Positions 1 through 64,000 of a DNA stretch of 64,000 nucleotides are shown piece by piece. The stretch is from Natrinema thermotolerans DSM 11552. Its GTDB lineage: Archaea; Halobacteriota; Halobacteria; Halobacteriales; Natrialbaceae. The notes beneath the pieces were generated by a model that saw only the letters and a program-made list of their open reading frames with translations, did no database searches and was not told where the DNA came from. Numbering within the stretch: position 1 is the stretch's first letter; each line of letters begins with the position of its first letter. Location: contig AOIR01000056.1 of assembly GCA_000337115.1 (NCBI GenBank), forward strand, positions 66,104 through 130,103. Reading direction: 5' to 3'. The position numbers and the translations under genes are program-made.

Positions 1-211
1 CATCGACCGCGAACTCGAGCAGCTCTCGACCGACAGCGGCGTCGAGGCCGAACTCGAGACGCTGAAATCCGACGTCGGTGCCGACGACGCGGAGTCGGCG
101 GCCGAGCAGACCGGCGAGGCCGACGAGGCGGAGCTGACCGACCTCGAGGGCGAGGACCAGGACGAGGTCGAGGCCGAACTCGCGGAACTGCAGGACGAAG
201 AGAGCGCCTGA
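1..211 (+). CDS. PspA/IM30-like protein, C-terminal fragment
   Basis: Only the last 69 codons are inside the window; the start lies to the left. The readable tail is extremely acidic, opens with IDRELEQLSTDSGVEAELE and ends in a helical Glu/Asp/Ala-rich stretch before a TGA at 209-211. This resembles the C-terminus of haloarchaeal PspA/IM30 (phage-shock protein A) family proteins, coiled-coil membrane-remodelling proteins related to ESCRT-III. The assignment rests on the tail alone, so the family call is tentative. The next gene, a small winged-helix-like protein, starts 113 bases downstream on the same strand. Confidence 0.5.
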   Translation, partial: IDRELEQLSTDSGVEAELETLKSDVGADDAESAAEQTGEADEAELTDLEGEDQDEVEAELAELQDEESA

Positions 212-324
212 GCCACCGACGGATCGACTGCGTCACAGCGACCGCGAGCGTCTCGAGCCGACGCTCGGTCTCCGCTGCTGTAGTCGGGAGAAACTGTTAC
301 CATTGTTCACGGTCAAGGGGTAGT

Positions 325-672
325 ATGGGCAACGTCTCGCGGTTCGACTCGATTTCCCTGACCAATCAGGCCGTCCTGCTGGGGCTCGCCGATCTCGCTG
401 GCGAGGGGGAGACGCCGGTTCAGACCCACGACGTGAGACGGCACTGCAAACAGCGGCTCTCGGATGTCGATACGGAAGTCGTCGGGACGATCTCCGAGGC
501 CGACGTCATCCGATCGCTCTACCGGCTCGAGGAGGAGGAGTTAGTCGAGGAGGTCCCGCCCGCGGAGACGTCGCCGACGGGGAAGGGGCGACCGGCCTAC
601 GCCCTCGCCGTCGAGTCCGACGCGGTCTACGACGGCGTCGTCGACGAACTGGTCGCAGGGAAGCGGGACTGA
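325..672 (+). CDS. Small winged-helix-like protein, haloarchaeal conserved
   Basis: A 115-residue acidic soluble protein with no signal peptide or membrane segment. The pattern of helices followed by a basic/acidic wing (SEADVIRSLYRLEEEELVEE, then a Pro/Gly-rich turn and GRPAYAL) looks like a MarR/PadR-type winged helix, in which the Arg-Pro-Ala-Tyr segment would be a wing strand. It follows the PspA-like gene on the same strand, so it may regulate or be co-transcribed with it. No catalytic motif is seen. The family is not recognised with certainty; a DNA-binding role is inference from secondary-structure pattern only. Confidence 0.6.
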   Translation: MGNVSRFDSISLTNQAVLLGLADLAGEGETPVQTHDVRRHCKQRLSDVDTEVVGTISEADVIRSLYRLEEEELVEEVPPAETSPTGKGRPAYALAVESDAVYDGVVDELVAGKRD

Positions 673-721
673 CGCCGCGGATCGGGGGAACGATGGTCGC
701 GATCGCCGGTTCCGACGCCGG

Positions 722-1231
722 TCACGAGGGCGTTCCGAGTACCGTGATGTCGTAGTCGGCCACGTCGCTGGGTGCCTCGAGGACGACGACCTGAAACTCC
801 CAGGCGTCGCCGGCCCCGAGGTCGCCGGTGCTGGCGAGATACCGGCCGAGGAGGTTGCCGGCGTCGTTGTAAATTCGGGTCCGGACCTCGACGGTCTGGA
901 GCCGGTCCGATCCCGTGTTGGTCACGGTTCCTTGCACCGTCGAGCCGAGGTAGCCGTTCTCGAGGACGAACTCGTGTTCGACCAGCTCGAGGGAATCGAG
1001 CGGCGTCACCGAGTTGGTCGGTTGCTGTTGGGCCAGCGACGAGGCCGTGGACATCTCGCTTGCGTTCCTGCTCGAGGCGTTGCTGGCGTTTATCGGGCCG
1101 ACGTTACCGCTCTCGTAGCTGGGGTCGCCGCCGAGCGCGTCGCTGCCGGTACAGCCGGCGGCCGCGGTCGCCATCCCGACGCCGAGCGACGCGAGCAGTC
1201 GTCGTCTGCTCGTCGTCTCCGAGCGCGTCAT
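722..1231 (-). CDS. Tat-exported lipoprotein with FxLYD-like beta domain
   Basis: The frame is open further upstream to 1384, but the start at 1231 (MTRSETTSRRRLLASLG) gives a proper twin-arginine signal (SRRRLL) followed by a hydrophobic stretch and a lipobox (AAGC), so it is preferred. The mature protein is about 145 residues: a Ser/Asn/Gln-rich linker and then a beta-sandwich-like domain (LVEHEFVLENGYLGSTVQG, tested pattern of strands, TNTGSDRLQ) typical of FxLYD-type haloarchaeal lipoproteins. It is expected to be anchored to the outer face of the membrane. No enzymatic residues are visible; binding or scaffolding is a guess. Confidence 0.72.
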   Translation of the reverse strand: MTRSETTSRRRLLASLGVGMATAAAGCTGSDALGGDPSYESGNVGPINASNASSRNASEMSTASSLAQQQPTNSVTPLDSLELVEHEFVLENGYLGSTVQGTVTNTGSDRLQTVEVRTRIYNDAGNLLGRYLASTGDLGAGDAWEFQVVVLEAPSDVADYDITVLGTPS

Positions 1232-1351
1232 CGGGACCTGCCCGTCGTCCGCGAGTCGATTCCGGTGCCGAGCATGTCTTCGGGAACACCGCCGACGCAT
1301 TTCAGTGTAGGCCCTGAAGCGACAGCGCTCGGCGGTGTATGCAACGCAGGC

Positions 1352-1360
1352 CCTTATTGT
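1352..1360 (+). promoter_or_regulatory. TATA-like box for the 1383 membrane-protein gene
   Basis: CCCTTATTG lies 23-31 bases before the ATG at 1383, the spacing expected for a leaderless haloarchaeal transcript. This also supports the start at 1383 rather than the in-frame ATG at 1335. Confidence 0.35.
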
Positions 1361-1382
1361 CGGGTCGATTGAACGTGTCGCC

Positions 1383-2435
1383 ATGTCCTCCGAGACCGAC
1401 GAGACGCTCGAGTCCTACGGGGCCGACGTGGGCGGGCCGGAGGGGCCGCTGACGCGGTTCCACGAGTGGGTGCTGATTCAGGGGAACCGATTGGTCGTCG
1501 CGGCGTTGCTCTCGGCGGTCATCTTCGCGCTTATCGTCGGCCTGTACGAACTCGGCGTGATCAACTTCGTCAACGGGAGTTCCGTGACGAGCGTGGCAAG
1601 CGGCATGATCGCGGGCACGTTCTCGCTGGTGACGCTCGTCGTCTCGGTCAACCAGCTCATCCTCTCCCAGGAGTTCGGCGCGGCGGGGAAGGCCCGCGAC
1701 CGGTTCGAGGGCGTCGTGGCGTTCCGCGAGGACGTCGCCGAGACGGCGGCCGTTTCCGCGACGCCGACCGCGCCCATGAGTGTCCTCGAACTGCTCATCG
1801 AGTCGGTCCGACGCGACGCGGCCGAACTCGCCGACATCGTCGCCGATCACGACGACGAGGTGCGGGAGACGGTCGTTCGGTACACAAACAGCGTCAGGGA
1901 GCGGGCCGACCGGGTCGACGAGACGCTCGAGCGGTCGGACTCCGACGCCGACACCTTTGCGGCCGTCTGGGCGGCAATCAACTACGACGAGGCCTGGCAG
2001 CTGTACGTCGCGACTCACCTACGCAACGACTACAACGAGTCGCTGTCGCCGACGGCGAAAGAGCAGTTCGACGACCTGATCGGCACGTTGAAACTGTTCA
2101 GGGTGGCCCGCGAGCAGTTCAAGACGACCTATCTGCAACGGGAACTCACCCGGTTCTCGCAGCTGACGGTCTACTGCGGCGTCCCGTCGATCCTGTCGGC
2201 GATCGTCGTCGGCCTCCTCTACGCCGACTTCGCCGGGCCGAGTCTCAGCGTCGTTGCGCTCCCCTACGTCGTCGCTGCCCTGATCGTCGTCGTCCTCTCG
2301 CCGCTGTCCCTGCTGGTCTCCTACATCCTCCGGATCACGACCATTACCCGCCGGACCGCGTCGGTCGGTCCGTTCGTCCCCCAGAAGGATCCCGACGAGG
2401 GACCGTTCGACGTGACCGCCGGCGAGGACCGCTGA
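1383..2435 (+). CDS. Conserved haloarchaeal four-helix membrane protein
   Basis: A 350-residue integral membrane protein. Two hydrophobic segments lie near residues 35-60 and 70-95, then a hydrophilic, largely helical domain of about 150 residues rich in Asp/Arg, then two more hydrophobic segments near residues 275-325, and a charged cytoplasmic tail. This 2+2 helix arrangement with a large soluble loop recurs in unnamed haloarchaeal proteins. The start at 1383 (MSSETDETLESYG) is chosen over the ATG at 1335 because the 16 extra residues look unrelated and a TATA-like box sits at 1352-1360. Function unknown; no transporter or enzyme motif is recognised. Confidence 0.75.
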   Translation: MSSETDETLESYGADVGGPEGPLTRFHEWVLIQGNRLVVAALLSAVIFALIVGLYELGVINFVNGSSVTSVASGMIAGTFSLVTLVVSVNQLILSQEFGAAGKARDRFEGVVAFREDVAETAAVSATPTAPMSVLELLIESVRRDAAELADIVADHDDEVRETVVRYTNSVRERADRVDETLERSDSDADTFAAVWAAINYDEAWQLYVATHLRNDYNESLSPTAKEQFDDLIGTLKLFRVAREQFKTTYLQRELTRFSQLTVYCGVPSILSAIVVGLLYADFAGPSLSVVALPYVVAALIVVVLSPLSLLVSYILRITTITRRTASVGPFVPQKDPDEGPFDVTAGEDR

Positions 2436-2639
2436 TCACTCCCGGTCCGCGTCGGCTCCACGACCGGTCTCCCGGCGGATGAACGGCCCGATCGCCGCGT
2501 CCACTTCGCGAGGTTGGGAACCGGGAATATGCGACGGGACGATCGCGAACGGTGTCACGGAGCGCGAAGGCGATACTGACGACCACCAGTCCGTGGTCGA
2601 TCCCCGGGGTTCGTATCCCCTCGGCGGCTACCGGCGACC

Positions 2640-3086
2640 GTGATCGTCGTCATCTGCGGGCCGCCGGGCACGGGCAAGTCAACCGTGACGGCCCGCGTTC
2701 GGGACCGCCTCGAGACGCGCTCGATTCCCGTCCGGACCGTCCACTCCGACGACTTCTCGAGTCGGACCGACGAGCAGTTGGCCGAGCGGGTCGCCGACGC
2801 GCCCGCGACGGGCGTGACGCTGGTCGATGGGACGTTCTATCGGCGACCCTGGCAGACCCGGTTTCGGACGCTTGGCGATGTCCGGTTCGTCCGCCTGACC
2901 GCGAGCCTCGAGACCTGCCTCGAGCGCAATCGCGCTCGTCCCGACTCGATCGACGAACGGGGCGTCCACGTGGTCTACCGGGAGTTCGACGCGCCCGACG
3001 CCGCCCTCGAGATCGATACCGACCGCTGCGGCCCCGACGCGGCGGCCGTTCGGGTCGCGGCCGCGATCGAGGGCTGGCTCGAGTGA
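2640..3086 (+). CDS. Small P-loop kinase-like ATPase
   Basis: A 148-residue protein beginning at a GTG with MIVVICGPPGTGKSTV; residues 7-14 are a Walker A motif (GPPGTGKS) directly at the N-terminus, as in adenylate kinase, shikimate kinase and cytidylate-kinase-like proteins. A later strand ending in VTLVDGTFYRRPWQ may be the Walker-B-like or acceptor segment, and ARPDSIDERGVHVVY resembles the lid region of small kinases. It lacks enough sequence to name a substrate. It stands alone, 204 bases after the preceding gene. Nucleotide or small-molecule phosphorylation is an inference from the fold. Confidence 0.7.
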   Translation: MIVVICGPPGTGKSTVTARVRDRLETRSIPVRTVHSDDFSSRTDEQLAERVADAPATGVTLVDGTFYRRPWQTRFRTLGDVRFVRLTASLETCLERNRARPDSIDERGVHVVYREFDAPDAALEIDTDRCGPDAAAVRVAAAIEGWLE

Positions 3087-3111
3087 CGTTCCGCGAGTCG
3101 TTCCGGAGCGA

Positions 3112-4005
3112 TCACAGCCCCAAATCGATGCCGAACGGGTCGAATCCGGACGGGTCGAACGGGGCGAGATCGGCGGGTAGTTCGTCGGGGACGACAGCCT
3201 CTGGGAGCGCCGCCCAGCCGAGGTCGTCCTCGCCGGGAACCGCGTCGGTGTCGAACGTCGGTTCGTCGGCGGGGTCGACGTCGCGGTCCTCCCGGGGCGG
3301 CGCGTCGTGGGCGTAGACGCTCTCGGGATGGTCGACGGTCCAGACGTGGAGCATACAGGGGGTCCGACAGGGGAACTCGAGGTCGCCGTCCGCGGCCGCT
3401 CCCTCGTAGGTCTGCCGGTAAAACCACCACGCGAACCGACCGGGGAGGCCGGTGTGGGCGTGCCACGGCGAACACAGTTCGGCGTCGGCGTCCTCGCCGT
3501 ACACCGCCGGCGGCGCGACGGCCGTGCCGTCCTGCGTCGCGATGAACATGACGCCGATCGAGCGCCACGTTTCGTTGTCGACCAGCACCGATTCCGGTCG
3601 CTCGGGCTCGAGGAGGTCGCCGTCGCCGATGAACGCCGGGTTGAGCCAGTGCGACCAGCTGTCGTCGCCGGTCTCGAGCGTATCGAAGTACGGTTTGTAG
3701 CCCGACTCGAGCAGTGCATCGACGTCCGGGTACCGGCGCTCGAGGGCGTCCGCGACCGCGGACTGCAGGGCGACCGTCCTCGGGTGGTCGTCCGCACATC
3801 CCTCCATGCTCGCACCCTCGCAGTGGGCCATACTGGGCTCGATCGTCGCGTCGGGACAGTCACGATCGAACCGTCGGACGAGGTCGTCCCGCTCGTTGCC
3901 GTCGTCGGCACGGGCGCTCCCGATGGCCGAGAGTGCGGCCGTTCCGGCCGAGGCTCGCAGGAGCGTTCGTCGGGACACGGTTCGATCGTCGTCGCTATCG
4001 GACAT
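3112..4005 (-). CDS. Tat-exported protein of unknown function
   Basis: A 297-residue protein whose start at 4005 gives MSDSDDDRTVSRRTLLRASAG, a twin-arginine signal (SRRTLL) with a hydrophobic core ending ALSAIGSARA; there is no lipobox Cys, so it is probably released or loosely attached after cleavage. The mature part has several Cys and His residues (AHCEGASMEGC, CSPWHAHTGLPG, FPCRTPC) and many Trp/Tyr, suggesting a metal-binding or disulfide-stabilised extracellular domain. The tail is Pro/Asp/Phe rich with a repeated DPFG/DPSG flavour. The family was not recognised; a hydrolase or metal-handling role would be speculation. Confidence 0.72.
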   Translation of the reverse strand: MSDSDDDRTVSRRTLLRASAGTAALSAIGSARADDGNERDDLVRRFDRDCPDATIEPSMAHCEGASMEGCADDHPRTVALQSAVADALERRYPDVDALLESGYKPYFDTLETGDDSWSHWLNPAFIGDGDLLEPERPESVLVDNETWRSIGVMFIATQDGTAVAPPAVYGEDADAELCSPWHAHTGLPGRFAWWFYRQTYEGAAADGDLEFPCRTPCMLHVWTVDHPESVYAHDAPPREDRDVDPADEPTFDTDAVPGEDDLGWAALPEAVVPDELPADLAPFDPSGFDPFGIDLGL

Positions 4006-4375
4006 ACCACACGTTCCACACCGACGATCGGTATGAAACCCCGTTGGGAGTTGTCCAGACAGTCGCCGACAGTGGTGTGATGCGCGCAGTTGAACGCTGA
4101 CTCGAGGACGGCTTCGCCGTCGCGACCGAGTGGGCGATGTCGATCCGGACGCGAACCGGCAGTGGCTGGATCGATGGGCATGCGTCGCAGTCTCGCACTC
4201 TCGATACCGCTTGCTTGCCTCTGTCCGACTCGGAACGCAAACACCTCTAATTGTACGTTCATTTTCCGGTGATGGACCATCGAGCGAACGCAGCCGCCGG
4301 TCCGGCTGGGTGCCATCGAAGGAGCGCCGCTGCCGATTCGGGGACGGTCCGGCCGTCGGCGGGACGGTCCCGTGA
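4006..4375 (+). other. 370-base intergenic region without a recognisable gene
   Basis: This stretch between two minus-strand genes holds no reading frame with haloarchaeal protein character on either strand. It is less GC-biased near 4240-4262, where runs such as CTCTAATTGTACGTTCATTTTCC occur. It presumably carries the promoter of the Tat protein at 3112-4005 (a weak GGTTTCATACC on the minus strand near 4028-4039) and the downstream end of the dgc-like operon. No repeat or RNA gene was seen. Confidence 0.5.
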
Positions 4376-5422
4376 TCAGGACGAACCGAAGCCGGCACCC
4401 GTCCCGGACCGCTCGAGGGCGGCGAGGTCGATCCGACCGTCCGCAAGGGGGACGCCGTCGACGGGGTCGTCGGCGAGCAACAGCGAGCCGTCGAGGTCGG
4501 CGTAGTCGAGCAACGGCGCGAGGTGACAGGCCGCGGCGATCGAGGCGTTCGACTCGTTCATACAGCCACACATGACCTCGAGGCCGTGGGCCCGGGCGGC
4601 GCTGATCAGTCGTCTGGCCTCCCGGAGCCCGCCGCATTTCATCAGTTTCAGGTTCGCGATGTCACAGCGGTCCGCGATACGGGGGATGTCCGCGAGCGTT
4701 CGACAGGACTCGTCGGCGGCGATCGGCAGCGCCGAGCGCTCGGAGACGAACTGCAGCCCTTCGGGGTCCTCGGCGGCGACCGGCTGCTCGACGAACGCGA
4801 GGTCGAACTCGGCGAGCCGGTCGATCTTTCGGACCGCCTCGCGGGGGGTCCAGGCCTCGTTGGCGTCGACGAACAGCCGCACGTCGGGTGCGACCGATCG
4901 AATCGTCCGGACGATCTCGAGGTCGCGGTCGGTCCCGAGTTTGACCTTCAGGGTGTCGAACCCGCGCTCGAGGGCCGTCTCGGTCTTCTCCCGCATCCGA
5001 TCCGTGTCGTCGAGCCCGATCGTGTACGAGGTCGAGAGCGTCTCGGCCGGGTCGAGTCCCCAGTAGCGATAGAGGGGCACCTCGAGTCGCTTCGTGACGA
5101 GGTCGTGGAGCGCGATGCTCACTGCGGCGCGGGCGGCCGGGTTCTTCCGGACCGTCTCGCGCATGCGGCGTTCGATCCGCTCGAGTTGGTGGGGATCGCC
5201 GACCGATTCGACGACTGCGAGCAGGTCGGGCAGGACGGCCGCAACGGTGGCCGCGGTCTCGCCGTAGTGTGTCGACGGGGCGGCGGCCCCGAGACCGGTC
5301 GTCCCGTCGTCGTCCTCGATCCGGACGTAGACGACCTCGGTCTCGGTCGTCGTGCCGCGGGAGATTCCGAACGGGTACTCCAGCGGCAGCGAGCGCCGCT
5401 CGAACGATGTCTCGAGGCTCAT
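4376..5422 (-). CDS. dgcA: Enolase-superfamily racemase/epimerase (DgcA-like or dipeptide epimerase)
   Basis: A 348-residue member of the mandelate racemase/muconate lactonising (enolase) superfamily, of the AEE-type dipeptide epimerase branch. The barrel signature is complete: TLKVKLG with the Lys-x-Lys pair (159/161), metal ligands in DANEAW (186), VEQP (212) and ADES (237), and the second catalytic lysine in NLKLMKCGG (259-265). Its start overlaps the stop of the DUF1611 gene by four bases (ATGA), so the two are translationally coupled. That pairing matches the DgcN-DgcA D-glutamate utilisation route reported for marine bacteria and haloarchaea, where the enzyme racemises N-acetyl-D-glutamate; L-Ala-D/L-Glu epimerase activity is the alternative. 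Confidence 0.85.
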   Translation of the reverse strand: MSLETSFERRSLPLEYPFGISRGTTTETEVVYVRIEDDDGTTGLGAAAPSTHYGETAATVAAVLPDLLAVVESVGDPHQLERIERRMRETVRKNPAARAAVSIALHDLVTKRLEVPLYRYWGLDPAETLSTSYTIGLDDTDRMREKTETALERGFDTLKVKLGTDRDLEIVRTIRSVAPDVRLFVDANEAWTPREAVRKIDRLAEFDLAFVEQPVAAEDPEGLQFVSERSALPIAADESCRTLADIPRIADRCDIANLKLMKCGGLREARRLISAARAHGLEVMCGCMNESNASIAAACHLAPLLDYADLDGSLLLADDPVDGVPLADGRIDLAALERSGTGAGFGSS

Positions 5423-6438
5423 AGCAGCGCCTCGAGGACGTCGTCGGTTCCGAACCGGATGACGTCGTCGGCCGGCGCGCCGAGGGCGTCGGCGTATTCG
5501 GCGACTGCGTCGCTGGCGGCCGCGTCGTCCGCCAGCCCGGACGTGTTGAGCGCGCCGGCGACGACCTGCCCGTCCGCGACCGGCGCGGCGACGCTCTCGT
5601 AGAGGTCGATGTACGTCGGGATCGACGGCAGCGCGAACGACTCGTAGCCGTGGATCGCCTCCCGGCCGGCCTCGTGACAGAGGACGAGTTTGTCGGCCAT
5701 CGAACCGTGGAGAATGCCGAGCGTGACCGGCGAGTACGCCGGATGGACGATGCTTCCCTGCCCCTCGACGAAGAGGTAGTCGTGGTCGTCGCCGATCTCG
5801 AGGATCATCTCCTCGACCGCGCCGGCGGTGAAGTCGCTGACGACGCGGTCGATCGGGGTGCCCCAGCCCTCGATCATGATGCCGGTCTGGCCGGTCGGGA
5901 CGACGGCGGCGTCGTGGCCGGCCGCGCGGGCGTCCCGGGCCAACTCCATCGTCGTCGTCATCTTGCCGACCGAACAGTCCGTGCCGACGGTGAGGATCAC
6001 TTCGGCGTCGACCTCGTCGGCGACGCCCTCGGCCACCGTGAGGCCCTCGGGCGGCTTCCGGACGTCGCGCAGTTCGCAGTCGTTTTCCGCCGCCAATCGG
6101 GCGAACTCCTCGTCATCGGACAGGAAAGAGTGCAGCCCCGAGATCACGTCATAGCCGTTCTCGAGCGCGACTCGAATATCGTCACGCCAGCTTTCCTCGA
6201 GATCGCCGCCGATCGGTGCGATCCCGATCAGTAAGGCGTCGACGGCGTCGGCCTCGAGGTCGTCCATGCCTTCGACGATCGGTGCGTCCTGGACGTCCGG
6301 GACGAAGTCCGACACTCGTCGGCCGGCGCTGTCACGGTCGAGGACGGCGACGATGTCGTGGTCGGCGTATCGGAGAACCCCGAGCGCGGTCTTGGCTCGG
6401 TCGGGAAACTGTTCGTGGGCAAGAATTGCGACGCGCAT
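5419..6438 (-). CDS. dgcN: DUF1611 family protein (DgcN-like D-glutamate N-acetyltransferase)
   Basis: A 339-residue protein with an N-terminal Rossmann-like domain (MRVAILAHEQFPDRAKTALG) and a C-terminal P-loop domain with GTDCSVGKMT at 152-161 and EGQGSIVHPAYSP at 225-237, the hallmarks of DUF1611. The start at 6438 is chosen because the frame upstream is low-quality and a TATA-like box lies at 6461-6470, giving a leaderless transcript. The gene is first in an operon with the epimerase. Family members paired with such an epimerase were reported as D-glutamate N-acetyltransferases; the reaction here is inferred from that context, not from an acetyl-CoA motif. Confidence 0.82.
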   Translation of the reverse strand: MRVAILAHEQFPDRAKTALGVLRYADHDIVAVLDRDSAGRRVSDFVPDVQDAPIVEGMDDLEADAVDALLIGIAPIGGDLEESWRDDIRVALENGYDVISGLHSFLSDDEEFARLAAENDCELRDVRKPPEGLTVAEGVADEVDAEVILTVGTDCSVGKMTTTMELARDARAAGHDAAVVPTGQTGIMIEGWGTPIDRVVSDFTAGAVEEMILEIGDDHDYLFVEGQGSIVHPAYSPVTLGILHGSMADKLVLCHEAGREAIHGYESFALPSIPTYIDLYESVAAPVADGQVVAGALNTSGLADDAAASDAVAEYADALGAPADDVIRFGTDDVLEALL

Positions 6439-6460
6439 ATCGGGACCTAGACGGGTGGTG

Positions 6461-6470
6461 ATTAAAGTGG
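6461..6470 (-). promoter_or_regulatory. TATA-like box of the dgcN-dgcA operon
   Basis: Read on the minus strand, CCACTTTAAT ends 23 bases before the start codon at 6438, consistent with a leaderless mRNA. Confidence 0.42.
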
Positions 6471-6596
6471 TGCGATCGGAATCGGCATCGGGGCGGTCCG
6501 GCGGTCGCCCCCGTAAGCCCTTCTTTCGGTCACGGTCCCGTTCACGGACCCACCGTTTCGGTTCCCGGATCGATCGATCGATCAGCAACGGTCGGT

Positions 6597-6606
6597 AGAC
6601 TTATGA
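6597..6606 (+). promoter_or_regulatory. TATA-like box for the 6631 small gene
   Basis: GACTTATGAC lies 25-34 bases before the ATG at 6631. It supports that start over the in-frame ATG at 6616. Confidence 0.35.
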
Positions 6607-6630
6607 CCGTGCGGAGTGGCACCATGTGCC

Positions 6631-6816
6631 ATGAATGGTGTCCTCAACGAGACGACGAACAAGATCCACAAGCACGAACACGGTCGTTCGGACTTTCAGA
6701 CGACTTGTGGCGCGACCGCCCACGTCGCCCACGAGGATCTCCGACTGATCCCCGTCGAACAGGCCGACGACGCGAACCGCTGTGGCCGCTGCTTCGAGGA
6801 CGGCGGCGGCTACTGA
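6631..6816 (+). CDS. Small Cys/His haloarchaeal protein
   Basis: A 61-residue protein (MNGVLNETTNKIHKHEHG...) with several His residues at the N-terminus, TTCGATAH in the middle and NRCGRCFEDGGGY at the end. The CxxC with the upstream Cys and His residues could bind one zinc ion. Size and composition match small haloarchaeal zinc-finger-like proteins of unknown function. The start was set by the TATA-like box at 6597-6606. The last 17 bases of the coding region and stop are repeated exactly 58 bases downstream (see the repeat entry). Confidence 0.65.
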   Translation: MNGVLNETTNKIHKHEHGRSDFQTTCGATAHVAHEDLRLIPVEQADDANRCGRCFEDGGGY

Positions 6817-6872
6817 CCCAGACGTACTATTGGCACCGGTTTCCGGTAACCCGCAGGACGGCGGCGGCTACT
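6798..6872. repeat. 17-base direct repeat spanning two gene ends
   Basis: GGACGGCGGCGGCTACT occurs at 6798-6814, coding the DGGGY tail of the small Cys/His protein, and again at 6856-6872, next to the stop of the convergent peptidyl-tRNA hydrolase gene. The 58-base spacing suggests a small tandem duplication of the 3' end. Confidence 0.6.
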
Positions 6873-7791
6873 AGAGGACTCGCAGTTCCGTCGTCCAGAA
6901 CGACCGATAGGCGTCCTCGAGCGCGGATTCGGGATCGCCGGTCGCGTCGACCGCGGCGGTTCCCGCCGGCTCGAGGCCGACTTCAGCGACGAGCGTGTCG
7001 ACGACGCCGCGCTGGCCGACGACGAACAGTCGATCCACGTCGCCACGGCGTGTCGCGACGGCCTCGCGACAGCGCTCGAGGTGGTCGTCGATCTGTTCGT
7101 CACGGATCCGTTCGAACCGGGCCTGTGAGAACCCGCCCTTCGAGTGGGTGCCCTTGACGTCGCTTTCGAACCCGCGGTAGTCGATCCGCTCGTCGCCATC
7201 GTAAACCCCGAGCGCGAACAGGTCCGTCCGGACCAGCGCGAGGGCGTGGCGGCCGGTCGGCAGGAAGGTCTCGCGGTCGATGGCGAACCCGTCGTCCCAT
7301 GTCGGCTCGAGCGTCGGCTCGACCGGCGGCGACAGGGCCACCGCGATCAGGCCGGCGTCGTCGACACAGCACAGACACGGTGCGGCGTCCTCGAGCAGCG
7401 CAACTCGGTCGCCGAGCGGCTCCTCGAGGGTCGACCGGACCGATTCGGGTAACCCCGACTCATCGACCGCGACGGTCAACGCGCCCTCCGGCCCCGTCCG
7501 GAACGAGTCCAGTCGGTCGAGGATCGCCTCGAGACGTCGTCCCCGGACCTGTGTCCGGCGACGGACGGCGACGCCGTCGTCGGCGTCGTCGACCTGCTCG
7601 AGTTCGCCCTCGAGTTGGGCGATCCGGTCCTCGAGACGGTTGACCCGCTGTTCGGCCTCCTGTCTCGCCGTGGCCGCCTCGGCCCGGCGGTCGGACTCGG
7701 CCTCGTAGCGCTCCCGTAACCGTTCGTTTTCGTCCTCGAGGTCCTCGATGCGCTCTTTGAGCGACGCACGGCCGAGCAACTCGTCGATCAT
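6871..7791 (-). CDS. Vms1/Ankzf1-type peptidyl-tRNA hydrolase
   Basis: A 306-residue protein related to archaeal release factor 1 and Vms1/ANKZF1. Residues 9-70 form a strongly charged coiled coil; the rest is a release-factor-like domain carrying KGTHSKGGFSQARFERIR (213-230), in which Gln223 sits where Vms1 proteins place the glutamine that promotes peptidyl-tRNA cleavage. By family knowledge it would free nascent chains from obstructed 60S/50S-type ribosomal subunits in ribosome quality control. Cys139, Cys141 and Cys142 form an unusual cluster (CLCC). It is convergent with the small Cys/His gene. Confidence in the family is high; the cellular role in haloarchaea is inferred. Confidence 0.82.
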   Translation of the reverse strand: MIDELLGRASLKERIEDLEDENERLRERYEAESDRRAEAATARQEAEQRVNRLEDRIAQLEGELEQVDDADDGVAVRRRTQVRGRRLEAILDRLDSFRTGPEGALTVAVDESGLPESVRSTLEEPLGDRVALLEDAAPCLCCVDDAGLIAVALSPPVEPTLEPTWDDGFAIDRETFLPTGRHALALVRTDLFALGVYDGDERIDYRGFESDVKGTHSKGGFSQARFERIRDEQIDDHLERCREAVATRRGDVDRLFVVGQRGVVDTLVAEVGLEPAGTAAVDATGDPESALEDAYRSFWTTELRVL

Positions 7792-7820
7792 TCGGCGGAA
7801 AACGGGAAGCGAGCCTACTT

Positions 7821-8204
7821 CTAGGTTCCGGCGTTGGACAGGTCCGTGCCGGCCGGGTCGGGTTGCCAGCCGCCGGCGAACTCGAGCAACCGACGGGCGC
7901 AGTCGCGCCGGGCGAGAAACACCTCCCGGAGCGACGGCGGGTTCCTGATATCGGTCCCCTCGAGCATCGACTCGGGGAGCGCGAGCGTGTTCGTCGGGAC
8001 GTTCTCGCCCCCGTGGACCGCGAAGTGTCGCGACTCGAGTTTCATTACGAGCGGGGTATCGAGCCGCTCGAGGCCGTCGCCGCTGGCGTAGACCTCCTCG
8101 TTGAGCCGCTCGTGTTGCTCGCTGTGCATGAGTGCGTGATCGCCCTCCGTGGGAGTCACGTAGAGTCGTCCGAGATAGTAGCTCCGCGAGAACACCTCGA
8201 ACAT
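7821..8204 (-). CDS. DUF5802-like haloarchaeal protein
   Basis: A 127-residue soluble protein starting MFEVFSRSYYLGRLYVTP. The 8-residue upstream extension in the open frame is rejected because a TATA-like box lies at 8231-8240, 27 bases before the ATG at 8204. Conserved-looking blocks are SYYLGRLYV at the start, TPLVMKLESRHFAVHG in the middle and a terminal helix with two Cys/Arg pairs. This matches the uniformly sized haloarchaeal family I recall as DUF5802, of unknown function. It lies 29 bases upstream of the Vms1-like gene on the same strand and may share its transcript. Confidence 0.68.
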   Translation of the reverse strand: MFEVFSRSYYLGRLYVTPTEGDHALMHSEQHERLNEEVYASGDGLERLDTPLVMKLESRHFAVHGGENVPTNTLALPESMLEGTDIRNPPSLREVFLARRDCARRLLEFAGGWQPDPAGTDLSNAGT

Positions 8205-8557
8205 GGTGTTTGGTGACAGGGGACGCACCGATATAACCCTTTTCGGACAGGTTTAAATCGACGCGCTAACAGACCGGTCCGTCGGTGAGGCATGATGCGG
8301 TTCCGGGTCGCGGCCGCTCGGCGGTCCGGTAGGGAACGTCGACGCCACCGCCGACGGTTCCGCGGCCCGTGAAACGGTTCGAACGGTTGGTGACCGAACC
8401 GTTCGTGAGACCCGATCGGCGGCGACGGTCGACCGGAAACGACGACAACTCCGCCCGCCTTGAACGCTCAAACGGTACCTCGACCGACGATGAGATCGAT
8501 TAAACGGTCCGAACGAAGGTCCGTCTTTTTACTATGTTCCCGCAGACAACACACACG
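8205..8557 (+). promoter_or_regulatory. 353-base divergent control region with AACGGTT-type repeats
   Basis: This non-coding stretch separates the minus-strand DUF5802-like gene from the plus-strand secreted-protein gene. Minus-strand TATA-like AGGGTTATAT is at 8231-8240; plus-strand TCTTTTTAC is at 8524-8532. Between them AACGGT-type words recur: AACGGTTCG at 8373-8381 with its perfect inverse CGAACCGTT at 8395-8403 (13-base spacer), GAACGGTT at 8381-8388 with AACCGTTC at 8397-8404, and further AACGGTAC/AACGGTCC words near 8471 and 8502. The arrangement looks like operator sites of a dimeric regulator. Confidence 0.5.
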
Positions 8558-9388
8558 ATGACAACCACTCGGTCGGTCGCCCTCCTGGTGGCCCTCGCAG
8601 TCGGCCTCACGGTCGCGCCGCTTGCGAGCGGTGCCGTCGTGAGTCCGTTCGCCGAGCCCGCCGCTGGCCAGAACGAGTCGGTAGCGGGGAACGCCTCCGT
8701 CGGAACGCTTCTGCAGGCGAGCGCGGCCGATACGGAAAGCACAGTCGATTCCGAGCAGTTCGAAGCCGCCCTCGAGAACGCGGCCAACGAGAGCCGGTTG
8801 CTTACCGACCGGACGGCCGACCTCGAGTCACGGTTGGCCGACCTCGAGGCCGAACGCGATCGCCTCGAGGCCGACTACGAGAACGGCACCATCACGAAGG
8901 GTGCCTATCGATCCCGGATGGCGAAGCTGACGGTCGAACTCGCCAGCCTCGAGCGGTCGATCGAACGGACCGAACGCCACGCCACCGAGGCTGGCGTCGC
9001 GGCGGACCGCCTCGCTGATCTCCGCGGAAACGCTTCTGCGGCTCGACAGAGCGCGGCGGAACGCGGTGGGCCCGGCGTCCGCGGCGTCGCTCGCGGGCTA
9101 GCCAACGGCGGTGGCCCGCCGGACGATGCCGGCCCGCCGGGCGATCGCGGCGGTTCGAACGGTCCGGCGGCCGACCCGGGCAAGGAGTCACCGGGAAACG
9201 GACCGGATAACGCCGGCTCCGCCGGGAACGCGACTGCGAACGGGTCCGGCGGTCAGTCCGCCGGGAACGGCGACGGCGGTGGACCACCCGAAACGACCCC
9301 ACCGGCGTCCGGTTCGGGGGAGACTCCCGACAAAGGAGCCAACGGCGAGTCCGCAAGCGGTTCGAAGTCGACGGATTCCGACGACTGA
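8558..9388 (+). CDS. Secreted coiled-coil, Gly/Asn/Pro-rich protein
   Basis: A 276-residue protein with a Sec-type signal peptide (MTTTRSVALLVALAVGLTVA, then PLASGA), a charged helical domain predicted as coiled coil (ADLESRLADLEAERDRLEAD region), and a long disordered tail rich in Gly, Pro, Asn and Asp with no membrane anchor at the end. The ATG at 8558 is preferred over that at 8534, because the TATA-like TCTTTTTAC at 8524-8532 would place transcription start close to 8558. A winged-helix regulator follows 85 bases later. It may be a surface or matrix protein; no enzymatic motif is visible. Confidence 0.68.
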   Translation: MTTTRSVALLVALAVGLTVAPLASGAVVSPFAEPAAGQNESVAGNASVGTLLQASAADTESTVDSEQFEAALENAANESRLLTDRTADLESRLADLEAERDRLEADYENGTITKGAYRSRMAKLTVELASLERSIERTERHATEAGVAADRLADLRGNASAARQSAAERGGPGVRGVARGLANGGGPPDDAGPPGDRGGSNGPAADPGKESPGNGPDNAGSAGNATANGSGGQSAGNGDGGGPPETTPPASGSGETPDKGANGESASGSKSTDSDD

Positions 9389-9439
9389 GCGTCGTCGCTC
9401 CGCCTGAGCCGCTCGCCGTCGCGGATCCGGCAAGCAGAC

Positions 9440-9449
9440 ACGCTTTTCA
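9440..9449 (+). promoter_or_regulatory. TATA-like box for the 9474 regulator
   Basis: ACGCTTTTCAG lies about 25-35 bases before the ATG at 9474, giving a leaderless transcript and favouring that start over the upstream in-frame ATG at 9453. Confidence 0.33.
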
Positions 9450-9473
9450 GCGGTGACCACTTACCCACGCTCG

Positions 9474-10133
9474 ATGGATTCCGCCGCGTTGTTGGACTTA
9501 CTCGGGAACGAAAACCGGAGACGGATCCTTCGGTTGCTCGCCCGCAAACCGTGTTACGTAACCGAGATTTCGGAGTACATCGGCGTAAGTCCCAAGGCGG
9601 TCATCGAACACCTGCGGAAACTCGAGGAAGCGGGGTTAGTCGAGAGCCGGGTCGACGACCAGCGGCGAAAGTACTTTCATATCGCTCGGAACGTCCGGCT
9701 GGAAGTGAACGTCTCCCCGTACGGCTTCGCCAGCAAGAGCGCGTATCCGGCCAACAGTAGCTTCGATATCACGACCTGTCGACACCTCTCGATGGACGTC
9801 TCCTGGGACGATACGGACGACCTCGGCGAGTTGCTTGCGGCGCTGGAGGACCTCGAACAACTGGAGAACGAACTATCACTGGCCCAGCGCTGGGTGCAGG
9901 GCCAGCTCTGTGAGGTCCTCGATCACGTGTCGGAAACCGTCGGCGCCGGCCCGGAGAGCCGGATCTACGCCGACCTGCTCGCGAGCATCCGGACCGAACC
10001 CAAGTCAGTCGGCGAACTCAGCGACGACATCGACGCCCCGCGGGAGGTCGTCGCCGAACTCCTCGAGGTGATGGCCGACAACGGCGTGGTTCGACGGACC
10101 GAACGCGGCTGGGAGCTGACGACGAACGGTTAG
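9474..10133 (+). CDS. ArsR-like winged-helix transcription regulator
   Basis: A 219-residue protein. Residues 1-75 are an ArsR-type winged helix: MDSAALLDLLGNENRRRILR, then the recognition helix in SPKAVIEHLRKLEEAGLVE and a basic wing (DDQRRKYFHI). The middle holds an acidic helical segment, and the C-terminus has a second helix-turn-helix-like unit (ELSDDIDAPREVVAELLEVM, then a wing TERGWELT). Family members usually act as repressors or activators of neighbouring genes; the inverted repeats in 8205-8557 are candidate sites, but that link is inference. The stop overlaps the convergent membrane-protein gene by a few bases. Confidence 0.78.
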   Translation: MDSAALLDLLGNENRRRILRLLARKPCYVTEISEYIGVSPKAVIEHLRKLEEAGLVESRVDDQRRKYFHIARNVRLEVNVSPYGFASKSAYPANSSFDITTCRHLSMDVSWDDTDDLGELLAALEDLEQLENELSLAQRWVQGQLCEVLDHVSETVGAGPESRIYADLLASIRTEPKSVGELSDDIDAPREVVAELLEVMADNGVVRRTERGWELTTNG

Positions 10134-10756
10134 ATATCTCGTGCGAGCCCGTCGCGCAGGTCGCGACCGAAGTAGTAGCCCACGACGGCCGCGAGTAGCC
10201 CGACGGTCGCGCCGACGGCGACCAGCGACTGGCCCGAGCCGACTGCTGCGAGAACGGCGTTGTTCAACACCGCGGCGATACCCCCGACCGAGACGCCGGC
10301 GATTCCCACCTCGAGATAGCGCCGCTTCGACGCGACGAGGCCGACGAGGAAGGCGACGCCGAACATCCCGATCAGTCGGCCGGCGACGGGCAGCACGGTC
10401 GAACCGCCCACCAGACCGACCCCCAGCAATGCGACGAGTGCGAGGTACTCCTTCGGTGAAAAGTATCGACCCAGCGAAAGCCGCGACGTGATCGGCGCGA
10501 GCCACGACCGCGAGTCGTCGCCGTCGTCGGCCGCCTGTTCGGCGTCGCGGTCGGCTCCGGTGCCGGGACCGAGCGACGAGTCGCCCAGCGGGTCGTCGAT
10601 CGGGGCTGCCGGCTCGCTCCCGGCGGCGTCGGCTGCCGTCCCCGCGTCGCCGACGTCAGCGCCCGAGTCCGAGAGCAGTCGGTCCGTCTCCTCGAGGAGG
10701 TCGTCGGTGGCGGCGGGATCCCGACTCTCGGTCACCTCGTCCGAGCGATCGCTCAT
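10130..10756 (-). CDS. Membrane protein with acidic N-terminal tail and glycine-zipper helices
   Basis: A 208-residue protein. The first 90 residues are disordered and very acidic (many Asp/Glu/Ala/Gly); the remainder contains four hydrophobic segments with small-residue packing (ALVALLGVGLVGGSTVL, GMFGVAFLVGLVASK, VGIAGVSVGGIAAVL, VAVGATVGLLAAVVG), ending in a short charged tail. The start at 10756 (MSDRSDEVTES) is favoured over the further ATG because the extra residues look non-native. It converges on the winged-helix gene with a four-base overlap of the ends. It belongs to a haloarchaeal membrane family, possibly DUF456-like; function unknown. Confidence 0.68.
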   Translation of the reverse strand: MSDRSDEVTESRDPAATDDLLEETDRLLSDSGADVGDAGTAADAAGSEPAAPIDDPLGDSSLGPGTGADRDAEQAADDGDDSRSWLAPITSRLSLGRYFSPKEYLALVALLGVGLVGGSTVLPVAGRLIGMFGVAFLVGLVASKRRYLEVGIAGVSVGGIAAVLNNAVLAAVGSGQSLVAVGATVGLLAAVVGYYFGRDLRDGLARDI

Positions 10757-10785
10757 GCTCGAACGGAGGGCGGCCGTCGGCATGG

Positions 10786-10923
10786 GCCTTTCCCCGGCCA
10801 CAGGCTATCGGTCACCGGCCGTCCCACTGGCCCCCGAGCTGGCTCGGCCCGGCGATCGCGGTCGCGGCCCCCGGCGTCGGCCTCGGCTTCCTCGTCTTCG
10901 CGGGACAGGCGTACTCGTGGTGA
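10786..10923 (+). pseudogene. Possible remnant of a small membrane-protein gene
   Basis: In the 251-base gap before ppsA, the frame ending at TGA 10921-10923 reads a hydrophobic, membrane-helix-like end (WLGPAIAVAAPGVGLGFLVF, then AGQAYSW). No ATG, GTG or TTG in this frame precedes it within the gap, so it cannot be an intact gene as read. Either it is the tail of a decayed membrane-protein gene, or a frameshift hides the N-terminus (an ATG in another frame lies at 10782). Confidence 0.3.
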
Positions 10924-11007
10924 CGGCGGCCATCGGGGACTGCGACGGAGCTACTGGAGACTACTCGAGGCGCGGGTGACCGAAAAAGAGCGTAAACGAA
11001 CGGGCCG

Positions 11008-13344
11008 TTAGCGGACCGAGTCGAGCAGGAGCTTTTGTTCGACGCGTTTGACCTCGTGTTGGACGTCACGGACGGCGTCGATGTTCGCGGAGATCGACGT
11101 GATGCCCTCCTTGGCGAGGAACTTGACCATCTCGGGCTTGGAGCCGGCCTGCCCGCAGATGCTCGTGTCGACGCCGTGTTCGCGGCAGGTCTCGATGACG
11201 TCGCCGATCAGGCGCAAGACGGCGGGGTGGAGTTCGTCGAACCGGTCGGCGACGTTCTCGTTGTTCCGGTCGACTGCGAGCGTGTACTGGGTCAGGTCGT
11301 TCGTCCCGAAGGAGGCGAAGTCGATGCCGGCCTCGGCCAACTCCTCGACCGACAGTGCGGCCGCGGGCGTCTCGATCATCGCTCCCCACTTGCGTTTCTC
11401 GGGGTCGATGCCGGCCTCTTTCATGCACTCTTTGGCCCGATAGACGTCCTCGGCGTCGTTGACCAGCGGCAGCATGATCTCGACGTTGTCGTAGCCCATC
11501 TCGTAGAGCCGCCGGAACGCCTCGAGTTCGTGGGCGAACACGTCGGCACGATCGAGCGAGCGTCGGATGCCCCGGTAGCCCAGCATCGGGTTGTGTTCCT
11601 CGGGCTCGTCGGCGCCGCCCTCGAGCTGACGGAACTCGTCGGTGGGGGCGTCGAGGGTGCGCACGCGGACGGGTCGGGGGTAGAACTCGTCGGCGACGCC
11701 GCGGATGCCCTCGACGAGTTCCTTCGTGTAGGCGTCGGTGCCGTTTTCCTCGATGAACTTCTCGGGGGTCTGGTTCAGCGAGAGGATCATGTGTTCGGTC
11801 CGAAGGAGGCCGACGCCGTCGGCACCCGTCGCGGCCGCGCGTTCGGCCGCTTCCGGGATCGAGACGTTGACCTTCACCTCGGTCGCGGTCATCGGCTTGA
11901 CCGGCGACTGCGGGCGGACCTCCTCGACCGGTTCGGTCTCCTCCTCGGGTTCGACCGCAGAGCCCTCGAGGACCGAGCCCTTGTCGCCGTCGAGGGTGAC
12001 GACCTGGCCATCCTCGAGGACGGTCGTGGCGTTGGTCGTGCCGACGATGGCGGGCACGCCCAGTTCGCGCGAGACGATGGCGGCGTGGCTGGTCATGCCG
12101 CCCTCATCGGTGATGATTCCCGAGGCCCGCTTCATCGCGGGCACCATGTCGGGCATCGTCATCTCGGTGACGATGATGTCGCCCTCGCCGACCTTGGCCA
12201 GATCGTCGAGTTTGGTGACGATCTTCGCGGGGCCGCTGACCGTCCCCGGGCTCGAGCCGAGTCCGTCGACCAGAACCTCGCTCGAGCCGCTCGCGTCCGC
12301 GCCGGTACTCGCGCCCTCGGCGCTCTGGACGCTCCCGCTGCCGTCGGTCAGTCCGGCCGCGGCGTCGACGCCGCCGGCCGCGTCGGCTCCGTTGCTGGAA
12401 CTCTCGTCGATGGTCGTGATCGGCCGGGATTGGAGCATGTAGACGTCGCCCCCGACGATGGCCCACTCGACGTCCTGGGGCTCGCCGTAGTGGTCCTCGA
12501 CGCGCTCGCCTAAGTCCATTAGCGCGTCGATCTCGTCGTCGGCGAGGACCCGTTCGTTGCGCTTGTCCTGGGGTACCTCGCGCTCGACGGTCTCGCCGGT
12601 CGCCTCGTCTTTCTCGTGTTTGACCTTCTTCTCGGCGACGGTGACGTCGACGTCGCGGTCCTCGCGCTCGACGACGTAGTTGTCCGGTGACACCGCCCCG
12701 GAGACGACGGCCTCACCGAGGCCCCACGCGGCCTCGATGATCATCGTCGGCTCACCGGTCGAGGGGTGGCTCGTAAACATCACGCCGGACTTCTCGGCGT
12801 CGACCATCTGCTGGACGACGACGGCGATGTTGACCGCCGAGTGGTCGAAGCCCTGCTCCTGACGGTAGTAGATCGCCCGCTGGGTAAAGAGCGAGGCCCA
12901 GCACTCCCGAACCCGGTCGAGCAGGTCCTCCTCGGTGACGTTGAGGAACGTCTCCTGCTGACCGGCGAAGGAGGCGTCGGGCAGGTCCTCGGCCGTCGCC
13001 GACGACCGGACCGCGACGAACGCTTCGCCGTCGCCGACCTCGCCGTAGCTCTCGAGGATCTCCGCGCGAAGCTCGTCGGGGAAGGGCGTTTCGAGGATGA
13101 GTTCCTGTGCGCGGTCGGCGGCCTCGGCCAGCGCACTCGAGTCGTCGACGTCGACGTCGACGGCCGCGAACAGTTCCTCGTCGATCTCGGCCTCTTCGAT
13201 GAACGATCGATAGGTCCCGGCAGTTACGACGAATCCCGGCGGAACGGGCAGCCCCGCACCCGTCAGCTCGCCCAGGGAAGCACCTTTACCGCCGACCTTC
13301 TCGAGGTCGCCGGCACTGATCTCGTCCAGCCAGAGTACAGCCAT
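11008..13344 (-). CDS. ppsA: Phosphoenolpyruvate synthase
   Basis: A 778-residue PpsA that converts pyruvate, ATP and water to phosphoenolpyruvate, AMP and phosphate, the gluconeogenic entry in archaea. The N-terminal ATP-grasp domain covers about residues 1-310 (GGKGASLGEL; AVRSSATAEDLPDASFAGQQ). The phosphohistidine domain has GGMTSHAAIV with His420. The C-terminal TIM-barrel domain contains LLRTEHM, the GFGTNDLTQ-type SFGTNDLTQYTLAVDRNN and a Cys in SICGQAGSKPE. A low-complexity Gly/Ser/Ala/Asp insert (about 313-356) separates the first two domains. It is preceded by a leaderless-type promoter. Confidence 0.95.
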   Translation of the reverse strand: MAVLWLDEISAGDLEKVGGKGASLGELTGAGLPVPPGFVVTAGTYRSFIEEAEIDEELFAAVDVDVDDSSALAEAADRAQELILETPFPDELRAEILESYGEVGDGEAFVAVRSSATAEDLPDASFAGQQETFLNVTEEDLLDRVRECWASLFTQRAIYYRQEQGFDHSAVNIAVVVQQMVDAEKSGVMFTSHPSTGEPTMIIEAAWGLGEAVVSGAVSPDNYVVEREDRDVDVTVAEKKVKHEKDEATGETVEREVPQDKRNERVLADDEIDALMDLGERVEDHYGEPQDVEWAIVGGDVYMLQSRPITTIDESSSNGADAAGGVDAAAGLTDGSGSVQSAEGASTGADASGSSEVLVDGLGSSPGTVSGPAKIVTKLDDLAKVGEGDIIVTEMTMPDMVPAMKRASGIITDEGGMTSHAAIVSRELGVPAIVGTTNATTVLEDGQVVTLDGDKGSVLEGSAVEPEEETEPVEEVRPQSPVKPMTATEVKVNVSIPEAAERAAATGADGVGLLRTEHMILSLNQTPEKFIEENGTDAYTKELVEGIRGVADEFYPRPVRVRTLDAPTDEFRQLEGGADEPEEHNPMLGYRGIRRSLDRADVFAHELEAFRRLYEMGYDNVEIMLPLVNDAEDVYRAKECMKEAGIDPEKRKWGAMIETPAAALSVEELAEAGIDFASFGTNDLTQYTLAVDRNNENVADRFDELHPAVLRLIGDVIETCREHGVDTSICGQAGSKPEMVKFLAKEGITSISANIDAVRDVQHEVKRVEQKLLLDSVR

Positions 13345-13369
13345 CTCTAGTGAGTCACTCGCTGGAACC

Positions 13370-13378
13370 GATAAAGAA
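13370..13378 (-). promoter_or_regulatory. TATA-like box of ppsA
   Basis: Minus-strand TTCTTTATC lies 26-34 bases before the start codon at 13344, fitting a leaderless ppsA transcript. Confidence 0.4.
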
Positions 13379-13509
13379 GGTTGCGAACAGTCGCGCCGGA
13401 TCGCAACTCGGCTGCGAGGTAATTTACGGCACGGTTCCGTCGGCCGCCGCTGTCCGCTCCTGACTGGGTCGGTCGGAACCGCCGCTTTAGCAGTACTGGC
13501 GATCGTCTT

Positions 13510-13552
13510 CCCATAGCGACTATACGATTCCAGCGACTGTCATCGCTATGGG
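13510..13552. promoter_or_regulatory. 10-base inverted repeat enclosing a promoter and start codon
   Basis: CCCATAGCGA (13510-13519) and its exact inverse TCGCTATGGG (13543-13552) flank a 23-base spacer containing the TATA-like CTATACGATT (13520-13529). The ATG of the downstream membrane-protein gene (13548-13550) is inside the right arm. This could be an operator or, if transcribed, a hairpin masking the start. Confidence 0.45.
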
Positions 13553-14183
13553 GCTTCGCAACTCGTTCAAGTGGACGATCGTCTATCGGGGAATCACCGT
13601 CGGGTCGCTGGTACTCGGGCTGGCGCTCGTCGGTGCCGGGCTGCTCGCCGGCTTCGGCTCCGCGGTCACCACGCTGTTTACCGACCCGCGCAACGCCGAG
13701 TCCGCCATCGAGCAGGCGGATCCGATCATCACCCTGCTGTTCGCGGCCGCGGGGATCGTCGTCTGGCAACTCGGCAAGACCTACGCGCTGTTCGTGACCT
13801 TGCCCCGTGCGGTGGGTCGGGCCGCCGGCCGGCAACTCGACGCGACCAAACTCGCAAGCGAGGTACAGGACGGACTCGACGACCGGCTCTCGGACCTCGA
13901 GGACGACCTCGCCGAGACGAAACGCGCCGTTCGGGCGCTGGAGAGCGACGGGCAAACGACGACCTTCGACGAGACCGACCGCCTCGAGGGCGAGACGGAC
14001 CGGCCCTCGGAGCTGGAGCCGGCGACTGCGGAGACGAACCCGCCGCCGTCGAGCCCATCCGACGATCCGAGGACGGAGTCCGCGGACGATGGCCCCGCGA
14101 ACGACCGGTCCGCGACGGAGTTCGACGACGATACCGAGCCGGCGGACGAAACCGGCGACGACGCGGACGACCCGCTGGCCTGA
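13548..14183 (+). CDS. Haloarchaeal two-helix membrane protein with acidic tail
   Basis: A 211-residue protein with two hydrophobic segments (about residues 15-42 and 60-85: GSLVLGLALVGAGLLAG and IITLLFAAAGIVVW), a short helical stretch that could form a coiled coil (DLEDDLAETKRAVRALE), and a disordered, strongly acidic C-terminal half of Asp/Glu/Pro/Ser/Thr. It is divergent from ppsA and converges on the PhzF gene with no gap. The architecture recurs in unnamed haloarchaeal proteins. No motif indicates a function. Confidence 0.7.
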   Translation: MGLRNSFKWTIVYRGITVGSLVLGLALVGAGLLAGFGSAVTTLFTDPRNAESAIEQADPIITLLFAAAGIVVWQLGKTYALFVTLPRAVGRAAGRQLDATKLASEVQDGLDDRLSDLEDDLAETKRAVRALESDGQTTTFDETDRLEGETDRPSELEPATAETNPPPSSPSDDPRTESADDGPANDRSATEFDDDTEPADETGDDADDPLA

Positions 14184-15083
14184 TCAGGCCTCGAGGATGT
14201 CGTCCTCGTCGGCGGCGGGGACGGCGATCGAGCCGTCGAGGACGGTCACGCCGCGGCCCCCCACCTGCACGCCGTCCGCGAGCCGCACACGGACCGCGCC
14301 GGGCCGGTCGACGTAGTGGCCCTGCTCGAGCCGGAGTTCGTCCGGGAGATCGCCGTCGAACGCGCCGAACCGATCGAGGTAGGCGGCGACGGCGCCGCTC
14401 GCGGTACCCGTGACCGGGTCCTCCGGGACGCCGGCTCCCGGCGCGAACATGCGGCCATGCAGCGTCGATTCGGGCTCGAGCGCGTCGAAGGTAAAGAGGT
14501 AGACGCCGGTCGCGTCGACGTCGTCGGTCAGCGCTTCGATCGCGGCCATGTCGGGGTCCGCGTCCCCGACGTCCGAGAGGTACGTGATCGGGACGATCAG
14601 GAACGGGAGTCCGGTCGAGGCGACCGCGAGCGGGATGTCCGCGCTCGCACCCTCGAGCGCGGCCCGGTCGACCCCGAGCGCGTCGGCCACCCGGTCGTAG
14701 CCCACGTCGACCTCTCGGATCGTCGGGTCGTCCTGTCGCATCCAGACCGTGCCGTCGGCCGCGAGGTCGATCTCGAGGACGCCGACGTTCGTCTCGAGGG
14801 TCGTCGTCCCGGGCTCGAGCCCCTCGTCGTGGAGGTGTGCGAACGTCCCGATCGTCGCGTGGCCACAGAGATCGACCTCCTGCGTCGGCGTAAAATACCG
14901 GACCCGGCGGTCGGCGGTCTCGCTCGAGCGCAGGAAGGCGGTCTCGCTGACTGCCATCTCCGCGGCGATCGCTTGCATCTGGTCGGCCGAGAGTTCGTCG
15001 GCGTCAGGGACGACTCCCGCCGGGTTCCCCGTGTGCGGTTCGTCGGTGAAGGCATCGACCTGCAAGACTCGCGTCGTCTCCAT
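14184..15083 (-). CDS. PhzF family isomerase
   Basis: A 299-residue PhzF/diaminopimelate-epimerase-fold protein. The N-terminus VLQVDAFTDEPHTGNPAGVV is the family signature, with the catalytic glutamate in MAVSETAFL (Glu47) and the conserved TPTQEVDLCGHATIGTFAHL block carrying the substrate-binding Asp and the GHAT turn. The second domain repeats the pattern with EDPVTGTASGAVAAYL. In Pseudomonas, PhzF isomerises an aminodihydroxy-benzoate in phenazine synthesis; archaeal members have unknown substrates and there is no phenazine pathway here. It is monocistronic by appearance. Confidence 0.88.
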   Translation of the reverse strand: METTRVLQVDAFTDEPHTGNPAGVVPDADELSADQMQAIAAEMAVSETAFLRSSETADRRVRYFTPTQEVDLCGHATIGTFAHLHDEGLEPGTTTLETNVGVLEIDLAADGTVWMRQDDPTIREVDVGYDRVADALGVDRAALEGASADIPLAVASTGLPFLIVPITYLSDVGDADPDMAAIEALTDDVDATGVYLFTFDALEPESTLHGRMFAPGAGVPEDPVTGTASGAVAAYLDRFGAFDGDLPDELRLEQGHYVDRPGAVRVRLADGVQVGGRGVTVLDGSIAVPAADEDDILEA

Positions 15084-15131
15084 ACGACGTGGGTCGGGCG
15101 AGTGGCGTATGAATCCTCGGACCCACGGCGG

Positions 15132-16466
15132 CTACAACCCGCGAACCCACGTCGCAATGTCGTTGACGACCGCCTCGGCGACGTTGTTCCGGACGGCGTA
15201 GGCGAGCGCCACCGGCTCGCCCTCGCCGGGCATGAACAGGTGATTGCAGTCCGCGTAGGTTTCGACGGTGGTCGCGCCCGCGAACGAATCGTCCCACTGC
15301 TCGAGGTCGTCGGCGACGGACACCTGAAAGTCCCGTTCGCCCTGACACAGCAGGACGGGAAGGTCGGTCGCCGCTGCGACCCCGAGGTGATCATAGTCGC
15401 CGATGCTGTCCCAGAACGCGCCGGGTTTGCCGAGGAGCCGCTCGGCGGGTTCGTACTCGCCCGACCGGACTCGGTCGATCTCGTCGCCCCAGGTCTCGTA
15501 GGTTGCCGTCAGGTCCGCCCACTCGTGGGTCCCGACCGAGACCTTGTATTCGAGCTGCGAGAAGGTGAACTCGGGGTAGGGCCGTGCCGGCGGTGCGAGC
15601 CCGACGACGCCGGCCAGACTTCCGTCCCGATCGGCGATTCGAGGTGCTGCCCGGCCGCCGAGTCCGTGTCCGGCGACGACGATCCGGTCGGGATCGACGC
15701 CGTCGACGTTCCGGAGTCGCTCGATCGCGACCGCGGCGTCGTCGACGGTGACGCGATCGAGCGTGTACGCCTCGGGCGCGACTTCACAGGCCGGAACCCG
15801 CTTGTCGTATCGCAGCGTCGCGACGCCCTCCATCGCGAGTCCCTCGGCCAGATCGGCGAACGTCTTGGTGCCCCCGCGCGGGGTATCGGCCGTCATCGGC
15901 CCGTCGTCGTGGACGAGGACGACTCCCGGAACGCCGTCGCCCGCTGCGGGCGTCGTCACCGTCCCCGGCAGCGAGCAGTCGGGCACCGAGAGGGACACCG
16001 ACTGCGTCGTTATCGCGTCCGGATCGACGTACGACGGCCGCTCGTACTCGTCGCTGAGCCCGTAATTTCGCACCCGCGTCTCGCCATCAATGACGACGGT
16101 ACAGTCGTGGTCGCCGCCGTCGAACGCCGCGGTCACTTCGACCGCACGTAGCTGCTGGCCCTCTGTCACTTCCGTCTCGAGGATCTCCTCGAACGAACCG
16201 CTCGTAGTCGTCAGTGCCAGCCAGAGCCGCTCGAGGCGACCGGGATCGCCGTATCTCGAGCGCTGGTCCGACCGGAACCGCTCGCTCGCGCGCTCGAACC
16301 GCCCGTCCGCGAGGTCCTCGACGAGCGCCGTCGCGACGTCGGTTGCGGCTGCCGGATCGTCCCCGTCGTCGCTCGTCTCGTCGGTGAGGAAGCCGGCACA
16401 GCCGGCCACTGCCGACGCTGTCGCAGTCGATACCGCCGCCAGTACGGTCCGTCGTCGGGGTGCCAT
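15132..16466 (-). CDS. Tat lipoprotein, DUF3887 plus alpha/beta-hydrolase with altered nucleophile
   Basis: A 444-residue exported protein. MAPRRRTVLAAVSTATAS with AVAGC (Cys23) gives a twin-arginine signal and lipobox, so it is anchored outside the membrane. Residues 40-135 look like the DUF3887 beta domain (ALVEDLADGRFERASERF). Residues 160-444 are an alpha/beta-hydrolase of the dienelactone/acyl-esterase type. The acid Asp379 (GERD) and His409 (CNHLF) are in place, but the elbow reads G-H-G-L-G-G at 266-271, so the usual nucleophile Ser is Gly268. It may bind rather than hydrolyse esters. The upstream in-frame ATG at 16502 is not used. Confidence 0.8.
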   Translation of the reverse strand: MAPRRRTVLAAVSTATASAVAGCAGFLTDETSDDGDDPAAATDVATALVEDLADGRFERASERFRSDQRSRYGDPGRLERLWLALTTTSGSFEEILETEVTEGQQLRAVEVTAAFDGGDHDCTVVIDGETRVRNYGLSDEYERPSYVDPDAITTQSVSLSVPDCSLPGTVTTPAAGDGVPGVVLVHDDGPMTADTPRGGTKTFADLAEGLAMEGVATLRYDKRVPACEVAPEAYTLDRVTVDDAAVAIERLRNVDGVDPDRIVVAGHGLGGRAAPRIADRDGSLAGVVGLAPPARPYPEFTFSQLEYKVSVGTHEWADLTATYETWGDEIDRVRSGEYEPAERLLGKPGAFWDSIGDYDHLGVAAATDLPVLLCQGERDFQVSVADDLEQWDDSFAGATTVETYADCNHLFMPGEGEPVALAYAVRNNVAEAVVNDIATWVRGL

Positions 16467-16540
16467 CGATACCGAACCGACCACGGTCCGTCGGATAAGC
16501 ACACTGTCGATTCTCCGTGACTGTAATCGGAACCAAGGGG

Positions 16541-17986
16541 TCAGTCGTCGCTCGGTTCCTCGAGCGGCTCGTCACCCTCGTGATCGGCCATCGGCGGTAG
16601 GTCGCCCGACCGGTGGGTCCCCACGGGCGGGCGGTTGACCGCGGCGGCCGGCGAGGCCTCGAGGTCGGTGCCGTCGGCACCCTCGATGGCTTCCATCTCG
16701 CCGTCTTCCCTCGCGTCCTGATCGATCCGCATCGAACAGAACTCCGCGCCACACATCGAGCAGAAACGGGCTTCCTTGTAGTTGTCGCCGGGCAGGGTCT
16801 GGTCGTGGAAGGAGCGGGCGCGATCCGGATCGAGCGCGAGGTCGAACTGCTCGCGCCAGTCGAAGTTGTACCGCGCCTCCGAAAGCGCGTCGTCCCAGTC
16901 GCGTGCGCCCGGCCGCTCGTTGCCCACGTCGGCGGCGTGGGCGGCGATCCGGTAGGCCGCGAGGCCGTCGCGGACATCGTCCTCCTCGGGGAGCCCGAGG
17001 TGTTCCTTGGGTGTGACGTAACACAGCATCGCGGCCCCGGCCTGTGCGGCCATCGCGGCACCGATGGCGCTCGTGATGTGGTCGTAGCCGGGTGCGATGT
17101 CAGTGACCAGCGGTCCGAGGACGTAGAAGGGCGCGCCGTCACAGACTTCCTGCTGGCGCTCGACGTTCTCCGCGACCTTGTGCATCGGGACGTGGCCCGG
17201 CCCTTCGACCATTACCTGGACGCCGTGGTCCCAGCCGACGCGGGTCAGTTCGCCCAGCGTGTCGAGTTCGGCGTACTGGGCCTCGTCGCAGGCGTCCGCC
17301 AGCGACCCCGGACGGAGGCTGTCGCCGAGGCTGAACGTGACGTCGTGTTCGGCAAAGATCTCGCAGATCTCGGGGAAGACCTGATACAGCGGGTTCTGCT
17401 CGCCGTGTTCCTCCATCCACTTGGCCATGATGGAGCCGCCCCGCGAGACGATTCCCGTTTTCCGGCCGTCGGTCAACGGCAAGTGTTCGGCGAGGATCCC
17501 CGCGTGGATCGTCATGTAGTCGACACCCTGCTCGGCCTGTTTCTCGATGATCTCGAGCAACAGCTCCGTCGTGATCGCCTCGGGACTGCCCGCCTGCTTG
17601 ACGGCCTCGTACAGCGGCACCGTTCCGATGGGTACCGGCGAGTGATCGACGTGGGCTTCCCGAATCTCGTCTAAGTCGCTCCCGGTCCCGAGATCCATCA
17701 CCGTGTCCGCGCCGTAGTGGACCGCGGTGTGGAGTTTCTCGAGTTCCGTCTCGAGGTCGCTGGTCGTCTCGCTGTTACCGATGTTGGCGTTGACCTTCGT
17801 CGCGAACTCGCGACCGATGATCATCGGATCGAGGGTGTCGTGGTGTCGGTTGGCCGGGATGACGGCCTGGCCCGCGGCGACCTGCTCGCGGACGTACTCC
17901 GGATCGCGGTTCTCTCGCTCGGCGACCCGCTCCATTTCGGGCGTGACCGTCCCGTCGCGGGCGGCCTGCATCTGCGTTTTCGACAT
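16541..17986 (-). CDS. thiC: Phosphomethylpyrimidine synthase (ThiC)
   Basis: A 481-residue radical-SAM thiamine enzyme that converts aminoimidazole ribotide to hydroxymethylpyrimidine phosphate. The C-terminal CSMCGAEFC (409-417) is the ThiC-specific [4Fe-4S] ligand set, and other family blocks are present ([52 protein letters not shown]). Length is close to the archaeal/bacterial norm of about 430-600, with a haloarchaeal acidic C-terminal extension. A TATA-like box sits at 18011-18020, giving a leaderless transcript, so a TPP riboswitch leader is unlikely. Confidence 0.95.
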
Positions 17987-18010
17987 CGATAACTAGATTG
18001 TACTACTAGG

Positions 18011-18020
18011 TTATAAAACT
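18011..18020 (-). promoter_or_regulatory. TATA-like box of thiC
   Basis: Minus-strand AGTTTTATAA ends 25 bases before the ThiC start at 17986. The AT-rich stretch continues to the start codon. Confidence 0.48.
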
Positions 18021-18224
18021 CTCCCGCTCCCGCGGCTCGGCGCTATCTCCGTCGCTGACCGCCCGCTCGAGGGGCGGGGATACGTCGGCCCCTCACGGTC
18101 GTCGATCCGTTCGACGTCTCGCAGTGGTCCCGGCGACGGGGCCGCAATCGCTCGATCGGGGGTGAAACCAGTTTCAGCCGACTTAAGGGGCGCGGGCTCG
18201 AGGGGTCGCGTAGGTGGCCACCAG

Positions 18225-18923
18225 ATGTCCGACTTACCGGACGATTTCGACTGTACGATAACCAACTGGGAGTACATCTACGGACTGTGTCGGGACGTCG
18301 CCGACGACGTGCGCGACGACGAGTTCGAGCCCGACGTGGTCGTCGCGCTGGCTCGCGGCGGCTGGTTCGCGGGGCGGTGTCTCTGTGACTTCCTCGGGCT
18401 CGACGACCTGACAAGTCTGAAGATGGAACACTACGTCGGTGCCGCCGAGAAGTCCGACGAGCCGAGCGTCCGCTACCCGATGCCCGAAGGCAGCGTCGAG
18501 GGCAAGGACGTGCTGATCATCGACGACATCGCCGACACCGGCGGCTCGATCAGTCGCGCGTACGACTACGTCGCCGACCGCGACGCCGGCGAGGTCCGTA
18601 CCGCGACGCTGCAGTTGCTCGGCACCAGCGAGTTCCAGCCCGACTACGTCGGCGAGCGCTTGGAGGAGTGGACCTGGGTCGTCTACCCGTGGAACTTCAT
18701 CGAGGACATGGTCGACCTGATCGCCGGTGCCATGGAGGCCAGCGACCGCGAGACGTTCACGGACGAGGCGATCCGCCGTGCCCTGACCGACCACCACGGC
18801 ATCGAACGCATCGAGATGGAGATCGCCCAGCCCGACCGCCTCCCCGAGGTCCTCGCCGAGATGGAACGCCGCGAGGTCCTCGAGTCGGTCGGTGACGACC
18901 AGTGGGCGCTGGCCGGCGAGTAA
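18225..18923 (+). CDS. Phosphoribosyltransferase
   Basis: A 232-residue type I phosphoribosyltransferase. DVLIIDDIADTGGS (95-108) is the PRPP-binding loop, and VVVALARGGWFAG (38-50) is the pyrophosphate loop with its Gly-Gly. About 80 further C-terminal residues form a helical tail ending LESVGDDQWALAG. Haloarchaeal proteins of this type are usually annotated as xanthine/guanine or nucleobase phosphoribosyltransferases and may act in purine salvage; the base specificity cannot be read here. The start at 18225 is taken because the 21 residues before it in the open frame are poor. It lies next to thiC, divergently oriented. Confidence 0.82.
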   Translation: MSDLPDDFDCTITNWEYIYGLCRDVADDVRDDEFEPDVVVALARGGWFAGRCLCDFLGLDDLTSLKMEHYVGAAEKSDEPSVRYPMPEGSVEGKDVLIIDDIADTGGSISRAYDYVADRDAGEVRTATLQLLGTSEFQPDYVGERLEEWTWVVYPWNFIEDMVDLIAGAMEASDRETFTDEAIRRALTDHHGIERIEMEIAQPDRLPEVLAEMERREVLESVGDDQWALAGE

Positions 18924-18988
18924 CGCTGCCACGCTCGCGGATCGCTCCGAACCTCGCTTTCTCGCCGTCGTCTCACGCCGCTAACCTA

Positions 18989-19000
18989 ACAAAATATTTA
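18989..19000 (+). promoter_or_regulatory. TATA-like box of the Spo0M gene
   Basis: AAAATATTTA at 18991-19000 is an almost ideal archaeal TATA box, 27-36 bases before the start at 19027. It confirms that start and rejects the one at 19000. Confidence 0.5.
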
Positions 19001-19026
19001 TGCCACGGCTGCGGCCTTTCGACCGC

Positions 19027-19755
19027 ATGAAACGAGTCCTATCGAGACTCGGCATCGGTTCGGCGACGGTCGAGACGGTCCTCCCGCCGACCCTCACGGC
19101 GGGCGAATCAGTCGACGCGCGCGTCGACGTTACCGGCGGCAACGACAGTCAGGACGTTGAGAGCATCTACGTCGCCCTGGTGACGCGGTACGAGACCGAC
19201 GAGAGCCACGGAACCGCGAAGCTCGAGACGGACGCCCTCTCGAATTCGTTTACGATCGACCCCGACGAGGAACGCTCGTTTACTGTCACCATCGACATCC
19301 CCTACCACACGCCCGTCACGTCGGATCGAACCGACGTCTGGCTCGATACCGGCCTCGACATCGACTGGGCGGTCGATCCGGACGACCGTGATCCGATCGA
19401 GATCGAACCCGACCCGCTCCGCGAGACGCTGTTCGACGCCCTCGAGTCACTCGGGTTCGCCCGCAAAACGGCGACGTGCGAGGCCACGGAATCGCTGTTC
19501 GCGGACCACCGTTTCGTTCAGGAACTCGAGTTCGTTCCCCGGTCCGGCCCCTTCGTGGACGACCTCGACGAACTCGAGGTCGTCACGCTGCCCGAGGGCG
19601 ACGGCTTCGATCTGCTGCTCGAGATCGACCGCCGCGGCGGCCTGCTCGCCGAACAGTTCGACGCCGACGAGCGACACGAGCGCCTCTCGCTCCGGCCGGG
19701 TGACGAGTCCGACCTCGAGCGGCGACTCCGGACGGCGATCGAGCGAAGTCTCTGA
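19027..19755 (+). CDS. spo0M: Spo0M (SpoOM) family protein
   Basis: A 242-residue soluble protein starting MKRVLSRLGIGSATVETVLPP, matching the N-terminus of Bacillus Spo0M and its archaeal relatives. The arrestin-like beta domain is visible as alternating strands (TLTAGESVDARVDVTGGN; YVALVTRYETDE; IDIPYHTPVTSDRTDVWLDT), followed by an acidic C-terminal domain. Spo0M in Bacillus modulates sporulation through protein contacts; in archaea the role is unknown and a protein-trafficking or adaptor function is inferred from the arrestin fold. It converges on scpA. Confidence 0.85.
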   Translation: MKRVLSRLGIGSATVETVLPPTLTAGESVDARVDVTGGNDSQDVESIYVALVTRYETDESHGTAKLETDALSNSFTIDPDEERSFTVTIDIPYHTPVTSDRTDVWLDTGLDIDWAVDPDDRDPIEIEPDPLRETLFDALESLGFARKTATCEATESLFADHRFVQELEFVPRSGPFVDDLDELEVVTLPEGDGFDLLLEIDRRGGLLAEQFDADERHERLSLRPGDESDLERRLRTAIERSL

Positions 19756-19819
19756 GCATCGGGCTCGACATACCTCCGCGTCATCACTCCCCGTTTCCTC
19801 GAGCCAAGACGGCCCGCTC

Positions 19820-20977
19820 TCAGTCGGCGATCGCCTCGCTCGCGTCCGCTTCCACCGCGGCCTCCCTGATCCAGAGGTCGCCGAACAGTTCGTCCTGCTC
19901 GAGCGCGATCCGGCCCCGATGGGCCAGAAAGAGCAGCGCCAGATAGGACATCACGCGCGAGCCACCGGCCGCGTCGATCTCGGCGAACAGCACCTCCTCG
20001 CGCCCGTTCTCGTAGTGGACCTCGAGTTCGCCCTCGACGTCGTCGATGACCGCCTCGATGTCCTCCTCGTGGGTGGTGTGGGTGACGTCGTCGCTGGTCG
20101 GTTCGTCGTCGACCCGGAAATCGTCGCCCGAGCGGTAGTCCAGCTCCTGCATACCGCGGTCGTACCCCGACGGCGAGTCGCTCGTGTCGTAACTGCGCGA
20201 CTCCTTCCACCGGGTGTCCCGTTCGGCAGTCCGCAGTTCCCGAACGAGTTCGTCCAACGTCTCCGGCTTCCCGCGGGCGTGCTTGCGCTCGAGGCGACGC
20301 TCCATCTCCGCCTCGAGGCTCTCGACGGGATCGAATCCCTGCGGGTGGCGCTCCTCGCCCTCGGCGTCCATCGCGGGATCGTCGGCGAACGGTGCCTCCC
20401 ACGGCGGGAGTTCCTCCTCCTCCTCGGGCTCGTCGGTCGCGAACAGTTCGTCGCTTTTCATCCGCAGGAGGACGCTCGCGTAGAACAGCGCCCGGCCCGA
20501 CGTCCGGAGGTCCGCGTCCTCGATCGCCTCGAGGAACTTGTCGGTGACCCGGACGACGTCGATATCCCAGGGATCGATCTCGCCCTCTTCGGCGAGCTGG
20601 ACCAGCAGTTCGACGGGTTCGACCTCCTCGTCGTCTCCGGCCCCCGCGTCCACCTCGTCCTCGGAGAACTCGAGGATGGAGTCGTCGGCTCCGGGTGCGT
20701 GGCTCGCGGCGTTCGTCTCGTCGTCGCCGCTCGAGTCCGCGTCCCCGGGCCGCTCGCGGTCCTCGTGGCCCGTGATATCGAGGGGGATCTCGTCCCCGCC
20801 GTCGGTATAGAACTCGTCGCGGTCCCGTTCCGTCTCCGAGCCGCATGGCGGATCGCTACCTCGCGGGTCACTTCGTTCCCCGCTCACGGATCGCTCCGCT
20901 CCCCGTTCGCTTTTCCGCGGCGCGTCGCGCCGCGCTCCGCTCAGATCATCCGAGTCGCGTGGCGACTCGCTAGTCAC
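19820..20977 (-). CDS. scpA: Segregation and condensation protein A
   Basis: A 385-residue kleisin that bridges the SMC heads in the chromosome-condensation complex. The conserved body begins near residue 60 (EIPLDITGHEDRERPG) and holds the N-terminal helical domain (VELLVQLAEEGEIDPWDIDVV), the charged middle and the C-terminal winged helix (SYLALLFLAHRGRIALEQD). It starts at GTG 20977 and overlaps the smc stop by eight bases, so the two are coupled. Residues 1-60 are an extra low-complexity segment rich in Ser, Arg, Glu and Gly, encoded by palindromic DNA. No scpB follows. Confidence 0.9.
   Translation of the reverse strand: MTSESPRDSDDLSGARRDAPRKSERGAERSVSGERSDPRGSDPPCGSETERDRDEFYTDGGDEIPLDITGHEDRERPGDADSSGDDETNAASHAPGADDSILEFSEDEVDAGAGDDEEVEPVELLVQLAEEGEIDPWDIDVVRVTDKFLEAIEDADLRTSGRALFYASVLLRMKSDELFATDEPEEEEELPPWEAPFADDPAMDAEGEERHPQGFDPVESLEAEMERRLERKHARGKPETLDELVRELRTAERDTRWKESRSYDTSDSPSGYDRGMQELDYRSGDDFRVDDEPTSDDVTHTTHEEDIEAVIDDVEGELEVHYENGREEVLFAEIDAAGGSRVMSYLALLFLAHRGRIALEQDELFGDLWIREAAVEADASEAIAD
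20849..20969. repeat. Palindrome-rich segment encoding the scpA N-terminal extension
   Basis: Within the first 45 codons of scpA are perfect inverted repeats: CGAGTCGC/GCGACTCG at 20951-20958 and 20962-20969 (3-base loop), CGCGGCGCG/CGCGCCGCG at 20916-20924 and 20926-20934 (1-base loop), and GCGGG/CCCGC at 20863-20867 and 20879-20883. CGGATCGCT is also directly repeated at 20849 and 20887. They encode a Ser/Arg/Glu/Gly-rich, disordered peptide. Confidence 0.6.
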
Positions 20978-23900
20978 TCACGGGCACCTCCTCACCACCG
21001 TCGTCGCTATCGCTGAGATCGATCCCGGTCACCGCGCTGACGTTGTCCTGTTGCATCGTCACGCCGATGGCCCGCTCGGAGCGATCGAGCATGGCCGAGC
21101 GGTGCGAGACGACGACGAACTGCGCCTCGCCGGCCAGTTCCTCGACCATCTCACCGACCCGCTCGGCGTTGACCGCGTCGAGGAAGGCGTCGATCTCGTC
21201 GAGCGCGTAGAAGGGGGCGGGGTTGTGTCGCTGGATCGCGAAGATGAACGCGAGTGCGGTCAGGGACTTCTCGCCGCCGGACATCGCGTCCAGTCGCTGG
21301 ATGGGCTTGTCGCCCGGCTGGGCCTTCATCGTCAGTCCGCCGTCGAACGGGTCGTCCTCGTTCTCGAGATGGAGGCTCCCGGTCCCCTCCGAGAGCTGCT
21401 CGAAGATCTCGGTGAAGTGACCGGCGATCGCCTCGTAGGCGTCCATGAACGTCCGTTTCTTCTGGGTTTCGTACTGCTCGATCCGGTCACGGATACCCTC
21501 CGCTTCTTCGACAAGCGTCGCCTTCCCCTCCTCGAGGTCGTCGAGATCGTCCCGGACCTCGTCGTACTCCTCGATCGCGAGCATGTTGACCGGCTCCATC
21601 GCGTCCATGTCGGACTGCAACAACTCGATGGTCTCGAGGACGGTCTCGTGGTCGGGCACGTCCTCGGGGTCGTAGTCGCCGACCGCCGATTCAAGCGACT
21701 CGATTTCCCACTCGAGGCTGTCGGCCCGCTCGCGGGCATCCTCGAGTTTGCTCTCGACGGTGTTGACCCGATCCTGTTGTCGGTCTCGTTTCGTCCGCGC
21801 TTCCGAGAGTTCCTCCTTCAGGTCGCTGCGATCGGCTTTCAGCTCCGTCAGCTCCTCCTCGAGTTCCGCGACGGCCGCGCGTTTCTCCTCGAGACCCTCG
21901 CGCTTGCCCTCGATTTCGGCCTCGTACTCTTCGATTCGCTCCTCGTGGTCTGCCTTGCGGTTCTGGGCCGCCTCGATGTCGTCGTGGCGGTCATCGATCG
22001 CGTCCTCGGCGTACTCCTTCTCGAGGGTGAGTTCGTTGATCTCGCTGTCGATCTCGGTGATGCGGTCCTCGCGCTCGTCGATCTCGGCCTCGAGGGCCTC
22101 GATCCGATCGGTCAGTTCGGGGATCTTCGAGTCCGCGAGTTCGGTTTCGAGATCGTCGATCTCGGCCTCGATCTCTTCGATCGCGGCCGTCTTTTCGTCG
22201 ATCGTCGCCGAGATCTCGTTCATCCGCTCGTCGACCGACTCCCGCTCCTCGCGCAGGTCCGCGAGTTCGGCCTCGAGGTCGTCGATCTCGCTTTCGACCT
22301 GTTCGCGTTTCTCGTCGAGTCCCTCGAGTTCGGCCTCGATCGAGCGCACCTCGTCGGCGGCGTCGGTCTTGCGGTCGCGGGCGTCGTCGAGTCGTTCCTC
22401 GACGCCGCGCAGTTCCTCGCGCAGTTCCTCGCGTTCCTCCTGCAGTTCGGTGATCTGCTTGGCGACGCGCTCGAGTTGGCCCTCGCCGCCGCCGGTAAAG
22501 GAGTACCGGGAGCCGCCGCCGGAGCCGCCGGTCATCGCGCCGCTTTTCTCGACCAAGTCGCCGTCGACGGTGACCATCCGGTAGTCGCCCATATAGGAGC
22601 GGGCGGTCTCGATGTCCTCGACGACCAGCGTGTCCCCGAGGACGTACGAGAAGACGCCGGCGTACTCCTCGTCGAAGTCGACGAGGTTGTACGCGAAGTC
22701 CACGACGCCAGGATCGCTGGGGGCGTTGGGTAGCCGGCGCTGGCTCATATCGGTCAGCGGCAGGAAGGTCGCCCGACCGGCGTTGCGCGATTTGAGGTGT
22801 TCGATACACTGCTGGCCGACCACGTCGTCGTCGACGACCACGTTAGCCAGTCGACCGCCGGCGGCGGTTTCGCAGGCGACGGCGTACTCGCCGGGCACCG
22901 TGCCGAGTTGGGCGACTGCACCGTGGACGCCGTTGATCCCCGAATTGAGGATCGTCGTCACCGCACGGCCAAACGAGGAGTCGCCGCTCTCGCCGGCCTT
23001 TGCCTCGAGTTCGGCGTACTCCTGCTGTTTGGCCTGGATCTCGTCGTCGAGTTCGTCGAGGTCCGACTGGAGTCGGCGTTTCTCGCCTTTCAGATCGTCG
23101 ACGACGGCGGCGATGTTCGACCGGTTCTGCTCGGCCTTCTCGAGTTCCCGCTCTAAGTCGGCCCGCTGGTTCTCGATCTCGGGCAACGTCTCCTGCTTTT
23201 CCGCGATGGTCTCCTCGGTCTCCTCGATGGTGGTCGAGCGCCGCCGGGCCTCGTCGAGCAGGCGGTCCTGCTCGCGCTGAAGGTCGTTCTTCTCGGTCTT
23301 GGCGGCCTCGAGGTCGTCCTTGCGCTCGGCGAGGTCGGCCTTGAGTTCGTCGAACTCGGTGTCGACAGCCTCGATCTCGGCCTCGAGGTCGTCGCGTTCG
23401 GCCTCGCGCTCTTGAATCTCGGTCTTGATCGAGGCTTTCTCCAGCTTGTGTTCGCGGATCTCGTCTTCGAGGTCGTCGATCTGCTCTTGCTTGCGGTCGA
23501 TCTCGACGAAGGCCTCGCGGCGGTCGGCCTCGGCGGCCTCGATCTCGGCCTCGCTGGACTCGATCTTGTCCTCGAGTCGCGAGATCTCGCCTTTGAGTTC
23601 CTCGATCTCGCTTTTGATCCGCAGCTGTTCGTCCTCGCCCTTGCGCTCGATCTCGTCGTTTATGTCCGCGAGGTCCTCCTCGAGCCGGACGACCTTGCCC
23701 TCGCGTTCGTCGAGTTCGCGCTGCAGTTCCCGGAGTTCGTCCTCGCGGTCGTCGATCTCCGCCTCGACCGACTCGAGGTCCGTGCGTTTCTCCTCGAGTT
23801 CGCTGGCTTTCTTGTAGCCCTCGTACTCCTCTTTCTCGCGGCGGAGCCGGCGATACCGCATCGCCTCGCGGCGCTCGTCCGCAAGCTGCTCGAGCCGGTC

Positions 23901-24560
23901 GCGTTTCTCCTCGATGCGGAGTTCGGCTTCGTCGATCCGTTCCTGGACCGTCTCGAGTTCCTCGAAGGCGTCTTCCTTCTTGGCATCGAACTCGGCGACG
24001 CCCGCGATTTCGTCGATGATCTCCCGGCGGGCGTGGGGAGTCATGTTGATGATTTCGGTGACGTCGCCCTGCATGACGACGTTGTACCCCTCAGGGGTAA
24101 TCCCTGCCTGAGCCAACAGGTCCTGGATGTCGGAGAGGTTGACCGAGCGGTCGTTGAGATAGTAGTAGGAGTAGTAGTTGTCCTCGGTCTCTTTGACCCG
24201 GCGACGAATGCGGATCTCGTCGACGTCGCCGACGTCCTCGCTGCCCGCGGCGTTGACGACCTGCGAGCGGGTCAGCGTCCCGTCGGCGTTGTCGAGGACG
24301 ACCTCGACGGTCGCCTCCCGGGAGCCGCCGGCGTCGCCGTCACCGTCCTCGTGACCGGGATTGTAGATGAGGTCGGTCAGCTTCTCCGCGCGGATCCCCC
24401 GCGTTCGGGCCAACCCGAGCGCGAACAATACGGCGTCGATGATATTTGACTTGCCGGAGCCGTTGGGCCCGGTCACGACCGTGAAGTCCTCGTAAAACGG
24501 GATCTTCGTCTTGCGGCCGAAGCTCTTGAAATCGTCGAGAACGATCGACTTGATATACAT
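20970..24560 (-). CDS. smc: Chromosome segregation protein SMC
   Basis: An 1196-residue SMC ATPase. The head has Walker A GPNGSGKS (31-38) and, near the C-terminus, the signature LDAMSGGEKSLTALAF and Walker B FYALDEIDAFLD. Two long heptad-rich coiled coils flank a hinge near residues 515-640 (SFGRAVTTILNSGINGVHG; RATFLPLTDM). It drives chromosome organisation with ScpA, which is coupled at its 3' end. The start at 24560 (MYIKSIVLDDFKSF) is the canonical SMC N-terminus; the nine codons above it in the frame are ignored. Unusually long acidic loops occur in the head (EDGDGDAGG). Confidence 0.96.
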   Translation of the reverse strand: MYIKSIVLDDFKSFGRKTKIPFYEDFTVVTGPNGSGKSNIIDAVLFALGLARTRGIRAEKLTDLIYNPGHEDGDGDAGGSREATVEVVLDNADGTLTRSQVVNAAGSEDVGDVDEIRIRRRVKETEDNYYSYYYLNDRSVNLSDIQDLLAQAGITPEGYNVVMQGDVTEIINMTPHARREIIDEIAGVAEFDAKKEDAFEELETVQERIDEAELRIEEKRDRLEQLADERREAMRYRRLRREKEEYEGYKKASELEEKRTDLESVEAEIDDREDELRELQRELDEREGKVVRLEEDLADINDEIERKGEDEQLRIKSEIEELKGEISRLEDKIESSEAEIEAAEADRREAFVEIDRKQEQIDDLEDEIREHKLEKASIKTEIQEREAERDDLEAEIEAVDTEFDELKADLAERKDDLEAAKTEKNDLQREQDRLLDEARRRSTTIEETEETIAEKQETLPEIENQRADLERELEKAEQNRSNIAAVVDDLKGEKRRLQSDLDELDDEIQAKQQEYAELEAKAGESGDSSFGRAVTTILNSGINGVHGAVAQLGTVPGEYAVACETAAGGRLANVVVDDDVVGQQCIEHLKSRNAGRATFLPLTDMSQRRLPNAPSDPGVVDFAYNLVDFDEEYAGVFSYVLGDTLVVEDIETARSYMGDYRMVTVDGDLVEKSGAMTGGSGGGSRYSFTGGGEGQLERVAKQITELQEEREELREELRGVEERLDDARDRKTDAADEVRSIEAELEGLDEKREQVESEIDDLEAELADLREERESVDERMNEISATIDEKTAAIEEIEAEIDDLETELADSKIPELTDRIEALEAEIDEREDRITEIDSEINELTLEKEYAEDAIDDRHDDIEAAQNRKADHEERIEEYEAEIEGKREGLEEKRAAVAELEEELTELKADRSDLKEELSEARTKRDRQQDRVNTVESKLEDARERADSLEWEIESLESAVGDYDPEDVPDHETVLETIELLQSDMDAMEPVNMLAIEEYDEVRDDLDDLEEGKATLVEEAEGIRDRIEQYETQKKRTFMDAYEAIAGHFTEIFEQLSEGTGSLHLENEDDPFDGGLTMKAQPGDKPIQRLDAMSGGEKSLTALAFIFAIQRHNPAPFYALDEIDAFLDAVNAERVGEMVEELAGEAQFVVVSHRSAMLDRSERAIGVTMQQDNVSAVTGIDLSDSDDGGEEVPVSD

Positions 24561-24636
24561 TCTTGATCCGAGCCCTCCGTCACACACGCGGCCGTCTGCC
24601 GGGTTGTCCGTTCCCCGACCGCGGCCGCCGCTGCAG

Positions 24637-24945
24637 TTATGCGACGATGATGTCGTCGCTACCTGAGTCTTCCGTTTCCTCGTCGGCCGTCTCCGTCTCG
24701 TCCTCGGCGTCGGCCGCCGCCTCGGCGACTTCGTCGGGTTCGGCCTCCGGCGTCTCGTCTCCCGCCACCGTTCCCGCCTCGTCGCCCCGCCGATCGGGGA
24801 CCCGTGTCGGCGTCTCGGCGTCGAGTTCGGCCTCGAGGACCCGGATTCGCTCCTTGGCTTCGATGAGTTCGTCCGTCAGGCCCTCTACCGTTGACTCGAG
24901 TTCCGCGACCGTCGATTCGAGCTGCTCGACGCGATCGTTCGACAT
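24637..24945 (-). CDS. Small coiled-coil, acidic protein upstream of smc
   Basis: A 102-residue soluble protein starting MSNDRVEQLESTVAELESTVE. Residues 3-45 are perfect heptads (LESTVAELESTVEGLTDELIEAKERIRVLEAEL pattern), and residues 46-102 are disordered and strongly acidic, ending DDIIVA. It lies 76 bases before smc on the same strand, so it may be co-transcribed and bind the SMC machinery; I recall similar small proteins beside haloarchaeal smc, but the family name is uncertain. The start at 24945 is preferred because the nine codons above it are Pro/Gly/Val of poor quality. Confidence 0.65.
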   Translation of the reverse strand: MSNDRVEQLESTVAELESTVEGLTDELIEAKERIRVLEAELDAETPTRVPDRRGDEAGTVAGDETPEAEPDEVAEAAADAEDETETADEETEDSGSDDIIVA

Positions 24946-25092
24946 ATCCACTAGGGGCCCGGCCGGCCACATAAACGTACGTCAGACTCATATCTAGAAT
25001 CTCATATGTGGGCCGACCCCAGAAGCCGCCGGTCGTCCCTCGGTCCGACGACGACCGCAACACTGTTGGAAACACGGTATCGAGCTGACAGT

Positions 25093-26226
25093 ATGGCACT
25101 CTCGCCGGATCGACGGCTCCAGTTCCGGATCGTCGGTGCCCTCGCGCTGGTGGTCGGCGTCAACGTCGGCGTCCTCTCGGTTCTCGCCTGGAGCGGGCTC
25201 CGCGTGGCGGCGGCGAGCGGCTGGTCCCGCCCGGCCGTCGTCGGCGTTCCGTTCGTCGTCGGTGCGGTCCTCCTCGGTGCGGTCGGTCTCGTCACCCTGC
25301 AGGCGCGATACGGCTCGCGATCCGCCGTCGCCGGGCTCGAGTTGACGACGCCCGAGGGCGACGGTCCGAGAAACGTCGCCGGACGCGTCCAGCGGTTGGC
25401 GACGCAGGCGGCCGTCCCGGTGCCCTCGGTGGCCATCGCCGACCGTGCCGAACCGACCTGTCTGACCGTCGGGAGCCGCCGCTCGCCGACGATCGTAGTG
25501 ACGAGGGGGCTGCTCGCAGAACTCGACGACGACGAACTCGACGCGGCCCTCGCCCACGAGGTCGCACACGTCGCGAACCGGGACCTCCCGGTCGTCACGG
25601 CCGTCGCCGCGACCGTCGCGATCGGCGATCGATTGCTCGAGCGCGAACGGCTGCTCCGTCGCGTCCTCGAGAACGCGGTGATGCTCGGTCTCTTCACCGG
25701 GGTCGGTATTTTCATCCTCGCGGTGCCGATCCTCGTGACCGGGGTCGTGTACCTCGTCGTGAGCGCGGTCGCACGGGCGCTGCTCGGCGTGAACGCAATC
25801 GCGCTCGGACTGTTTGCAAAGGCCCGCGAGTACGCCGCCGACCGCGGCGCGAGTCAACTCATCGGCGACCCGGCCGCGCTGGCGAGCGCCCTCGAGACGC
25901 TCGCGGACTCGCGCCCGAAACGGGACGCCCGACTGCACGCGAGCGCGACGCTGGGGATCGTGTCGCGGCCATTGCCCGTCTCGGCGGACGATGACGACGG
26001 CGAGGACCACTGGGTCGAACGGTTTCTGCCGCCGGTCTCGCTCGAGGGGCCGGCCGATCCCCGCGGACTGAACCGGGGGCTGGTCTGGCTCCACGTGCGC
26101 GTCGTCCGCCCGGCGGTCGCAGCCGTTCGTCGGCTGCTCGGATGGCGGCCCGCGACGCATCCGTCGACCGAGGCCCGGATCGAGCAGTTACGGACGCTCG
26201 AGCGGCGGCGGGCGGACGCAAGCTGA
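25093..26226 (+). CDS. M48 family (HtpX-like) membrane metalloprotease
   Basis: A 377-residue peptidase of the M48 family. The zinc motif HEVAH is at 155-159 with the third ligand in AREYAAD (Glu246). Two hydrophobic segments at 12-32 and 48-68 and two more at about 195-235 place it in the membrane with the active site on the cytoplasmic side, as in HtpX. It probably degrades misfolded membrane proteins. The start at 25093 is chosen over the upstream ATG at 25006, whose extra residues lack membrane character. The C-terminal tail is Arg-rich. Divergent from the smc-adjacent gene. Confidence 0.86.
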   Translation: MALSPDRRLQFRIVGALALVVGVNVGVLSVLAWSGLRVAAASGWSRPAVVGVPFVVGAVLLGAVGLVTLQARYGSRSAVAGLELTTPEGDGPRNVAGRVQRLATQAAVPVPSVAIADRAEPTCLTVGSRRSPTIVVTRGLLAELDDDELDAALAHEVAHVANRDLPVVTAVAATVAIGDRLLERERLLRRVLENAVMLGLFTGVGIFILAVPILVTGVVYLVVSAVARALLGVNAIALGLFAKAREYAADRGASQLIGDPAALASALETLADSRPKRDARLHASATLGIVSRPLPVSADDDDGEDHWVERFLPPVSLEGPADPRGLNRGLVWLHVRVVRPAVAAVRRLLGWRPATHPSTEARIEQLRTLERRRADAS

Positions 26227-26231
26227 GTCGC

Positions 26232-29200
26232 TCACTCGGCGTCCGCCGCGGGCAACACGACCGAAAACGTTGCCCCTTCGCCCGGCTCGGAATCGACGCG
26301 GATCTCGCCGCCGTGGCGTTCGACGATGCGCTGACAGAGCGCGAGCCCGATCCCGGTGCCGGCGTGGGCCTCGCGACCGTGCAGCCGTTCGAAGACCTCG
26401 AAGATGCGGTCCTGATCGTCCGGGTCGATCCCGATCCCCTCGTCGTGGACCGAGACCACCCAGTCCTCGCCGCGGCGCTCGGCGTCGACGCGGACGCGGG
26501 GCGGCTCGTCGCCGCTGTACTCGAGGGCGTTACTCAGGAGGTTCTGGAACACCTGCCGGAGCTGGCTGGCATCGCCCTCGACGCGGGGCAACTCCCCGAC
26601 CTCGAGCGCCGCGTCGGTCTCCTCGAGCCGTAACTGCAGGTCCTCGAGGACGTCGTCGAAGACGGTTTCGAGGGCGACGGGCTCGAGCGGCTCGCCCTGG
26701 GTTTCGACTCGCGAGTAGGCAAGCAGCCCGTCGATCATGTCGCGCATCCGTTCGGCCCCGTCGACGGCGTACTCGAGGAACTCCCGTCCGTCCGAGTCGA
26801 GGGCATCGGCATAGCGGCCCTCGATCAGCTGGAGGTAGCTCGAGACCATCCGCAGGGGTTCCTGCAGGTCGTGGGAGGCCGCGTAGGCGAACTGCTCGAG
26901 CCGTTTGTTCGACTCTTCGAGGCGCTCGACCGTCTCCTCGAGTCTGCGCTGGTACTCCTTGCGCTCGGTGATGTCGTGGGCCATCGTCACGCCGGCGAAG
27001 ACGTCGCCGCGGGTATCGGTGATCGGGACCGTGTAGACGACCCACTCGCGGTCGGCGTACTCGAGTTCGACTGCCCCTTGCTCGCCCTCGAGTGCGCCCC
27101 GAAGCGCCGGCTCGAGCGCGTCGCTGGTCGCCGCGTCCCAGGCATCCCTGTAGTGGTTACCCTCGATGTCGGCCGGATCGACCGGGATCTTCTCGAAGCC
27201 CTGGCCCGCCGCCAGCGTGTACTCGAGGTCGTGGTCGAACAGCGTGACGACGCCGTTCGGGAAGTTCTCGGCCAGGGTGCGATAGCGCTGTTCGGACTCC
27301 TCGAGTTCGCGCTCGCGTTTCTTGCGCTCCGTGATGTCCCGGTCCGAGACGACGATCGAGACGACGTCGCCGTCGTCGTTCGTGACCGGCCGGAAGACAC
27401 CATTCAGGGTGTATCGCTCCCCGTCCGGTCTGGAGAGGTCGGCCTCGAAGTTGACGTACTCGCCGGCGGCGGCTCGTTCGGTCCACTCCCTGACGTCCTC
27501 TCGAACGTCCGCGGACTCCCCGCCCCACCACGGCGTCTCACAGAACTGCTCGCCGATCACGTCCGTCAGCTCCGCGTCGACGTACTCCATGGCGGTTCCG
27601 TTGACGTCGATCACCGTCCCGTCGGGCTCGAGCAGTCCAACGAGGATGTTCGGGTCCTCGAAGATAGCCTCGAAGCGCCGCTCGGTCCGCTCGAGTTCGC
27701 GTTCCCGTTCCCGCCGTTCGGTAACGTCCCGGAAGTAGACCGAGATCCCGGTCTCGGAAGGATAGAGGTTCGCCTCGACCCGGAAATCGAGCGTGTCGTA
27801 GTAGAGTTCGTAGCTGGTCGGCTCCTGGGACTCCAGGGCCGTATGGAAGGCGTCCCAGACCTCGTCGATCTCGTTGAGGTCGGGAAACACGTCCCAGAGG
27901 CGTTCCCCGAGGAGTTCCTCCTCGGAGCGTTCCAGCAGCTCCGCCGCACGATCGTTGACGTGGGTGAACCTGAACTCGTCGTCGACCGCATAGAAAGCGT
28001 CGGAGATCCGCCCGAGGATACGCTGCAGTTCGCTCTCGAGTTCGCGCTCGCGCTCCCTGCGGTCCGTCATGTCGCGGGTCACCTTCAGATAGCCCCGATG
28101 GGTACCGTCGTCGTCCCGGACCGACGTGATCGTGACGTTCGCCCAGAACCGCGTCCCGTCCGCACGAACGCGCCACCCCTCGTCCTCGACGGAGCCGTTC
28201 TCGAGGGCCCGCTCGAGGTTCCGCGCGGGAACGCCCGCGGCCCGGTCCGCGTCGGTGTAAAACTGCGAGAAGTGTTCGCCCAGGATCGCCGCGCGCTCGT
28301 AGCCCTTGATCTGGCGCGCGCCCTCGTTCCAGCTGACGACGTGTCCGTCGGTATCGAGCCGGAAAATGGCGTACTCCTCGACGGCGTCGACCAGCGACCG
28401 GAACGCCGCTTCGCTCTGCCGGAGCGCACCTTTCGACTCCTTTTGATCGGTGATATCGTAGTAGAACTCGACCCGTCCGCCGGCGAACTCTCCCGATTCG
28501 ATCGGTTTGCTCTGGTAGGACAGCCAGCGGTCCTCGTGGTCGCCGTCGCCAGTGATCCGACACTCGAACCCGTCGACGTAGCGCTCGTCGTCGTACGACG
28601 ACAGGACGGTCGCTGCGAAGCACCCGGGATCGTCGACCCGGTGTTTGAGGACTTCGTCGACGACCGTCCGGTTGTCCCGTCCGATGAGACTCGCGCGATC
28701 GAGGCCGAAGTACTCCTCGACGGACTCGTCGGCCCACTCGATCTCACACTGCTCGTTGAGGACGATGGCGCCGATGTCGGCCCCGTCGATGACGCTCGTG
28801 ATCGACTCGTAGGAGGCGATCGCCGACGCGAGCGTGTCCTGTCGACGGCGCTTCTCGGAGCGGTCGCGGGCGACGCCGATGGTCCCTCGAAACTCCCCGT
28901 CCTCGAGCAGCAGGTTGACGCGGAGTTCGAAGGGGATCGCGTCGCCGTCGGCAGTTCGAACGGCGAGTTCGAACGTTGCGATCTCGTCGTCGTTCGCGGC
29001 GATCCGGGTCGCGATTTCGCGTTCGACGCGGGCCACGTCGTCGTCGGCGAGGACGAGCGAGACGTGTTCACCGAGGAGGTCCTCGCGGGCGTAGCCGGTC
29101 GCCTCGACGATGCCGTCGTTGACCGCGACGAAGCAACCGTCGGTGTCGAGCTGGTAGATCGCGTCGTCGATCGTGTTGACGAGCGTCCGATAGCGCTCGA

Positions 29201-29264
29201 GCGCGACATCGTCGGTGGCGTCGCCCCAGAAGGCACCCTCGTCGGTCCCGGCTCGGGTACTCAT
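26232..29264 (-). CDS. Six-PAS sensor histidine kinase
   Basis: A 1010-residue soluble sensor kinase with no membrane segments. Six PAS domains are visible at about 25-137, 150-275, 283-402, 413-517, 528-648 and 658-768, joined by the charged helices (ITERKERERELE-like) typical of PAS arrays. HisKA has FAYAASHDLQEPLRM with His798; HATPase has the N-box NLLSNALEYSG (907-917), D-box DEGIGID and G-box AGTGIGL. It should sense cytoplasmic redox, light or ligand signals and phosphorylate an unlinked response regulator, since none lies nearby. The start at 29264 (MSTRAGTDEGAF) is chosen over a frame open to 30179. Confidence 0.9.
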   Translation of the reverse strand: MSTRAGTDEGAFWGDATDDVALERYRTLVNTIDDAIYQLDTDGCFVAVNDGIVEATGYAREDLLGEHVSLVLADDDVARVEREIATRIAANDDEIATFELAVRTADGDAIPFELRVNLLLEDGEFRGTIGVARDRSEKRRRQDTLASAIASYESITSVIDGADIGAIVLNEQCEIEWADESVEEYFGLDRASLIGRDNRTVVDEVLKHRVDDPGCFAATVLSSYDDERYVDGFECRITGDGDHEDRWLSYQSKPIESGEFAGGRVEFYYDITDQKESKGALRQSEAAFRSLVDAVEEYAIFRLDTDGHVVSWNEGARQIKGYERAAILGEHFSQFYTDADRAAGVPARNLERALENGSVEDEGWRVRADGTRFWANVTITSVRDDDGTHRGYLKVTRDMTDRRERERELESELQRILGRISDAFYAVDDEFRFTHVNDRAAELLERSEEELLGERLWDVFPDLNEIDEVWDAFHTALESQEPTSYELYYDTLDFRVEANLYPSETGISVYFRDVTERRERERELERTERRFEAIFEDPNILVGLLEPDGTVIDVNGTAMEYVDAELTDVIGEQFCETPWWGGESADVREDVREWTERAAAGEYVNFEADLSRPDGERYTLNGVFRPVTNDDGDVVSIVVSDRDITERKKRERELEESEQRYRTLAENFPNGVVTLFDHDLEYTLAAGQGFEKIPVDPADIEGNHYRDAWDAATSDALEPALRGALEGEQGAVELEYADREWVVYTVPITDTRGDVFAGVTMAHDITERKEYQRRLEETVERLEESNKRLEQFAYAASHDLQEPLRMVSSYLQLIEGRYADALDSDGREFLEYAVDGAERMRDMIDGLLAYSRVETQGEPLEPVALETVFDDVLEDLQLRLEETDAALEVGELPRVEGDASQLRQVFQNLLSNALEYSGDEPPRVRVDAERRGEDWVVSVHDEGIGIDPDDQDRIFEVFERLHGREAHAGTGIGLALCQRIVERHGGEIRVDSEPGEGATFSVVLPAADAE

Positions 29265-29334
29265 GCTACGTCGAACGCCGTAGAACGGCAAAAGACGTTC
29301 GCCGGCGCGAGCGGCCAGCGAACCGCGGCCGCGG

Positions 29335-29345
29335 ATACTTTTATG
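29335..29345 (+). promoter_or_regulatory. TATA-like box of the SDR-acyl-CoA synthetase operon
   Basis: ATACTTTTATG at 29335-29345 lies about 31-41 bases before the start at 29376, suggesting a leader of only a few bases. Confidence 0.42.
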
Positions 29346-29375
29346 CCCGTCCGCGGTGAGTGGCAGACGGAAAAC

Positions 29376-30233
29376 ATGTCCCAGACGAAAGTCACGGCAC
29401 CGACGGTCGACGACGACGAGATCTACCGGTTCCCCGATGATTCGTTTACCGACCGCAACGTCTGTCTCGTGACTGGCGGAGCCTCCGGTATCGGCCGAGC
29501 GACCGCACTGGCCGCCGCCGGTAACGGCCTCACGGTCGCGGCGACCGACGTCGACGAGGACGGCCTCGACGGGACGGTGGCTCGCGGCGAGGACCTCGGC
29601 CTCGAGGGCGAGATCGAGGCGGTCCCCGGCGATCTGACGGTCGACGACGACATCGAGCGGATCGTCGACGAGGCCGCACAGCTGGGCGATCTCAAGTACC
29701 TCGCGAACGTCGCCGGGATGCAACACATCGACCCCATCGACGAGTTCCCGATGGAGACCTACGACCTGATGCATCGAATCATGCTCCGGGCCCCGCTGTA
29801 TCTCTCGAAACTGTGTCTCCCACACTTCCGGGAGACCGACGACGGCCAAGGGTGTGTCGGCAACATGGCGTCTGTCCACGGTCACTACGTCACGAGCGAC
29901 AAGGTCGCGTACAACGTCTCGAAGTTCGGCCTGCGGGGACTGACCCAGTCGATCGCCGCCGAGGGCGAGGGGCAGATCCGGGCGTTCTCTCTCAGCACCG
30001 GCTACGTGAAGACGCCGCTGGTGACCGCTCAACTCGAGGATACCGCCGAACAGCGCGGCATCTCGGTTGACGAGGTGATCGAGGACGTGATGCTCGGTCA
30101 GTCTCGAGTCACGGAGATGATGGAACCGATCGACGTCGCCAACCTCTTCTTGCTCGGCTTCTCGGATCTCGGCCGGCACCTGGACGGCGGCGACCTGTTG
30201 TTTGATGGTGGCATGACGCTAACCTACGAGTGA
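29376..30233 (+). CDS. SDR family NAD(P)-dependent oxidoreductase
   Basis: A 285-residue classical short-chain dehydrogenase/reductase. The cofactor motif TGGASGIG is at 33-40; the catalytic set is Ser166, Tyr179 and Lys183 (YxxxK in AYNVSKFG). An acidic residue after beta-2 (AATDVDEDGLD) favours NAD(H) over NADP(H). The C-terminus (YVKTPLV, then GGDLLFDGGMTLTYE) resembles 3-hydroxybutyrate dehydrogenases. Two bases separate its stop from the acyl-CoA synthetase start, so the two form an operon. 3-Hydroxyacid oxidation feeding CoA activation is a plausible joint job, but substrate is unproven. Confidence 0.85.
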   Translation: MSQTKVTAPTVDDDEIYRFPDDSFTDRNVCLVTGGASGIGRATALAAAGNGLTVAATDVDEDGLDGTVARGEDLGLEGEIEAVPGDLTVDDDIERIVDEAAQLGDLKYLANVAGMQHIDPIDEFPMETYDLMHRIMLRAPLYLSKLCLPHFRETDDGQGCVGNMASVHGHYVTSDKVAYNVSKFGLRGLTQSIAAEGEGQIRAFSLSTGYVKTPLVTAQLEDTAEQRGISVDEVIEDVMLGQSRVTEMMEPIDVANLFLLGFSDLGRHLDGGDLLFDGGMTLTYE

Positions 30234-30235
30234 CA

Positions 30236-32260
30236 ATGTCCGGGAACACGAGCCCAAGCCTCGAGGACATCGACGAGATCGCCCACGAACCGAGCCAGGA
30301 GTTCGTCGAGTCGACGAACGTCGCCGAGTTCATGGAGACCTACGGGATCGACGACTACGAGGAACTCATCGAGCGGACGACGACCGATCTCGAGGGCGAA
30401 CCCGACAGCGGCGTCGACTGGTTCTGGGACGAACTGATCGACTACCTCGATATCGAGTTCTACGAGGAGTACGACGAAATCCGAGACGACAGCGAGGGAC
30501 CGCAGTTCACCGACTGGTACCCCGGCGGCGAACTCAACATCGCCCACAACGTCGTCGACCGCCACGCCGCCCTCGACGAGGAGCGCCGGAACAAGGTCGC
30601 CACGATCTGGGAAGGCGAACACGGCGAGGTCCGCGAAGTCACATACCACGAACTCCACCGGGGGGCGAACCAGGTCGCAAACGCGCTCGAGGAACGCGGG
30701 ATCGGCACCGGCGACACGGTCGGGCTCTACATGCCGATGGTGCCGGAGGTCGTCTCGATCCTCTATGGCTGTTTCAAGGTCGGCGCGATCGCAGTACCGA
30801 TCTTCTCGGGCTTCGGCGTCGACGCGGCCGCGACCCGGATCGCGGATTCGGAGTGTTCGGTCCTCTTTACCGGCGACGGCTTCTACCGGCGCGGCGATCC
30901 GGTCTTCCTCAAGTCCGCCGCCGACGAGGCGATCGCGGAGGCCGGCCACGTCGAGTCCACGATCGTCTTCGATCGACTGGGCTCGAGCGACGAGCGGAAC
31001 GAACATCAAGTCCCCTGGGACGACGACCGCGACGAGTGGTGGGCCGACGCCGTCGAAACCGCCGCCGACGACTACGAGACGAAATCGCTGCCCTCGAGTC
31101 AGGAGTCGATGCTGCTGTACTCGTCGGGCACCACGGGCAAACCGAAGGGCATCGTTCACACCCACGCGGGCGTGCAGGTCCAGTGTCCCAAGGAGGTCCA
31201 CTTCGGGATGGATCTCAAGCCCGCGGACCGGTTCTTCTGGGTCTCCGACATCGGCTGGATGATGGGCCCCTGGAGCCTGATCGGGACCCACACCTTCGGC
31301 GGCACCGTCTTCATGTACGAGGGCGCGCCGGACTACCCCGAGCCCGACCGGTTCTGGGAGATGATCGACCGCCACAAGCTCACCCAGTTCGGCATCTCGC
31401 CGACCGCCATTCGGGCGCTGCGCAAGCACGGGGACGAGTGGCTCGAGGGCCACGACCTCTCCTCGCTGCGAATTCTGGGCTCGACGGGCGAGCCGTGGGA
31501 TCCCGAGTCCTGGCACTGGTTCCACGAGAACGTGGGCGGCGGCGAGGCCCCGATCATCAACATCTCCGGCGGCACCGAGATCTGTGGCTGTTTCCTGATG
31601 CCGATGCCGACCGAGTCGCTCAAGCCCTGTACGCTCGGCGGACCCGGCCTCGGGATGGACATCGACGTCGTCGACCGCGAGGGCAATTCGGTCAAGGAGG
31701 ACAACGAACGCGGCTACCTCGTCGCGCGTGACTCCTGTCCCTCGATGACCAAATCGCTGTGGTCGGGCGACGAGCGCTACCTCAACGAGTACTGGTCGAC
31801 CTTCGAGGACATGTGGGATCATGGCGACTGGGCCCAGAAGGACGCGGACGGCTTCTGGTTCCTCCACGGCCGGGCCGACGACACCCTCAACGTGGCCGGC
31901 CGGAAGGTCGGGCCCGCGGAGGTCGAAGGCGCGCTCATCGACCACGCGGCGGTCAACCAGGCCGCCGCCATCGGCGCGCCCGACGATACCACCGGCACCG
32001 CCGTCGTCGCCTACGTCGTCCTCGAGGACGGCTACGAGGAGACCGACGACCTCCGCGAGGAACTGCGCGCGCAGGTCGGCGAGGAACTGGGCAAACCGTT
32101 CCGCCCGCGCGAGGTGCTGTTCGTCGACGAGTTCCCGAAGACCCAGTCGGGCAAGATCATCCGTCGGGCCATCCAGGCCACCTACACCGGCGAGGACTTA
32201 GGCGACATGAGCAGCATCGAGAACCCGGCGGCGCTCGAGGAACTCGAGGACGCGCGGTAG
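30236..32260 (+). CDS. AMP-forming acyl-CoA synthetase
   Basis: A 674-residue ANL-superfamily enzyme that activates a carboxylic acid with ATP and CoA. Motifs in order: A3 LLYSSGTTGKPKGIVHTHAG, A4/A5 (PIINISGGTEICG), A7 DTLNVAGRKVGPAEVE, and the A10 lysine FPKTQSGKIIRR. The length and ISGGTE motif fit the acetyl/propionyl-CoA and short-chain group rather than long-chain FadD. It is the second gene of an operon with an SDR, suggesting joint use of a hydroxy or short-chain acid. The start at 30236 follows the SDR stop by two bases; the GTG at 30230 is an alternative. Confidence 0.88.
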   Translation: MSGNTSPSLEDIDEIAHEPSQEFVESTNVAEFMETYGIDDYEELIERTTTDLEGEPDSGVDWFWDELIDYLDIEFYEEYDEIRDDSEGPQFTDWYPGGELNIAHNVVDRHAALDEERRNKVATIWEGEHGEVREVTYHELHRGANQVANALEERGIGTGDTVGLYMPMVPEVVSILYGCFKVGAIAVPIFSGFGVDAAATRIADSECSVLFTGDGFYRRGDPVFLKSAADEAIAEAGHVESTIVFDRLGSSDERNEHQVPWDDDRDEWWADAVETAADDYETKSLPSSQESMLLYSSGTTGKPKGIVHTHAGVQVQCPKEVHFGMDLKPADRFFWVSDIGWMMGPWSLIGTHTFGGTVFMYEGAPDYPEPDRFWEMIDRHKLTQFGISPTAIRALRKHGDEWLEGHDLSSLRILGSTGEPWDPESWHWFHENVGGGEAPIINISGGTEICGCFLMPMPTESLKPCTLGGPGLGMDIDVVDREGNSVKEDNERGYLVARDSCPSMTKSLWSGDERYLNEYWSTFEDMWDHGDWAQKDADGFWFLHGRADDTLNVAGRKVGPAEVEGALIDHAAVNQAAAIGAPDDTTGTAVVAYVVLEDGYEETDDLREELRAQVGEELGKPFRPREVLFVDEFPKTQSGKIIRRAIQATYTGEDLGDMSSIENPAALEELEDAR

Positions 32261-32695
32261 TCAGCGCGGATCGTACGGATTCGTCGCGGTCCCGAGTCGA
32301 GTGACCTCGTCGACGCGATCGAAATCGTCGTCGAACGCGTACAGGCATTCGACATCGTTGGCTTGCATATACGCGACAATACAAACGTCGACGAACGAAA
32401 GGCCGCTATGCCGGCGAAACAGCGATTTCGCTGTCGCCAACGTATCAGCTGATATCGAAACGAGGTGAAATCTGGCGTTTTCTTCTATACGGTCGAGAAA
32501 ATCGACGGCCGGCTCGTGACCAGCGTGTGTCGTCAGTCCATTGAGCGTCTCCGCGAGAACGTAATCGAGGACGATCGCCTCGGGCAGGGACTGATCGTCG
32601 ATCCCGCGAAGAATCGGAAGTGCGGCTTCGTGTGCCCCGTCTCGGCGGTAACTCGCGGCAAACAGCACCGACGTATCGACGACCGCACGCGGCAT
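32261..32695 (-). CDS. vapC: PIN domain toxin (VapC-like)
   Basis: A 144-residue PIN-domain RNase. The acidic catalytic set is Asp7 (VVDTSVLF), Glu49 (DYVLAETLNGL), Asp103 (LSFVDVCIVAYM) and Asp122 (AFDDDFD). The fold and length are standard for VapC toxins, which cleave tRNA or rRNA. It starts directly after the stop of the antitoxin gene with no spacing, the usual vapBC arrangement. It lies between the acyl-CoA synthetase and gatB, both housekeeping genes. Confidence 0.85.
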   Translation of the reverse strand: MPRAVVDTSVLFAASYRRDGAHEAALPILRGIDDQSLPEAIVLDYVLAETLNGLTTHAGHEPAVDFLDRIEENARFHLVSISADTLATAKSLFRRHSGLSFVDVCIVAYMQANDVECLYAFDDDFDRVDEVTRLGTATNPYDPR

Positions 32696-32941
32696 CTATT
32701 CGACTCCCCAGGCGTCGTGATCCGTCGTTGCGTCGGTCTCCTCGTCACCGTCGTATCCGGTGAAATCAGCGAACGAGCCACCGCGGCGGTGAACGACCTC
32801 CACTCGGACCGTTCCGTCATCTCCGACGTGCCACCGAAGTCGATCACCGTCATCGATATCGAGTTGTCGACGGATTCGCGCGGGAATATTGGCCTGATTC
32901 CCGGAGACCTTGCTTTCGGCGTCGACCCGATCGGTACTCAT
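32696..32941 (-). CDS. vapB: AbrB/SpoVT-like antitoxin (VapB)
   Basis: An 81-residue protein with an AbrB-type beta-barrel DNA-binding domain (SKVSGNQANIPARIRRQLDI, then DGDRLRWHVGDDGTVRVEV) followed by an acidic tail that would wrap the toxin. The start at 32941 is chosen over the further ATG because the operator-like inverted repeat and TATA box lie directly above it. It is first in a two-gene operon with the PIN toxin and probably represses its own promoter. Confidence 0.8.
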   Translation of the reverse strand: MSTDRVDAESKVSGNQANIPARIRRQLDIDDGDRLRWHVGDDGTVRVEVVHRRGGSFADFTGYDGDEETDATTDHDAWGVE

Positions 32942-32965
32942 ACTCGATGTTAGTCGCTGAAGGCA

Positions 32966-32989
32966 CAAATATAGTGTGGTGGCACACTA
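32966..32989 (-). promoter_or_regulatory. vapBC promoter with inverted-repeat operator
   Basis: On the minus strand CACTATATTTGTG (TATA-like) lies about 25-35 bases before the vapB start at 32941. A perfect inverted repeat TAGTGTG/CACACTA (32972-32978 and 32983-32989, 4-base spacer) overlaps its upstream edge, well placed for VapB autorepression. Confidence 0.5.
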
Positions 32990-33019
32990 CTTGAGCGGCG
33001 ACGAAACGAGCGCGTCCCG

Positions 33020-33030
33020 TTACGTTTTAC
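33020..33030 (+). promoter_or_regulatory. TATA-like box of gatB
   Basis: TTACGTTTTAC lies 25-35 bases before the gatB start at 33055, consistent with a leaderless mRNA. Confidence 0.4.
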
Positions 33031-33054
33031 CCCTGTGGGGCCGAATCGCCTCTA

Positions 33055-34551
33055 ATGACTGCCCAGACCGTCCAGCAGGGCGACCTCGTGACCGTCATCG
33101 GCCTCGAGGTCCACGTCCAGCTGGAGACCGACACGAAGATCTTCTGTGGCTGTTCGACCGAGCCGAGCGACGAGCCCAACGACAACGTCTGCCCGGTCTG
33201 TCTCGGCCTGCCGGGGGCGCTCCCGGTGCTGAACGAGGGGGCCGTCGAAGCCGCGGTCAAGATCGGCAAGGCGATCGACGCCGACATTCCCGAGGAGACC
33301 CGGTTCCACCGGAAGAACTACTACTACCCCGACCTCCCCAAGAACTTCCAGATCACCCAGTACGACGAGCCGATCTGTCAGGACGGCGACCTCGAGATCG
33401 CCGTCGAGGGCCAGCGTCGGACCGTCGCGATCGAACGGGCCCACTTGGAAGAAGACCCCGGCAGCCTCCAGCACGTCGGCGGCGGTGGCGGCATCGACTC
33501 CGCGGAGTACACCCTCGTCGACTACAACCGCGCGGGGACGCCGCTGATGGAGATCGTCACCGCGCCGGACTTCCGCAGCCCCGGCGAAGTCCGGGCCTTC
33601 CTCGCGGAACTCGAGGAGGTCCTCGAGTACCTGGGCGTCTTCGACGCCGAGCGCGACGGCAGCCTGCGGATCGACGCCAACCTCTCGATCATTCCCGAGG
33701 AAGACATCGAGGGCGACGACACCGACGAGATCGGGATCGACGCACTCGAGTCGGCTAACCGCACCGAGGTCAAGAACATCTCGAGCCACAAGGGCGCCGA
33801 GAAGGCCCTGGCCTACGAGGAGACCCGCCAGAAAAACGCCATCCAACGGGGCCGCGCGGTCGAGCAGGAGACGCGTCACTGGGACGAGTCCCGCGGTATT
33901 ACGGTCTCGATGCGCTCGAAAGAGGAGGAGAAGGACTACCGCTACTTCGAGGAGGCCGACCTGCCGCCGCTGCGGGTCTCGGACTGGAAAGACGAGATCG
34001 CGATCCCGGAACTTCCCTCGGCCCGCCGCGAGCGGTTTCAGGCGGAGTACGGCCTGAGCGAGGAGGCCGCTTCCAAACTCACCTCCACGAAGCAGGTCGC
34101 GGACTTCTACGAGGACGTCGCCGGCGAGTTCGACCCCGATCTGGCGGCGACGTGGGTCGCGGACAACCTGCTGGGTGAACTCAACTACCGCGACATCGAA
34201 ATTACGGAGATCGAGGGCCGCCTCGAGGAGATCAAACGTCTGGTCGAACTCGTCGCCGAGGACGAGATCACGGCGAAAAACGCCCGCGAGACCGTCCTGC
34301 GGTCGATGCTCGACGACGGCCGAACCCCCGACGAGGTCGTCGCCGAGGAGGGACTTGGCAAGACCGGCGAGGACGAAGTCCAGCAAGCGGTCGTCGAGGC
34401 GATCGACGAGAACCCCGACGCCGTCGACGACTACGAGAGCGGTGACGACGGCGCGATCAACTTCCTGGTCGGGCAGGTCATGCAGAAGACCGGCGGGAGT
34501 GCGGATCCGGGCGACGTGAACCAGCTGCTGCGGGCCGAACTCGAGGAATAG
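33055..34551 (+). CDS. gatB: Asp-tRNA(Asn)/Glu-tRNA(Gln) amidotransferase subunit B
   Basis: A 498-residue GatB, which phosphorylates misacylated Asp/Glu on tRNA and, with GatA (and GatC), amidates it. The catalytic N-terminal part has the ligand block IGLEVHVQLETDTKIFC and the zinc Cys set (31, 33, 46, 49), the YYYPDLPKNFQITQYDEPI segment and EVKNISS; the C-terminal YqeY-like tail (NYRDIEITEIEGRLEEI, then GQVMQKTGG) positions the tRNA. Length fits the family. It is flanked by vapBC and a CBS/ParB-like gene, with no gatA or gatC nearby. Confidence 0.95.
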   Translation: MTAQTVQQGDLVTVIGLEVHVQLETDTKIFCGCSTEPSDEPNDNVCPVCLGLPGALPVLNEGAVEAAVKIGKAIDADIPEETRFHRKNYYYPDLPKNFQITQYDEPICQDGDLEIAVEGQRRTVAIERAHLEEDPGSLQHVGGGGGIDSAEYTLVDYNRAGTPLMEIVTAPDFRSPGEVRAFLAELEEVLEYLGVFDAERDGSLRIDANLSIIPEEDIEGDDTDEIGIDALESANRTEVKNISSHKGAEKALAYEETRQKNAIQRGRAVEQETRHWDESRGITVSMRSKEEEKDYRYFEEADLPPLRVSDWKDEIAIPELPSARRERFQAEYGLSEEAASKLTSTKQVADFYEDVAGEFDPDLAATWVADNLLGELNYRDIEITEIEGRLEEIKRLVELVAEDEITAKNARETVLRSMLDDGRTPDEVVAEEGLGKTGEDEVQQAVVEAIDENPDAVDDYESGDDGAINFLVGQVMQKTGGSADPGDVNQLLRAELEE

Positions 34552-34556
34552 GTCCG

Positions 34557-35384
34557 CTATTGCTCGTCGTCCGTTCCGCTGCCGTCGGACTGGAGTCGCT
34601 TCGTCGTCTGGACGAGCGGGTGACGCGCGTAGTCGACGACGTCGATGTCGTCGATCCGTTCCAAGTCTTCCTTTTCCGCCGTGCGGGCCATTCCCAGATC
34701 GATCTCGTGATCGATGACGATGACGTAGGCGTCCATTTCGTCGATGTCCAGCCGGTCGGCCGCCAGCACGCGGTGGTGGCCATCGGCCAGCAGGAGCGTG
34801 CCACCGTTGTCGATGACCACCAGCGGCTCGGCCAGCCCCCGCTCGAGTTCGTACCGGCGGCCCTCGAGTTCGTCGGCGTAGACCCGACCCTGGGTGGGTG
34901 TGAGGTCGGCGAGGGCGACGGTCCGGCGTTCCTCCGCGAGTTCGATCTCGTGGATCTGCTCCAAGGTCCGTTTGAGTTTGCCGACCTTCTCGGGGGTGGC
35001 TCGCTCGATCTGGCTGCGGATGACGTCGGCGTTGGAGATGATCCCCACGAGGTTGCCCGCGTCGTCGACGACGGGGAGCTTCTGGATGCCCGACCGGAGG
35101 ATGACCCGCGCGGCGTCGGTCACCTTCATGTCGGGGTGGGCGACGAGCAGATCGGTCGCCATCACGGTGAAGATCGGATCGTCGTCGTCGGCCAGCAACA
35201 GGTCGCGGGCGCTGATGAAGCCCTCGACGCGGCGGCGCTCACAGACCGGAAAGCCGCTGTGTTCGTCGCTCTCCGCGATCCGGGCCGAGACCTCGCCGAC
35301 GGTTTCGTCCGGCGATACCGTCGCGACGTCGCGCGTCATGTAGTCTTTGACCTTGGGCTTCGTTCGGTCCGACACGACCTCCAT
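34557..35384 (-). CDS. CBS domain pair fused to a ParB/SerK-like domain
   Basis: A 275-residue fusion. Residues 13-65 and 74-128 are two CBS domains (MTRDVATVSPDETVGEVSARI; PVVDDAGNLVGIISNAD), which bind adenine nucleotides. Residues 154-225 are a ParB-superfamily domain containing TPTQGRVYADEL and DGHHRVLAA (201-205). The DGHHR motif resembles that of ParB-like free serine kinases (SerK/SbnI) rather than the GE(H/R)R of partition ParB. No DNA-binding helix-turn-helix follows. A nucleotide-gated amino-acid kinase is one inference; annotation as a partition protein is the common default. Start 35384 is used; it converges on gatB. Confidence 0.82.
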   Translation of the reverse strand: MEVVSDRTKPKVKDYMTRDVATVSPDETVGEVSARIAESDEHSGFPVCERRRVEGFISARDLLLADDDDPIFTVMATDLLVAHPDMKVTDAARVILRSGIQKLPVVDDAGNLVGIISNADVIRSQIERATPEKVGKLKRTLEQIHEIELAEERRTVALADLTPTQGRVYADELEGRRYELERGLAEPLVVIDNGGTLLLADGHHRVLAADRLDIDEMDAYVIVIDHEIDLGMARTAEKEDLERIDDIDVVDYARHPLVQTTKRLQSDGSGTDDEQ

Positions 35385-35456
35385 ACGCGGACCGACGGCG
35401 GCCGCGCGCAAAAGTACTGTCACTGACGCCCCATCGCGGCCGCCCACCCGTCACGC

Positions 35457-36953
35457 TCACGCGGATTCCCCGCCGTCCGGCTCGCCGCGTTTCGTGAACA
35501 GCCACTCGCTGGTCTGGGTGTAGGCCCCGACCGGGACCCCCGGCCGCGTCTCGATCGCCTCGAAGAAGCGGTTGGTGATCACCTCCTCGACGACGCTGAC
35601 GATCGACTCGATCTCCGCCTCGTCGTCGGCGCTGCCCAGAATGCCGATCTCGAGCTGTGCGCCGGCCATGTCGGCGTGGCCGCCGGCGCTGCCGATCCGG
35701 TCGAACGCGTCCCGGAGCGTCTCGCCGAGATCGACGTCGGCGGCCCGCGAGCGGGCCGACACGTAGACCATCTGATCGTTGAAGCCGAAGACGAGCGTCG
35801 TCTCGACGCCCTCCATCGCGAGCAGCTGGTCGGCGGCTTGGGGCAGCGCATCCCGGTCGCCGATCCGGCCGACGCTGGCCACCGCGACCGAGTCGCGCTG
35901 GATCCGGTTCTTGATCGCCCGCGCGATCGTCTCGAGGGTGTCGCCCTCGAGCGACGGCTGCTCGATCTGGCGCAGGACCGACGCGTCCGCGTGGGGCGAC
36001 AGCACCGACGCAGCCCGGAAGTCGGCGGGGGAGACCTCGCGGGTGAAGTCGTTCGTGTCGACACGGATGCCGTACAACAGTGCCGTCGCCGTCGACGGAT
36101 CGAATCCCAGATCGAACCGCTCGACGTACTCGGTCAGGACGGTACTGGTCGCGCCCGCACCCTGACGGAGGTCGACGAACTCGCCAGGCACCGGCCCGCG
36201 CGGCGGGTGATGGTCGATGACGATGTCGACGTGCAGTTCCGTCGGGAGCTGGTCGTTGACCCCCGGCCGGGAGTGGTCGACCAGCGCGAAGGCCGAATAC
36301 TCCTCGAGCGACTCCGTGGGTCCGAGGTTCCGCAGGTCCAACTCGAGTAAGTTGACCATCGCCCGGTTCTCCTGATGGGAGATGTCGCCGAAGTAGCAGG
36401 CGTCGGCCGGGACGCCGACGGACTCGGCGATGTCGGCCAGCGCGACCGCGCTGGCGATCGCGTCGGGATCGGGGTTGTCGTGGGCCATGACCGCGAGCCG
36501 GCCGTCGATCCCGGCAAGCTGGTCTCGGAGTTCGATCGCCGACTCGGCCGACGGGCTCGCCGCTTCCGCGAGGACCCACTCCGACAGCGCGCTCGCGGGG
36601 CCGACGACTCTGTCCGCGAGGGCGTCGAAGCGCTCGCGGTCCGCGGCCGTCGCGTTGCCGCCCAGATAGGCCACGATCGCGGCCCCGGGGAACCGATCGC
36701 GTGCGGCCTCGAGCGCGGCCCGGTTGACGTCGGTGCGGTCGCTGCCGACGAAGATCACGTCCGGTTGGTCGACGGCGGCGACGGTCGCTGGATCGCTCGG
36801 ATCACCGTCTCGAGCCGGGATGCTCTCGTCTCGCAGCGTTTCGACGACGCCCGCGTCGTCGGTGATGACGAGCAGTCGGCCGTCGCGCTCGGCGAGATGA
36901 TCGATGACTCCCCGACAGACGGAGCCGCAGCCGAGCACGAGCCGGAAACACAT
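35457..36953 (-). CDS. RCK-N plus DHH/DHHA1 phosphoesterase
   Basis: A 498-residue haloarchaeal fusion. The N-terminal Rossmann domain (LVLGCGSVCRGVIDHLAERD, about 3-125) is TrkA-N/RCK-like. Residues about 150-310 are a DHH phosphoesterase domain with metal ligands HDNPDPDAIAS and DHHPP (247-251), and residues 345-480 are DHHA1 ending in the GSAGGHADMAGA block. Related fusions degrade cyclic dinucleotides or nanoRNA; the RCK part suggests nucleotide control. It begins 46 bases after nuoN on the same strand and may be the last gene of that transcript. Confidence 0.86.
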   Translation of the reverse strand: MCFRLVLGCGSVCRGVIDHLAERDGRLLVITDDAGVVETLRDESIPARDGDPSDPATVAAVDQPDVIFVGSDRTDVNRAALEAARDRFPGAAIVAYLGGNATAADRERFDALADRVVGPASALSEWVLAEAASPSAESAIELRDQLAGIDGRLAVMAHDNPDPDAIASAVALADIAESVGVPADACYFGDISHQENRAMVNLLELDLRNLGPTESLEEYSAFALVDHSRPGVNDQLPTELHVDIVIDHHPPRGPVPGEFVDLRQGAGATSTVLTEYVERFDLGFDPSTATALLYGIRVDTNDFTREVSPADFRAASVLSPHADASVLRQIEQPSLEGDTLETIARAIKNRIQRDSVAVASVGRIGDRDALPQAADQLLAMEGVETTLVFGFNDQMVYVSARSRAADVDLGETLRDAFDRIGSAGGHADMAGAQLEIGILGSADDEAEIESIVSVVEEVITNRFFEAIETRPGVPVGAYTQTSEWLFTKRGEPDGGESA

Positions 36954-36999
36954 TTGTCGCGGCTTGCGACCCCGGCGGGTAAAAGCTACCGGGTGCGGC

Positions 37000-38526
37000 T
37001 CAGCCGACGACCGTCGCGGCCGCCTCGGTCGCGACGTCGGCGATCGGACCGAAGGCCGCGAGGATGACCGCGGTCACGACGGCGGCGGCGACGATCGCCG
37101 CGTAGAGGCCGGTCGGTTTCGCGAGCGTGTCCCGTTCGAGGAGCGGCTCCTCGATCCACAGCGCCTTGACCAGCCGGGAGTAGTAGTACAGCGAGAGCGT
37201 GCTGTTGATCACGAGCGCCGCGGCGGCGGCGAGCAGCGCCGTGTTCTCGGTGGCTGCCTCGATCGTGTGGCTGAACAGGAGGTACTTGCTCCCGAACCCG
37301 CCGAAGGGCGGGATGCCCGCGAGGCTGAACATGAAGACGGCCATCGCGGCGCAGGCGACCGGTGCCTGGGTCGCGAGCCCGTTGTAGTCCTCGAAGGTAC
37401 GGCCGACGCCCCAGTATTCGGCCAGCCCCACGAACAGGAACGCGCCCGTGTTCATGAAGCCATAGACCAGCAGGTGGATCATCGCCGCGCCCATGACGAG
37501 GTCGCCCGACGACGTCGAGAGCGCCGCCAGTCCGATCAGCACGTAGCCCGCGTGGCCGATCGAGGAGTAAGCGAGCATCCGCTTGACGTTCTCCTGGGTC
37601 GCCGCCGCGAAGTTGCCGAGCGTCATCGTGACGATCGCCAGGATGACGAACGCCCACGTCCAGTCGACGCCGATCACCGCCGTCGTCGCCTCGAGCGGGA
37701 ACGCGGTCGTGAACACGCGGAAGGCGAGTACGAAGCCGGCGGCCTTCGAGGCCGAGGAGAGGAACGCCGAGATCGGCGCGGGCGCGCCCTCGTAGGCCTC
37801 GGGGGCCCAGAAGTGGAACGGGACGCTGGCGGTCTTGAACGCGACGCCGCCGATCAGCATCAGGATGCCCAGTCCGAGCAGGCCGCCCATCTCGCCGGCC
37901 GCGTCGAGGTTCGCCGCGATCGCCTCGAGCTGCAAGGAGCCGGTCGCGCCGTAGACCAGGCTGACGCCGTAGACGAAGATCGCCGACGACAGCGCGCCGA
38001 TCAGGAAGTACTTCAGGCCGGCTTCGACGCTGCCACGGTTGTCCTTCAAGATCGCAACCAGGGCGTACGACGGCAGGCTCGTCAGCTCGAGTGCGATGAA
38101 GACCGTCACGAGGCTGTTCGAGACGGCCATCATCGACATTCCGGTTGCCGCGAGGACCAGCAGCGAGTAGTACTCGGCCTGGTAGGTGTGGTCCTGCAGG
38201 TAGTCGTGGCTCGCGACCGCGACTAAGGCGGTGACGATCGCCACGACGATCATGAAGAACAGCGCTAGCTGGTCGACGACGAACTGGCCGTCCATGATGT
38301 CGATGACGCCGTAGTTCTCGATCCCCGTCGCACCGACGCCCGCGGCGGCGTACCAGACGGCGACGGCCAGCGAGGCCAACGCGCCGATAACGGTCGTCCC
38401 GGAGAGGACGGTTCGGTTCGTCGAGTGCGGGTTGATGCTGTCGAATAGGAACAGCACGAGCGCCGTCGCGGCGAGTATCAGTGCCGGTGCGAGCGCCAGC
38501 CACTGGGGGAGGTCGATGACCGCCAT
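37000..38526 (-). CDS. nuoN: NADH-quinone oxidoreductase subunit N
   Basis: A 508-residue multi-pass antiporter-like subunit of complex I with 13-14 hydrophobic segments. Characteristic blocks are the helix with GLKYFLIGALSSAIFVYGVSL, the HFWAPEAYEGAPAP loop and SKAAGFVLAFR, which bear the conserved proton-channel lysines and glutamate. It is the last nuo gene of the operon; its ATG overlaps the nuoM stop by one base (TGATG). It would pump protons or sodium coupled to quinone reduction. Confidence 0.94.
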   Translation of the reverse strand: MAVIDLPQWLALAPALILAATALVLFLFDSINPHSTNRTVLSGTTVIGALASLAVAVWYAAAGVGATGIENYGVIDIMDGQFVVDQLALFFMIVVAIVTALVAVASHDYLQDHTYQAEYYSLLVLAATGMSMMAVSNSLVTVFIALELTSLPSYALVAILKDNRGSVEAGLKYFLIGALSSAIFVYGVSLVYGATGSLQLEAIAANLDAAGEMGGLLGLGILMLIGGVAFKTASVPFHFWAPEAYEGAPAPISAFLSSASKAAGFVLAFRVFTTAFPLEATTAVIGVDWTWAFVILAIVTMTLGNFAAATQENVKRMLAYSSIGHAGYVLIGLAALSTSSGDLVMGAAMIHLLVYGFMNTGAFLFVGLAEYWGVGRTFEDYNGLATQAPVACAAMAVFMFSLAGIPPFGGFGSKYLLFSHTIEAATENTALLAAAAALVINSTLSLYYYSRLVKALWIEEPLLERDTLAKPTGLYAAIVAAAVVTAVILAAFGPIADVATEAAATVVG

Positions 38527-40049
38527 CAGAGGTCACCTCCCTGGACGATCGGATCGATTGCGTCGGTTATCATGTCGAAGATCAGGTCGGGGGCCACGCC
38601 AAGCAGGACGACGAGTCCGAGCAACACGAGCAGCGACGCGACGTCGTGAACCGGGGCGCGGCCGACCTCATAGTCGGTTTCGAGTCGATACGGGCCGAAG
38701 ACGGTCCGCTGGAGCGCGAAGAGGAGATAGCCCGCGACGATGACGATGCCGAACATCGCCAGCGAGGTAAACAGCGCCGAGTACGACAGCAGCTCGGAGC
38801 CGAAGGAGCCGAAGAAGATGAAGTACTCGGCGGCGAAGCCGCTCATCAGCGGGAGTCCCATGTAGCCGAACGCGCCGGCGATCAGCACGCCGACCGCGAT
38901 CGGCATTCGGTCTGCCAGCCCGGACATGTCGGTGACCATCCGCGTGTGGGTCGCGTTGTAGATGACCCCGACGGCCATGAACATCAGTCCGGAGATCAGC
39001 CCGTGGGAGATCATCTGGAAGGTCGCACCGCCGACCCCGAACTGAGTGTACGCGACCAGCCCGAGGATGACATAGCCCATCGACGACACGGAGGAGTAGG
39101 CGACGATCCGTTTCAGGTCGGTCTGGGCAAGCGCCAGCATCGCGCCGTAGATGACGCTGATGACGGCGATCGCCGCGATCGGCACCGCGTAGGCCTCGAC
39201 CTGGTCGGGGAACATCGTGAAGTTGAACCGCAACAGCGCGTAGGTCCCCATCTTCAGCAGGACGCCGGCCAGCAGGATCGAGGCCGGCGTCGGTGCCTCG
39301 ACGTGGGCGTCGGGCAGCCACGTGTGGAACGGCACGATCGGCACTTTCACCGCGAAGCCGAGGAACAGGCCGATGAAGACGACCGACGCGAGGGTCGTTC
39401 CGCTGAGACCGAACAGGCCGTCGGGCCCGCCCTCGAGCATCGCGGTCGCGACCTCCGGCAGTGCGAAGGAGGTCACGTCGCCCAGTCCGAAGACCAGCGC
39501 GACGAAGGAGCCGAACATGACCAGCGACGCCACGTTCGTGTAGACGAAGAACTTGATCGCGGCGTACTTCCGGCGCGGGCCGCCCCAGATCCCGATCAGC
39601 AGGTACATCGGGATCAGGACCGCCTCCCAGAAGACGAACCAGAGGAAGAAGTCAAGCGCCGAGAAGACGCCGATCAGCATCGCCTCGATGAACAGGATCA
39701 GTCCGTAGAACTGCGACTGGCGTTCGTCGATCGGGGTCCACGAGCTGACGATCGCGAGCGTACAGAGGATCGTCGTCAGGACGACCAGCGGCAGGCTGAT
39801 CCCGTCGAGGCCGACGAACCACGAAATCGAGTAGTCGCCGATCTCGAGCCAGGCCGCCTGTGATTCGAAGGCGAGTTCGCCGCCCCGGAGGGCGTTCCCG
39901 CTGCCGTCGAAGGCCCCGAACAGCCACAGCGATAGGGCCGCCGGCACGAGGCTGATCGCGAAGGCCAGCTTGCCGGCGATGCGATTCGGCGCGACGAACG
40001 TAACGAGCGCGCCGATCAGTGCGACCGCGATCAGTGCTTCGATCATCAT
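38526..40049 (-). CDS. nuoM: NADH-quinone oxidoreductase subunit M
   Basis: A 507-residue membrane subunit of the antiporter type with about 14 helices; the start at 40049 (MMIEALIAVALIG) overlaps the nuoL stop as ATGA. Motifs include WFVFWEAVLIPMYLLIG with the conserved glutamate, FHTWLPDAHVEAPTPAS and GAMLALAQTDLKRIVAYSSV. It occupies the middle of the membrane arm and takes part in ion translocation. Coupled to nuoN at its 3' end. Confidence 0.94.
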   Translation of the reverse strand: MMIEALIAVALIGALVTFVAPNRIAGKLAFAISLVPAALSLWLFGAFDGSGNALRGGELAFESQAAWLEIGDYSISWFVGLDGISLPLVVLTTILCTLAIVSSWTPIDERQSQFYGLILFIEAMLIGVFSALDFFLWFVFWEAVLIPMYLLIGIWGGPRRKYAAIKFFVYTNVASLVMFGSFVALVFGLGDVTSFALPEVATAMLEGGPDGLFGLSGTTLASVVFIGLFLGFAVKVPIVPFHTWLPDAHVEAPTPASILLAGVLLKMGTYALLRFNFTMFPDQVEAYAVPIAAIAVISVIYGAMLALAQTDLKRIVAYSSVSSMGYVILGLVAYTQFGVGGATFQMISHGLISGLMFMAVGVIYNATHTRMVTDMSGLADRMPIAVGVLIAGAFGYMGLPLMSGFAAEYFIFFGSFGSELLSYSALFTSLAMFGIVIVAGYLLFALQRTVFGPYRLETDYEVGRAPVHDVASLLVLLGLVVLLGVAPDLIFDMITDAIDPIVQGGDL

Positions 40050-42103
40050 GCGAACCACCCTCCGAGATAGCCGAGGACGAGCAGTAAGGCGATGAACCCG
40101 CCCACCAACAGCGCCGCGTAGTTAGTCACGATACCCGTTTGGATCCGTTTCACCCAGTCGCTGCCGAACAGGCTGATCTGTGAGGTGCCGTTGACCACGC
40201 CGTCGATGACGGTCTGGTCGAACCGGTCGGCTGCCCGCGCCAGCGGCAGGGTGAAGCCTTCGGCGAGCCAGACCTGATACTCGTCCTGGTAGTAGTTGCT
40301 TTTGAGGACGCTGTAGGCGCCGCCGAGTTTCGTCGTGTGGCGGTCCGGGTCGGGCACGTTGTACAGCGTGTGTGCCGTGAACGCGCCGGCAAGTGCGAGC
40401 CCAAGCGAGAGCCCAGCACTCAGCAGCATCGTCGTCGTCTCGGAGCCGATGTAGGATTCTTCGAAGGCCATCTCGGCGACCGTCTCGTGGTAGTGGTGGT
40501 AGGTCAGTCCCTCGACGTAGCCGTACTCGCCGTCGAGCCAGAACTCGAGGAACGTGATGTCGACCCCCGCGAGCTTCGCGATCGGGGCCATGTTCACGAG
40601 GCCAGCGACGGCGGCAAGGGTCCCGAGCGCGAGCAGCGGGACCTTGACCGCCCACCCAACCGGGTGGGGGTCCTCGGCGGTGTCGGACCGGGGTTCGCCG
40701 TGGAAGGTCAGGAAGACCATCCGGAACGTGTAGAAGCCGGTGAAGAACACGGCCACCAGTCCCATCGCGTAGGCCGCGAGGATGACTGGTTCGGAGAGGC
40801 CGACGGCCAGCGCGTCGAACAGCACCTCGTCTTTCGACCAGAAGCCGGAGAACGGGACGATCCCTGCGAGCGCGAGCGCGCCAGCGAGGAACGTGTAGTA
40901 GACGACGGGCGCTTTGTCTTTCAGGCCGCCCATCTTCCACATGTCCTGTTCGTGGTGCATCAGAATGATGACCGCGCCGGCACCGAGGAACAGTAAGGCC
41001 TTGAAGAAGGCGTGGTTCATCAGGTGGAAGACGCCGGCGACGTAGCCGCCGACGCCCAGTCCGAGCATCATGTAGCCGTACTGGCTGATCGTCGAGTAGG
41101 CAAGCACCTGCTTGACGTCGTCTTTGACGACGGCCATCGTCGCCGCGAACAGGGCGGTGAAGCCGCCGACGAAGGCGATGATCGAGAGTGCGGTCGGCGA
41201 GAGCGCGTAGTAGCCGAACATCCGGGCGACCAGGTAGACCCCGGCCGCGACCATCGTCGCCGCGTGGATGAGCGCGGAGACGGTGGTCGGACCCTCCATC
41301 GCGTCGGGCAGCCAGGTGTGGAAGGGGAACTGCGCGGACTTGCCCAGCACGCCGCCCAGCACGAGCAGTCCGGTGATCGTCACCCAGGTCTGGGCGTCGA
41401 AGCCGAACAGCGTCGCGCCGTCCTCGATCGCCGTCTCGGCGGCCGTGACGAACGAGCCCTCGCCGGCGAAGCCGACCGTGCCGAACGTCGCCGCGATGGC
41501 GACGACCCCGATCAGGAAGAAGTAGTCACCGAAGCGGGTGACCAGGAACGCCTTCTTCGCGGCCGAAGGGGCCGATTCCGTGCGGAACCAGAATCCGATC
41601 AGCAGGTACGAACAGAGGCCGACGAGTTCGAAGAACATGAACGCCATCAGCAGATTGTCCGCGAAGACGAACGCGAGCATGCTGAAGGTAAAGAGCCCGA
41701 GTTCGGCGTAGTACCGCCGCAGCCCGGTCTCCCCTTCGGCGTTCATGTAGCCGAGGCTGAAGACGTGGACGAGCAGGGCGACCAGCGAGACGATCACCAG
41801 CATGAGCGCCGAGAGCGGATCGATCAGGATCCCGAACGTAAAGGCGATCGTCTCCGCGCCGGTTTCGCTCGCCGCTGCGCCGGCCGTCCACTCGTACAGT
41901 TCCGTGTGATGTGCGTCGCCGCCCGCGACGGCCGCGGCCATCACCAGCGAGACGACGAGCGACCCGCCGGTCGCGATGATGCCCGGCAGCGCGCCCTTCT
42001 TCGGCAAGTGCTTCCCGAACAGGAGCGTGATCACGAACGCCACGAGCGGGAACACTGCGATCGCCGGTGCGAATCCGAACGGTCCTGTTGCTGTTGCTGC
42101 CAT
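40046..42103 (-). CDS. nuoL: NADH-quinone oxidoreductase subunit L
   Basis: A 685-residue, largest antiporter-like subunit at the distal end of the membrane arm. It carries FFELVGLCSYLLIGFW, FPFHTWLPDAMEGPTTVSAL, LIHAATMVAAGVYL and MNHAFFKALLFLGAGAVI, and the long C-terminal amphipathic helix region expected for NuoL (after residue 560). Its start lies one base after the nuoK stop. Haloarchaeal proteins often show the acidic loop before the last helices, as here. Confidence 0.95.
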   Translation of the reverse strand: MAATATGPFGFAPAIAVFPLVAFVITLLFGKHLPKKGALPGIIATGGSLVVSLVMAAAVAGGDAHHTELYEWTAGAAASETGAETIAFTFGILIDPLSALMLVIVSLVALLVHVFSLGYMNAEGETGLRRYYAELGLFTFSMLAFVFADNLLMAFMFFELVGLCSYLLIGFWFRTESAPSAAKKAFLVTRFGDYFFLIGVVAIAATFGTVGFAGEGSFVTAAETAIEDGATLFGFDAQTWVTITGLLVLGGVLGKSAQFPFHTWLPDAMEGPTTVSALIHAATMVAAGVYLVARMFGYYALSPTALSIIAFVGGFTALFAATMAVVKDDVKQVLAYSTISQYGYMMLGLGVGGYVAGVFHLMNHAFFKALLFLGAGAVIILMHHEQDMWKMGGLKDKAPVVYYTFLAGALALAGIVPFSGFWSKDEVLFDALAVGLSEPVILAAYAMGLVAVFFTGFYTFRMVFLTFHGEPRSDTAEDPHPVGWAVKVPLLALGTLAAVAGLVNMAPIAKLAGVDITFLEFWLDGEYGYVEGLTYHHYHETVAEMAFEESYIGSETTTMLLSAGLSLGLALAGAFTAHTLYNVPDPDRHTTKLGGAYSVLKSNYYQDEYQVWLAEGFTLPLARAADRFDQTVIDGVVNGTSQISLFGSDWVKRIQTGIVTNYAALLVGGFIALLLVLGYLGGWFA

Positions 42104-42104
42104 C

Positions 42105-42410
42105 TTACCACCTCATCGTCGTCGGTACCGTGACGTCGACGTCACGGAAGTTGCGATACAGCACCAGAATGATCCCGAGCCCGACGGCCACCTCGGCAGC
42201 GGCCAGCGCCATCGTAAACAGCGCGAACAGCTGGCCGGTGAGGTTGCCGTGATAGAACGCGAACGCGATCAAGTTGATATTTGCCGCGTTCAGCATCAAC
42301 TCGACGGACATCAGGAACAACAGTGCGTTACGACGCGTCAGGACGCCGAAGAGACCGATACAGAACACCGCCATCGACAGCAGGACGTAGTACTGTACGT
42401 CGACGGTCAT
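42105..42410 (-). CDS. nuoK: NADH-quinone oxidoreductase subunit K
   Basis: A 101-residue subunit with three hydrophobic helices. The block LTRRNALLFLMSVELMLNAANINLIAF holds the two conserved membrane glutamate positions (Glu in SVELM and, in the third helix, AAAEVAVGLGIIL). Its ATG overlaps the nuoJ2 stop as ATGA. It sits next to NuoJ in the membrane arm. Confidence 0.93.
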   Translation of the reverse strand: MTVDVQYYVLLSMAVFCIGLFGVLTRRNALLFLMSVELMLNAANINLIAFAFYHGNLTGQLFALFTMALAAAEVAVGLGIILVLYRNFRDVDVTVPTTMRW

Positions 42411-42802
42411 CGATCCTCACCTCCGGACTCCGTGCCACCATCGGCGACGGCCGGCTCCGGCGTCTCGCTCGAGGCCTCGTCCGCACTCGAGAGCGCGGAC
42501 ACGGGTTCGCCGCCCTCCTCGCGTTTCGCGAGGACGAGCGAGGCGTCGAGCGCGGCGTCGAGCGCGACGGCGACGAGCAAGACGGCGGCGAGGAACGGTT
42601 CGGTCCCGCCGACCGTTTGCAGTTCGTCGTAGCCGAAGAGTGCGTAGCCGAGTTCGGCCGTAACCGAGATCCCCTCGGGGAACCCTTCCATGCCGCCGAA
42701 CGAGGCGTTGAGTGTAATCAACGCCATCACGGCGAACAGTCCGACGGCGAGTAGCCCCGGGACCAGCGTCTTTCCGAGTCGGAGTTTCGGGCCGGTCGTC
42801 AT
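42407..42802 (-). CDS. nuoJ2: NuoJ C-terminal half (split subunit)
   Basis: A 131-residue membrane protein corresponding to the second half of NuoJ in a lineage where the gene is split. Two hydrophobic segments (TLVPGLLAVGLFAVMALITL and EPFLAAVLLVAVALDAALDASLVLAKR) flank a soluble loop, and the tail is disordered and acidic. ATGA overlaps link it to nuoJ1 upstream and nuoK downstream. With nuoJ1 it would supply one full NuoJ in complex I. Confidence 0.8.
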   Translation of the reverse strand: MTTGPKLRLGKTLVPGLLAVGLFAVMALITLNASFGGMEGFPEGISVTAELGYALFGYDELQTVGGTEPFLAAVLLVAVALDAALDASLVLAKREEGGEPVSALSSADEASSETPEPAVADGGTESGGEDR

Positions 42803-43071
42803 GCCTGTACCACCTCGTCCGTCTCGGTGTCGTCGCGCTGGGTCAGCATGACGGCGAACGTGATGAGGACGAGGACCCCGCCGACGTAGACGAGGACCTG
42901 CATCATGGCGACGAACTCGGCCGCCAGCATCACGTAGTGGACCGCCACGCTGAGCAGCGCCACGCCCAGCAGGAGCGCCGAATGCCACGGGTCCTGCATG
43001 AGCACGACACCCACCGCGCTGGCCAGCGTCACCCCGGCGAACAGCGCGAACGCGATCAGCTCGTAGTTCAT
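42799..43071 (-). CDS. nuoJ1: NuoJ N-terminal half (split subunit)
   Basis: A 90-residue protein with three hydrophobic helices and the NuoJ block AAEFVAMMQVLVYVGGVLVLITFAVML, the pi-bulge helix of the family. It covers the N-terminal part of NuoJ, and the ATGA overlap with the following gene shows that the two halves are translated together. It begins 41 bases after the nuoI stop, the largest gap inside the operon. Confidence 0.85.
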   Translation of the reverse strand: MNYELIAFALFAGVTLASAVGVVLMQDPWHSALLLGVALLSVAVHYVMLAAEFVAMMQVLVYVGGVLVLITFAVMLTQRDDTETDEVVQA

Positions 43072-43112
43072 GGTTGTGTTGATAGTGCCCGTTTACGGGA
43101 CGGGCGGACCCG

Positions 43113-43574
43113 TTACTGGTAGTCGACCTCCCCCTCGCCTTCACCGACCCACGCGCCGCGATCGGGTTCGCGGGAGGCGAGCGGGTCGATGTCCTTGTAC
43201 CACGGGACGGCCTTCAACTGCTCTTTGTTGTAGACGAAGTCGTGTTTCGTGTCCGCGGTGAACTCGAAGTTCTCCGTCAGGAGGATGGCGTCGACGGGGC
43301 AGACTTCCTCACAGAGCCGACAGTAGATACACTGTCCGATATGGAGGTTGTACTGTTCGCCCTGTCGCTGATCGTTCGTCACGATCTGAATCGTGTCGTT
43401 CGGACAGACGTTCTCACACTGGCGACACCAGATACACCGCTCCTGACTGAACTTGTGGACGCCGCGAAAGCGCGGCGAGACGTCCGGTGCGGTCTCCGGG
43501 TACTCCACCGTGAATGTGGAGCCGTCCAGTGCGTGTTTCATCGTCGTTGCCATCGATTTGAGTATCCCGATCAT
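43113..43574 (-). CDS. nuoI: NADH-quinone oxidoreductase subunit I
   Basis: A 153-residue ferredoxin-like subunit of the peripheral arm. Two [4Fe-4S] motifs are visible: CIWCRQCENVCP and CIYCRLCEEVCP, which hold clusters N6a and N6b between the entry module and NuoB. The N-terminus has an amphipathic membrane-associated helix (MIGILKSMATTMKHAL), and the C-terminus is haloarchaeal-acidic. Its ATGA start overlaps the nuoH stop. Confidence 0.94.
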   Translation of the reverse strand: MIGILKSMATTMKHALDGSTFTVEYPETAPDVSPRFRGVHKFSQERCIWCRQCENVCPNDTIQIVTNDQRQGEQYNLHIGQCIYCRLCEEVCPVDAILLTENFEFTADTKHDFVYNKEQLKAVPWYKDIDPLASREPDRGAWVGEGEGEVDYQ

Positions 43575-44668
43575 GCTATCAGCCCCACGATTACCGCGGT
43601 CAAGACGAGATTGGCGAAGGCCAACACGAGCAGGCCCTTCCAGCCGATCTCGATCAGTTGGTCGATTCGAACCCGTGGCACCGCCGAGCGCAGCCACTGG
43701 GTCGCGAAGAACACCGCCCAGATCTTGATGATGAACCAGACGATGCCCGGCAGGACGGGGCCGGCCGGGCCGCCGAGGAAGATCGTCGCGATGATCGCCC
43801 CGCCGAGGAAGATGTGGAGGAACTCCCCGAGGTAGATCAGCACGAAGTAGACCGAGGAGTACTCGGTCTGGTAGCCGGCGACGATCTCGGTCGGTGCCTC
43901 CGGCGTGTCGAAGGGGTTGCGACCGACCTCCGCGAAGTTCGCCACCAGAAAGAGGACGAACGCGAAGGGGTTGATCAGCGCGTACCACGTCGGGATGTCG
44001 ATCCCGGCGATCGTCACGAGCGTTTCGTGTTGCTCGGCGACGATCGTCCCCATCTGCAGCGACCCCGAGAAGATCACGACCGACATCCCGGTGATGACCA
44101 GCGGGATCTCGTAGGCGACGTTCTGTGCCACCGCCCGGAGCCCGCCGAGCATCGAGTACTTGTTCGCCGACGCGTAGCCGGCCATCACCAGGCCCAGACT
44201 CGCGATCCCCGAGACGGCGAAGACGTACGCCAGTCCGACTTCGGGGTCCGCGAGGTGGATCCCGTTACCCATCGGGATGACGGCAAAGCCCAAAAGCGCC
44301 GACGACGCGACGACGATCGGCGCAAGGTCGTAGGCCGGGCGGTCGGCGTTCTCCGGGATGACCAGTTCCTTCGACAGGAGCCGGACAGCGTCGGCGACGA
44401 TGATGAAGAGGCCGGCCGGCCCGAGCCGGTTGACCGCGATCCGGTCGGTGAATGCGGCGGTGATCTTTCGCTTCGCCCACGGCCCCGCGACGCCGGTCAT
44501 CGCCAGCATCAGGTTCCCGATGAGGAAGGCCGCGAGGAAGGCCGCGAGCAACTCGCCGCCGAGCCCGAACCCGTCAAGGCCGGTCAGCTCGCCGATCCGT
44601 TCGGGGAGCAAGACCGTGTCCTGCAGCGGCAGCGCCGGCGTCGCGGTCGCTGTCTGTGTGCCGGGCAT
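43571..44668 (-). CDS. nuoH: NADH-quinone oxidoreductase subunit H
   Basis: A 365-residue membrane subunit that forms the quinone-entry site with NuoB and NuoD. About eight hydrophobic helices and the conserved segments RLGPAGLFIIVADAVRLLSKE, YASANKYSMLGGLRAVAQ and AEVGRNPFDTPEAPTEIVAG are present. The start at 44668 (MPGTQTATATPAL) is chosen over the ATG 42 bases upstream. It sits one base after the nuoCD stop. Confidence 0.94.
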   Translation of the reverse strand: MPGTQTATATPALPLQDTVLLPERIGELTGLDGFGLGGELLAAFLAAFLIGNLMLAMTGVAGPWAKRKITAAFTDRIAVNRLGPAGLFIIVADAVRLLSKELVIPENADRPAYDLAPIVVASSALLGFAVIPMGNGIHLADPEVGLAYVFAVSGIASLGLVMAGYASANKYSMLGGLRAVAQNVAYEIPLVITGMSVVIFSGSLQMGTIVAEQHETLVTIAGIDIPTWYALINPFAFVLFLVANFAEVGRNPFDTPEAPTEIVAGYQTEYSSVYFVLIYLGEFLHIFLGGAIIATIFLGGPAGPVLPGIVWFIIKIWAVFFATQWLRSAVPRVRIDQLIEIGWKGLLVLAFANLVLTAVIVGLIA

Positions 44669-44669
44669 A

Positions 44670-46325
44670 CTATCGGTCCACCTCCCCGAGGACGATATCG
44701 AGGCTGCCAAGCGACGCGATCAGGTCCGGGATGTACTCGCCTTCGGACATCTCGGGCAGCGCCGAGAGGTTGTGGAAACACGGACTCCGGATCTTGAACC
44801 GGCCCGGCTTGTCGGTCCCGTCCGAGCGGATGTAGATCCCGAGTTCTCCCTTCGCGCCCTCGACGCTGCGATAGATTTCCGTGTCCGCGTCCGGCTTCAG
44901 CGTCCGCGGCACGTTACTCTGGACAGTGCGTTCGTCCTCCGGCCAGTCCTCGAGCAGGTCGAGACACTGCTCGATGATCTTCGCGGACTCCTCGACCTCC
45001 TGCATGCGAACGAGGACCCGAGAGTAGTTGTCACAGCCGTCCTCGGTGACGACGTCCCACTCGAGGTTGTCGTAGTAGCCGTAGGGGTCGTCGCGGCGGA
45101 GGTCGTAGTCGATGCCGGAGCCGCGGGCGACAGGGCCGGTACAGCCGTACTGTTTGGCCACTTCCGGTTCCAGGATTCCGGTGTCGTGGGTCCGGACCTG
45201 GAAGATCTCGTTGCCGGTCAGCAGGTCGTGGTACTCGTCGACCTTCGCGGGCAGTCCGTCGAGGAAGTCGCGGGTCTTTTCGATGAACTCCTCGCGGGGT
45301 TCTGGCAGGTCCCAGGCGACCCCGCCCAACCGGAAATAGTTGAACATGAGCCGCTGGCCGGTCAGATCCTCGAGGATGTCCTGGACGACCTCGCGGTCGC
45401 GCATGCCGTACTGGAAGATGGCGGTAAAGTCGCCGTAGACGTCGAGTGCGAAGGTCGCGAGCGCGAGCATGTGCGAGGCGATCCGGCACAGCTCCGCGCC
45501 CATCGTCCGGATGACCTGTGCGTACTCCGGGACGTCGATGTCCGCGAGGTCCTCGGCCGTGCGCGCGTAGGCCCACTCGTTGAGGAGGCCGGCCGAGACG
45601 TAGTCCCAGCGGTCGGGGTAGGGCATGATCTGGTGCCGGTAGGTCCCCTGCTGGCACATCTGCTCCTCACAGCGGTGCAGGTAGCCGATGTCGGGGTCGA
45701 CGTCGACGACCGTCTCGCCGTCCAGGACCGTCTCGATGTGGAGGACCCCGTGGGTCGCCGGGTGGTGGGGACCGATGTTGAGAAACATCGTGTCCGACTC
45801 GTCGTCGTGGTGGTCCGGCTGGACCGGGTTGGCGTGTTCGCTCAGGGTCACCAACTGCGGCTTCTCCTGGTTGTAGTCCTCGGAGAGCGGATGGCCCTGC
45901 CAGGTCTCGGGCAGGAGGATCCGTCGCGGATCGGGGTGGCCCTCGTAGTCGATCCCGACGAGGTCGAAGGCCTCCCGCTCGTGCCAGTCGGCGGTGCGAA
46001 AGACCGGTTCGGCGGTCTGGCTGACCGGGTCGTCGGTGGTCGTCGGCACGACGACCGACACCTCCTGGGTCGGGTCGGCGTACTTCCGGAGGTGGTAGAT
46101 CGACTCGTACCGGTCGGCGTACTGCTGGGCCGTGAGGTTCGCGAGGTGGTCGAAGCCGGCCTCGTCACGCAGGTCCGAGAGGACCGATTGGACGTCGTCC
46201 GGCCGGACGACGAACCCCGGCGCGTTCAGGTGATCGTCGCGCGCGAGCGCGCGATCGCCGATCAGCGCCTCGAGGTCGTCCTCCGATACCTCGATCGCCG
46301 GGTCGCGCTCGAGTCCCGTACTCAT
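44670..46325 (-). CDS. nuoCD: Fused NADH-quinone oxidoreductase subunits C and D
   Basis: A 551-residue fusion. Residues 1-150 are NuoC ([40 protein letters not shown]), and the rest is NuoD, descended from [NiFe]-hydrogenase large subunits ([39 protein letters not shown]; a C-terminal DIVLGEVDR). The fused form is usual for haloarchaea and some bacteria. It overlaps the nuoB stop as ATGA and contributes the quinone cavity. Confidence 0.94.
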
Positions 46326-47029
46326 GGCGAATCAGCCCAGTTGTAACGCATGACCAGATCCTCCTCGTCGATGTCGTCGGCGAGTTTCTGGACGAGTTCG
46401 TCCTGTGGCAGGTCGCCGAACTCCTCGAGTTCGTAGGGCTTGACCACGACGGGCGTGGACTCGCCGTTGCGGATCCGTTCCTGGAGCTTCGCGATGCCGT
46501 AGACGAGCGCTTCCGGCCGGGGCGGGCAGCCGGGGACGTGGATGTCGATGGGGATGATCTCCTCGGCGCCCTTGACGACGTTGTACCCCTCCTGGAAGGG
46601 GCCCCCGGAGATGGTACACGAGCCCATGCCGACGACGAACTTGGGTTCGGGCATCTGGTCGTAGACCCGCTTCATGCGGGGGCCGAACTTCGAGACGATC
46701 GTCCCGGGGACGATCATCACGTCGGCCTGTCGGGGCGAGGCCCGCGGCACGCCGGCCCCGAAGCGGTCCAGGTCGTGTTTGATCGCGTAGGTGTGCATCA
46801 TCTCGATGCTGCAACACGCGATCCCGAACTGGAGCATGAACATGGAGTTGCCCCGCACCCAGTTCATGAACTTGTCGAACTTCGTGAGGATGAACGGCGT
46901 GGAGCCGAAGGCCTCCCGAAGCTTGGAGTTGAAGCGGTCGTCGGCACCCTCACCGATCCGCGAGTCGCGGGTGTCCGTCGACGGTGCGGTGCTGTCGTAG
47001 ATCGACTGGCGTGGTTGGTCGCTGCTCAT
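46322..47029 (-). CDS. nuoB: NADH-quinone oxidoreductase subunit B
   Basis: A 235-residue subunit holding cluster N2. The ligands are seen in [13 protein letters not shown] (tandem Cys), [13 protein letters not shown] and [12 protein letters not shown] disordered acidic N-terminus of about 45 residues precedes the core. It is coupled to nuoA upstream and nuoCD downstream by ATGA overlaps. Cluster N2 passes electrons from NuoI to quinone. Confidence 0.95.
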
Positions 47030-47433
47030 TGTCTGTCAGCCTTCAGTTGTTCGGCCGTCCGGGCCCACTGTACTGCGCCTGTGCGCCACGCCCACGCGAG
47101 TCCGACCAGCAGGATACCGACGAACAGCAGCATCGGTCCGAGCGCGCGGACGAGCGAGATTTCCGGCGACGCGAGGGCATCCTGGTAGGCAACCGCCCAC
47201 GGGAACAACAGGACGGTCTCGATATCGAAGACGACGAACAGAAGCGCAACCATGTAGTACTGAATGTTGAACCGGATGCGCGTGCCGCCGGTCGGAATCT
47301 CGCCACTCTCGTAGGTGGCGCGTTTGCTCGTTTCGGGCACGGTGGGTCGCAGGAGAGACGATACCGACATCATCCCGAGCGGTATCAGTACCCCGACGAG
47401 TGCCAGCGCCCCGATGGCGATCCAATCATTCAT
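47026..47433 (-). CDS. nuoA: NADH-quinone oxidoreductase subunit A
   Basis: A 135-residue, three-helix membrane subunit, first gene of the eleven-gene nuo operon. The start at 47433 (MNDWIAIGALALVGVLIPLG) is preferred over the ATG at 47469, matching the usual family length. The loop TYESGEIPTGGTRIRFNIQYYMVALLFVVFDIETVLLF is diagnostic: it includes the conserved Glu and the FDIE motif. No nuoE, nuoF or nuoG is present in the window. Confidence 0.93.
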   Translation of the reverse strand: MNDWIAIGALALVGVLIPLGMMSVSSLLRPTVPETSKRATYESGEIPTGGTRIRFNIQYYMVALLFVVFDIETVLLFPWAVAYQDALASPEISLVRALGPMLLFVGILLVGLAWAWRTGAVQWARTAEQLKADRQ

Positions 47434-47463
47434 CTCCGTAACGTTCGGGGCTTCAAACCGCAC

Positions 47464-47475
47464 GCACATAAGGGT
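47464..47475 (-). promoter_or_regulatory. TATA-like box of the nuo operon
   Basis: Minus-strand ACCCTTATGTGC lies about 31-42 bases before the nuoA start at 47433, suggesting a leader of a few bases. The window between 47476 and 47707 holds no gene; an AT-rich TTATACTATATG block at 47551-47562 faces the other direction and its target is unclear. Confidence 0.38.
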
Positions 47476-47707
47476 TGATTCTTCGTTTTTCGGGGAAACA
47501 CGGGCCGAGACGCGACTTCAGCGAACGCGGAACCCTCGTAATTAATCACCTTATACTATATGTGTCCCTATGAATAGCGAACGAACCGGTAACAGGCTAT
47601 TACTCACGGCCGAAAACGGCCGGTTTAACGGCGCTATGGCGGTAATATCTTCCTGCCGAATCCGTTCGGATGACCGAACGGTCACTGCCGTCGGCAGGCG
47701 ACGGCGA

Positions 47708-48349
47708 CTACTCCTCTCGATCCCGGAACGCCGGCGTCCCCCGGTCGTGGAGGTCTCGAGAGACGTCGCCGACGCCCGCCCGCAGGTCCTCGTGGTAGGC
47801 GACCAGCCGATCGCGGACCGCGTCGTGTTGCCGGGCGAGGATCTGGGCGGCCGAGAGCGCGGCGTTGAACGACTTCCCGGCGTCGACCGCGACCAACGGC
47901 GCGCCCGTCGGCATCCCGATGACGCTGTCGACGGACTTCTCCTGGACCGGAACGCCGATCACCGGCAGCGGGTACGCGATGGAGGCGGTCATGTTCGGGA
48001 GGTCCGCCGACTTCCCACCGGCCCCGGCGATGATCACCTCGAGCCCGCGCTCCTCGGCCGTCTCGGCGTAAGCCGTCATTAAGTCCGGCGTCCGGTGGGC
48101 CGAGGTGACGTAGGTCTCGAAGGTAAACCGCTCGTCGGGTGGGCTCTCGAAGTCGGTCTGCTCGGCGAACCCGAGTTCGTCCACGAAGGCGTCGTAGGCC
48201 CCTCGGCGCTTCCCGCCGGTCATCATCGTCTCGAGGTCGGAATCGCTGCCCATGACGATTCCCACGTCGGGCGTCTCCGCAGTCGGTCGATCCTGGGTCG
48301 CTTCCTCGTGTAGCCGGTCGATTAGGTCCTCGACTGCCGATGCGGTCAT
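47708..48349 (-). CDS. purE: 5-(carboxyamino)imidazole ribonucleotide mutase (PurE)
   Basis: A 213-residue class I PurE that rearranges N5-CAIR to CAIR in purine synthesis. The core holds the active-site segments VGIVMGSDSDLETM, TSAHRTPDLM and AGAGGKSADLPNM, and the conserved His in the SAHR motif. A helical N-terminus (ASAVEDLIDRLHEE) and a C-terminal charged tail are haloarchaeal additions. PurK, its partner, is two genes upstream on the same strand. Confidence 0.95.
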   Translation of the reverse strand: MTASAVEDLIDRLHEEATQDRPTAETPDVGIVMGSDSDLETMMTGGKRRGAYDAFVDELGFAEQTDFESPPDERFTFETYVTSAHRTPDLMTAYAETAEERGLEVIIAGAGGKSADLPNMTASIAYPLPVIGVPVQEKSVDSVIGMPTGAPLVAVDAGKSFNAALSAAQILARQHDAVRDRLVAYHEDLRAGVGDVSRDLHDRGTPAFRDREE

Positions 48350-48401
48350 ACGCCGGGGTTTCGTCCCAGCCGCAATGAAAGGAACGGCTTCGCGGTCCGT
48401 G

Positions 48402-48719
48402 TCAGCGCGACCCCTTACAGCCGCCGCGGAGCCGGCTACACTCGGAGCGACGCGTGCGAAGGCAGAGATCGGTCCCCTCGTACTCCTCGGCCAGGACGTC
48501 TTCGAGAAGGCTCAGTTCGCGCTGCCCGTAGCCGTCGTTTGCGATGAAATACGGGACGAGCCGTTGCTCGGCGACCCGCCGGCCACACAGCCCGTCGGCT
48601 TTGAACGCCTGGACGACATCACGGAGGTCCGCTCTCGTCGGCTCGGGATCGAGGTCGATGCCCGATCCGCGGCCCTCCGAAAGCCGCTCGAAGACGCGTT
48701 CGCTATCTATCATGTCCAC
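48402..48719 (-). CDS. Small Cys-rich protein between purK and purE
   Basis: A 105-residue soluble protein (MDMIDSERVFERLSEGRGSG...) with a helical N-terminal half and Cys at GLCGRR, DLCLRTRRSECSRL and RGGCKGSR. The C-terminal Cys/Arg cluster could bind zinc or nucleic acid. It lies between purK and purE on the same strand, splitting a pair that is usually adjacent, so co-transcription and a purine-linked or RNA role are possible. No family was recognised; the start could be at 48713 instead. Confidence 0.55.
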   Translation of the reverse strand: MDMIDSERVFERLSEGRGSGIDLDPEPTRADLRDVVQAFKADGLCGRRVAEQRLVPYFIANDGYGQRELSLLEDVLAEEYEGTDLCLRTRRSECSRLRGGCKGSR

Positions 48720-48815
48720 GCAATAACAGAGCGATCGGTAAAACGCTTTCTACGGTACGGCGCTCGAGACCGCCGTTTCGGGCGAACACGTTCGTAACGA
48801 TTCCGCGTGGCGTCG

Positions 48816-50018
48816 CTATTCGAACGTGACGGACTCGCGGAGTGACACCGCCCGCTCCAGCAATTCGTCGACGCCCTCGTCGTCCCGTCCGGTCATCGTC
48901 ACGTGTCCCATCTTCCGGAGCGGTCTGGCCTCCCGTTTCCCGTACCAGTGGAGGTTCGCACCGGGCGTCTCGAGGATCTCGTCGAGGTCGCTCAGTTGCG
49001 CGGACCGTTCCTCCTCTACGTCGCCGAGCAGGTTCGTCATCACGGTCGGCGAGCGCAGCGCGGTCGAGCCCAGCGGCCAGCCCAGCACGGCCCGGACGTG
49101 TTGTTCGAACTGTGAGGTCTGTGCGCCCTCGATCGTCCAGTGGCCGGAGTTGTGCGGGCGCGGGGCGATCTCGTTGAGCAGGACCTCGCCGTCCGAAGCT
49201 TCGAAAAATTCGATCCCGTAGACGCCTCGCCCGTCCATCACCTCGAGTACGTCGCGCGCGATCGCGTGGGCGCGTTCGGTGACGGCCTCGCTCGAGCGTG
49301 CGGGAACGACGGTCTCCCGCAGGATCTCCGCCTCGTGGACGTTCTCGCCGATCGGGAACGTCGCGATTTCGTTGTCGTTGCGAGGTCCGTCCTCGCGATT
49401 CGCCGAACTCCGTTCGGCGGCTCCCTTGACCGCGATGACCGAGACCTCGCGCTCGAAGTCGACGAACGACTCGACCATCGCGGGGCCGGCGACCGACTCG
49501 AGGGCGTCTTCTGCCTCTGACTTCGACTCGACGGGGACGTTCCCCCGGCCGTCGTAGCCACCGGTACGGGCTTTGAGCATCACCGGCGCGCCGTAGTCGT
49601 CGATCGCCGCTCGGACGTCATCGGCGTCGGAGACCGCGCGGAACGGCGGGACCGGGACGCCTGCGGCCTCGAGTTCGCGTTTCTGGACGAGTTTGTCGTG
49701 GATCGTCTCGAGCGTCGCGGGGTCGGGGTGGACGGGGGTCCCCGTCTCCTCGCTGACGCGGTCGAGGACCTGCTGGTCGGCCAGTTCGATCTCGAACGTG
49801 AGGACATCGGCCCGCGTCGCGAGGTCGCGGATCGCCGCCTCGTCGTCGAACCCAGCGACGATCTGCTCGCGGGCCACGGGTGCCGCCGGACAGTCCGGCG
49901 TCGGATCGAGGACGATCACCTCGACGCCCAGCGGCGCGGCCGCCTCGGCGAGCATTCGCCCGAGCTGTCCTCCACCGACCACGCCGACCGTCGGGCCCGG
50001 CGTTCGGAGCGTCGTCAT
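48816..50018 (-). CDS. purK: 5-(carboxyamino)imidazole ribonucleotide synthase (PurK)
   Basis: A 400-residue ATP-grasp enzyme making N5-CAIR. The ADP-forming core is intact: VGVVGGGQLGRMLAEAA, the ATP-grasp loop ARTGGYDGRGN and metal ligands in VYGIEFFEASDGEVLLNEIAPRPHNSGHWTIEG. A segment of about 17 residues (200-216, between VIAVKGA and NEIATFPIGENVHEAE) is extra compared with the usual enzyme and is encoded by two back-to-back palindromes. The gene starts a purine operon with a leaderless-type promoter and is divergent from the DUF4097 lipoprotein. Confidence 0.93.
   Translation of the reverse strand: MTTLRTPGPTVGVVGGGQLGRMLAEAAAPLGVEVIVLDPTPDCPAAPVAREQIVAGFDDEAAIRDLATRADVLTFEIELADQQVLDRVSEETGTPVHPDPATLETIHDKLVQKRELEAAGVPVPPFRAVSDADDVRAAIDDYGAPVMLKARTGGYDGRGNVPVESKSEAEDALESVAGPAMVESFVDFEREVSVIAVKGAAERSSANREDGPRNDNEIATFPIGENVHEAEILRETVVPARSSEAVTERAHAIARDVLEVMDGRGVYGIEFFEASDGEVLLNEIAPRPHNSGHWTIEGAQTSQFEQHVRAVLGWPLGSTALRSPTVMTNLLGDVEEERSAQLSDLDEILETPGANLHWYGKREARPLRKMGHVTMTGRDDEGVDELLERAVSLRESVTFE
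49380..49419. repeat. Two tandem palindromes inserted in purK
   Basis: GCGAGG/CCTCGC (49380-49385 and 49391-49396, loop 5) is followed by CGCCGAAC/GTTCGGCG (49401-49408 and 49412-49419, loop 3). Both lie in the extra 17-residue segment of PurK and encode its Glu-Arg-Ser-Ser-Asn peptide, so the element is translated in frame without breaking the enzyme. Confidence 0.6.
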
Positions 50019-50041
50019 TACGCCCCGATTCTCGTCGCCCG

Positions 50042-50052
50042 CGCTTAAGAAT
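50042..50052 (-). promoter_or_regulatory. TATA-like box of purK
   Basis: Minus-strand TTCTTAAGC at 50043-50051 lies 25-34 bases before the start at 50018. Confidence 0.4.
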
Positions 50053-50129
50053 TCTCAAACACCACCGCTCGCGGGTCCGTTCTCGTATAAAAACCCTCGG
50101 GGAGAACACCCGGGTCGGAAACCCGAAGG

Positions 50130-50140
50130 GAGTATATATC
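50130..50140 (+). promoter_or_regulatory. TATA-like box of the DUF4097 lipoprotein gene
   Basis: GAGTATATATC lies 26-36 bases before the ATG at 50166; a strong archaeal TATA match, divergent from the purK promoter. Confidence 0.5.
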
Positions 50141-50165
50141 GAGCTGGCAACCCACAGACACGAAC

Positions 50166-50945
50166 ATGCAACGACGAGTCTCCCGACGCCGGGTACTCGC
50201 TGGGGGCGGCCTCGGCGCGCTCGCGTCGCTCGCGGGCTGTCTCGCGACCGGTCGAGGGGAAACGGAAACCGTCACCGAAACGTTCGACACCGAAGGAATA
50301 CGCGAGGTGTCGCTCGACACCGAGAACGGCTCGGTCACCGTCGAGGGAGCCGCGGACGACGCGACCGCGCTCGAGGTGCGCGGGCACAAGGCCGCCCCTA
50401 CCGAGGGAACCCTCGAGTCGCTGACCCTCGAGAGCGAGCGCAGCGACGACCGGCTCACGGTCGAGACCGTCAGCGAGGACGTCCCGTTCCTGATCGGTCC
50501 CGATCCGAAATTCGACCTCGAGGCGACGGTGCCGGCCGAGGTGGGCGTGATCCGAGGCGAGACGACCAACGGCGATATCGACATCGAAGGGGTCGACGGT
50601 GATCTGACCAGCGAAAACACCAACGGTTCGATAACGGTCTCCGAGGTCAGCGGCGACGTTCTGGCGGAGACGACGAACGGCGACATCGACGTAACCCTCG
50701 CAGCGGACGGCGGGGACTTGACCGCCGAGACCACCAACGATTCGATCACCGTCCGTACCCCGCCGTCGATCGACGCGACCGTCACCGCATCGGCGACGAA
50801 CGGTGAAGTGTCGTTCGAGGGGTTCGACGGCGTGACGGCCGACGACGGGGACGACGCGACGGTAACGCTCGGCGACGGCAGCCGGCGGCTCCGTCTCGAG
50901 ACGACCAACGGCTCCGTGACGGTGCAACGCGAGGCCGACGACTAG
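50166..50945 (+). CDS. Tat lipoprotein with DUF4097-type beta repeats
   Basis: A 259-residue exported lipoprotein: MQRRVSRRRVLAGGGLGAL is a twin-arginine signal (SRRRVL) ending in the lipobox LAGC. The mature part is a ladder of short beta-strand repeats of the form ETTNGDIDIEG, ENTNGSITVSE, ETTNGDIDVTL, ETTNDSITVRT, the DUF4097 (putative adhesin) pattern that folds as a beta-helix. Such proteins sit on the outer face of the membrane; function is unknown and binding of surface polymers or sensing is speculation. The promoter at 50130-50140 suggests a leaderless mRNA. Confidence 0.8.
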   Translation: MQRRVSRRRVLAGGGLGALASLAGCLATGRGETETVTETFDTEGIREVSLDTENGSVTVEGAADDATALEVRGHKAAPTEGTLESLTLESERSDDRLTVETVSEDVPFLIGPDPKFDLEATVPAEVGVIRGETTNGDIDIEGVDGDLTSENTNGSITVSEVSGDVLAETTNGDIDVTLAADGGDLTAETTNDSITVRTPPSIDATVTASATNGEVSFEGFDGVTADDGDDATVTLGDGSRRLRLETTNGSVTVQREADD

Positions 50946-51014
50946 TCACGCAGCCGCCGTCGCGGCGGCTCCGTTCGCCATTGGGCGGCCCCGTCGACCG
51001 CCGGAGAACGGTAC

Positions 51015-51023
51015 CTCTTTTAC
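51015..51023 (+). promoter_or_regulatory. TATA-like box of ribH
   Basis: CTCTTTTAC lies 23-31 bases before the ATG at 51046. Confidence 0.38.
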
Positions 51024-51045
51024 CCGCCCTCCCTACCGCTCGCGT

Positions 51046-51468
51046 ATGATCACGCTCGGACTGGTGGTCGCGCAGTTCAACCGCCCGATCACCGAGCAGA
51101 TGGAGCAGGAAGCCCTCGAAGCGGCCACCGCCGCTGGTGCCGAGGTGTACGAGACGGTCCAGGTCCCCGGCGCGTACGACGCGCCGCTTGCAGCCGACCG
51201 GCTCGCGCGCCGTGACGCCGTCGACGCCGTCGCCGTCGTCGGGACCGTCATCACCGGTGACACGGACCACGATCAGGTGATCACCGACGCCACCGCCCAG
51301 CGGCTCTCCGACGTGAGTCTCGAGCGTGACACGCCCGTGACCCTCGGCGTGACCGGGCCAGGAATGTCCGCCGCGGAGGCCCGCGAACGCGTCGAGAACG
51401 CGGCCACAGCCGTCGAGGGGGCGCTCGATCTCGTCGACGAACTACCGGCTTCCGATTCCCAACAATGA
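51046..51468 (+). CDS. ribH: 6,7-dimethyl-8-ribityllumazine synthase
   Basis: A 140-residue RibH, the penultimate riboflavin enzyme, which condenses 5-amino-6-ribitylaminouracil with dihydroxybutanone phosphate. The phosphate-binding and active-site blocks are present: VVAQFNRPIT, VPGAYDAPLAA, AVVGTVITGDTDHDQVI (with the proton-shuttling His) and PVTLGVTGPG. The stop overlaps the start of the aminotransferase gene (ATGA), so the two are coupled. Confidence 0.92.
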   Translation: MITLGLVVAQFNRPITEQMEQEALEAATAAGAEVYETVQVPGAYDAPLAADRLARRDAVDAVAVVGTVITGDTDHDQVITDATAQRLSDVSLERDTPVTLGVTGPGMSAAEARERVENAATAVEGALDLVDELPASDSQQ

Positions 51469-52610
51469 CGATGGAATTCACCGACCGCGTATCCCGAGTC
51501 GAACCGTCCGCAACGCTTGCCATCTCCGCGCTCGCGACCGAACTCGAGAACGAGGGCGCAGACGTCGTCGACCTCTCGGTCGGCGAACCCGACTTCCCCA
51601 CGCCTGAGAACATCGTCGAGGCGGGGAAGGCGGCGATGGATGCCGGCCACACCGGCTACACGACCTCCGCCGGCATCCTCGAACTCCGCGAAGCGATCGC
51701 CGACAAGCTGGCCGACGACGGCCTCGAACACACGACCGACGAGATCATCGTCACGCCCGGCGCGAAGCAGGCGCTGTACGAGATCGTCCAGGCCCTCGTC
51801 GAGGACGGCGACGAGGTCGTCCTGTTAGACCCCGCGTGGGTTTCCTACGAGGCCATGGTCAAGATGGCCGGCGGCGACCTCACCCGCGTCGATCTCGCCG
51901 AAACCGACTTCCAGCTCGAGCCCGCCCTCGACGATCTCGCGGCCGCCGTCTCCGACGAGACCGAACTGCTCGTCGTCAACTCCCCCTCGAACCCCACCGG
52001 CGCGGTCTACTCCGACGCCGCGCTCGAGGGCGTTCGCGATCTCGCCGTCGAACACGATATCACCGTCATCTCCGACGAGATCTACAAGGAGATCACCTAC
52101 GGCGTCGAACCGACGAGCCTCGGCACGCTTGAGGGGATGGCCGACCGCACAGTCACCGTCAACGGCTTCTCGAAAGCCTACTCGATGACCGGCTGGCGGC
52201 TGGGCTACTTCGCCGGCCCCGAGGAACTGATCGACCAGGCCGGCAAGCTCCACAGCCATTCGGTCTCCTCGGCCGTGAACTTCGTCCAGCACGCCGGCCT
52301 CGAGGCCCTCGAGACCGAGGAGCCGGTCGCCGAGATGGTCGACGCCTTCGAGGACCGGCGCGACCTCGTCATCGACCTGCTCGACGACCACGGCGTCGAC
52401 GTCGCCGAACCCGAGGGGGCGTTCTACATGATGCTGCCGGTCGACGAGGACGATCAAGCGTGGTGCGAGGGCGCGATCGAGGACGCCCACGTCGCTACGG
52501 TCCCCGGCAGCGCCTTCGGCACCCCCGGCTACGCGCGGATTTCCTACGCCGCGAGCGAGGAACGGCTCGAGGAGGGTATCGAGCGGCTGGCAGAGGAAGG
52601 TTACCTGTAG
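51465..52610 (+). CDS. PLP-dependent class I aminotransferase (aspartate-aminotransferase-like)
   Basis: A 381-residue fold-type I aminotransferase. The PLP lysine is in VNGFSKAYSMTGWRLGY, and other family blocks are present (DLSVGEPDFPTPENIVEA, VVNSPSNPTGAVYSD, SDEIYKEITYG). The start at 51465 overlaps the ribH stop by four bases; an alternative ATG follows at 51471. The closest family is archaeal aspartate or aromatic aminotransferases, so an amino-acid donor role is likely but not exact. Coupling to ribH is a common haloarchaeal arrangement. Confidence 0.88.
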   Translation: MTMEFTDRVSRVEPSATLAISALATELENEGADVVDLSVGEPDFPTPENIVEAGKAAMDAGHTGYTTSAGILELREAIADKLADDGLEHTTDEIIVTPGAKQALYEIVQALVEDGDEVVLLDPAWVSYEAMVKMAGGDLTRVDLAETDFQLEPALDDLAAAVSDETELLVVNSPSNPTGAVYSDAALEGVRDLAVEHDITVISDEIYKEITYGVEPTSLGTLEGMADRTVTVNGFSKAYSMTGWRLGYFAGPEELIDQAGKLHSHSVSSAVNFVQHAGLEALETEEPVAEMVDAFEDRRDLVIDLLDDHGVDVAEPEGAFYMMLPVDEDDQAWCEGAIEDAHVATVPGSAFGTPGYARISYAASEERLEEGIERLAEEGYL

Positions 52611-52667
52611 CGCTTCTCGAGATCTCGATACGGCGACTCGTTTTCTGTCGATCGCCATCGGCCGCGG

Positions 52668-52676
52668 GTTTATATC
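52668..52676 (+). promoter_or_regulatory. TATA-like box of the HNH gene
   Basis: GTTTATATC lies 23-31 bases before the ATG at 52699. Confidence 0.42.
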
Positions 52677-52698
52677 CGAAGGCGCGGCCACGCCCCGT

Positions 52699-53448
52699 AT
52701 GGACTGTCCGACGTGTGGGAAGTCCCTGGCGACCGAACAGGGGATGCGCCAGCACCACACGAAGGTACACGGCGATCCGCTTCCGAATCGGACGTGCAGC
52801 GGCTGCGGGCTCGCGTTCTACGATCCGAAAGCACGTCGTGAGTACTGCGACGACTGCGATCCGAACGCCGGCGAACACAACGGGAACTGGCGCGACGCGA
52901 CGGAACTGACCGACTGCACGCGCTGTGGGTCGACGTTCGAATACTATCCGTCCGACAAACCGGGCGTCTACTGTTCGGACTGCGTCGAAGCTGCTGAGGG
53001 GCTGCTCCCGGACAATCCGTCGATAAAAGCGGAGCGAGTAACAGTCGGTTGTCAGTCGTGTGGCGACGACCTCGAGGTGCGGCCGGCACGGATCGACGAG
53101 CAGGAACGGGGGTTCTTCTGTACGCTCGCGTGCTACGGCGACTGGCTATCGGCGAACGTCGTCGGCCCGGCCCACCATCAGTGGGAGGGCGGTCCGATCG
53201 AATACGGTCGGTCGTGGTGGCAGGTTCGACGGCAGGCGCTCGAGCGAGACGATTACGAGTGCCAACACTGTGGCGTTGAGGCGGCGGAACTCGACCGAAA
53301 CCCGGACGTGCATCACCTCGAGCCCGTTCGGTCGTTCGAGGACCCCGAGGACGCACACGTACTGGAAAACGTGGTGACGCTCTGTCGGAGCTGTCACCGA
53401 CGCGCCGAGGAAGGTCAAATAGCCGTTTCGTCCGCCGGCGAAAAGTAA
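52699..53448 (+). CDS. Multi-zinc-finger HNH endonuclease
   Basis: A 249-residue protein built from zinc fingers: a C2H2-like unit at the start (CPTCGKSLATEQGMRQHH), then Cys pairs at 33/36 and 50/53, 73/76 and 92/95, and 118/121 with 141/145. The C-terminal HNH domain has CQHC (188-191), DVHHLEPV with the catalytic His205-His206 and CRSCHRR (229-235). HNH nucleases with several fingers often cut specific DNA or RNA in mobile elements or repair. Immediately downstream is an intron-containing tRNA-Gln. A homing, restriction or tRNA-linked role is inference; leaderless promoter at 52668-52676. Confidence 0.8.
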   Translation: MDCPTCGKSLATEQGMRQHHTKVHGDPLPNRTCSGCGLAFYDPKARREYCDDCDPNAGEHNGNWRDATELTDCTRCGSTFEYYPSDKPGVYCSDCVEAAEGLLPDNPSIKAERVTVGCQSCGDDLEVRPARIDEQERGFFCTLACYGDWLSANVVGPAHHQWEGGPIEYGRSWWQVRRQALERDDYECQHCGVEAAELDRNPDVHHLEPVRSFEDPEDAHVLENVVTLCRSCHRRAEEGQIAVSSAGEK

Positions 53449-53483
53449 CACTATTGTGCGGCGGTTTCGTATGCGGAAGTGAA

Positions 53484-53531
53484 GTCCCGTGGTGGTGAGC
53501 AAATCCATCGGATTTGCGAACGACACGGGAC
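53484..53531. repeat. Nested stem-loop resembling the tRNA acceptor end
   Basis: GTCCCGT (53484-53490) pairs with ACGGGAC (53525-53531), and inside it GCAAATCC (53499-53506) pairs with GGATTTGC (53510-53517) around an ATC loop. The outer arm with the following bases repeats the first 12 bases of the downstream tRNA-Gln (AGTCCCGTGGTG at 53483-53494 versus 53548-53559), while the inner arm resembles the palindromes inside scpA and purK. Confidence 0.6.
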
Positions 53532-53547
53532 GACGAGTGAAACGAGG

Positions 53548-53650
53548 AGTCCCGTGGTGTAGTGGCCAATCATATGGGCCTTTGGACGTGTTCGGTTCGT
53601 TCCGTCACGGAAGCAAGCCCATGACGGCGGTTCGAATCCGCCCGGGACTA
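53548..53650 (+). tRNA. tRNA-Gln (TTG) with intron
   Basis: Folding by eye: acceptor AGTCCCG pairs with CGGGACT and discriminator A53650; T-arm GGCGG-TTCGAAT-CCGCC; D-arm G10-T11-G12 with C23-A24-T25; anticodon stem TGGGC with GCCCA. Anticodon TTG is at 53582-53584. About 30 bases (53586-53615) interrupt the anticodon loop after position 37 and are removed by the archaeal splicing endonuclease; an intron at this site in tRNA-Gln(TTG) is known in haloarchaea. No CCA is encoded. An 11-base copy of the T-arm start lies downstream at 53689-53699. Confidence 0.9.
53586..53615 (+). other. tRNA-Gln intron
   Basis: About 30 bases between G37 and A38 of the tRNA, bracketed by exon ends that can form a bulge-helix-bulge for the archaeal tRNA endonuclease. 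Exact boundaries could shift by a base or two. Confidence 0.75.
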
Positions 53651-53753
53651 CTTTTGCGCCGACCAAACCCGTGAGACGTGAGTATCCCGGCGGTTCGAAC
53701 CCGTTCTGAGATCTCCGGTAGAGTGAGGATAAACAACTGAACGCCGGGGTCGG

Positions 53754-54299
53754 CTATTTCGAGACGAGTGTCTCGTCTTTGGCGACCACCTCGTCACGTT
53801 TTCGATCGACGAAGAGCGCGTCCTGCCACTCGGGATCGTCAGCATTCGTGTTCTCCGTCTCCGAACCGTCCTCGAGGGCCTCCAGTCTGGCGGCGGTATC
53901 GAATTTGGCAGCCGACAGCGACCTGTGGGCCTGCTCGCCGATCACTTCGATCTTGTGCCGGGCGCCTCCGGGGACGTAGACGAACTCCATCGGGCCGATT
54001 TCTATGACTTGATGGCTCCCGTCTTCGCGTTCGAGTGTGTACTTGGCTCGCCCCTCGAGACACAGGTTCACTTCATCGAGTCCGGGAACGTGCGTGTGCC
54101 AGTCGATCCGTCCGGATGGCTCGAGTTCGAAGTAGAGGAGTCGGAACTCGTTCGTCCTGATGATCAGCGGCGAGTGGCGTACGGCCTCGGAATCCGCGCC
54201 GTGCGCCGCCGGCGTCTGAACCTTGTACATCGTTTGCTCGGGGAGGTGCTTGTGGGCAAGGTCTTCCGGTGTCAGCTCCGAGTCGTCTTTCTGATCCAT
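53754..54299 (-). CDS. Cupin-domain protein
   Basis: A 181-residue protein with a single cupin fold. The metal-binding set is in DWHTHVPGLDEVNLCLEG (His68, His70, Glu76) and GARHKIEV (His115). A charged N-terminal helix and a disordered acidic C-terminus extend the domain. Small haloarchaeal cupins act as dioxygenases, isomerases or sugar-binding proteins; the substrate is unknown. A TATA-like region on the minus strand near 54326-54338 would drive it. It is isolated from neighbouring operons. Confidence 0.78.
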   Translation of the reverse strand: MDQKDDSELTPEDLAHKHLPEQTMYKVQTPAAHGADSEAVRHSPLIIRTNEFRLLYFELEPSGRIDWHTHVPGLDEVNLCLEGRAKYTLEREDGSHQVIEIGPMEFVYVPGGARHKIEVIGEQAHRSLSAAKFDTAARLEALEDGSETENTNADDPEWQDALFVDRKRDEVVAKDETLVSK

Positions 54300-54627
54300 G
54301 ACTAGGTGTCAAAAGACGCGAACGGTATTGTTCTTATGCCCCGTGATCAATCGTCGTGAGCGCCGTTCGTGAACGGTGGTGGCGTGTTCTACTGTCGTGT
54401 AACAGAGCGAGGTGTCGCTCCAGATGGAGACCGCCGCCGAACTGCGCGCTCTCGAGTAGGACTGGCCAGTCAGGGCAACCGTACTGAACGAAACCCGATC
54501 GAATACCGCCGACCGGACGGACAGCACATCCGGGAGACCGCTCCGGTCACGGACTCCGATCCGCAATGGCCGAGCGGCCGGCGCTAACAACTCCATAGTA
54601 ATCCTCGCGTCCTCGAGGAGGGAGGAT
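54300..54627 (+). other. 328-base intergenic region with two small inverted repeats
   Basis: No convincing gene on either strand. It is bounded by the cupin promoter side and the start of the phosphohexomutase gene, whose TATA-like box is at 54594-54605. Inside are GAGCGA/TCGCTC (54405-54410 and 54415-54420, 4-base loop) and CCGTTC/GAACGG (54363-54368 and 54371-54376, 2-base loop). They are short and may be chance in such GC-rich DNA. Confidence 0.45.
54594..54605 (+). promoter_or_regulatory. TATA-like box of the phosphohexomutase gene
   Basis: CCATAGTAATCC lies 23-34 bases before the start at 54628. Confidence 0.35.
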
Positions 54628-55964
54628 ATGTTCGGAACGAGCGGAATCCGTGGACCGGTCGGTGAAGAGATGACGGCTGCACTCGCGCTCTCGGTCGGTC
54701 GTGCCGTGGCCTCCGAGGGCTACGATCGCGTCGTCGTCGGACGAGACGCCCGGGAGAGCGGCGCGGTCCTAACCGATGCGCTGATCGCCGGGGTACGGGA
54801 GTGTGGCGGGGACGTTCTCGAGGCCGGCATCGTGCCGACGCCAACGGTCGCCCGGGCGGTCCAGCGAACCGACGCGGACGCGGGTCTCATCGTCACGGCC
54901 TCGCACAATCCCGCGTCGGACAACGGGATCAAACTTCGGGCTGCCTCCGGGACCGCCTTCGATCTCGAGCAACGCAAGGCGATCGCGACGCGCGTTGAAA
55001 CCGACGAGTACGACCTCCGCCCTGGGACGGACAGGGCTCGCTCGAATCGCTTCCGGACGCGCTCGAGCGACATGCGACGGCGGTGGCCGAGTCCGTGTCG
55101 ATCGACGATCCACCGAGCGTCGTCGTCGATATCGGAAACGGGACCGGGGGGATCACCGCCCGCGTACTCGCGGATCTCGGCTGTGACGTCGTGACGCTGA
55201 ACGGGCAACGGGACGGGCGCTTTCCGGGCAGGCCGAGCGAGCCGACGCGGGAGACGCTCGGCGACCTGTCGTCGGTCGTGGCGACGACGGCCGCGAGCCT
55301 CGGCATCGCACACGACGGCGATGCCGACCGGATGGTGGCCGTCGACGAGACCGGGACGTTCGTCCCGAAAGACGTCCTCCTCGCCCTGTTCGCACGCGAG
55401 GCTGCAACCGCGGGCGACACGGTCGCCGTGCCGGTGGGGACGAGCAGGGCCGTCGACGACGCGCTCTCGAGGACCGGTGCCTCTGTGACCCGAACGCGGG
55501 TCGGTGACGGCGCAGTGGCGGAACGCGCTGTGCAACCGGGGGTCGTCTTCGGCGGCGAACCCAGCGGCGCGTGGATCTGGCCGGCCGAAACGCCGTGTCC
55601 GGACGGGCCGCTCGCGGCGTGCAAACTCGTCGAACTCGTCGCCGCGCGGGGACCGCTCTCGTCGCTCGTCGACGGCGTCGAGACGTATCCAATCCGTCGT
55701 ACGTCCGTCAGGGTCGACGAGAAACGGGCCGTGATGGACCGGGTTCGCGAGGACGCCCGGGATCGGTACGACGACGTCGATCTGCTCGATGGCGTCTACG
55801 TCGGTGTCGACGACGGCTGGTTGCTTCTTCGGGCCAGCGGAACCGAACCGATCATCCGGCTCACGGCCGAGGCACGGGACGAGTTTCGAGCCGAACAACT
55901 GGAAGCGGACGGTATCGGACTCCTCGAGAGCGCGATCACGACCGTGTCGGGACTCCGACCGTGA
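54628..55964 (+). pseudogene. Frameshifted phosphoglucosamine/phosphomannomutase-like gene
   Basis: The whole phosphohexomutase fold of about 445 residues is encoded, but in two frames. Frame one gives MFGTSGIRGPVGEE, the catalytic VTASHNPASDNG (Ser92) and continues to DEYDLRP; frame two resumes with WDGQGSLESLPDALERHA and carries HDGDADRM (metal loop), GGEPSGAWIWP (sugar-binding loop) and RASGTEPIIRL (phosphate-binding). One base appears to be missing in CTCCGCCCTGGG near 55018-55023. All motifs are intact, so this is either a recent frameshift or a sequencing error in a C/G run. The gene would supply sugar-1-phosphates for glycan synthesis. Confidence 0.8.
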
Positions 55965-56160
55965 GCGGGATCTCGTGCTGGTCGCGAGTGCGTCTATCGG
56001 CCGTTCTCGAGGCCGAGAGCGCGTTTAACGGAGTGATAATGAAGTGATCCGTCTGCGACGTTGCCGGATAGAGACGTGGTGGAACGAACAACGATGCTGC
56101 GGTGGGATGTCCGCAGCAGTCGAGCGAACACGAACGTGACAATGAGGGATAATTGAGCCG

Positions 56161-57843
56161 ATGACTCGGACGTTTCGCCGCGACGACGCGACAGCAGGGA
56201 GTACCGAGGCCGAATCGACCGGGCTGGAGACGCTTCTCATCGGTATCGATGCTGGGTGTCTTCCGGTTTTCGAGCGATTGTTCGAGGCCGATCGGATACC
56301 GACCATCGAACGGCTCTGCACCGAGGGGGTGACTGCGCCCCTCGAGTCGCAGATCCCCCCGTGGACGCCGAGCGCCTGGCCGTCGATCTATACGGGTGTC
56401 AATCCCGGGAAACACGGCGTCGTCGGCTTCGTCAGCTACGACGGCTACGACTGGCACGTGACGAGCAACGACGACGTCCGCGAGCATCCCCTGTGGACGC
56501 TGTTGGATCGCCACGGCCGCTCGAGCGTCGTCGTCAACGCGCCGGTCACCCACCCGCCCGACGAGTTCGATGGGGCGATGATCCCCGGATTCCTCGGCCC
56601 CGAGGACCCGCCGTGTCACCCCGCCGGACTCTTAGACGACGTCCGCGACGCGATCGGCGACTATCGCGTGTACCCGAGCTACACGCGCGACGACGACTCG
56701 CTGTCCGACGACGCAAAGATCGAGGAGTACCGATCCCTCGTCCGGATGCGCGGTCGGGCGTTTCGCTACCTCGTCGACGAGTACGACCCGGACTTCGGCT
56801 TCGTCCAGTTCCAGAAGACCGACACGGTCTTTCACGAGTTCAGCGGGGAGCAACGACACGTCGATCGCGTCTACGAGACGACCGACGAGCAGATCGGGGC
56901 GATCCTCGAGGCCTGCGACCCGGACCGCGTCTTCCTCGTGAGCGACCACGGGATGGGCCAGTACGAGGGCTACGAGTTCCGGGTCAACGAGTATCTGCGC
57001 GATATGGGTTACCTCGAGACGACCACCGGCGGCAAGGGAATGCCGTCGTGGACGCCGATGCGGCGGCGACTCCGCGAGGGCGAGACGGTCGACACCTGGG
57101 AGCCGGGCACGGTCGCACGCGCGGCCTCGATCGCCGCCCGGTTCGGGATCACCGCCCGCCGCATCAGAGCGGCGCTCGAGCGGGTCGGGCTAGCCGACGT
57201 CGCCATCGAGTACGCTCCGGGCGGCGTCTCCAGAACGGCCAACGAACAGGTCGACTTCGCCGAATCGGCAGCTTACGTCCGTGCGCGGACCGAACTCGGG
57301 GTCCGCATCAACCTCGAGGGGCGGGATCCGAACGGCGTCGTTCCGCAGTCGGAATACGAGGAACTGCGCGAGGAACTCATCCGGGCGCTACAGGCCATCG
57401 AAACCCCGGACGGGGAGCCGTTCTTCGAGACGGTCGCGCCCCGCGAGCAGTACTTCCACGGCGACGAGATCGAGGAAACGGTCGACATCGTCACGATCCC
57501 CGCCGACTTCGAACACATGCTCTCCGAGCAGTTGGCCGACGGCGACTACTTCGGTCCCGCCGAGCCCTGGAATCACAAGCTCGACGGGATCTTCGTCGCG
57601 GCGGGCGAGGGGATCGACGAGAGTCCCTCGCTCGAGCGGGCCCACCTCTTCGACGTCGCGCCGACGATCATGGCCGCGATGGGAGTCCCCTACAGCGACC
57701 GCATGGACGGCAGCGTCGTTCCCGTCGTCGACTCCGTGGGGTCGGCCACCTATCCGGCGTACGCGGATCGGGACGACGAGTCCCGGCCGGCGACGGACGA
57801 GGCGGTAACCGATCGGTTGGCCGACCTCGGCTACATGAACTGA
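56161..57843 (+). CDS. Alkaline-phosphatase-superfamily hydrolase (type I phosphodiesterase-like)
   Basis: A 560-residue AlkP-superfamily protein of the phosphodiesterase/nucleotide-pyrophosphatase branch, with no signal peptide. Metal and nucleophile elements are visible: LLIGIDAGCLPVFERL (Asp30), PPWTPSAWPSIYTGVNPGKHG (Thr69 region) and SDHGMGQYEGYEF. The rest holds the expected second metal set and acidic loops. In haloarchaeal surface-glycan neighbourhoods such proteins are thought to hydrolyse or transfer phosphate groups on glycans or lipids; here it lies between a sugar-phosphate mutase and polysaccharide genes. Substrate unknown. Confidence 0.82.
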   Translation: MTRTFRRDDATAGSTEAESTGLETLLIGIDAGCLPVFERLFEADRIPTIERLCTEGVTAPLESQIPPWTPSAWPSIYTGVNPGKHGVVGFVSYDGYDWHVTSNDDVREHPLWTLLDRHGRSSVVVNAPVTHPPDEFDGAMIPGFLGPEDPPCHPAGLLDDVRDAIGDYRVYPSYTRDDDSLSDDAKIEEYRSLVRMRGRAFRYLVDEYDPDFGFVQFQKTDTVFHEFSGEQRHVDRVYETTDEQIGAILEACDPDRVFLVSDHGMGQYEGYEFRVNEYLRDMGYLETTTGGKGMPSWTPMRRRLREGETVDTWEPGTVARAASIAARFGITARRIRAALERVGLADVAIEYAPGGVSRTANEQVDFAESAAYVRARTELGVRINLEGRDPNGVVPQSEYEELREELIRALQAIETPDGEPFFETVAPREQYFHGDEIEETVDIVTIPADFEHMLSEQLADGDYFGPAEPWNHKLDGIFVAAGEGIDESPSLERAHLFDVAPTIMAAMGVPYSDRMDGSVVPVVDSVGSATYPAYADRDDESRPATDEAVTDRLADLGYMN

Positions 57844-57883
57844 GTCGCTGACGGTTCGGGCCGTTGCAAGCCGCTTATGCGTG

Positions 57884-57894
57884 GTATAAGTATA
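57884..57894 (+). promoter_or_regulatory. TATA-like box of the Bat-type regulator
   Basis: GTATAAGTATA lies 42-52 bases before the ATG at 57936, leaving a short leader of about 20 bases. Confidence 0.38.
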
Positions 57895-57935
57895 GGTAGG
57901 CGGCCCCGACGACCGAATACGATATCTGGATCGCA

Positions 57936-58610
57936 ATGGGAGTTATCGCAGAAGTCCATCTCGTCCACGACGATCTGCCGCTGGTACCGACGATCGAGCG
58001 CTGTTCCGGCGTGCCGATCCGATACGAGTACGAGACGACGGTCGACGAGCGACGACTGCAGTTCGTCTCCGCGTTCAGCGACGAACATGCCCCCCTCGAG
58101 GAAGCGATGGCCGCCGATCCGACCGTCTCGAATCCGACGCGTGTCGCCGCGTTCGACAATCGGGCGATCTATCGCGTCGCCGTCGATACCGACCTCGAGA
58201 TCGTGCCCGATCGCTGTGCTGCGGCCGGGCTGTTCGTCTTCACGATCGCGAGCGACGAGGGCGGCTGGGTCACGCGGGTTTCCCTTCCCGACCGGGACGC
58301 GCTGTCCGCGTTCCGCGCCCACTGTCGCGACCGTGGGATCTCGTTTCGCGTGAACCAACTGTACGATTCGTCGGTCTCGGACGACCGGACCTACTTCCTG
58401 ACCGACCGACAGTACGAGATCCTCATGATGGCCTACTACGACGACTATTTCGAGGTGCCACGCGGGGTCACACAGGACGACCTCGCCGAACGGCTCGGGG
58501 TTTCGGATTCGGCGGTCTCCCAGCGGCTTCGGCGCGCGATTTCGACGCTGATCGGTGCCACGATCGAAAACGGCCGCCCGCCCGAAGCGTTCGAGAACGA
58601 TTGCGGTTGA
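57936..58610 (+). CDS. Bat/HTH_10-type transcription regulator
   Basis: A 224-residue protein with an N-terminal acidic domain of the kind seen in bacterio-opsin activator (Bat) paralogues and a C-terminal HTH_10 DNA-binding domain at about 160-215 (TDRQYEILMMAYYDDYFEVPRG, then LAERLGVSDSAVSQRLRRAI). Such regulators respond to redox or light in haloarchaea. Its position between the AlkP hydrolase and the beta-helix/flippase genes suggests local control of the glycan genes, by context alone. Confidence 0.82.
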   Translation: MGVIAEVHLVHDDLPLVPTIERCSGVPIRYEYETTVDERRLQFVSAFSDEHAPLEEAMAADPTVSNPTRVAAFDNRAIYRVAVDTDLEIVPDRCAAAGLFVFTIASDEGGWVTRVSLPDRDALSAFRAHCRDRGISFRVNQLYDSSVSDDRTYFLTDRQYEILMMAYYDDYFEVPRGVTQDDLAERLGVSDSAVSQRLRRAISTLIGATIENGRPPEAFENDCG

Positions 58611-58890
58611 ACAATTAGTTAGAAAATGACACTAGTTTACATCGGAGACGATATTGGGTCAACTATGGTCGACCGGAATACGCCTCAAAGAGGCTCAATA
58701 GCGGCCCTTATCGGCAGTCGGATTTCAGAACCCCCGAATCGAAGATACAAATATTCGGGTAGCCAGATACTGTCGCTTAACTATCAACTCTCGCGATCAG
58801 TTCGGGGTGATCGGCTCTCGAACTTAAAAGCTTGCCATCCGAATCCATAGATACTGGACCCCATCATCACTCAGGAAAGAGTGACTCTCA
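58611..58890 (+). other. 280-base AT-richer spacer before the beta-helix gene
   Basis: Less GC-rich than its surroundings, with blocks such as ACAATTAGTTAGAAAATGAC and ATACAAATATTC. A 74-codon frame at 58626 has no recognisable features and is not supported. It probably holds the promoter of the gene at 58891 (AACTTAAAAGC near 58821-58831). Confidence 0.45.
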
Positions 58891-60540
58891 ATGTCGGATG
58901 GAAATGATCTGCAGCGCTCGAATCGTACCAGTTCTCGTCGTTCTCGGTCGGCTGCCAGGGAGGACGGTCGGCGATCCCTCGAGGAGGTAAGTTCACGGAC
59001 ACGCTCGCGTCGCCGGTTCCTGGGAGGGGCGGTCGCGGCGTGTGTCGCCGGAGTCGGACTCACGTCGACTGCCAGTGCATCGACGGATCCGTACAGCCAG
59101 TATTACGACGACTACGCGACCGTCGTCGACGTGACCGAGGCCGGGGCGGACGCGACGGGCACCGAGTCGATCACGCCCGTTCTCGAGGAGCTTCGGGGTG
59201 ACGACACGCTACTCGTGTTCCCGGAGGGGGAGTACTTCATGGATGAACAGTTCAGGTTCACGGGGTTCGAGAACTTCGGCGTCGTCGGCGAGAACGCGAC
59301 GCTGATTCCGGCGAACTACCACGACTTCGACGGCCCCCAGTATCGGTTGTTCCGTCTCGGCGTCTCGTACAGTCCCGGAGGTCACCTCCGCTTCGAGGGG
59401 TTCGACGTCGATCAGTCGGCTCCCGAGACGGGGATCCGGACGATCGAGGCCTACGCGTCAGACCGCCTCGAGGTGCGTGACGTGACGGTTCGGGGCTTCC
59501 ACGACAGCGGGACGTGGGGGCCGGGGCTGTTCAACGTCACCGACCCCGACGGTCGGGGGATCGTCGAGCGGTTCCGAGCGCCGGACGGCGGCGCGTGGGT
59601 GGAAAACACCCCGAACGCGGGCAACCGCTGGCGCGGCCCGATCGGGATCGAAGCGAACCAGAACGCGGGCACGCTCGAGTTCAGACACTGCTGGCTCGGC
59701 GGGTTTCCGAACAACGGGCTCTACGCCGCGGGCGGTGACGGGACGATCATCGTCAACGGCGGTTGGTTCCGGAACAGCAACGGTGCGAACGTCCGCGTCG
59801 GCGGCCGAGACAGCGAGATCCGATGGCCGACCGTCGAAGTCGATTCGACGCGTCCGGAAGACGTGTCCCAGCGGGGCATCCGGATCGAAAGCGGACGGAA
59901 CATCGAGATCCACGGTGCCGCCGTGGAAATCACCTCGCCCAAACCGACCAGTCACGCGATCTCGGTGATGAACACCTGCGAGAGCGCACGGATCGACAAC
60001 ACTCGCCTGCACCTCGAAGGGTCGGACGTGAACCACGGCATCGTCGTCTCCCCCGAATGCGGGGAGGCGACGATCGTCGAGACGGAGATCACCCACGAAA
60101 CCGCGGGCGGCTATCCGCTCTGGATTCGGGACAGCGATAGGACCGAGCAGGTACTCGCCGAATACCTCACGATTTCGGGGCAGGCGGGCGACGCCAGCGG
60201 CTTCCGCGACGGGATCCGCTGTGAACGCGACAACTGTCGGTTCAGCCACGTCGACGTCGCCCAGCACGGGCGCGATGGGGTGGACCGAAACGCCATCGTC
60301 AACACGGGGGCGGACCTGACGGTCTATCAGAGCGATCTCCGCGCCAGTCAGTATCCGTTCGTCGATCTCGGTTCCGACGCACTCGTTCGCGACTCGACGC
60401 TCGAGTCATCGGGTGGCCACGAAGCCGTCTGTCTCTACTCCTCGTCGACGAACCCCACGTTCAAGAAGAACCGGCTGGTCGACGGGATTCGCGACCTCGG
60501 TGCAAGCGGCGTCACGACCTGGGAGAACACGTACCAGTAA
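58891..60540 (+). CDS. Tat-exported parallel beta-helix protein
   Basis: A 549-residue exported protein. A long basic N-terminus leads into the twin-arginine motif SRRRFLGGAVAACVAGVG and the cleavage-like ASASTDPYSQ; there is no lipobox, so it is released. The body is a right-handed parallel beta-helix: repeating short strands with Asn/Asp/Gly ladders (IDNTRLHLEGSDVNHGIVV; FRHCWLGGFPNNGLYAAGG) typical of pectate-lyase and surface-polysaccharide proteins. No catalytic Asp/His pair could be pinned down. It probably binds or trims extracellular polysaccharide, upstream of a flippase. Confidence 0.78.
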   Translation: MSDGNDLQRSNRTSSRRSRSAAREDGRRSLEEVSSRTRSRRRFLGGAVAACVAGVGLTSTASASTDPYSQYYDDYATVVDVTEAGADATGTESITPVLEELRGDDTLLVFPEGEYFMDEQFRFTGFENFGVVGENATLIPANYHDFDGPQYRLFRLGVSYSPGGHLRFEGFDVDQSAPETGIRTIEAYASDRLEVRDVTVRGFHDSGTWGPGLFNVTDPDGRGIVERFRAPDGGAWVENTPNAGNRWRGPIGIEANQNAGTLEFRHCWLGGFPNNGLYAAGGDGTIIVNGGWFRNSNGANVRVGGRDSEIRWPTVEVDSTRPEDVSQRGIRIESGRNIEIHGAAVEITSPKPTSHAISVMNTCESARIDNTRLHLEGSDVNHGIVVSPECGEATIVETEITHETAGGYPLWIRDSDRTEQVLAEYLTISGQAGDASGFRDGIRCERDNCRFSHVDVAQHGRDGVDRNAIVNTGADLTVYQSDLRASQYPFVDLGSDALVRDSTLESSGGHEAVCLYSSSTNPTFKKNRLVDGIRDLGASGVTTWENTYQ

Positions 60541-60732
60541 CGAGCGCCCGGGTTCGGGGCCGCGGCGAGGTGGCAGCTACCGGTCGGCGATTCCGGTTCC
60601 ATGCCGCCGCTTGGCCCCGTTTAACGCCCGTATAATAACGCCACGCTGTCGCCACCGTCTCGCTACAGTGACTCCGTCGGACCGAGGCCGATCGTTGGCG
60701 AGAGGGGCGGTCGACCGTCCCGGGGGGAGACC

Positions 60733-62370
60733 GTGAACAGGAGTATCGCGAGCGGCGTCGTTTCGGTCGTCAGTGCCAAAGTAGTCGTTCTCGTCGTCAC
60801 TGCGCTCTCGACGCCGCTTTTGTACCGGCTGCTCGGTGCAGCGGCCTTCGGCGAGTACGCGTTTTTGCTGTCGGTCTTCGCGATCTACATGATCTTCGTC
60901 AGCTCCGGCGTCACCGACGGCGTCCGGAAATTCCTCGCGGAGGACCGCGCCGCGGCCAACTGGAGCGAACACGTCGTCGGCTTCTACCTGCGGCTGGCGA
61001 TCTCGCTCTCGGTCCTCGGGGCCCTCCTGCTAGTGGTTGCGACGCGGGTCGGACTCGTCAGTCGGGCGTTCGGACCCGAACTGACGAGCTATTTCTACGT
61101 CCTCGCTGCACTCGTCGTGACGGCGCAGTTCCGCGATTACGCCCGGAAGACGCTCATGGGCTTCGGCCTCGAGCGGTACTCGGAACCGCTGAAGATCGTC
61201 GACAAGGTCGGATTCGTCGTCGTTGCAGTGCCGCTGGTTTACCTCGGTGCCGGGGTGTTCGGCGCGCTTGCAGGGCAGTTGGTCGCGAGTACGCTCGTTG
61301 CCGCCATCGGGTTAGCCCTCGTCCATCGGCGGGTCTCGTTGTCGTGTCTCTTCAGTCGCCCGACGGAGCGGTTTCCCCGGAGACAGATGCTCACGTTCAA
61401 CTCGATGAGCATCGCCCTGGTCTTCCTGTTGATGTCGCTCTATCACATCGACATCGTGATGCTCCAGCGGTTCACGGAGAGTTCCGCGGTCGGAAACTAC
61501 AAGGCGGCGCTCACGCTCGCCGAGTTCCTCTGGTTTATCCCGATGGCCCTTCAGACGGTGTTCGTCCACTCGACATCGGAACTATGGTCCCAAAACCGGC
61601 TCCGGGAGATTTCGGATCTCGCGTCCCGGACGACGCGGTACACGTTTTTGCTGACGGCCGTCATGGCGGTCGGTCTCGCGGCGTTAGCTGATATCGCCGT
61701 GCCGATCTACTTCGGCGCGGATGCCACGCCGGCGATCACGCCCCTGTTGCTGTTACTTCCCGGATCGCTCGGCTTTGCCCTTGCACGCCCGATCCTGGCG
61801 ATCTCACAGGGGAAGGGTATGCTCCGATATCCGGTCGCGGCCACCGGCGTTGCGGCCGTGATCAACGTCGTCCTCAACGTCGCTCTGATCCCCCGCTTCG
61901 GAATGCACGGTGCCGCTGTCGCGACCAGCGTCGGATACGGATCGATGTTTCTGTTCCACTGTTGGAGCGCTCGACTGGTCGGCTTCGATCCCCTCTCGGA
62001 CGCCCGGCTCGGGCGTTCGATACTGGCGACCGTCCTCGCAGCCGTCCCGATCGTCACCCTCTCGACGGTCATCGGGAACCCGTGGCTCGCACTCGCGGTC
62101 GTTCCGCCCGCCGGCTTCGTGATCTTCGTCGTGTTCGCACTGCTCGTCGGCGCACTCGATCCGGCCGAGCCCTTCGAGGTGCTGTCGACGTTCCCCGACC
62201 CGCTCGGCGCGAAGGCGGACGCAATACGCGGTTGGCTCGCGGCCGGCGGGACGAAACAACGGGAGCAAAACAGGTTACACAGTCTGCTGTTCGTCGTCGG
62301 ATTATCCCTGCTCGTCTCGGGGCTCACACTGGGGCTACTCGGCTCCGGGATCGGGAGCGTCGCGCCCTGA
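60733..62370 (+). CDS. Polysaccharide flippase (Wzx/AglR-like, MVF/MATE superfamily)
   Basis: A 545-residue protein with about 12 hydrophobic helices and few charged loops, starting at GTG 60733. Conserved family segments include SGVTDGVRKFLAED, the RRQMLTFNSMSIALVFL block, and paired helices at the end (LLFVVGLSLLVSGLTLGLL). It would move lipid-linked oligosaccharides from the cytoplasmic to the outer face during S-layer or exopolysaccharide glycan assembly. Upstream 60541-60732 holds no gene. It lies between the beta-helix protein and the minus-strand GT2 gene. Confidence 0.86.
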   Translation: MNRSIASGVVSVVSAKVVVLVVTALSTPLLYRLLGAAAFGEYAFLLSVFAIYMIFVSSGVTDGVRKFLAEDRAAANWSEHVVGFYLRLAISLSVLGALLLVVATRVGLVSRAFGPELTSYFYVLAALVVTAQFRDYARKTLMGFGLERYSEPLKIVDKVGFVVVAVPLVYLGAGVFGALAGQLVASTLVAAIGLALVHRRVSLSCLFSRPTERFPRRQMLTFNSMSIALVFLLMSLYHIDIVMLQRFTESSAVGNYKAALTLAEFLWFIPMALQTVFVHSTSELWSQNRLREISDLASRTTRYTFLLTAVMAVGLAALADIAVPIYFGADATPAITPLLLLLPGSLGFALARPILAISQGKGMLRYPVAATGVAAVINVVLNVALIPRFGMHGAAVATSVGYGSMFLFHCWSARLVGFDPLSDARLGRSILATVLAAVPIVTLSTVIGNPWLALAVVPPAGFVIFVVFALLVGALDPAEPFEVLSTFPDPLGAKADAIRGWLAAGGTKQREQNRLHSLLFVVGLSLLVSGLTLGLLGSGIGSVAP

Positions 62371-62496
62371 CCGAGTCGGTACGTACCACGGACTCTCGAG
62401 CCCGGTTACCCCTTCCAATCGATCACTGTCGTGATACCGGGGCCGTCGAGACGTTCGGACAGCTGCGTACGTACCCGATCCTGCGCGTGTCCGGTG

Positions 62497-63555
62497 TTAC
62501 TGGATCTGGGTCTCGAGGCTGTCGCTTTCGGCCATGTCGAACACCATCGCCAGCAGGAGAAACGCCGTTCCGGCGACGAACAACAGCAGGCTCGTCACGC
62601 TCCCGACGGCCGGTGTGCCGGGACTCGAGAGCGCGGTAGAGACGACCGCGCCGACGCCGAGGACGCCGGTCGTCGCCGTCGCCGCTCCGAAGAGGTAAAA
62701 CAGTGCGAGCGGGTGGAAGTCCAATACGAGGTACTTCGTTTTCAGCCGCCACAGGAAGTTGCGAAGCAACATCGACGAGACCTTGGGAATGTACCGCCAA
62801 TACGTAATACTCGACTCCTCGTCGCCGTAGACGGCCGGCATCGCCACGTCGGCGACGCGCATCCCGTGGACGTTTAGCTTCACCAGCAGATCGTTGCAGT
62901 AGCCGTAGTACTCGTAGAGGTTCTCGACCTCGATCGCCGCGAGGGCGTCGTGGGAGATCGCCGTATATCCGTTCTGGGGGTCCATCGTTTTCCAGTAGCC
63001 GGAGGCGATCTTCGTCAGGAAGGTCAGAACCGCGTTGCCCACGAACCGAAATCGTGGCATCGCGTCCCGGTACTCCCGGGACAGGAGCCGGTTGCCCTTC
63101 GCGTAGTCGGCCCCACCGTCGACGATCGGATCGAGGAGCCGCTGCATCTGTGAGAGGTCCATCTGCCTGTCGGCGTCGACGGTGACCGTCGCGTCCACGC
63201 CGTCCGCAAGCGCGGCGAGATAGCCGGTCTTGATCGCCCCGCCGGCACCGCGGTTTTCCGTGTGCTTGATCGGGACGACGCGGCCGATGGCGTCGTGGAC
63301 CGCCGCCCGGTTCGTGAGCGCGGACGCACCGCCGTCAGCCACGAGCCGATCGACGGTCTCGCCGTCGCCGCGCTCGGTCGCGGTCGCGTCCGCCCGGGCA
63401 GCCTCGCGGATCTCGTCCCAGGTGCCGTCCGTCGACCGATCGTCGATCGCGTAGATCCGATCGACGTACGCGGGCATCTCGCGGATCACGTCACCGACGA
63501 ACCCCTCCTCGTTGTAGGCGGGCAACACGACGCCGACGCTCGCGTCCCGGTACAT
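62497..63555 (-). CDS. GT2 glycosyltransferase (AglD/dolichyl-phosphate mannosyltransferase-like)
   Basis: A 352-residue GT-A fold enzyme of family 2. The nucleotide-sugar motifs VVLPAYNEEGFVGDV, IDDRSTDGTWDEI and VTVDADRQMDLSQM (DxD-type) are intact, followed by KGNRLLSREYRD and a conserved QNGYTAI block near the acceptor site. Two C-terminal hydrophobic segments anchor it. By family it moves a sugar onto dolichyl phosphate or a lipid-linked glycan. One base overlap with the preceding gene (TGATG) couples it to the polysaccharide deacetylase. Confidence 0.86.
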   Translation of the reverse strand: MYRDASVGVVLPAYNEEGFVGDVIREMPAYVDRIYAIDDRSTDGTWDEIREAARADATATERGDGETVDRLVADGGASALTNRAAVHDAIGRVVPIKHTENRGAGGAIKTGYLAALADGVDATVTVDADRQMDLSQMQRLLDPIVDGGADYAKGNRLLSREYRDAMPRFRFVGNAVLTFLTKIASGYWKTMDPQNGYTAISHDALAAIEVENLYEYYGYCNDLLVKLNVHGMRVADVAMPAVYGDEESSITYWRYIPKVSSMLLRNFLWRLKTKYLVLDFHPLALFYLFGAATATTGVLGVGAVVSTALSSPGTPAVGSVTSLLLFVAGTAFLLLAMVFDMAESDSLETQIQ

Positions 63556-64000
63556 CAGCGATCGCCTCCGCTCGTCCTCTCCAGCAGGTCGGTCGCGGTG
63601 ACGACGTCGACGTCTTGCGTGTCGACGTACTCGAGCAGGTCCGCGAACGCGCGCTCGCTCATCCCGTTCTCGCCGATGTGTTCGAAGTGCAAGACCGCGA
63701 GCTGTCCGTACTCGGCGGCGAAGTCGACGTAGGATTTCGTCACGTCGCCGGCATCGCCGGCGAAGAAACCCGCGTTGTGTAGGTCGGTAAGCGGCAACCC
63801 GTTCGGACCGCCACCGAACCGGAACGCCTGCTCGTGGTACTCCCGGACGAGATCGCGGGCAGTCGAGCCCAGGACGTTTCGCGGCGTGACGAAGTGCTTC
63901 GCACCGTCCTCGAAGCCGCGGCTCTCGAGGGCCGCTTTCGTCCTTCGAATCAGCTCGTCCTGTGTTTCCGGCGGGAACTCGTCGAGGGACCGCGCGCCGG
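63555..64000 (-). CDS. Polysaccharide deacetylase (NodB) family, C-terminal part
   Basis: The reading frame runs off the right edge, so only about 148 C-terminal residues are seen. They contain RNVLGSTARDLV, RFGGGPNGLPLTDLHNAG and AVLHFEHIGENGMSERAF, the latter resembling the conserved His of the NodB/CE4 C-terminal motif. The enzyme would deacetylate N-acetylated sugars in the glycan. It overlaps the GT2 start by one base and is probably translated first in the same operon. Confidence 0.7.
   Translation of the reverse strand, partial: GARSLDEFPPETQDELIRRTKAALESRGFEDGAKHFVTPRNVLGSTARDLVREYHEQAFRFGGGPNGLPLTDLHNAGFFAGDAGDVTKSYVDFAAEYGQLAVLHFEHIGENGMSERAFADLLEYVDTQDVDVVTATDLLERTSGGDR

Follow-up and report, generated by a model that had tools for sequence, protein, structure and literature searches.

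An in-frame palindromic element at the start of scpA in Natrinema thermotolerans and in other genes of Halobacteria

In Natrinema thermotolerans DSM 11552, the segment that opens the scpA gene very probably consists of clustered copies of a small palindromic element that is non-autonomous, spreads across the genomes of haloarchaea and is translated wherever a gene contains it. Positions given below are those of the window (i.e., the whole stretch of 64,000 nucleotides that was analyzed, from contig AOIR01000056.1).

Hairpin modules fill the start of scpA

Hairpin modules occupy codons 1 to 48 of scpA (20837–20977, minus strand; Table 1). The preliminary description is correct on the reading frame, the GTG start and the overlap at the smc stop, all of which match the open reading frames. 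The last bases of the TAG stop of smc are supplied by the first bases of the element, where element-free relatives have TGA or TAA. The ScpA product matches the Pfam SMC_ScpA family (51.4 bits) over residues 128–189. A conserved body had been placed near residue 60, and this is correct for conservation at the genus level, which begins at about residue 62 (DEIPLDITGHEDRERPG), but not for the Pfam domain, which begins only at residue 128.

The claim that the first ~45 codons consist of near-perfect stem-loops with arms of 8, 9, and 5 bases is confirmed, since modules A1 and A2 have arms forming perfect inverted repeats of 8 nt (20951–20958/20962–20969) and 9 nt (20916–20924/20926–20934), while the main stem is of 5 bp in both B1 and B2, which overlap. 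Simple palindromes are an adequate description of these perfect A repeats but not of the B module, which also has conserved tandem G-A mismatches. In module B2, CGC replaces the sequence that would form TGA, matching the CGC pattern of other copies read in the GERSDPR frame. When the segment's strand was folded as DNA and compared with its own shuffles, its z score was −2.16, with 7 of 200 shuffles equally good, and hairpins cover 46% of it vs. 21% in codon shuffles (p = 0.03). Because this single-sequence fold only moderately beats shuffles, the case for the element rests on comparison, where the evidence is far stronger.

Table 1. Coordinates of the genes and hairpin modules at the smc–scpA junction
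Feature	Position	Strand	Description	Basis
scpA	19820..20977	minus	385 aa, GTG start overlapping smc stop	ORF
smc	20970..24587	minus		ORF; Pfam SMC_N and SMC_hinge
Hairpin module A1	20951..20969	minus	CGAGTCGC(CAC)GCGACTCG	Inverted repeat I3; homologous module in many relatives
Hairpin module A2	20916..20934	minus	CGCGGCGC(GAC)GCGCCGCG	Inverted repeat I1 and comparison of relatives
Hairpin module B1	20882..20910	minus	GCGAACGGGGAGCGGAGCGATCCGTGAGC, reads SERGAERSVS	Covariance model R1, E 2.4e-11 (whole genome)
Hairpin module B2	20859..20887	minus	GTGAGCGGGGAACGAAGTGACCCGCGAGG, GERSDPR frame	Direct repeat D2 and sequence
Decayed hairpin module A3	20837..20855	minus	CGATCCGC(CAT)GCGGCTCG, imperfect	Direct repeat D1 and comparison of relatives

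The element is present or absent at scpA in close relatives

We located the body of ScpA in 60 relatives, which are draft genomes, and read the smc–scpA junction in 30 genomes including the window's own. In 29 of these 30, the scpA start codon precedes the end of the smc stop by 8 bases, and the remaining genome shares the GTGACTAG junction. Eight of the 30 have no element at this site. In these, the N-terminus of scpA is short and plain, the conserved part following ATGACTGAC (or a close variant) directly or within a few codons, and the smc stop is TGA or TAA. Carriers read ACTAG, so that the element finishes the TAG stop of smc, with the exception of one carrier (G032) that has TAA. The stretch ahead of the conserved ScpA body is as short as 12 nt where the element is missing and reaches 333 nt, with the frame kept in all 30 genomes.

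The segment is not shared by all close relatives, as eight congeners have none of it and ~129 bp are missing from the nearest relative found (G026, whose ScpA body is 99% identical). Nor is there support for translation starting downstream at residue ~60, which had been raised as an objection, because scpA keeps its start at the smc stop in every genome, whether or not the element is present. In most scpA carriers, hairpin coverage exceeds that of codon-shuffled controls, and none of 100 codon shuffles reaches the observed value in G006, G022, G008, G009, G014, G010, G025, G027, and G020. On a tree built from the LysRS and ScpA bodies, parsimony requires 9 changes for 13 occurrences at scpA. 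The disordered N-terminus of scpA would be a tolerant spot, where modules are repeatedly gained and lost and lend smc its TAG stop.

The element is also found at the scpA N-terminus beyond the genus (L244, L249, and L287, with scpA-proximal matches in G052 and G055), and probably in other families too, so that it looks like a recurrent hotspot. Some scpA N-termini carry extra module types beside A and B, such as TGCGAGCGGCGAAGCCGCGAGCA and the larger stem GAGGGTTCCGAGGAGCCGGAGGCGACGCAGGAACCCTC, in genomes G010, G014, G020, G025, G027, and G028 (L022, L021, L036, L030, L031, and L037).

Conserved genes show filled and empty sites

The preliminary description proposed a search for arm copies in other genes, and such copies do occur in the window's genome, at sites that are empty in relatives. 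Conserved protein genes of at least 25 kinds contain the element in frame. Hosts confirmed by Pfam, the finer names being our reading of the Pfam domains, include thiolase, LysA, lysyl-tRNA synthetase (LysRS), a ValRS-type synthetase, PurC, PurD, PurH, PurL, aconitase, GcvPB, CobN (at more than one position), riboflavin synthase, Hel308- and Lhr-type helicases, MMPL transporters, P-type ATPases, amidases, hydantoinase, and prolyl oligopeptidase. In Natronorubrum bangense, there is an annotated copy within the thiolase CDS.

Sister species differ in occupancy at the insertion sites. The LysRS insert (54 bp) is present in 4 of the 25 Natrinema read (G018, G010, G028, and G023) and absent in sister species such as G020; parsimony gives 4 changes for 4 occurrences, each of which is a separate change on the tree described above. 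In LysA, an insert of 19 residues is seen in four of the aligned species and a shortened one in a fifth, with another insert in G025 and none in the others (i.e., 6 of 24 genomes scored, with 5 changes for 6 occurrences). Two of four close orthologues of an FrhB-like protein have 18 additional residues, and GpmI has inserts at three distinct positions among species. The alignments show sites that are empty in congeners, which is proof of insertion or loss. The GpmI insert falls in a linker between two stretches aligned to solved structures, and that of LysA falls at the break between two such stretches, which suggests that insert positions are surface loops.

The A+B unit combines two conserved hairpins

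The A+B unit is bipartite, with a hairpin A of ~19 nt (a perfect palindrome of 8–9 bp), a spacer of 5–6 nt and a hairpin B of 29 nt. It is 53–54 nt long, and inserts measure 54 or 57 bp at most sites measured and 48 bp at one. Module B, GCGAACGGGGAGCGAAGCGACCCGTGAGC, forms a stem with two symmetric tandem G-A internal loops and usually a GNA triloop. The hairpin of its innermost GCGAAGC heptamer has been solved as single-stranded DNA (1KR8 and 1PQT, listed in PMC5430850). In genes, the structured strand is the coding strand, since the opposite strand would carry T-C instead of G-A. When folded as RNA, a typical A+B unit adopts exactly the proposed fold with a z score of −3.99 (−2.68 as DNA). 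An Rfam search with the window segment and intergenic copies returned no relevant match.

Paired bases of the unit change together, and the G-A positions are preserved whatever the context. Among 18 variants of B, 96.9% of cells pair and 21 cells are changed on both sides, with a covariation score above all 500 shuffles and every slid version; A, spacer, and B taken together gave a similar outcome. As the variants were picked by eye, we count this covariation as support rather than as an unbiased test. It is rather unlikely, in our view, that stem covariation is a product of mutation (i.e., template switching between arms or quasi-palindrome correction) instead of structural selection. Such a process is expected to yield perfect palindromes like those of A, and the hairpin has no known function; however, the tandem G-A mismatches of B are rarely changed, being 98% identical in copies of frame f0, 93% in f1 (frames defined below), and 95% in intergenic copies. 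Quasi-palindrome correction may nevertheless contribute to hairpin A. Both hairpins are probably also recognized as nucleic-acid structures, which would account for their staying intact inside genes.

The element is widespread in Halobacteria

Copies were counted by model searches and in sampled stretches. The exact 29-mer of B was found in 36 stretches of an 84,980-species genome collection, all from Halobacteria and from several families, and the A+B covariance model has matches in 101 of 119 haloarchaeal genomes, both between and inside genes. A 24-nt core has no exact copy in viral contigs. A covariance model of B finds 22 copies in the window's genome at E below ~0.003 and 0 to 80 copies per relative at E up to 1e-4. 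Of the 23 best B matches in the window's genome, 5 are in genes (ScpA, LysA, the FrhB-like protein, GpmI, and one more) and the others are intergenic. Coding copies served to train covariance model R2, which biases the coding share it gives.

New copies would arise at the DNA level, probably via single-stranded hairpin intermediates or template switching. Insertions would land widely, purifying selection retaining those that are in frame, in the sense direction, stop-free, and in surface loops. Mobility is argued from patchy presence, which allele recombination and precise deletion could also give. The insert borders show only a short GCGAG-like similarity, which makes precise deletion by recombination possible, and deletion of this kind at short direct repeats is described in Haloquadratum (PMC3119063). 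We found no transposase with ends matching the element in the window's genome, and the unit was rejected as a MITE, since it has no terminal inverted repeats matching a resident transposon and no clear target-site duplication.

We think that dispersal in trans by IS200/IS605-type Y1 transposases, as for REP or PATE elements, is improbable. The window's genome does have three Y1 transposases, REPs may supply TAG stops and enter genes (PMC3733652), and the palindromic PATEs of Haloquadratum are related to IS605 ends (PMC3119063). However, the Y1 genes are of the IS605 type, each beside a long TnpB-like open frame, and these three resident elements have neither A nor B hairpins at their ends. Moreover, the aligned units have no evident GTAG or CGTC tag at the foot of the stem, and no dedicated RAYT gene was found in the genome.

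Coding copies keep both the frame and the hairpin

Our census comprises 90 A+B places, i.e., 30 loci from the search with the A+B model and 60 fetched stretches, in which genes were called with a home-made codon model, hand-corrected for three scpA copies and one weak call. In genes, where 67 of these places lie, the unit is read in the sense direction in 67 of 67 cases. A possible antisense coding copy (L288) was scored as intergenic, because the gene call behind it is very weak (score 13). Nearly all coding copies read hairpin A in the same frame, which is the sole overall acidic one of the six (23.7% acidic residues and a mean charge of −0.06 per residue), whereas most antisense frames are open as well, but encode basic and more hydrophobic peptides. 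Where the flanking genes are co-directional, the orientation bias of intergenic copies is only weak (15 sense and 7 antisense), which leaves a pure 3′ UTR or terminator role unsupported. Given this weak bias, selection on the peptide is the best explanation of the strict sense rule inside genes.

The length of the spacer (5 or 6 nt) determines the frame in which B is read, either RTGSEATRE (f1) or GERSDPR (f0), the latter where the usual sequence would read TGA. This TGA is present in 0 of 29 f0 copies, compared to 17 of 36 in f1 and 14 of 23 intergenic ones (Fisher 9e-6 for f0 vs. f1 and f2 together, 5e-7 vs. intergenic). Since copies at orthologous sites are not independent, we also counted by distinct gene site, with sites grouped by hand, and found 0 of 18 vs. 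6 of 14 (p = 0.003). In f0, the partner of the changed base is also changed, giving 25 G-C pairs, 3 C-G pairs, and 1 mismatch, while the pair is mostly A-T elsewhere. The GpmI copy has an inner stem shorter by one base pair (2 nt), which retains the hairpin and moves the frame past the stop. Because f0 copies avoid TGA and the paired base co-changes, we infer that the unit is translated and its hairpin conserved. The element is probably tolerated in proteins as a hydrophilic linker, and a peptide such as SEARSASDSRTGSEATRET would be flexible and suited to a halophilic protein.

These observations make it very improbable that the element is spliced from the mRNA or bypassed by the ribosome, like an intron or the bypassing elements of yeast mitochondria, and is thus absent from the protein. 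Stable RNA hairpins of conserved shape within essential genes would be in keeping with such a scheme, but the inserts are in frame (mostly 54 or 57 bp), the stop is avoided exactly in the frame where the usual sequence has it, and the GpmI copy passes it through the loss of 2 nt with its hairpin kept. We therefore rejected membership of either class, the frame being kept and the stop avoided. It is scarcely credible that the N-terminus of scpA is merely a fast-evolving, low-complexity disordered region with palindromes from GC-rich codon usage, for although it is rich in Ser, Arg, Glu, and Gly and its single-sequence fold is of modest significance, units of 29 and 53 nt with covarying stems recur in unrelated genes and intergenically, unit-free relatives have a short plain N-terminus, and homologous copies with empty sites refute this reading.

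A bolder proposal, which we advance tentatively as possible rather than probable, is that of a dual-code element. A haloarchaeal host factor would recognize its tandem G-A hairpin, whether in RNA or in single-stranded DNA, and selection would keep this hairpin within dozens of housekeeping genes. Frame and hairpin would then co-evolve base by base, and the element would drive the insertion of acidic linkers across the class Halobacteria.

Comparison with known palindromic repeats

The likeness to Rickettsia palindromic elements (RPE) that had been drawn for the scpA segment is borne out in behavior, since the element lies in frame in numerous unrelated protein genes whose counterparts in relatives have the site empty. 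Like RPEs and the palindromic repeats of Wolbachia, the A+B unit is a short palindrome that occurs in frame in unrelated housekeeping genes and also intergenically, has a patchy distribution and encodes tolerated peptides. However, RPEs are ~100–150 bp long, or about 150 bp with in-frame fusion according to PMC10969869, whereas the A+B unit has 53–57 bp, two separate hairpins and conserved tandem G-A loops. Its range is Halobacteria, where alone the exact B core is found, and the likeness that we describe is one of behavior. We did not file the element as an RPE because it is too short for the RPE definition and any shared ancestry is conjectural.

Coding palindromes are cited for Rickettsia, Wolbachia, and Methanocaldococcus jannaschii in PMC2996958, which is our source for the last of these. 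The M. jannaschii repeats are archaeal, palindromic, and in frame like the unit, but belong to a different class of Archaea, and the likeness is drawn from their description. PARCEL repeats are also palindromic, protein-coding, and mobile, but form tandem arrays of amphipathic repeats and are stated in PMC2996958 to be absent from the archaeal genomes then available. REP elements (with GTAG/CGTC tags and RAYT) resemble the unit as palindromes of 20–40 bp with many copies, some of them genic, whose termini may give the preceding gene its TAG stop; they are mostly extragenic (PMC3733652), whereas the highest-scoring sampled A+B copies are mostly in genes. The PATE and SMR of Haloquadratum walsbyi are, like the unit, short mobile repeats of haloarchaea with palindromes or inverted ends and no transposase of their own, and make no target duplication. 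They differ in having IS605-type near-terminal palindromes or terminal inverted repeats, and the available pages of their description note no in-frame coding family with the hairpin of the unit (PMC3119063).

The preliminary description regarded such elements in haloarchaeal genes as little described. Searches of a literature that was mainly open-access turned up no previous description of coding palindromes from haloarchaea, but archaeal coding palindromes as such are not wholly new, in view of the M. jannaschii repeats (cited in PMC2996958). In-frame coding palindromes are common across a large free-living archaeal group, beyond a few intracellular bacteria and one methanogen. One short DNA is here bound by two rules, the hairpin being kept and the protein readable, and this offers a natural test of one repeat under two constraints, in which the stop-forming base changes and its partner changes too. 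The element also accounts for unaligned inserts in many haloarchaeal enzymes and could offer naturally tolerated linker sites in genetically tractable hosts.

Variation in copy number and arrangement

Within one genus, the copy number of B varies widely, with 80 copies in G018, 53 in G007, and none in G024 at the same threshold. Intergenic copies in G073 (L321–L328, at about locus position 310–540) are embedded in a longer conserved composite repeat (AAATCGGCTGGGGAGAG ... GGCGTGGCCACTCCCCGTGTCCACGATAGCAG), which recurs at several sites, is nearly identical there over more than 100 bp, and has interchangeable hairpins. Hairpin units are also arrayed in tandem, two to four at a time, with a period of 57 bp in L335 and L336 (G018) and of 63 bp in L337 (G068).
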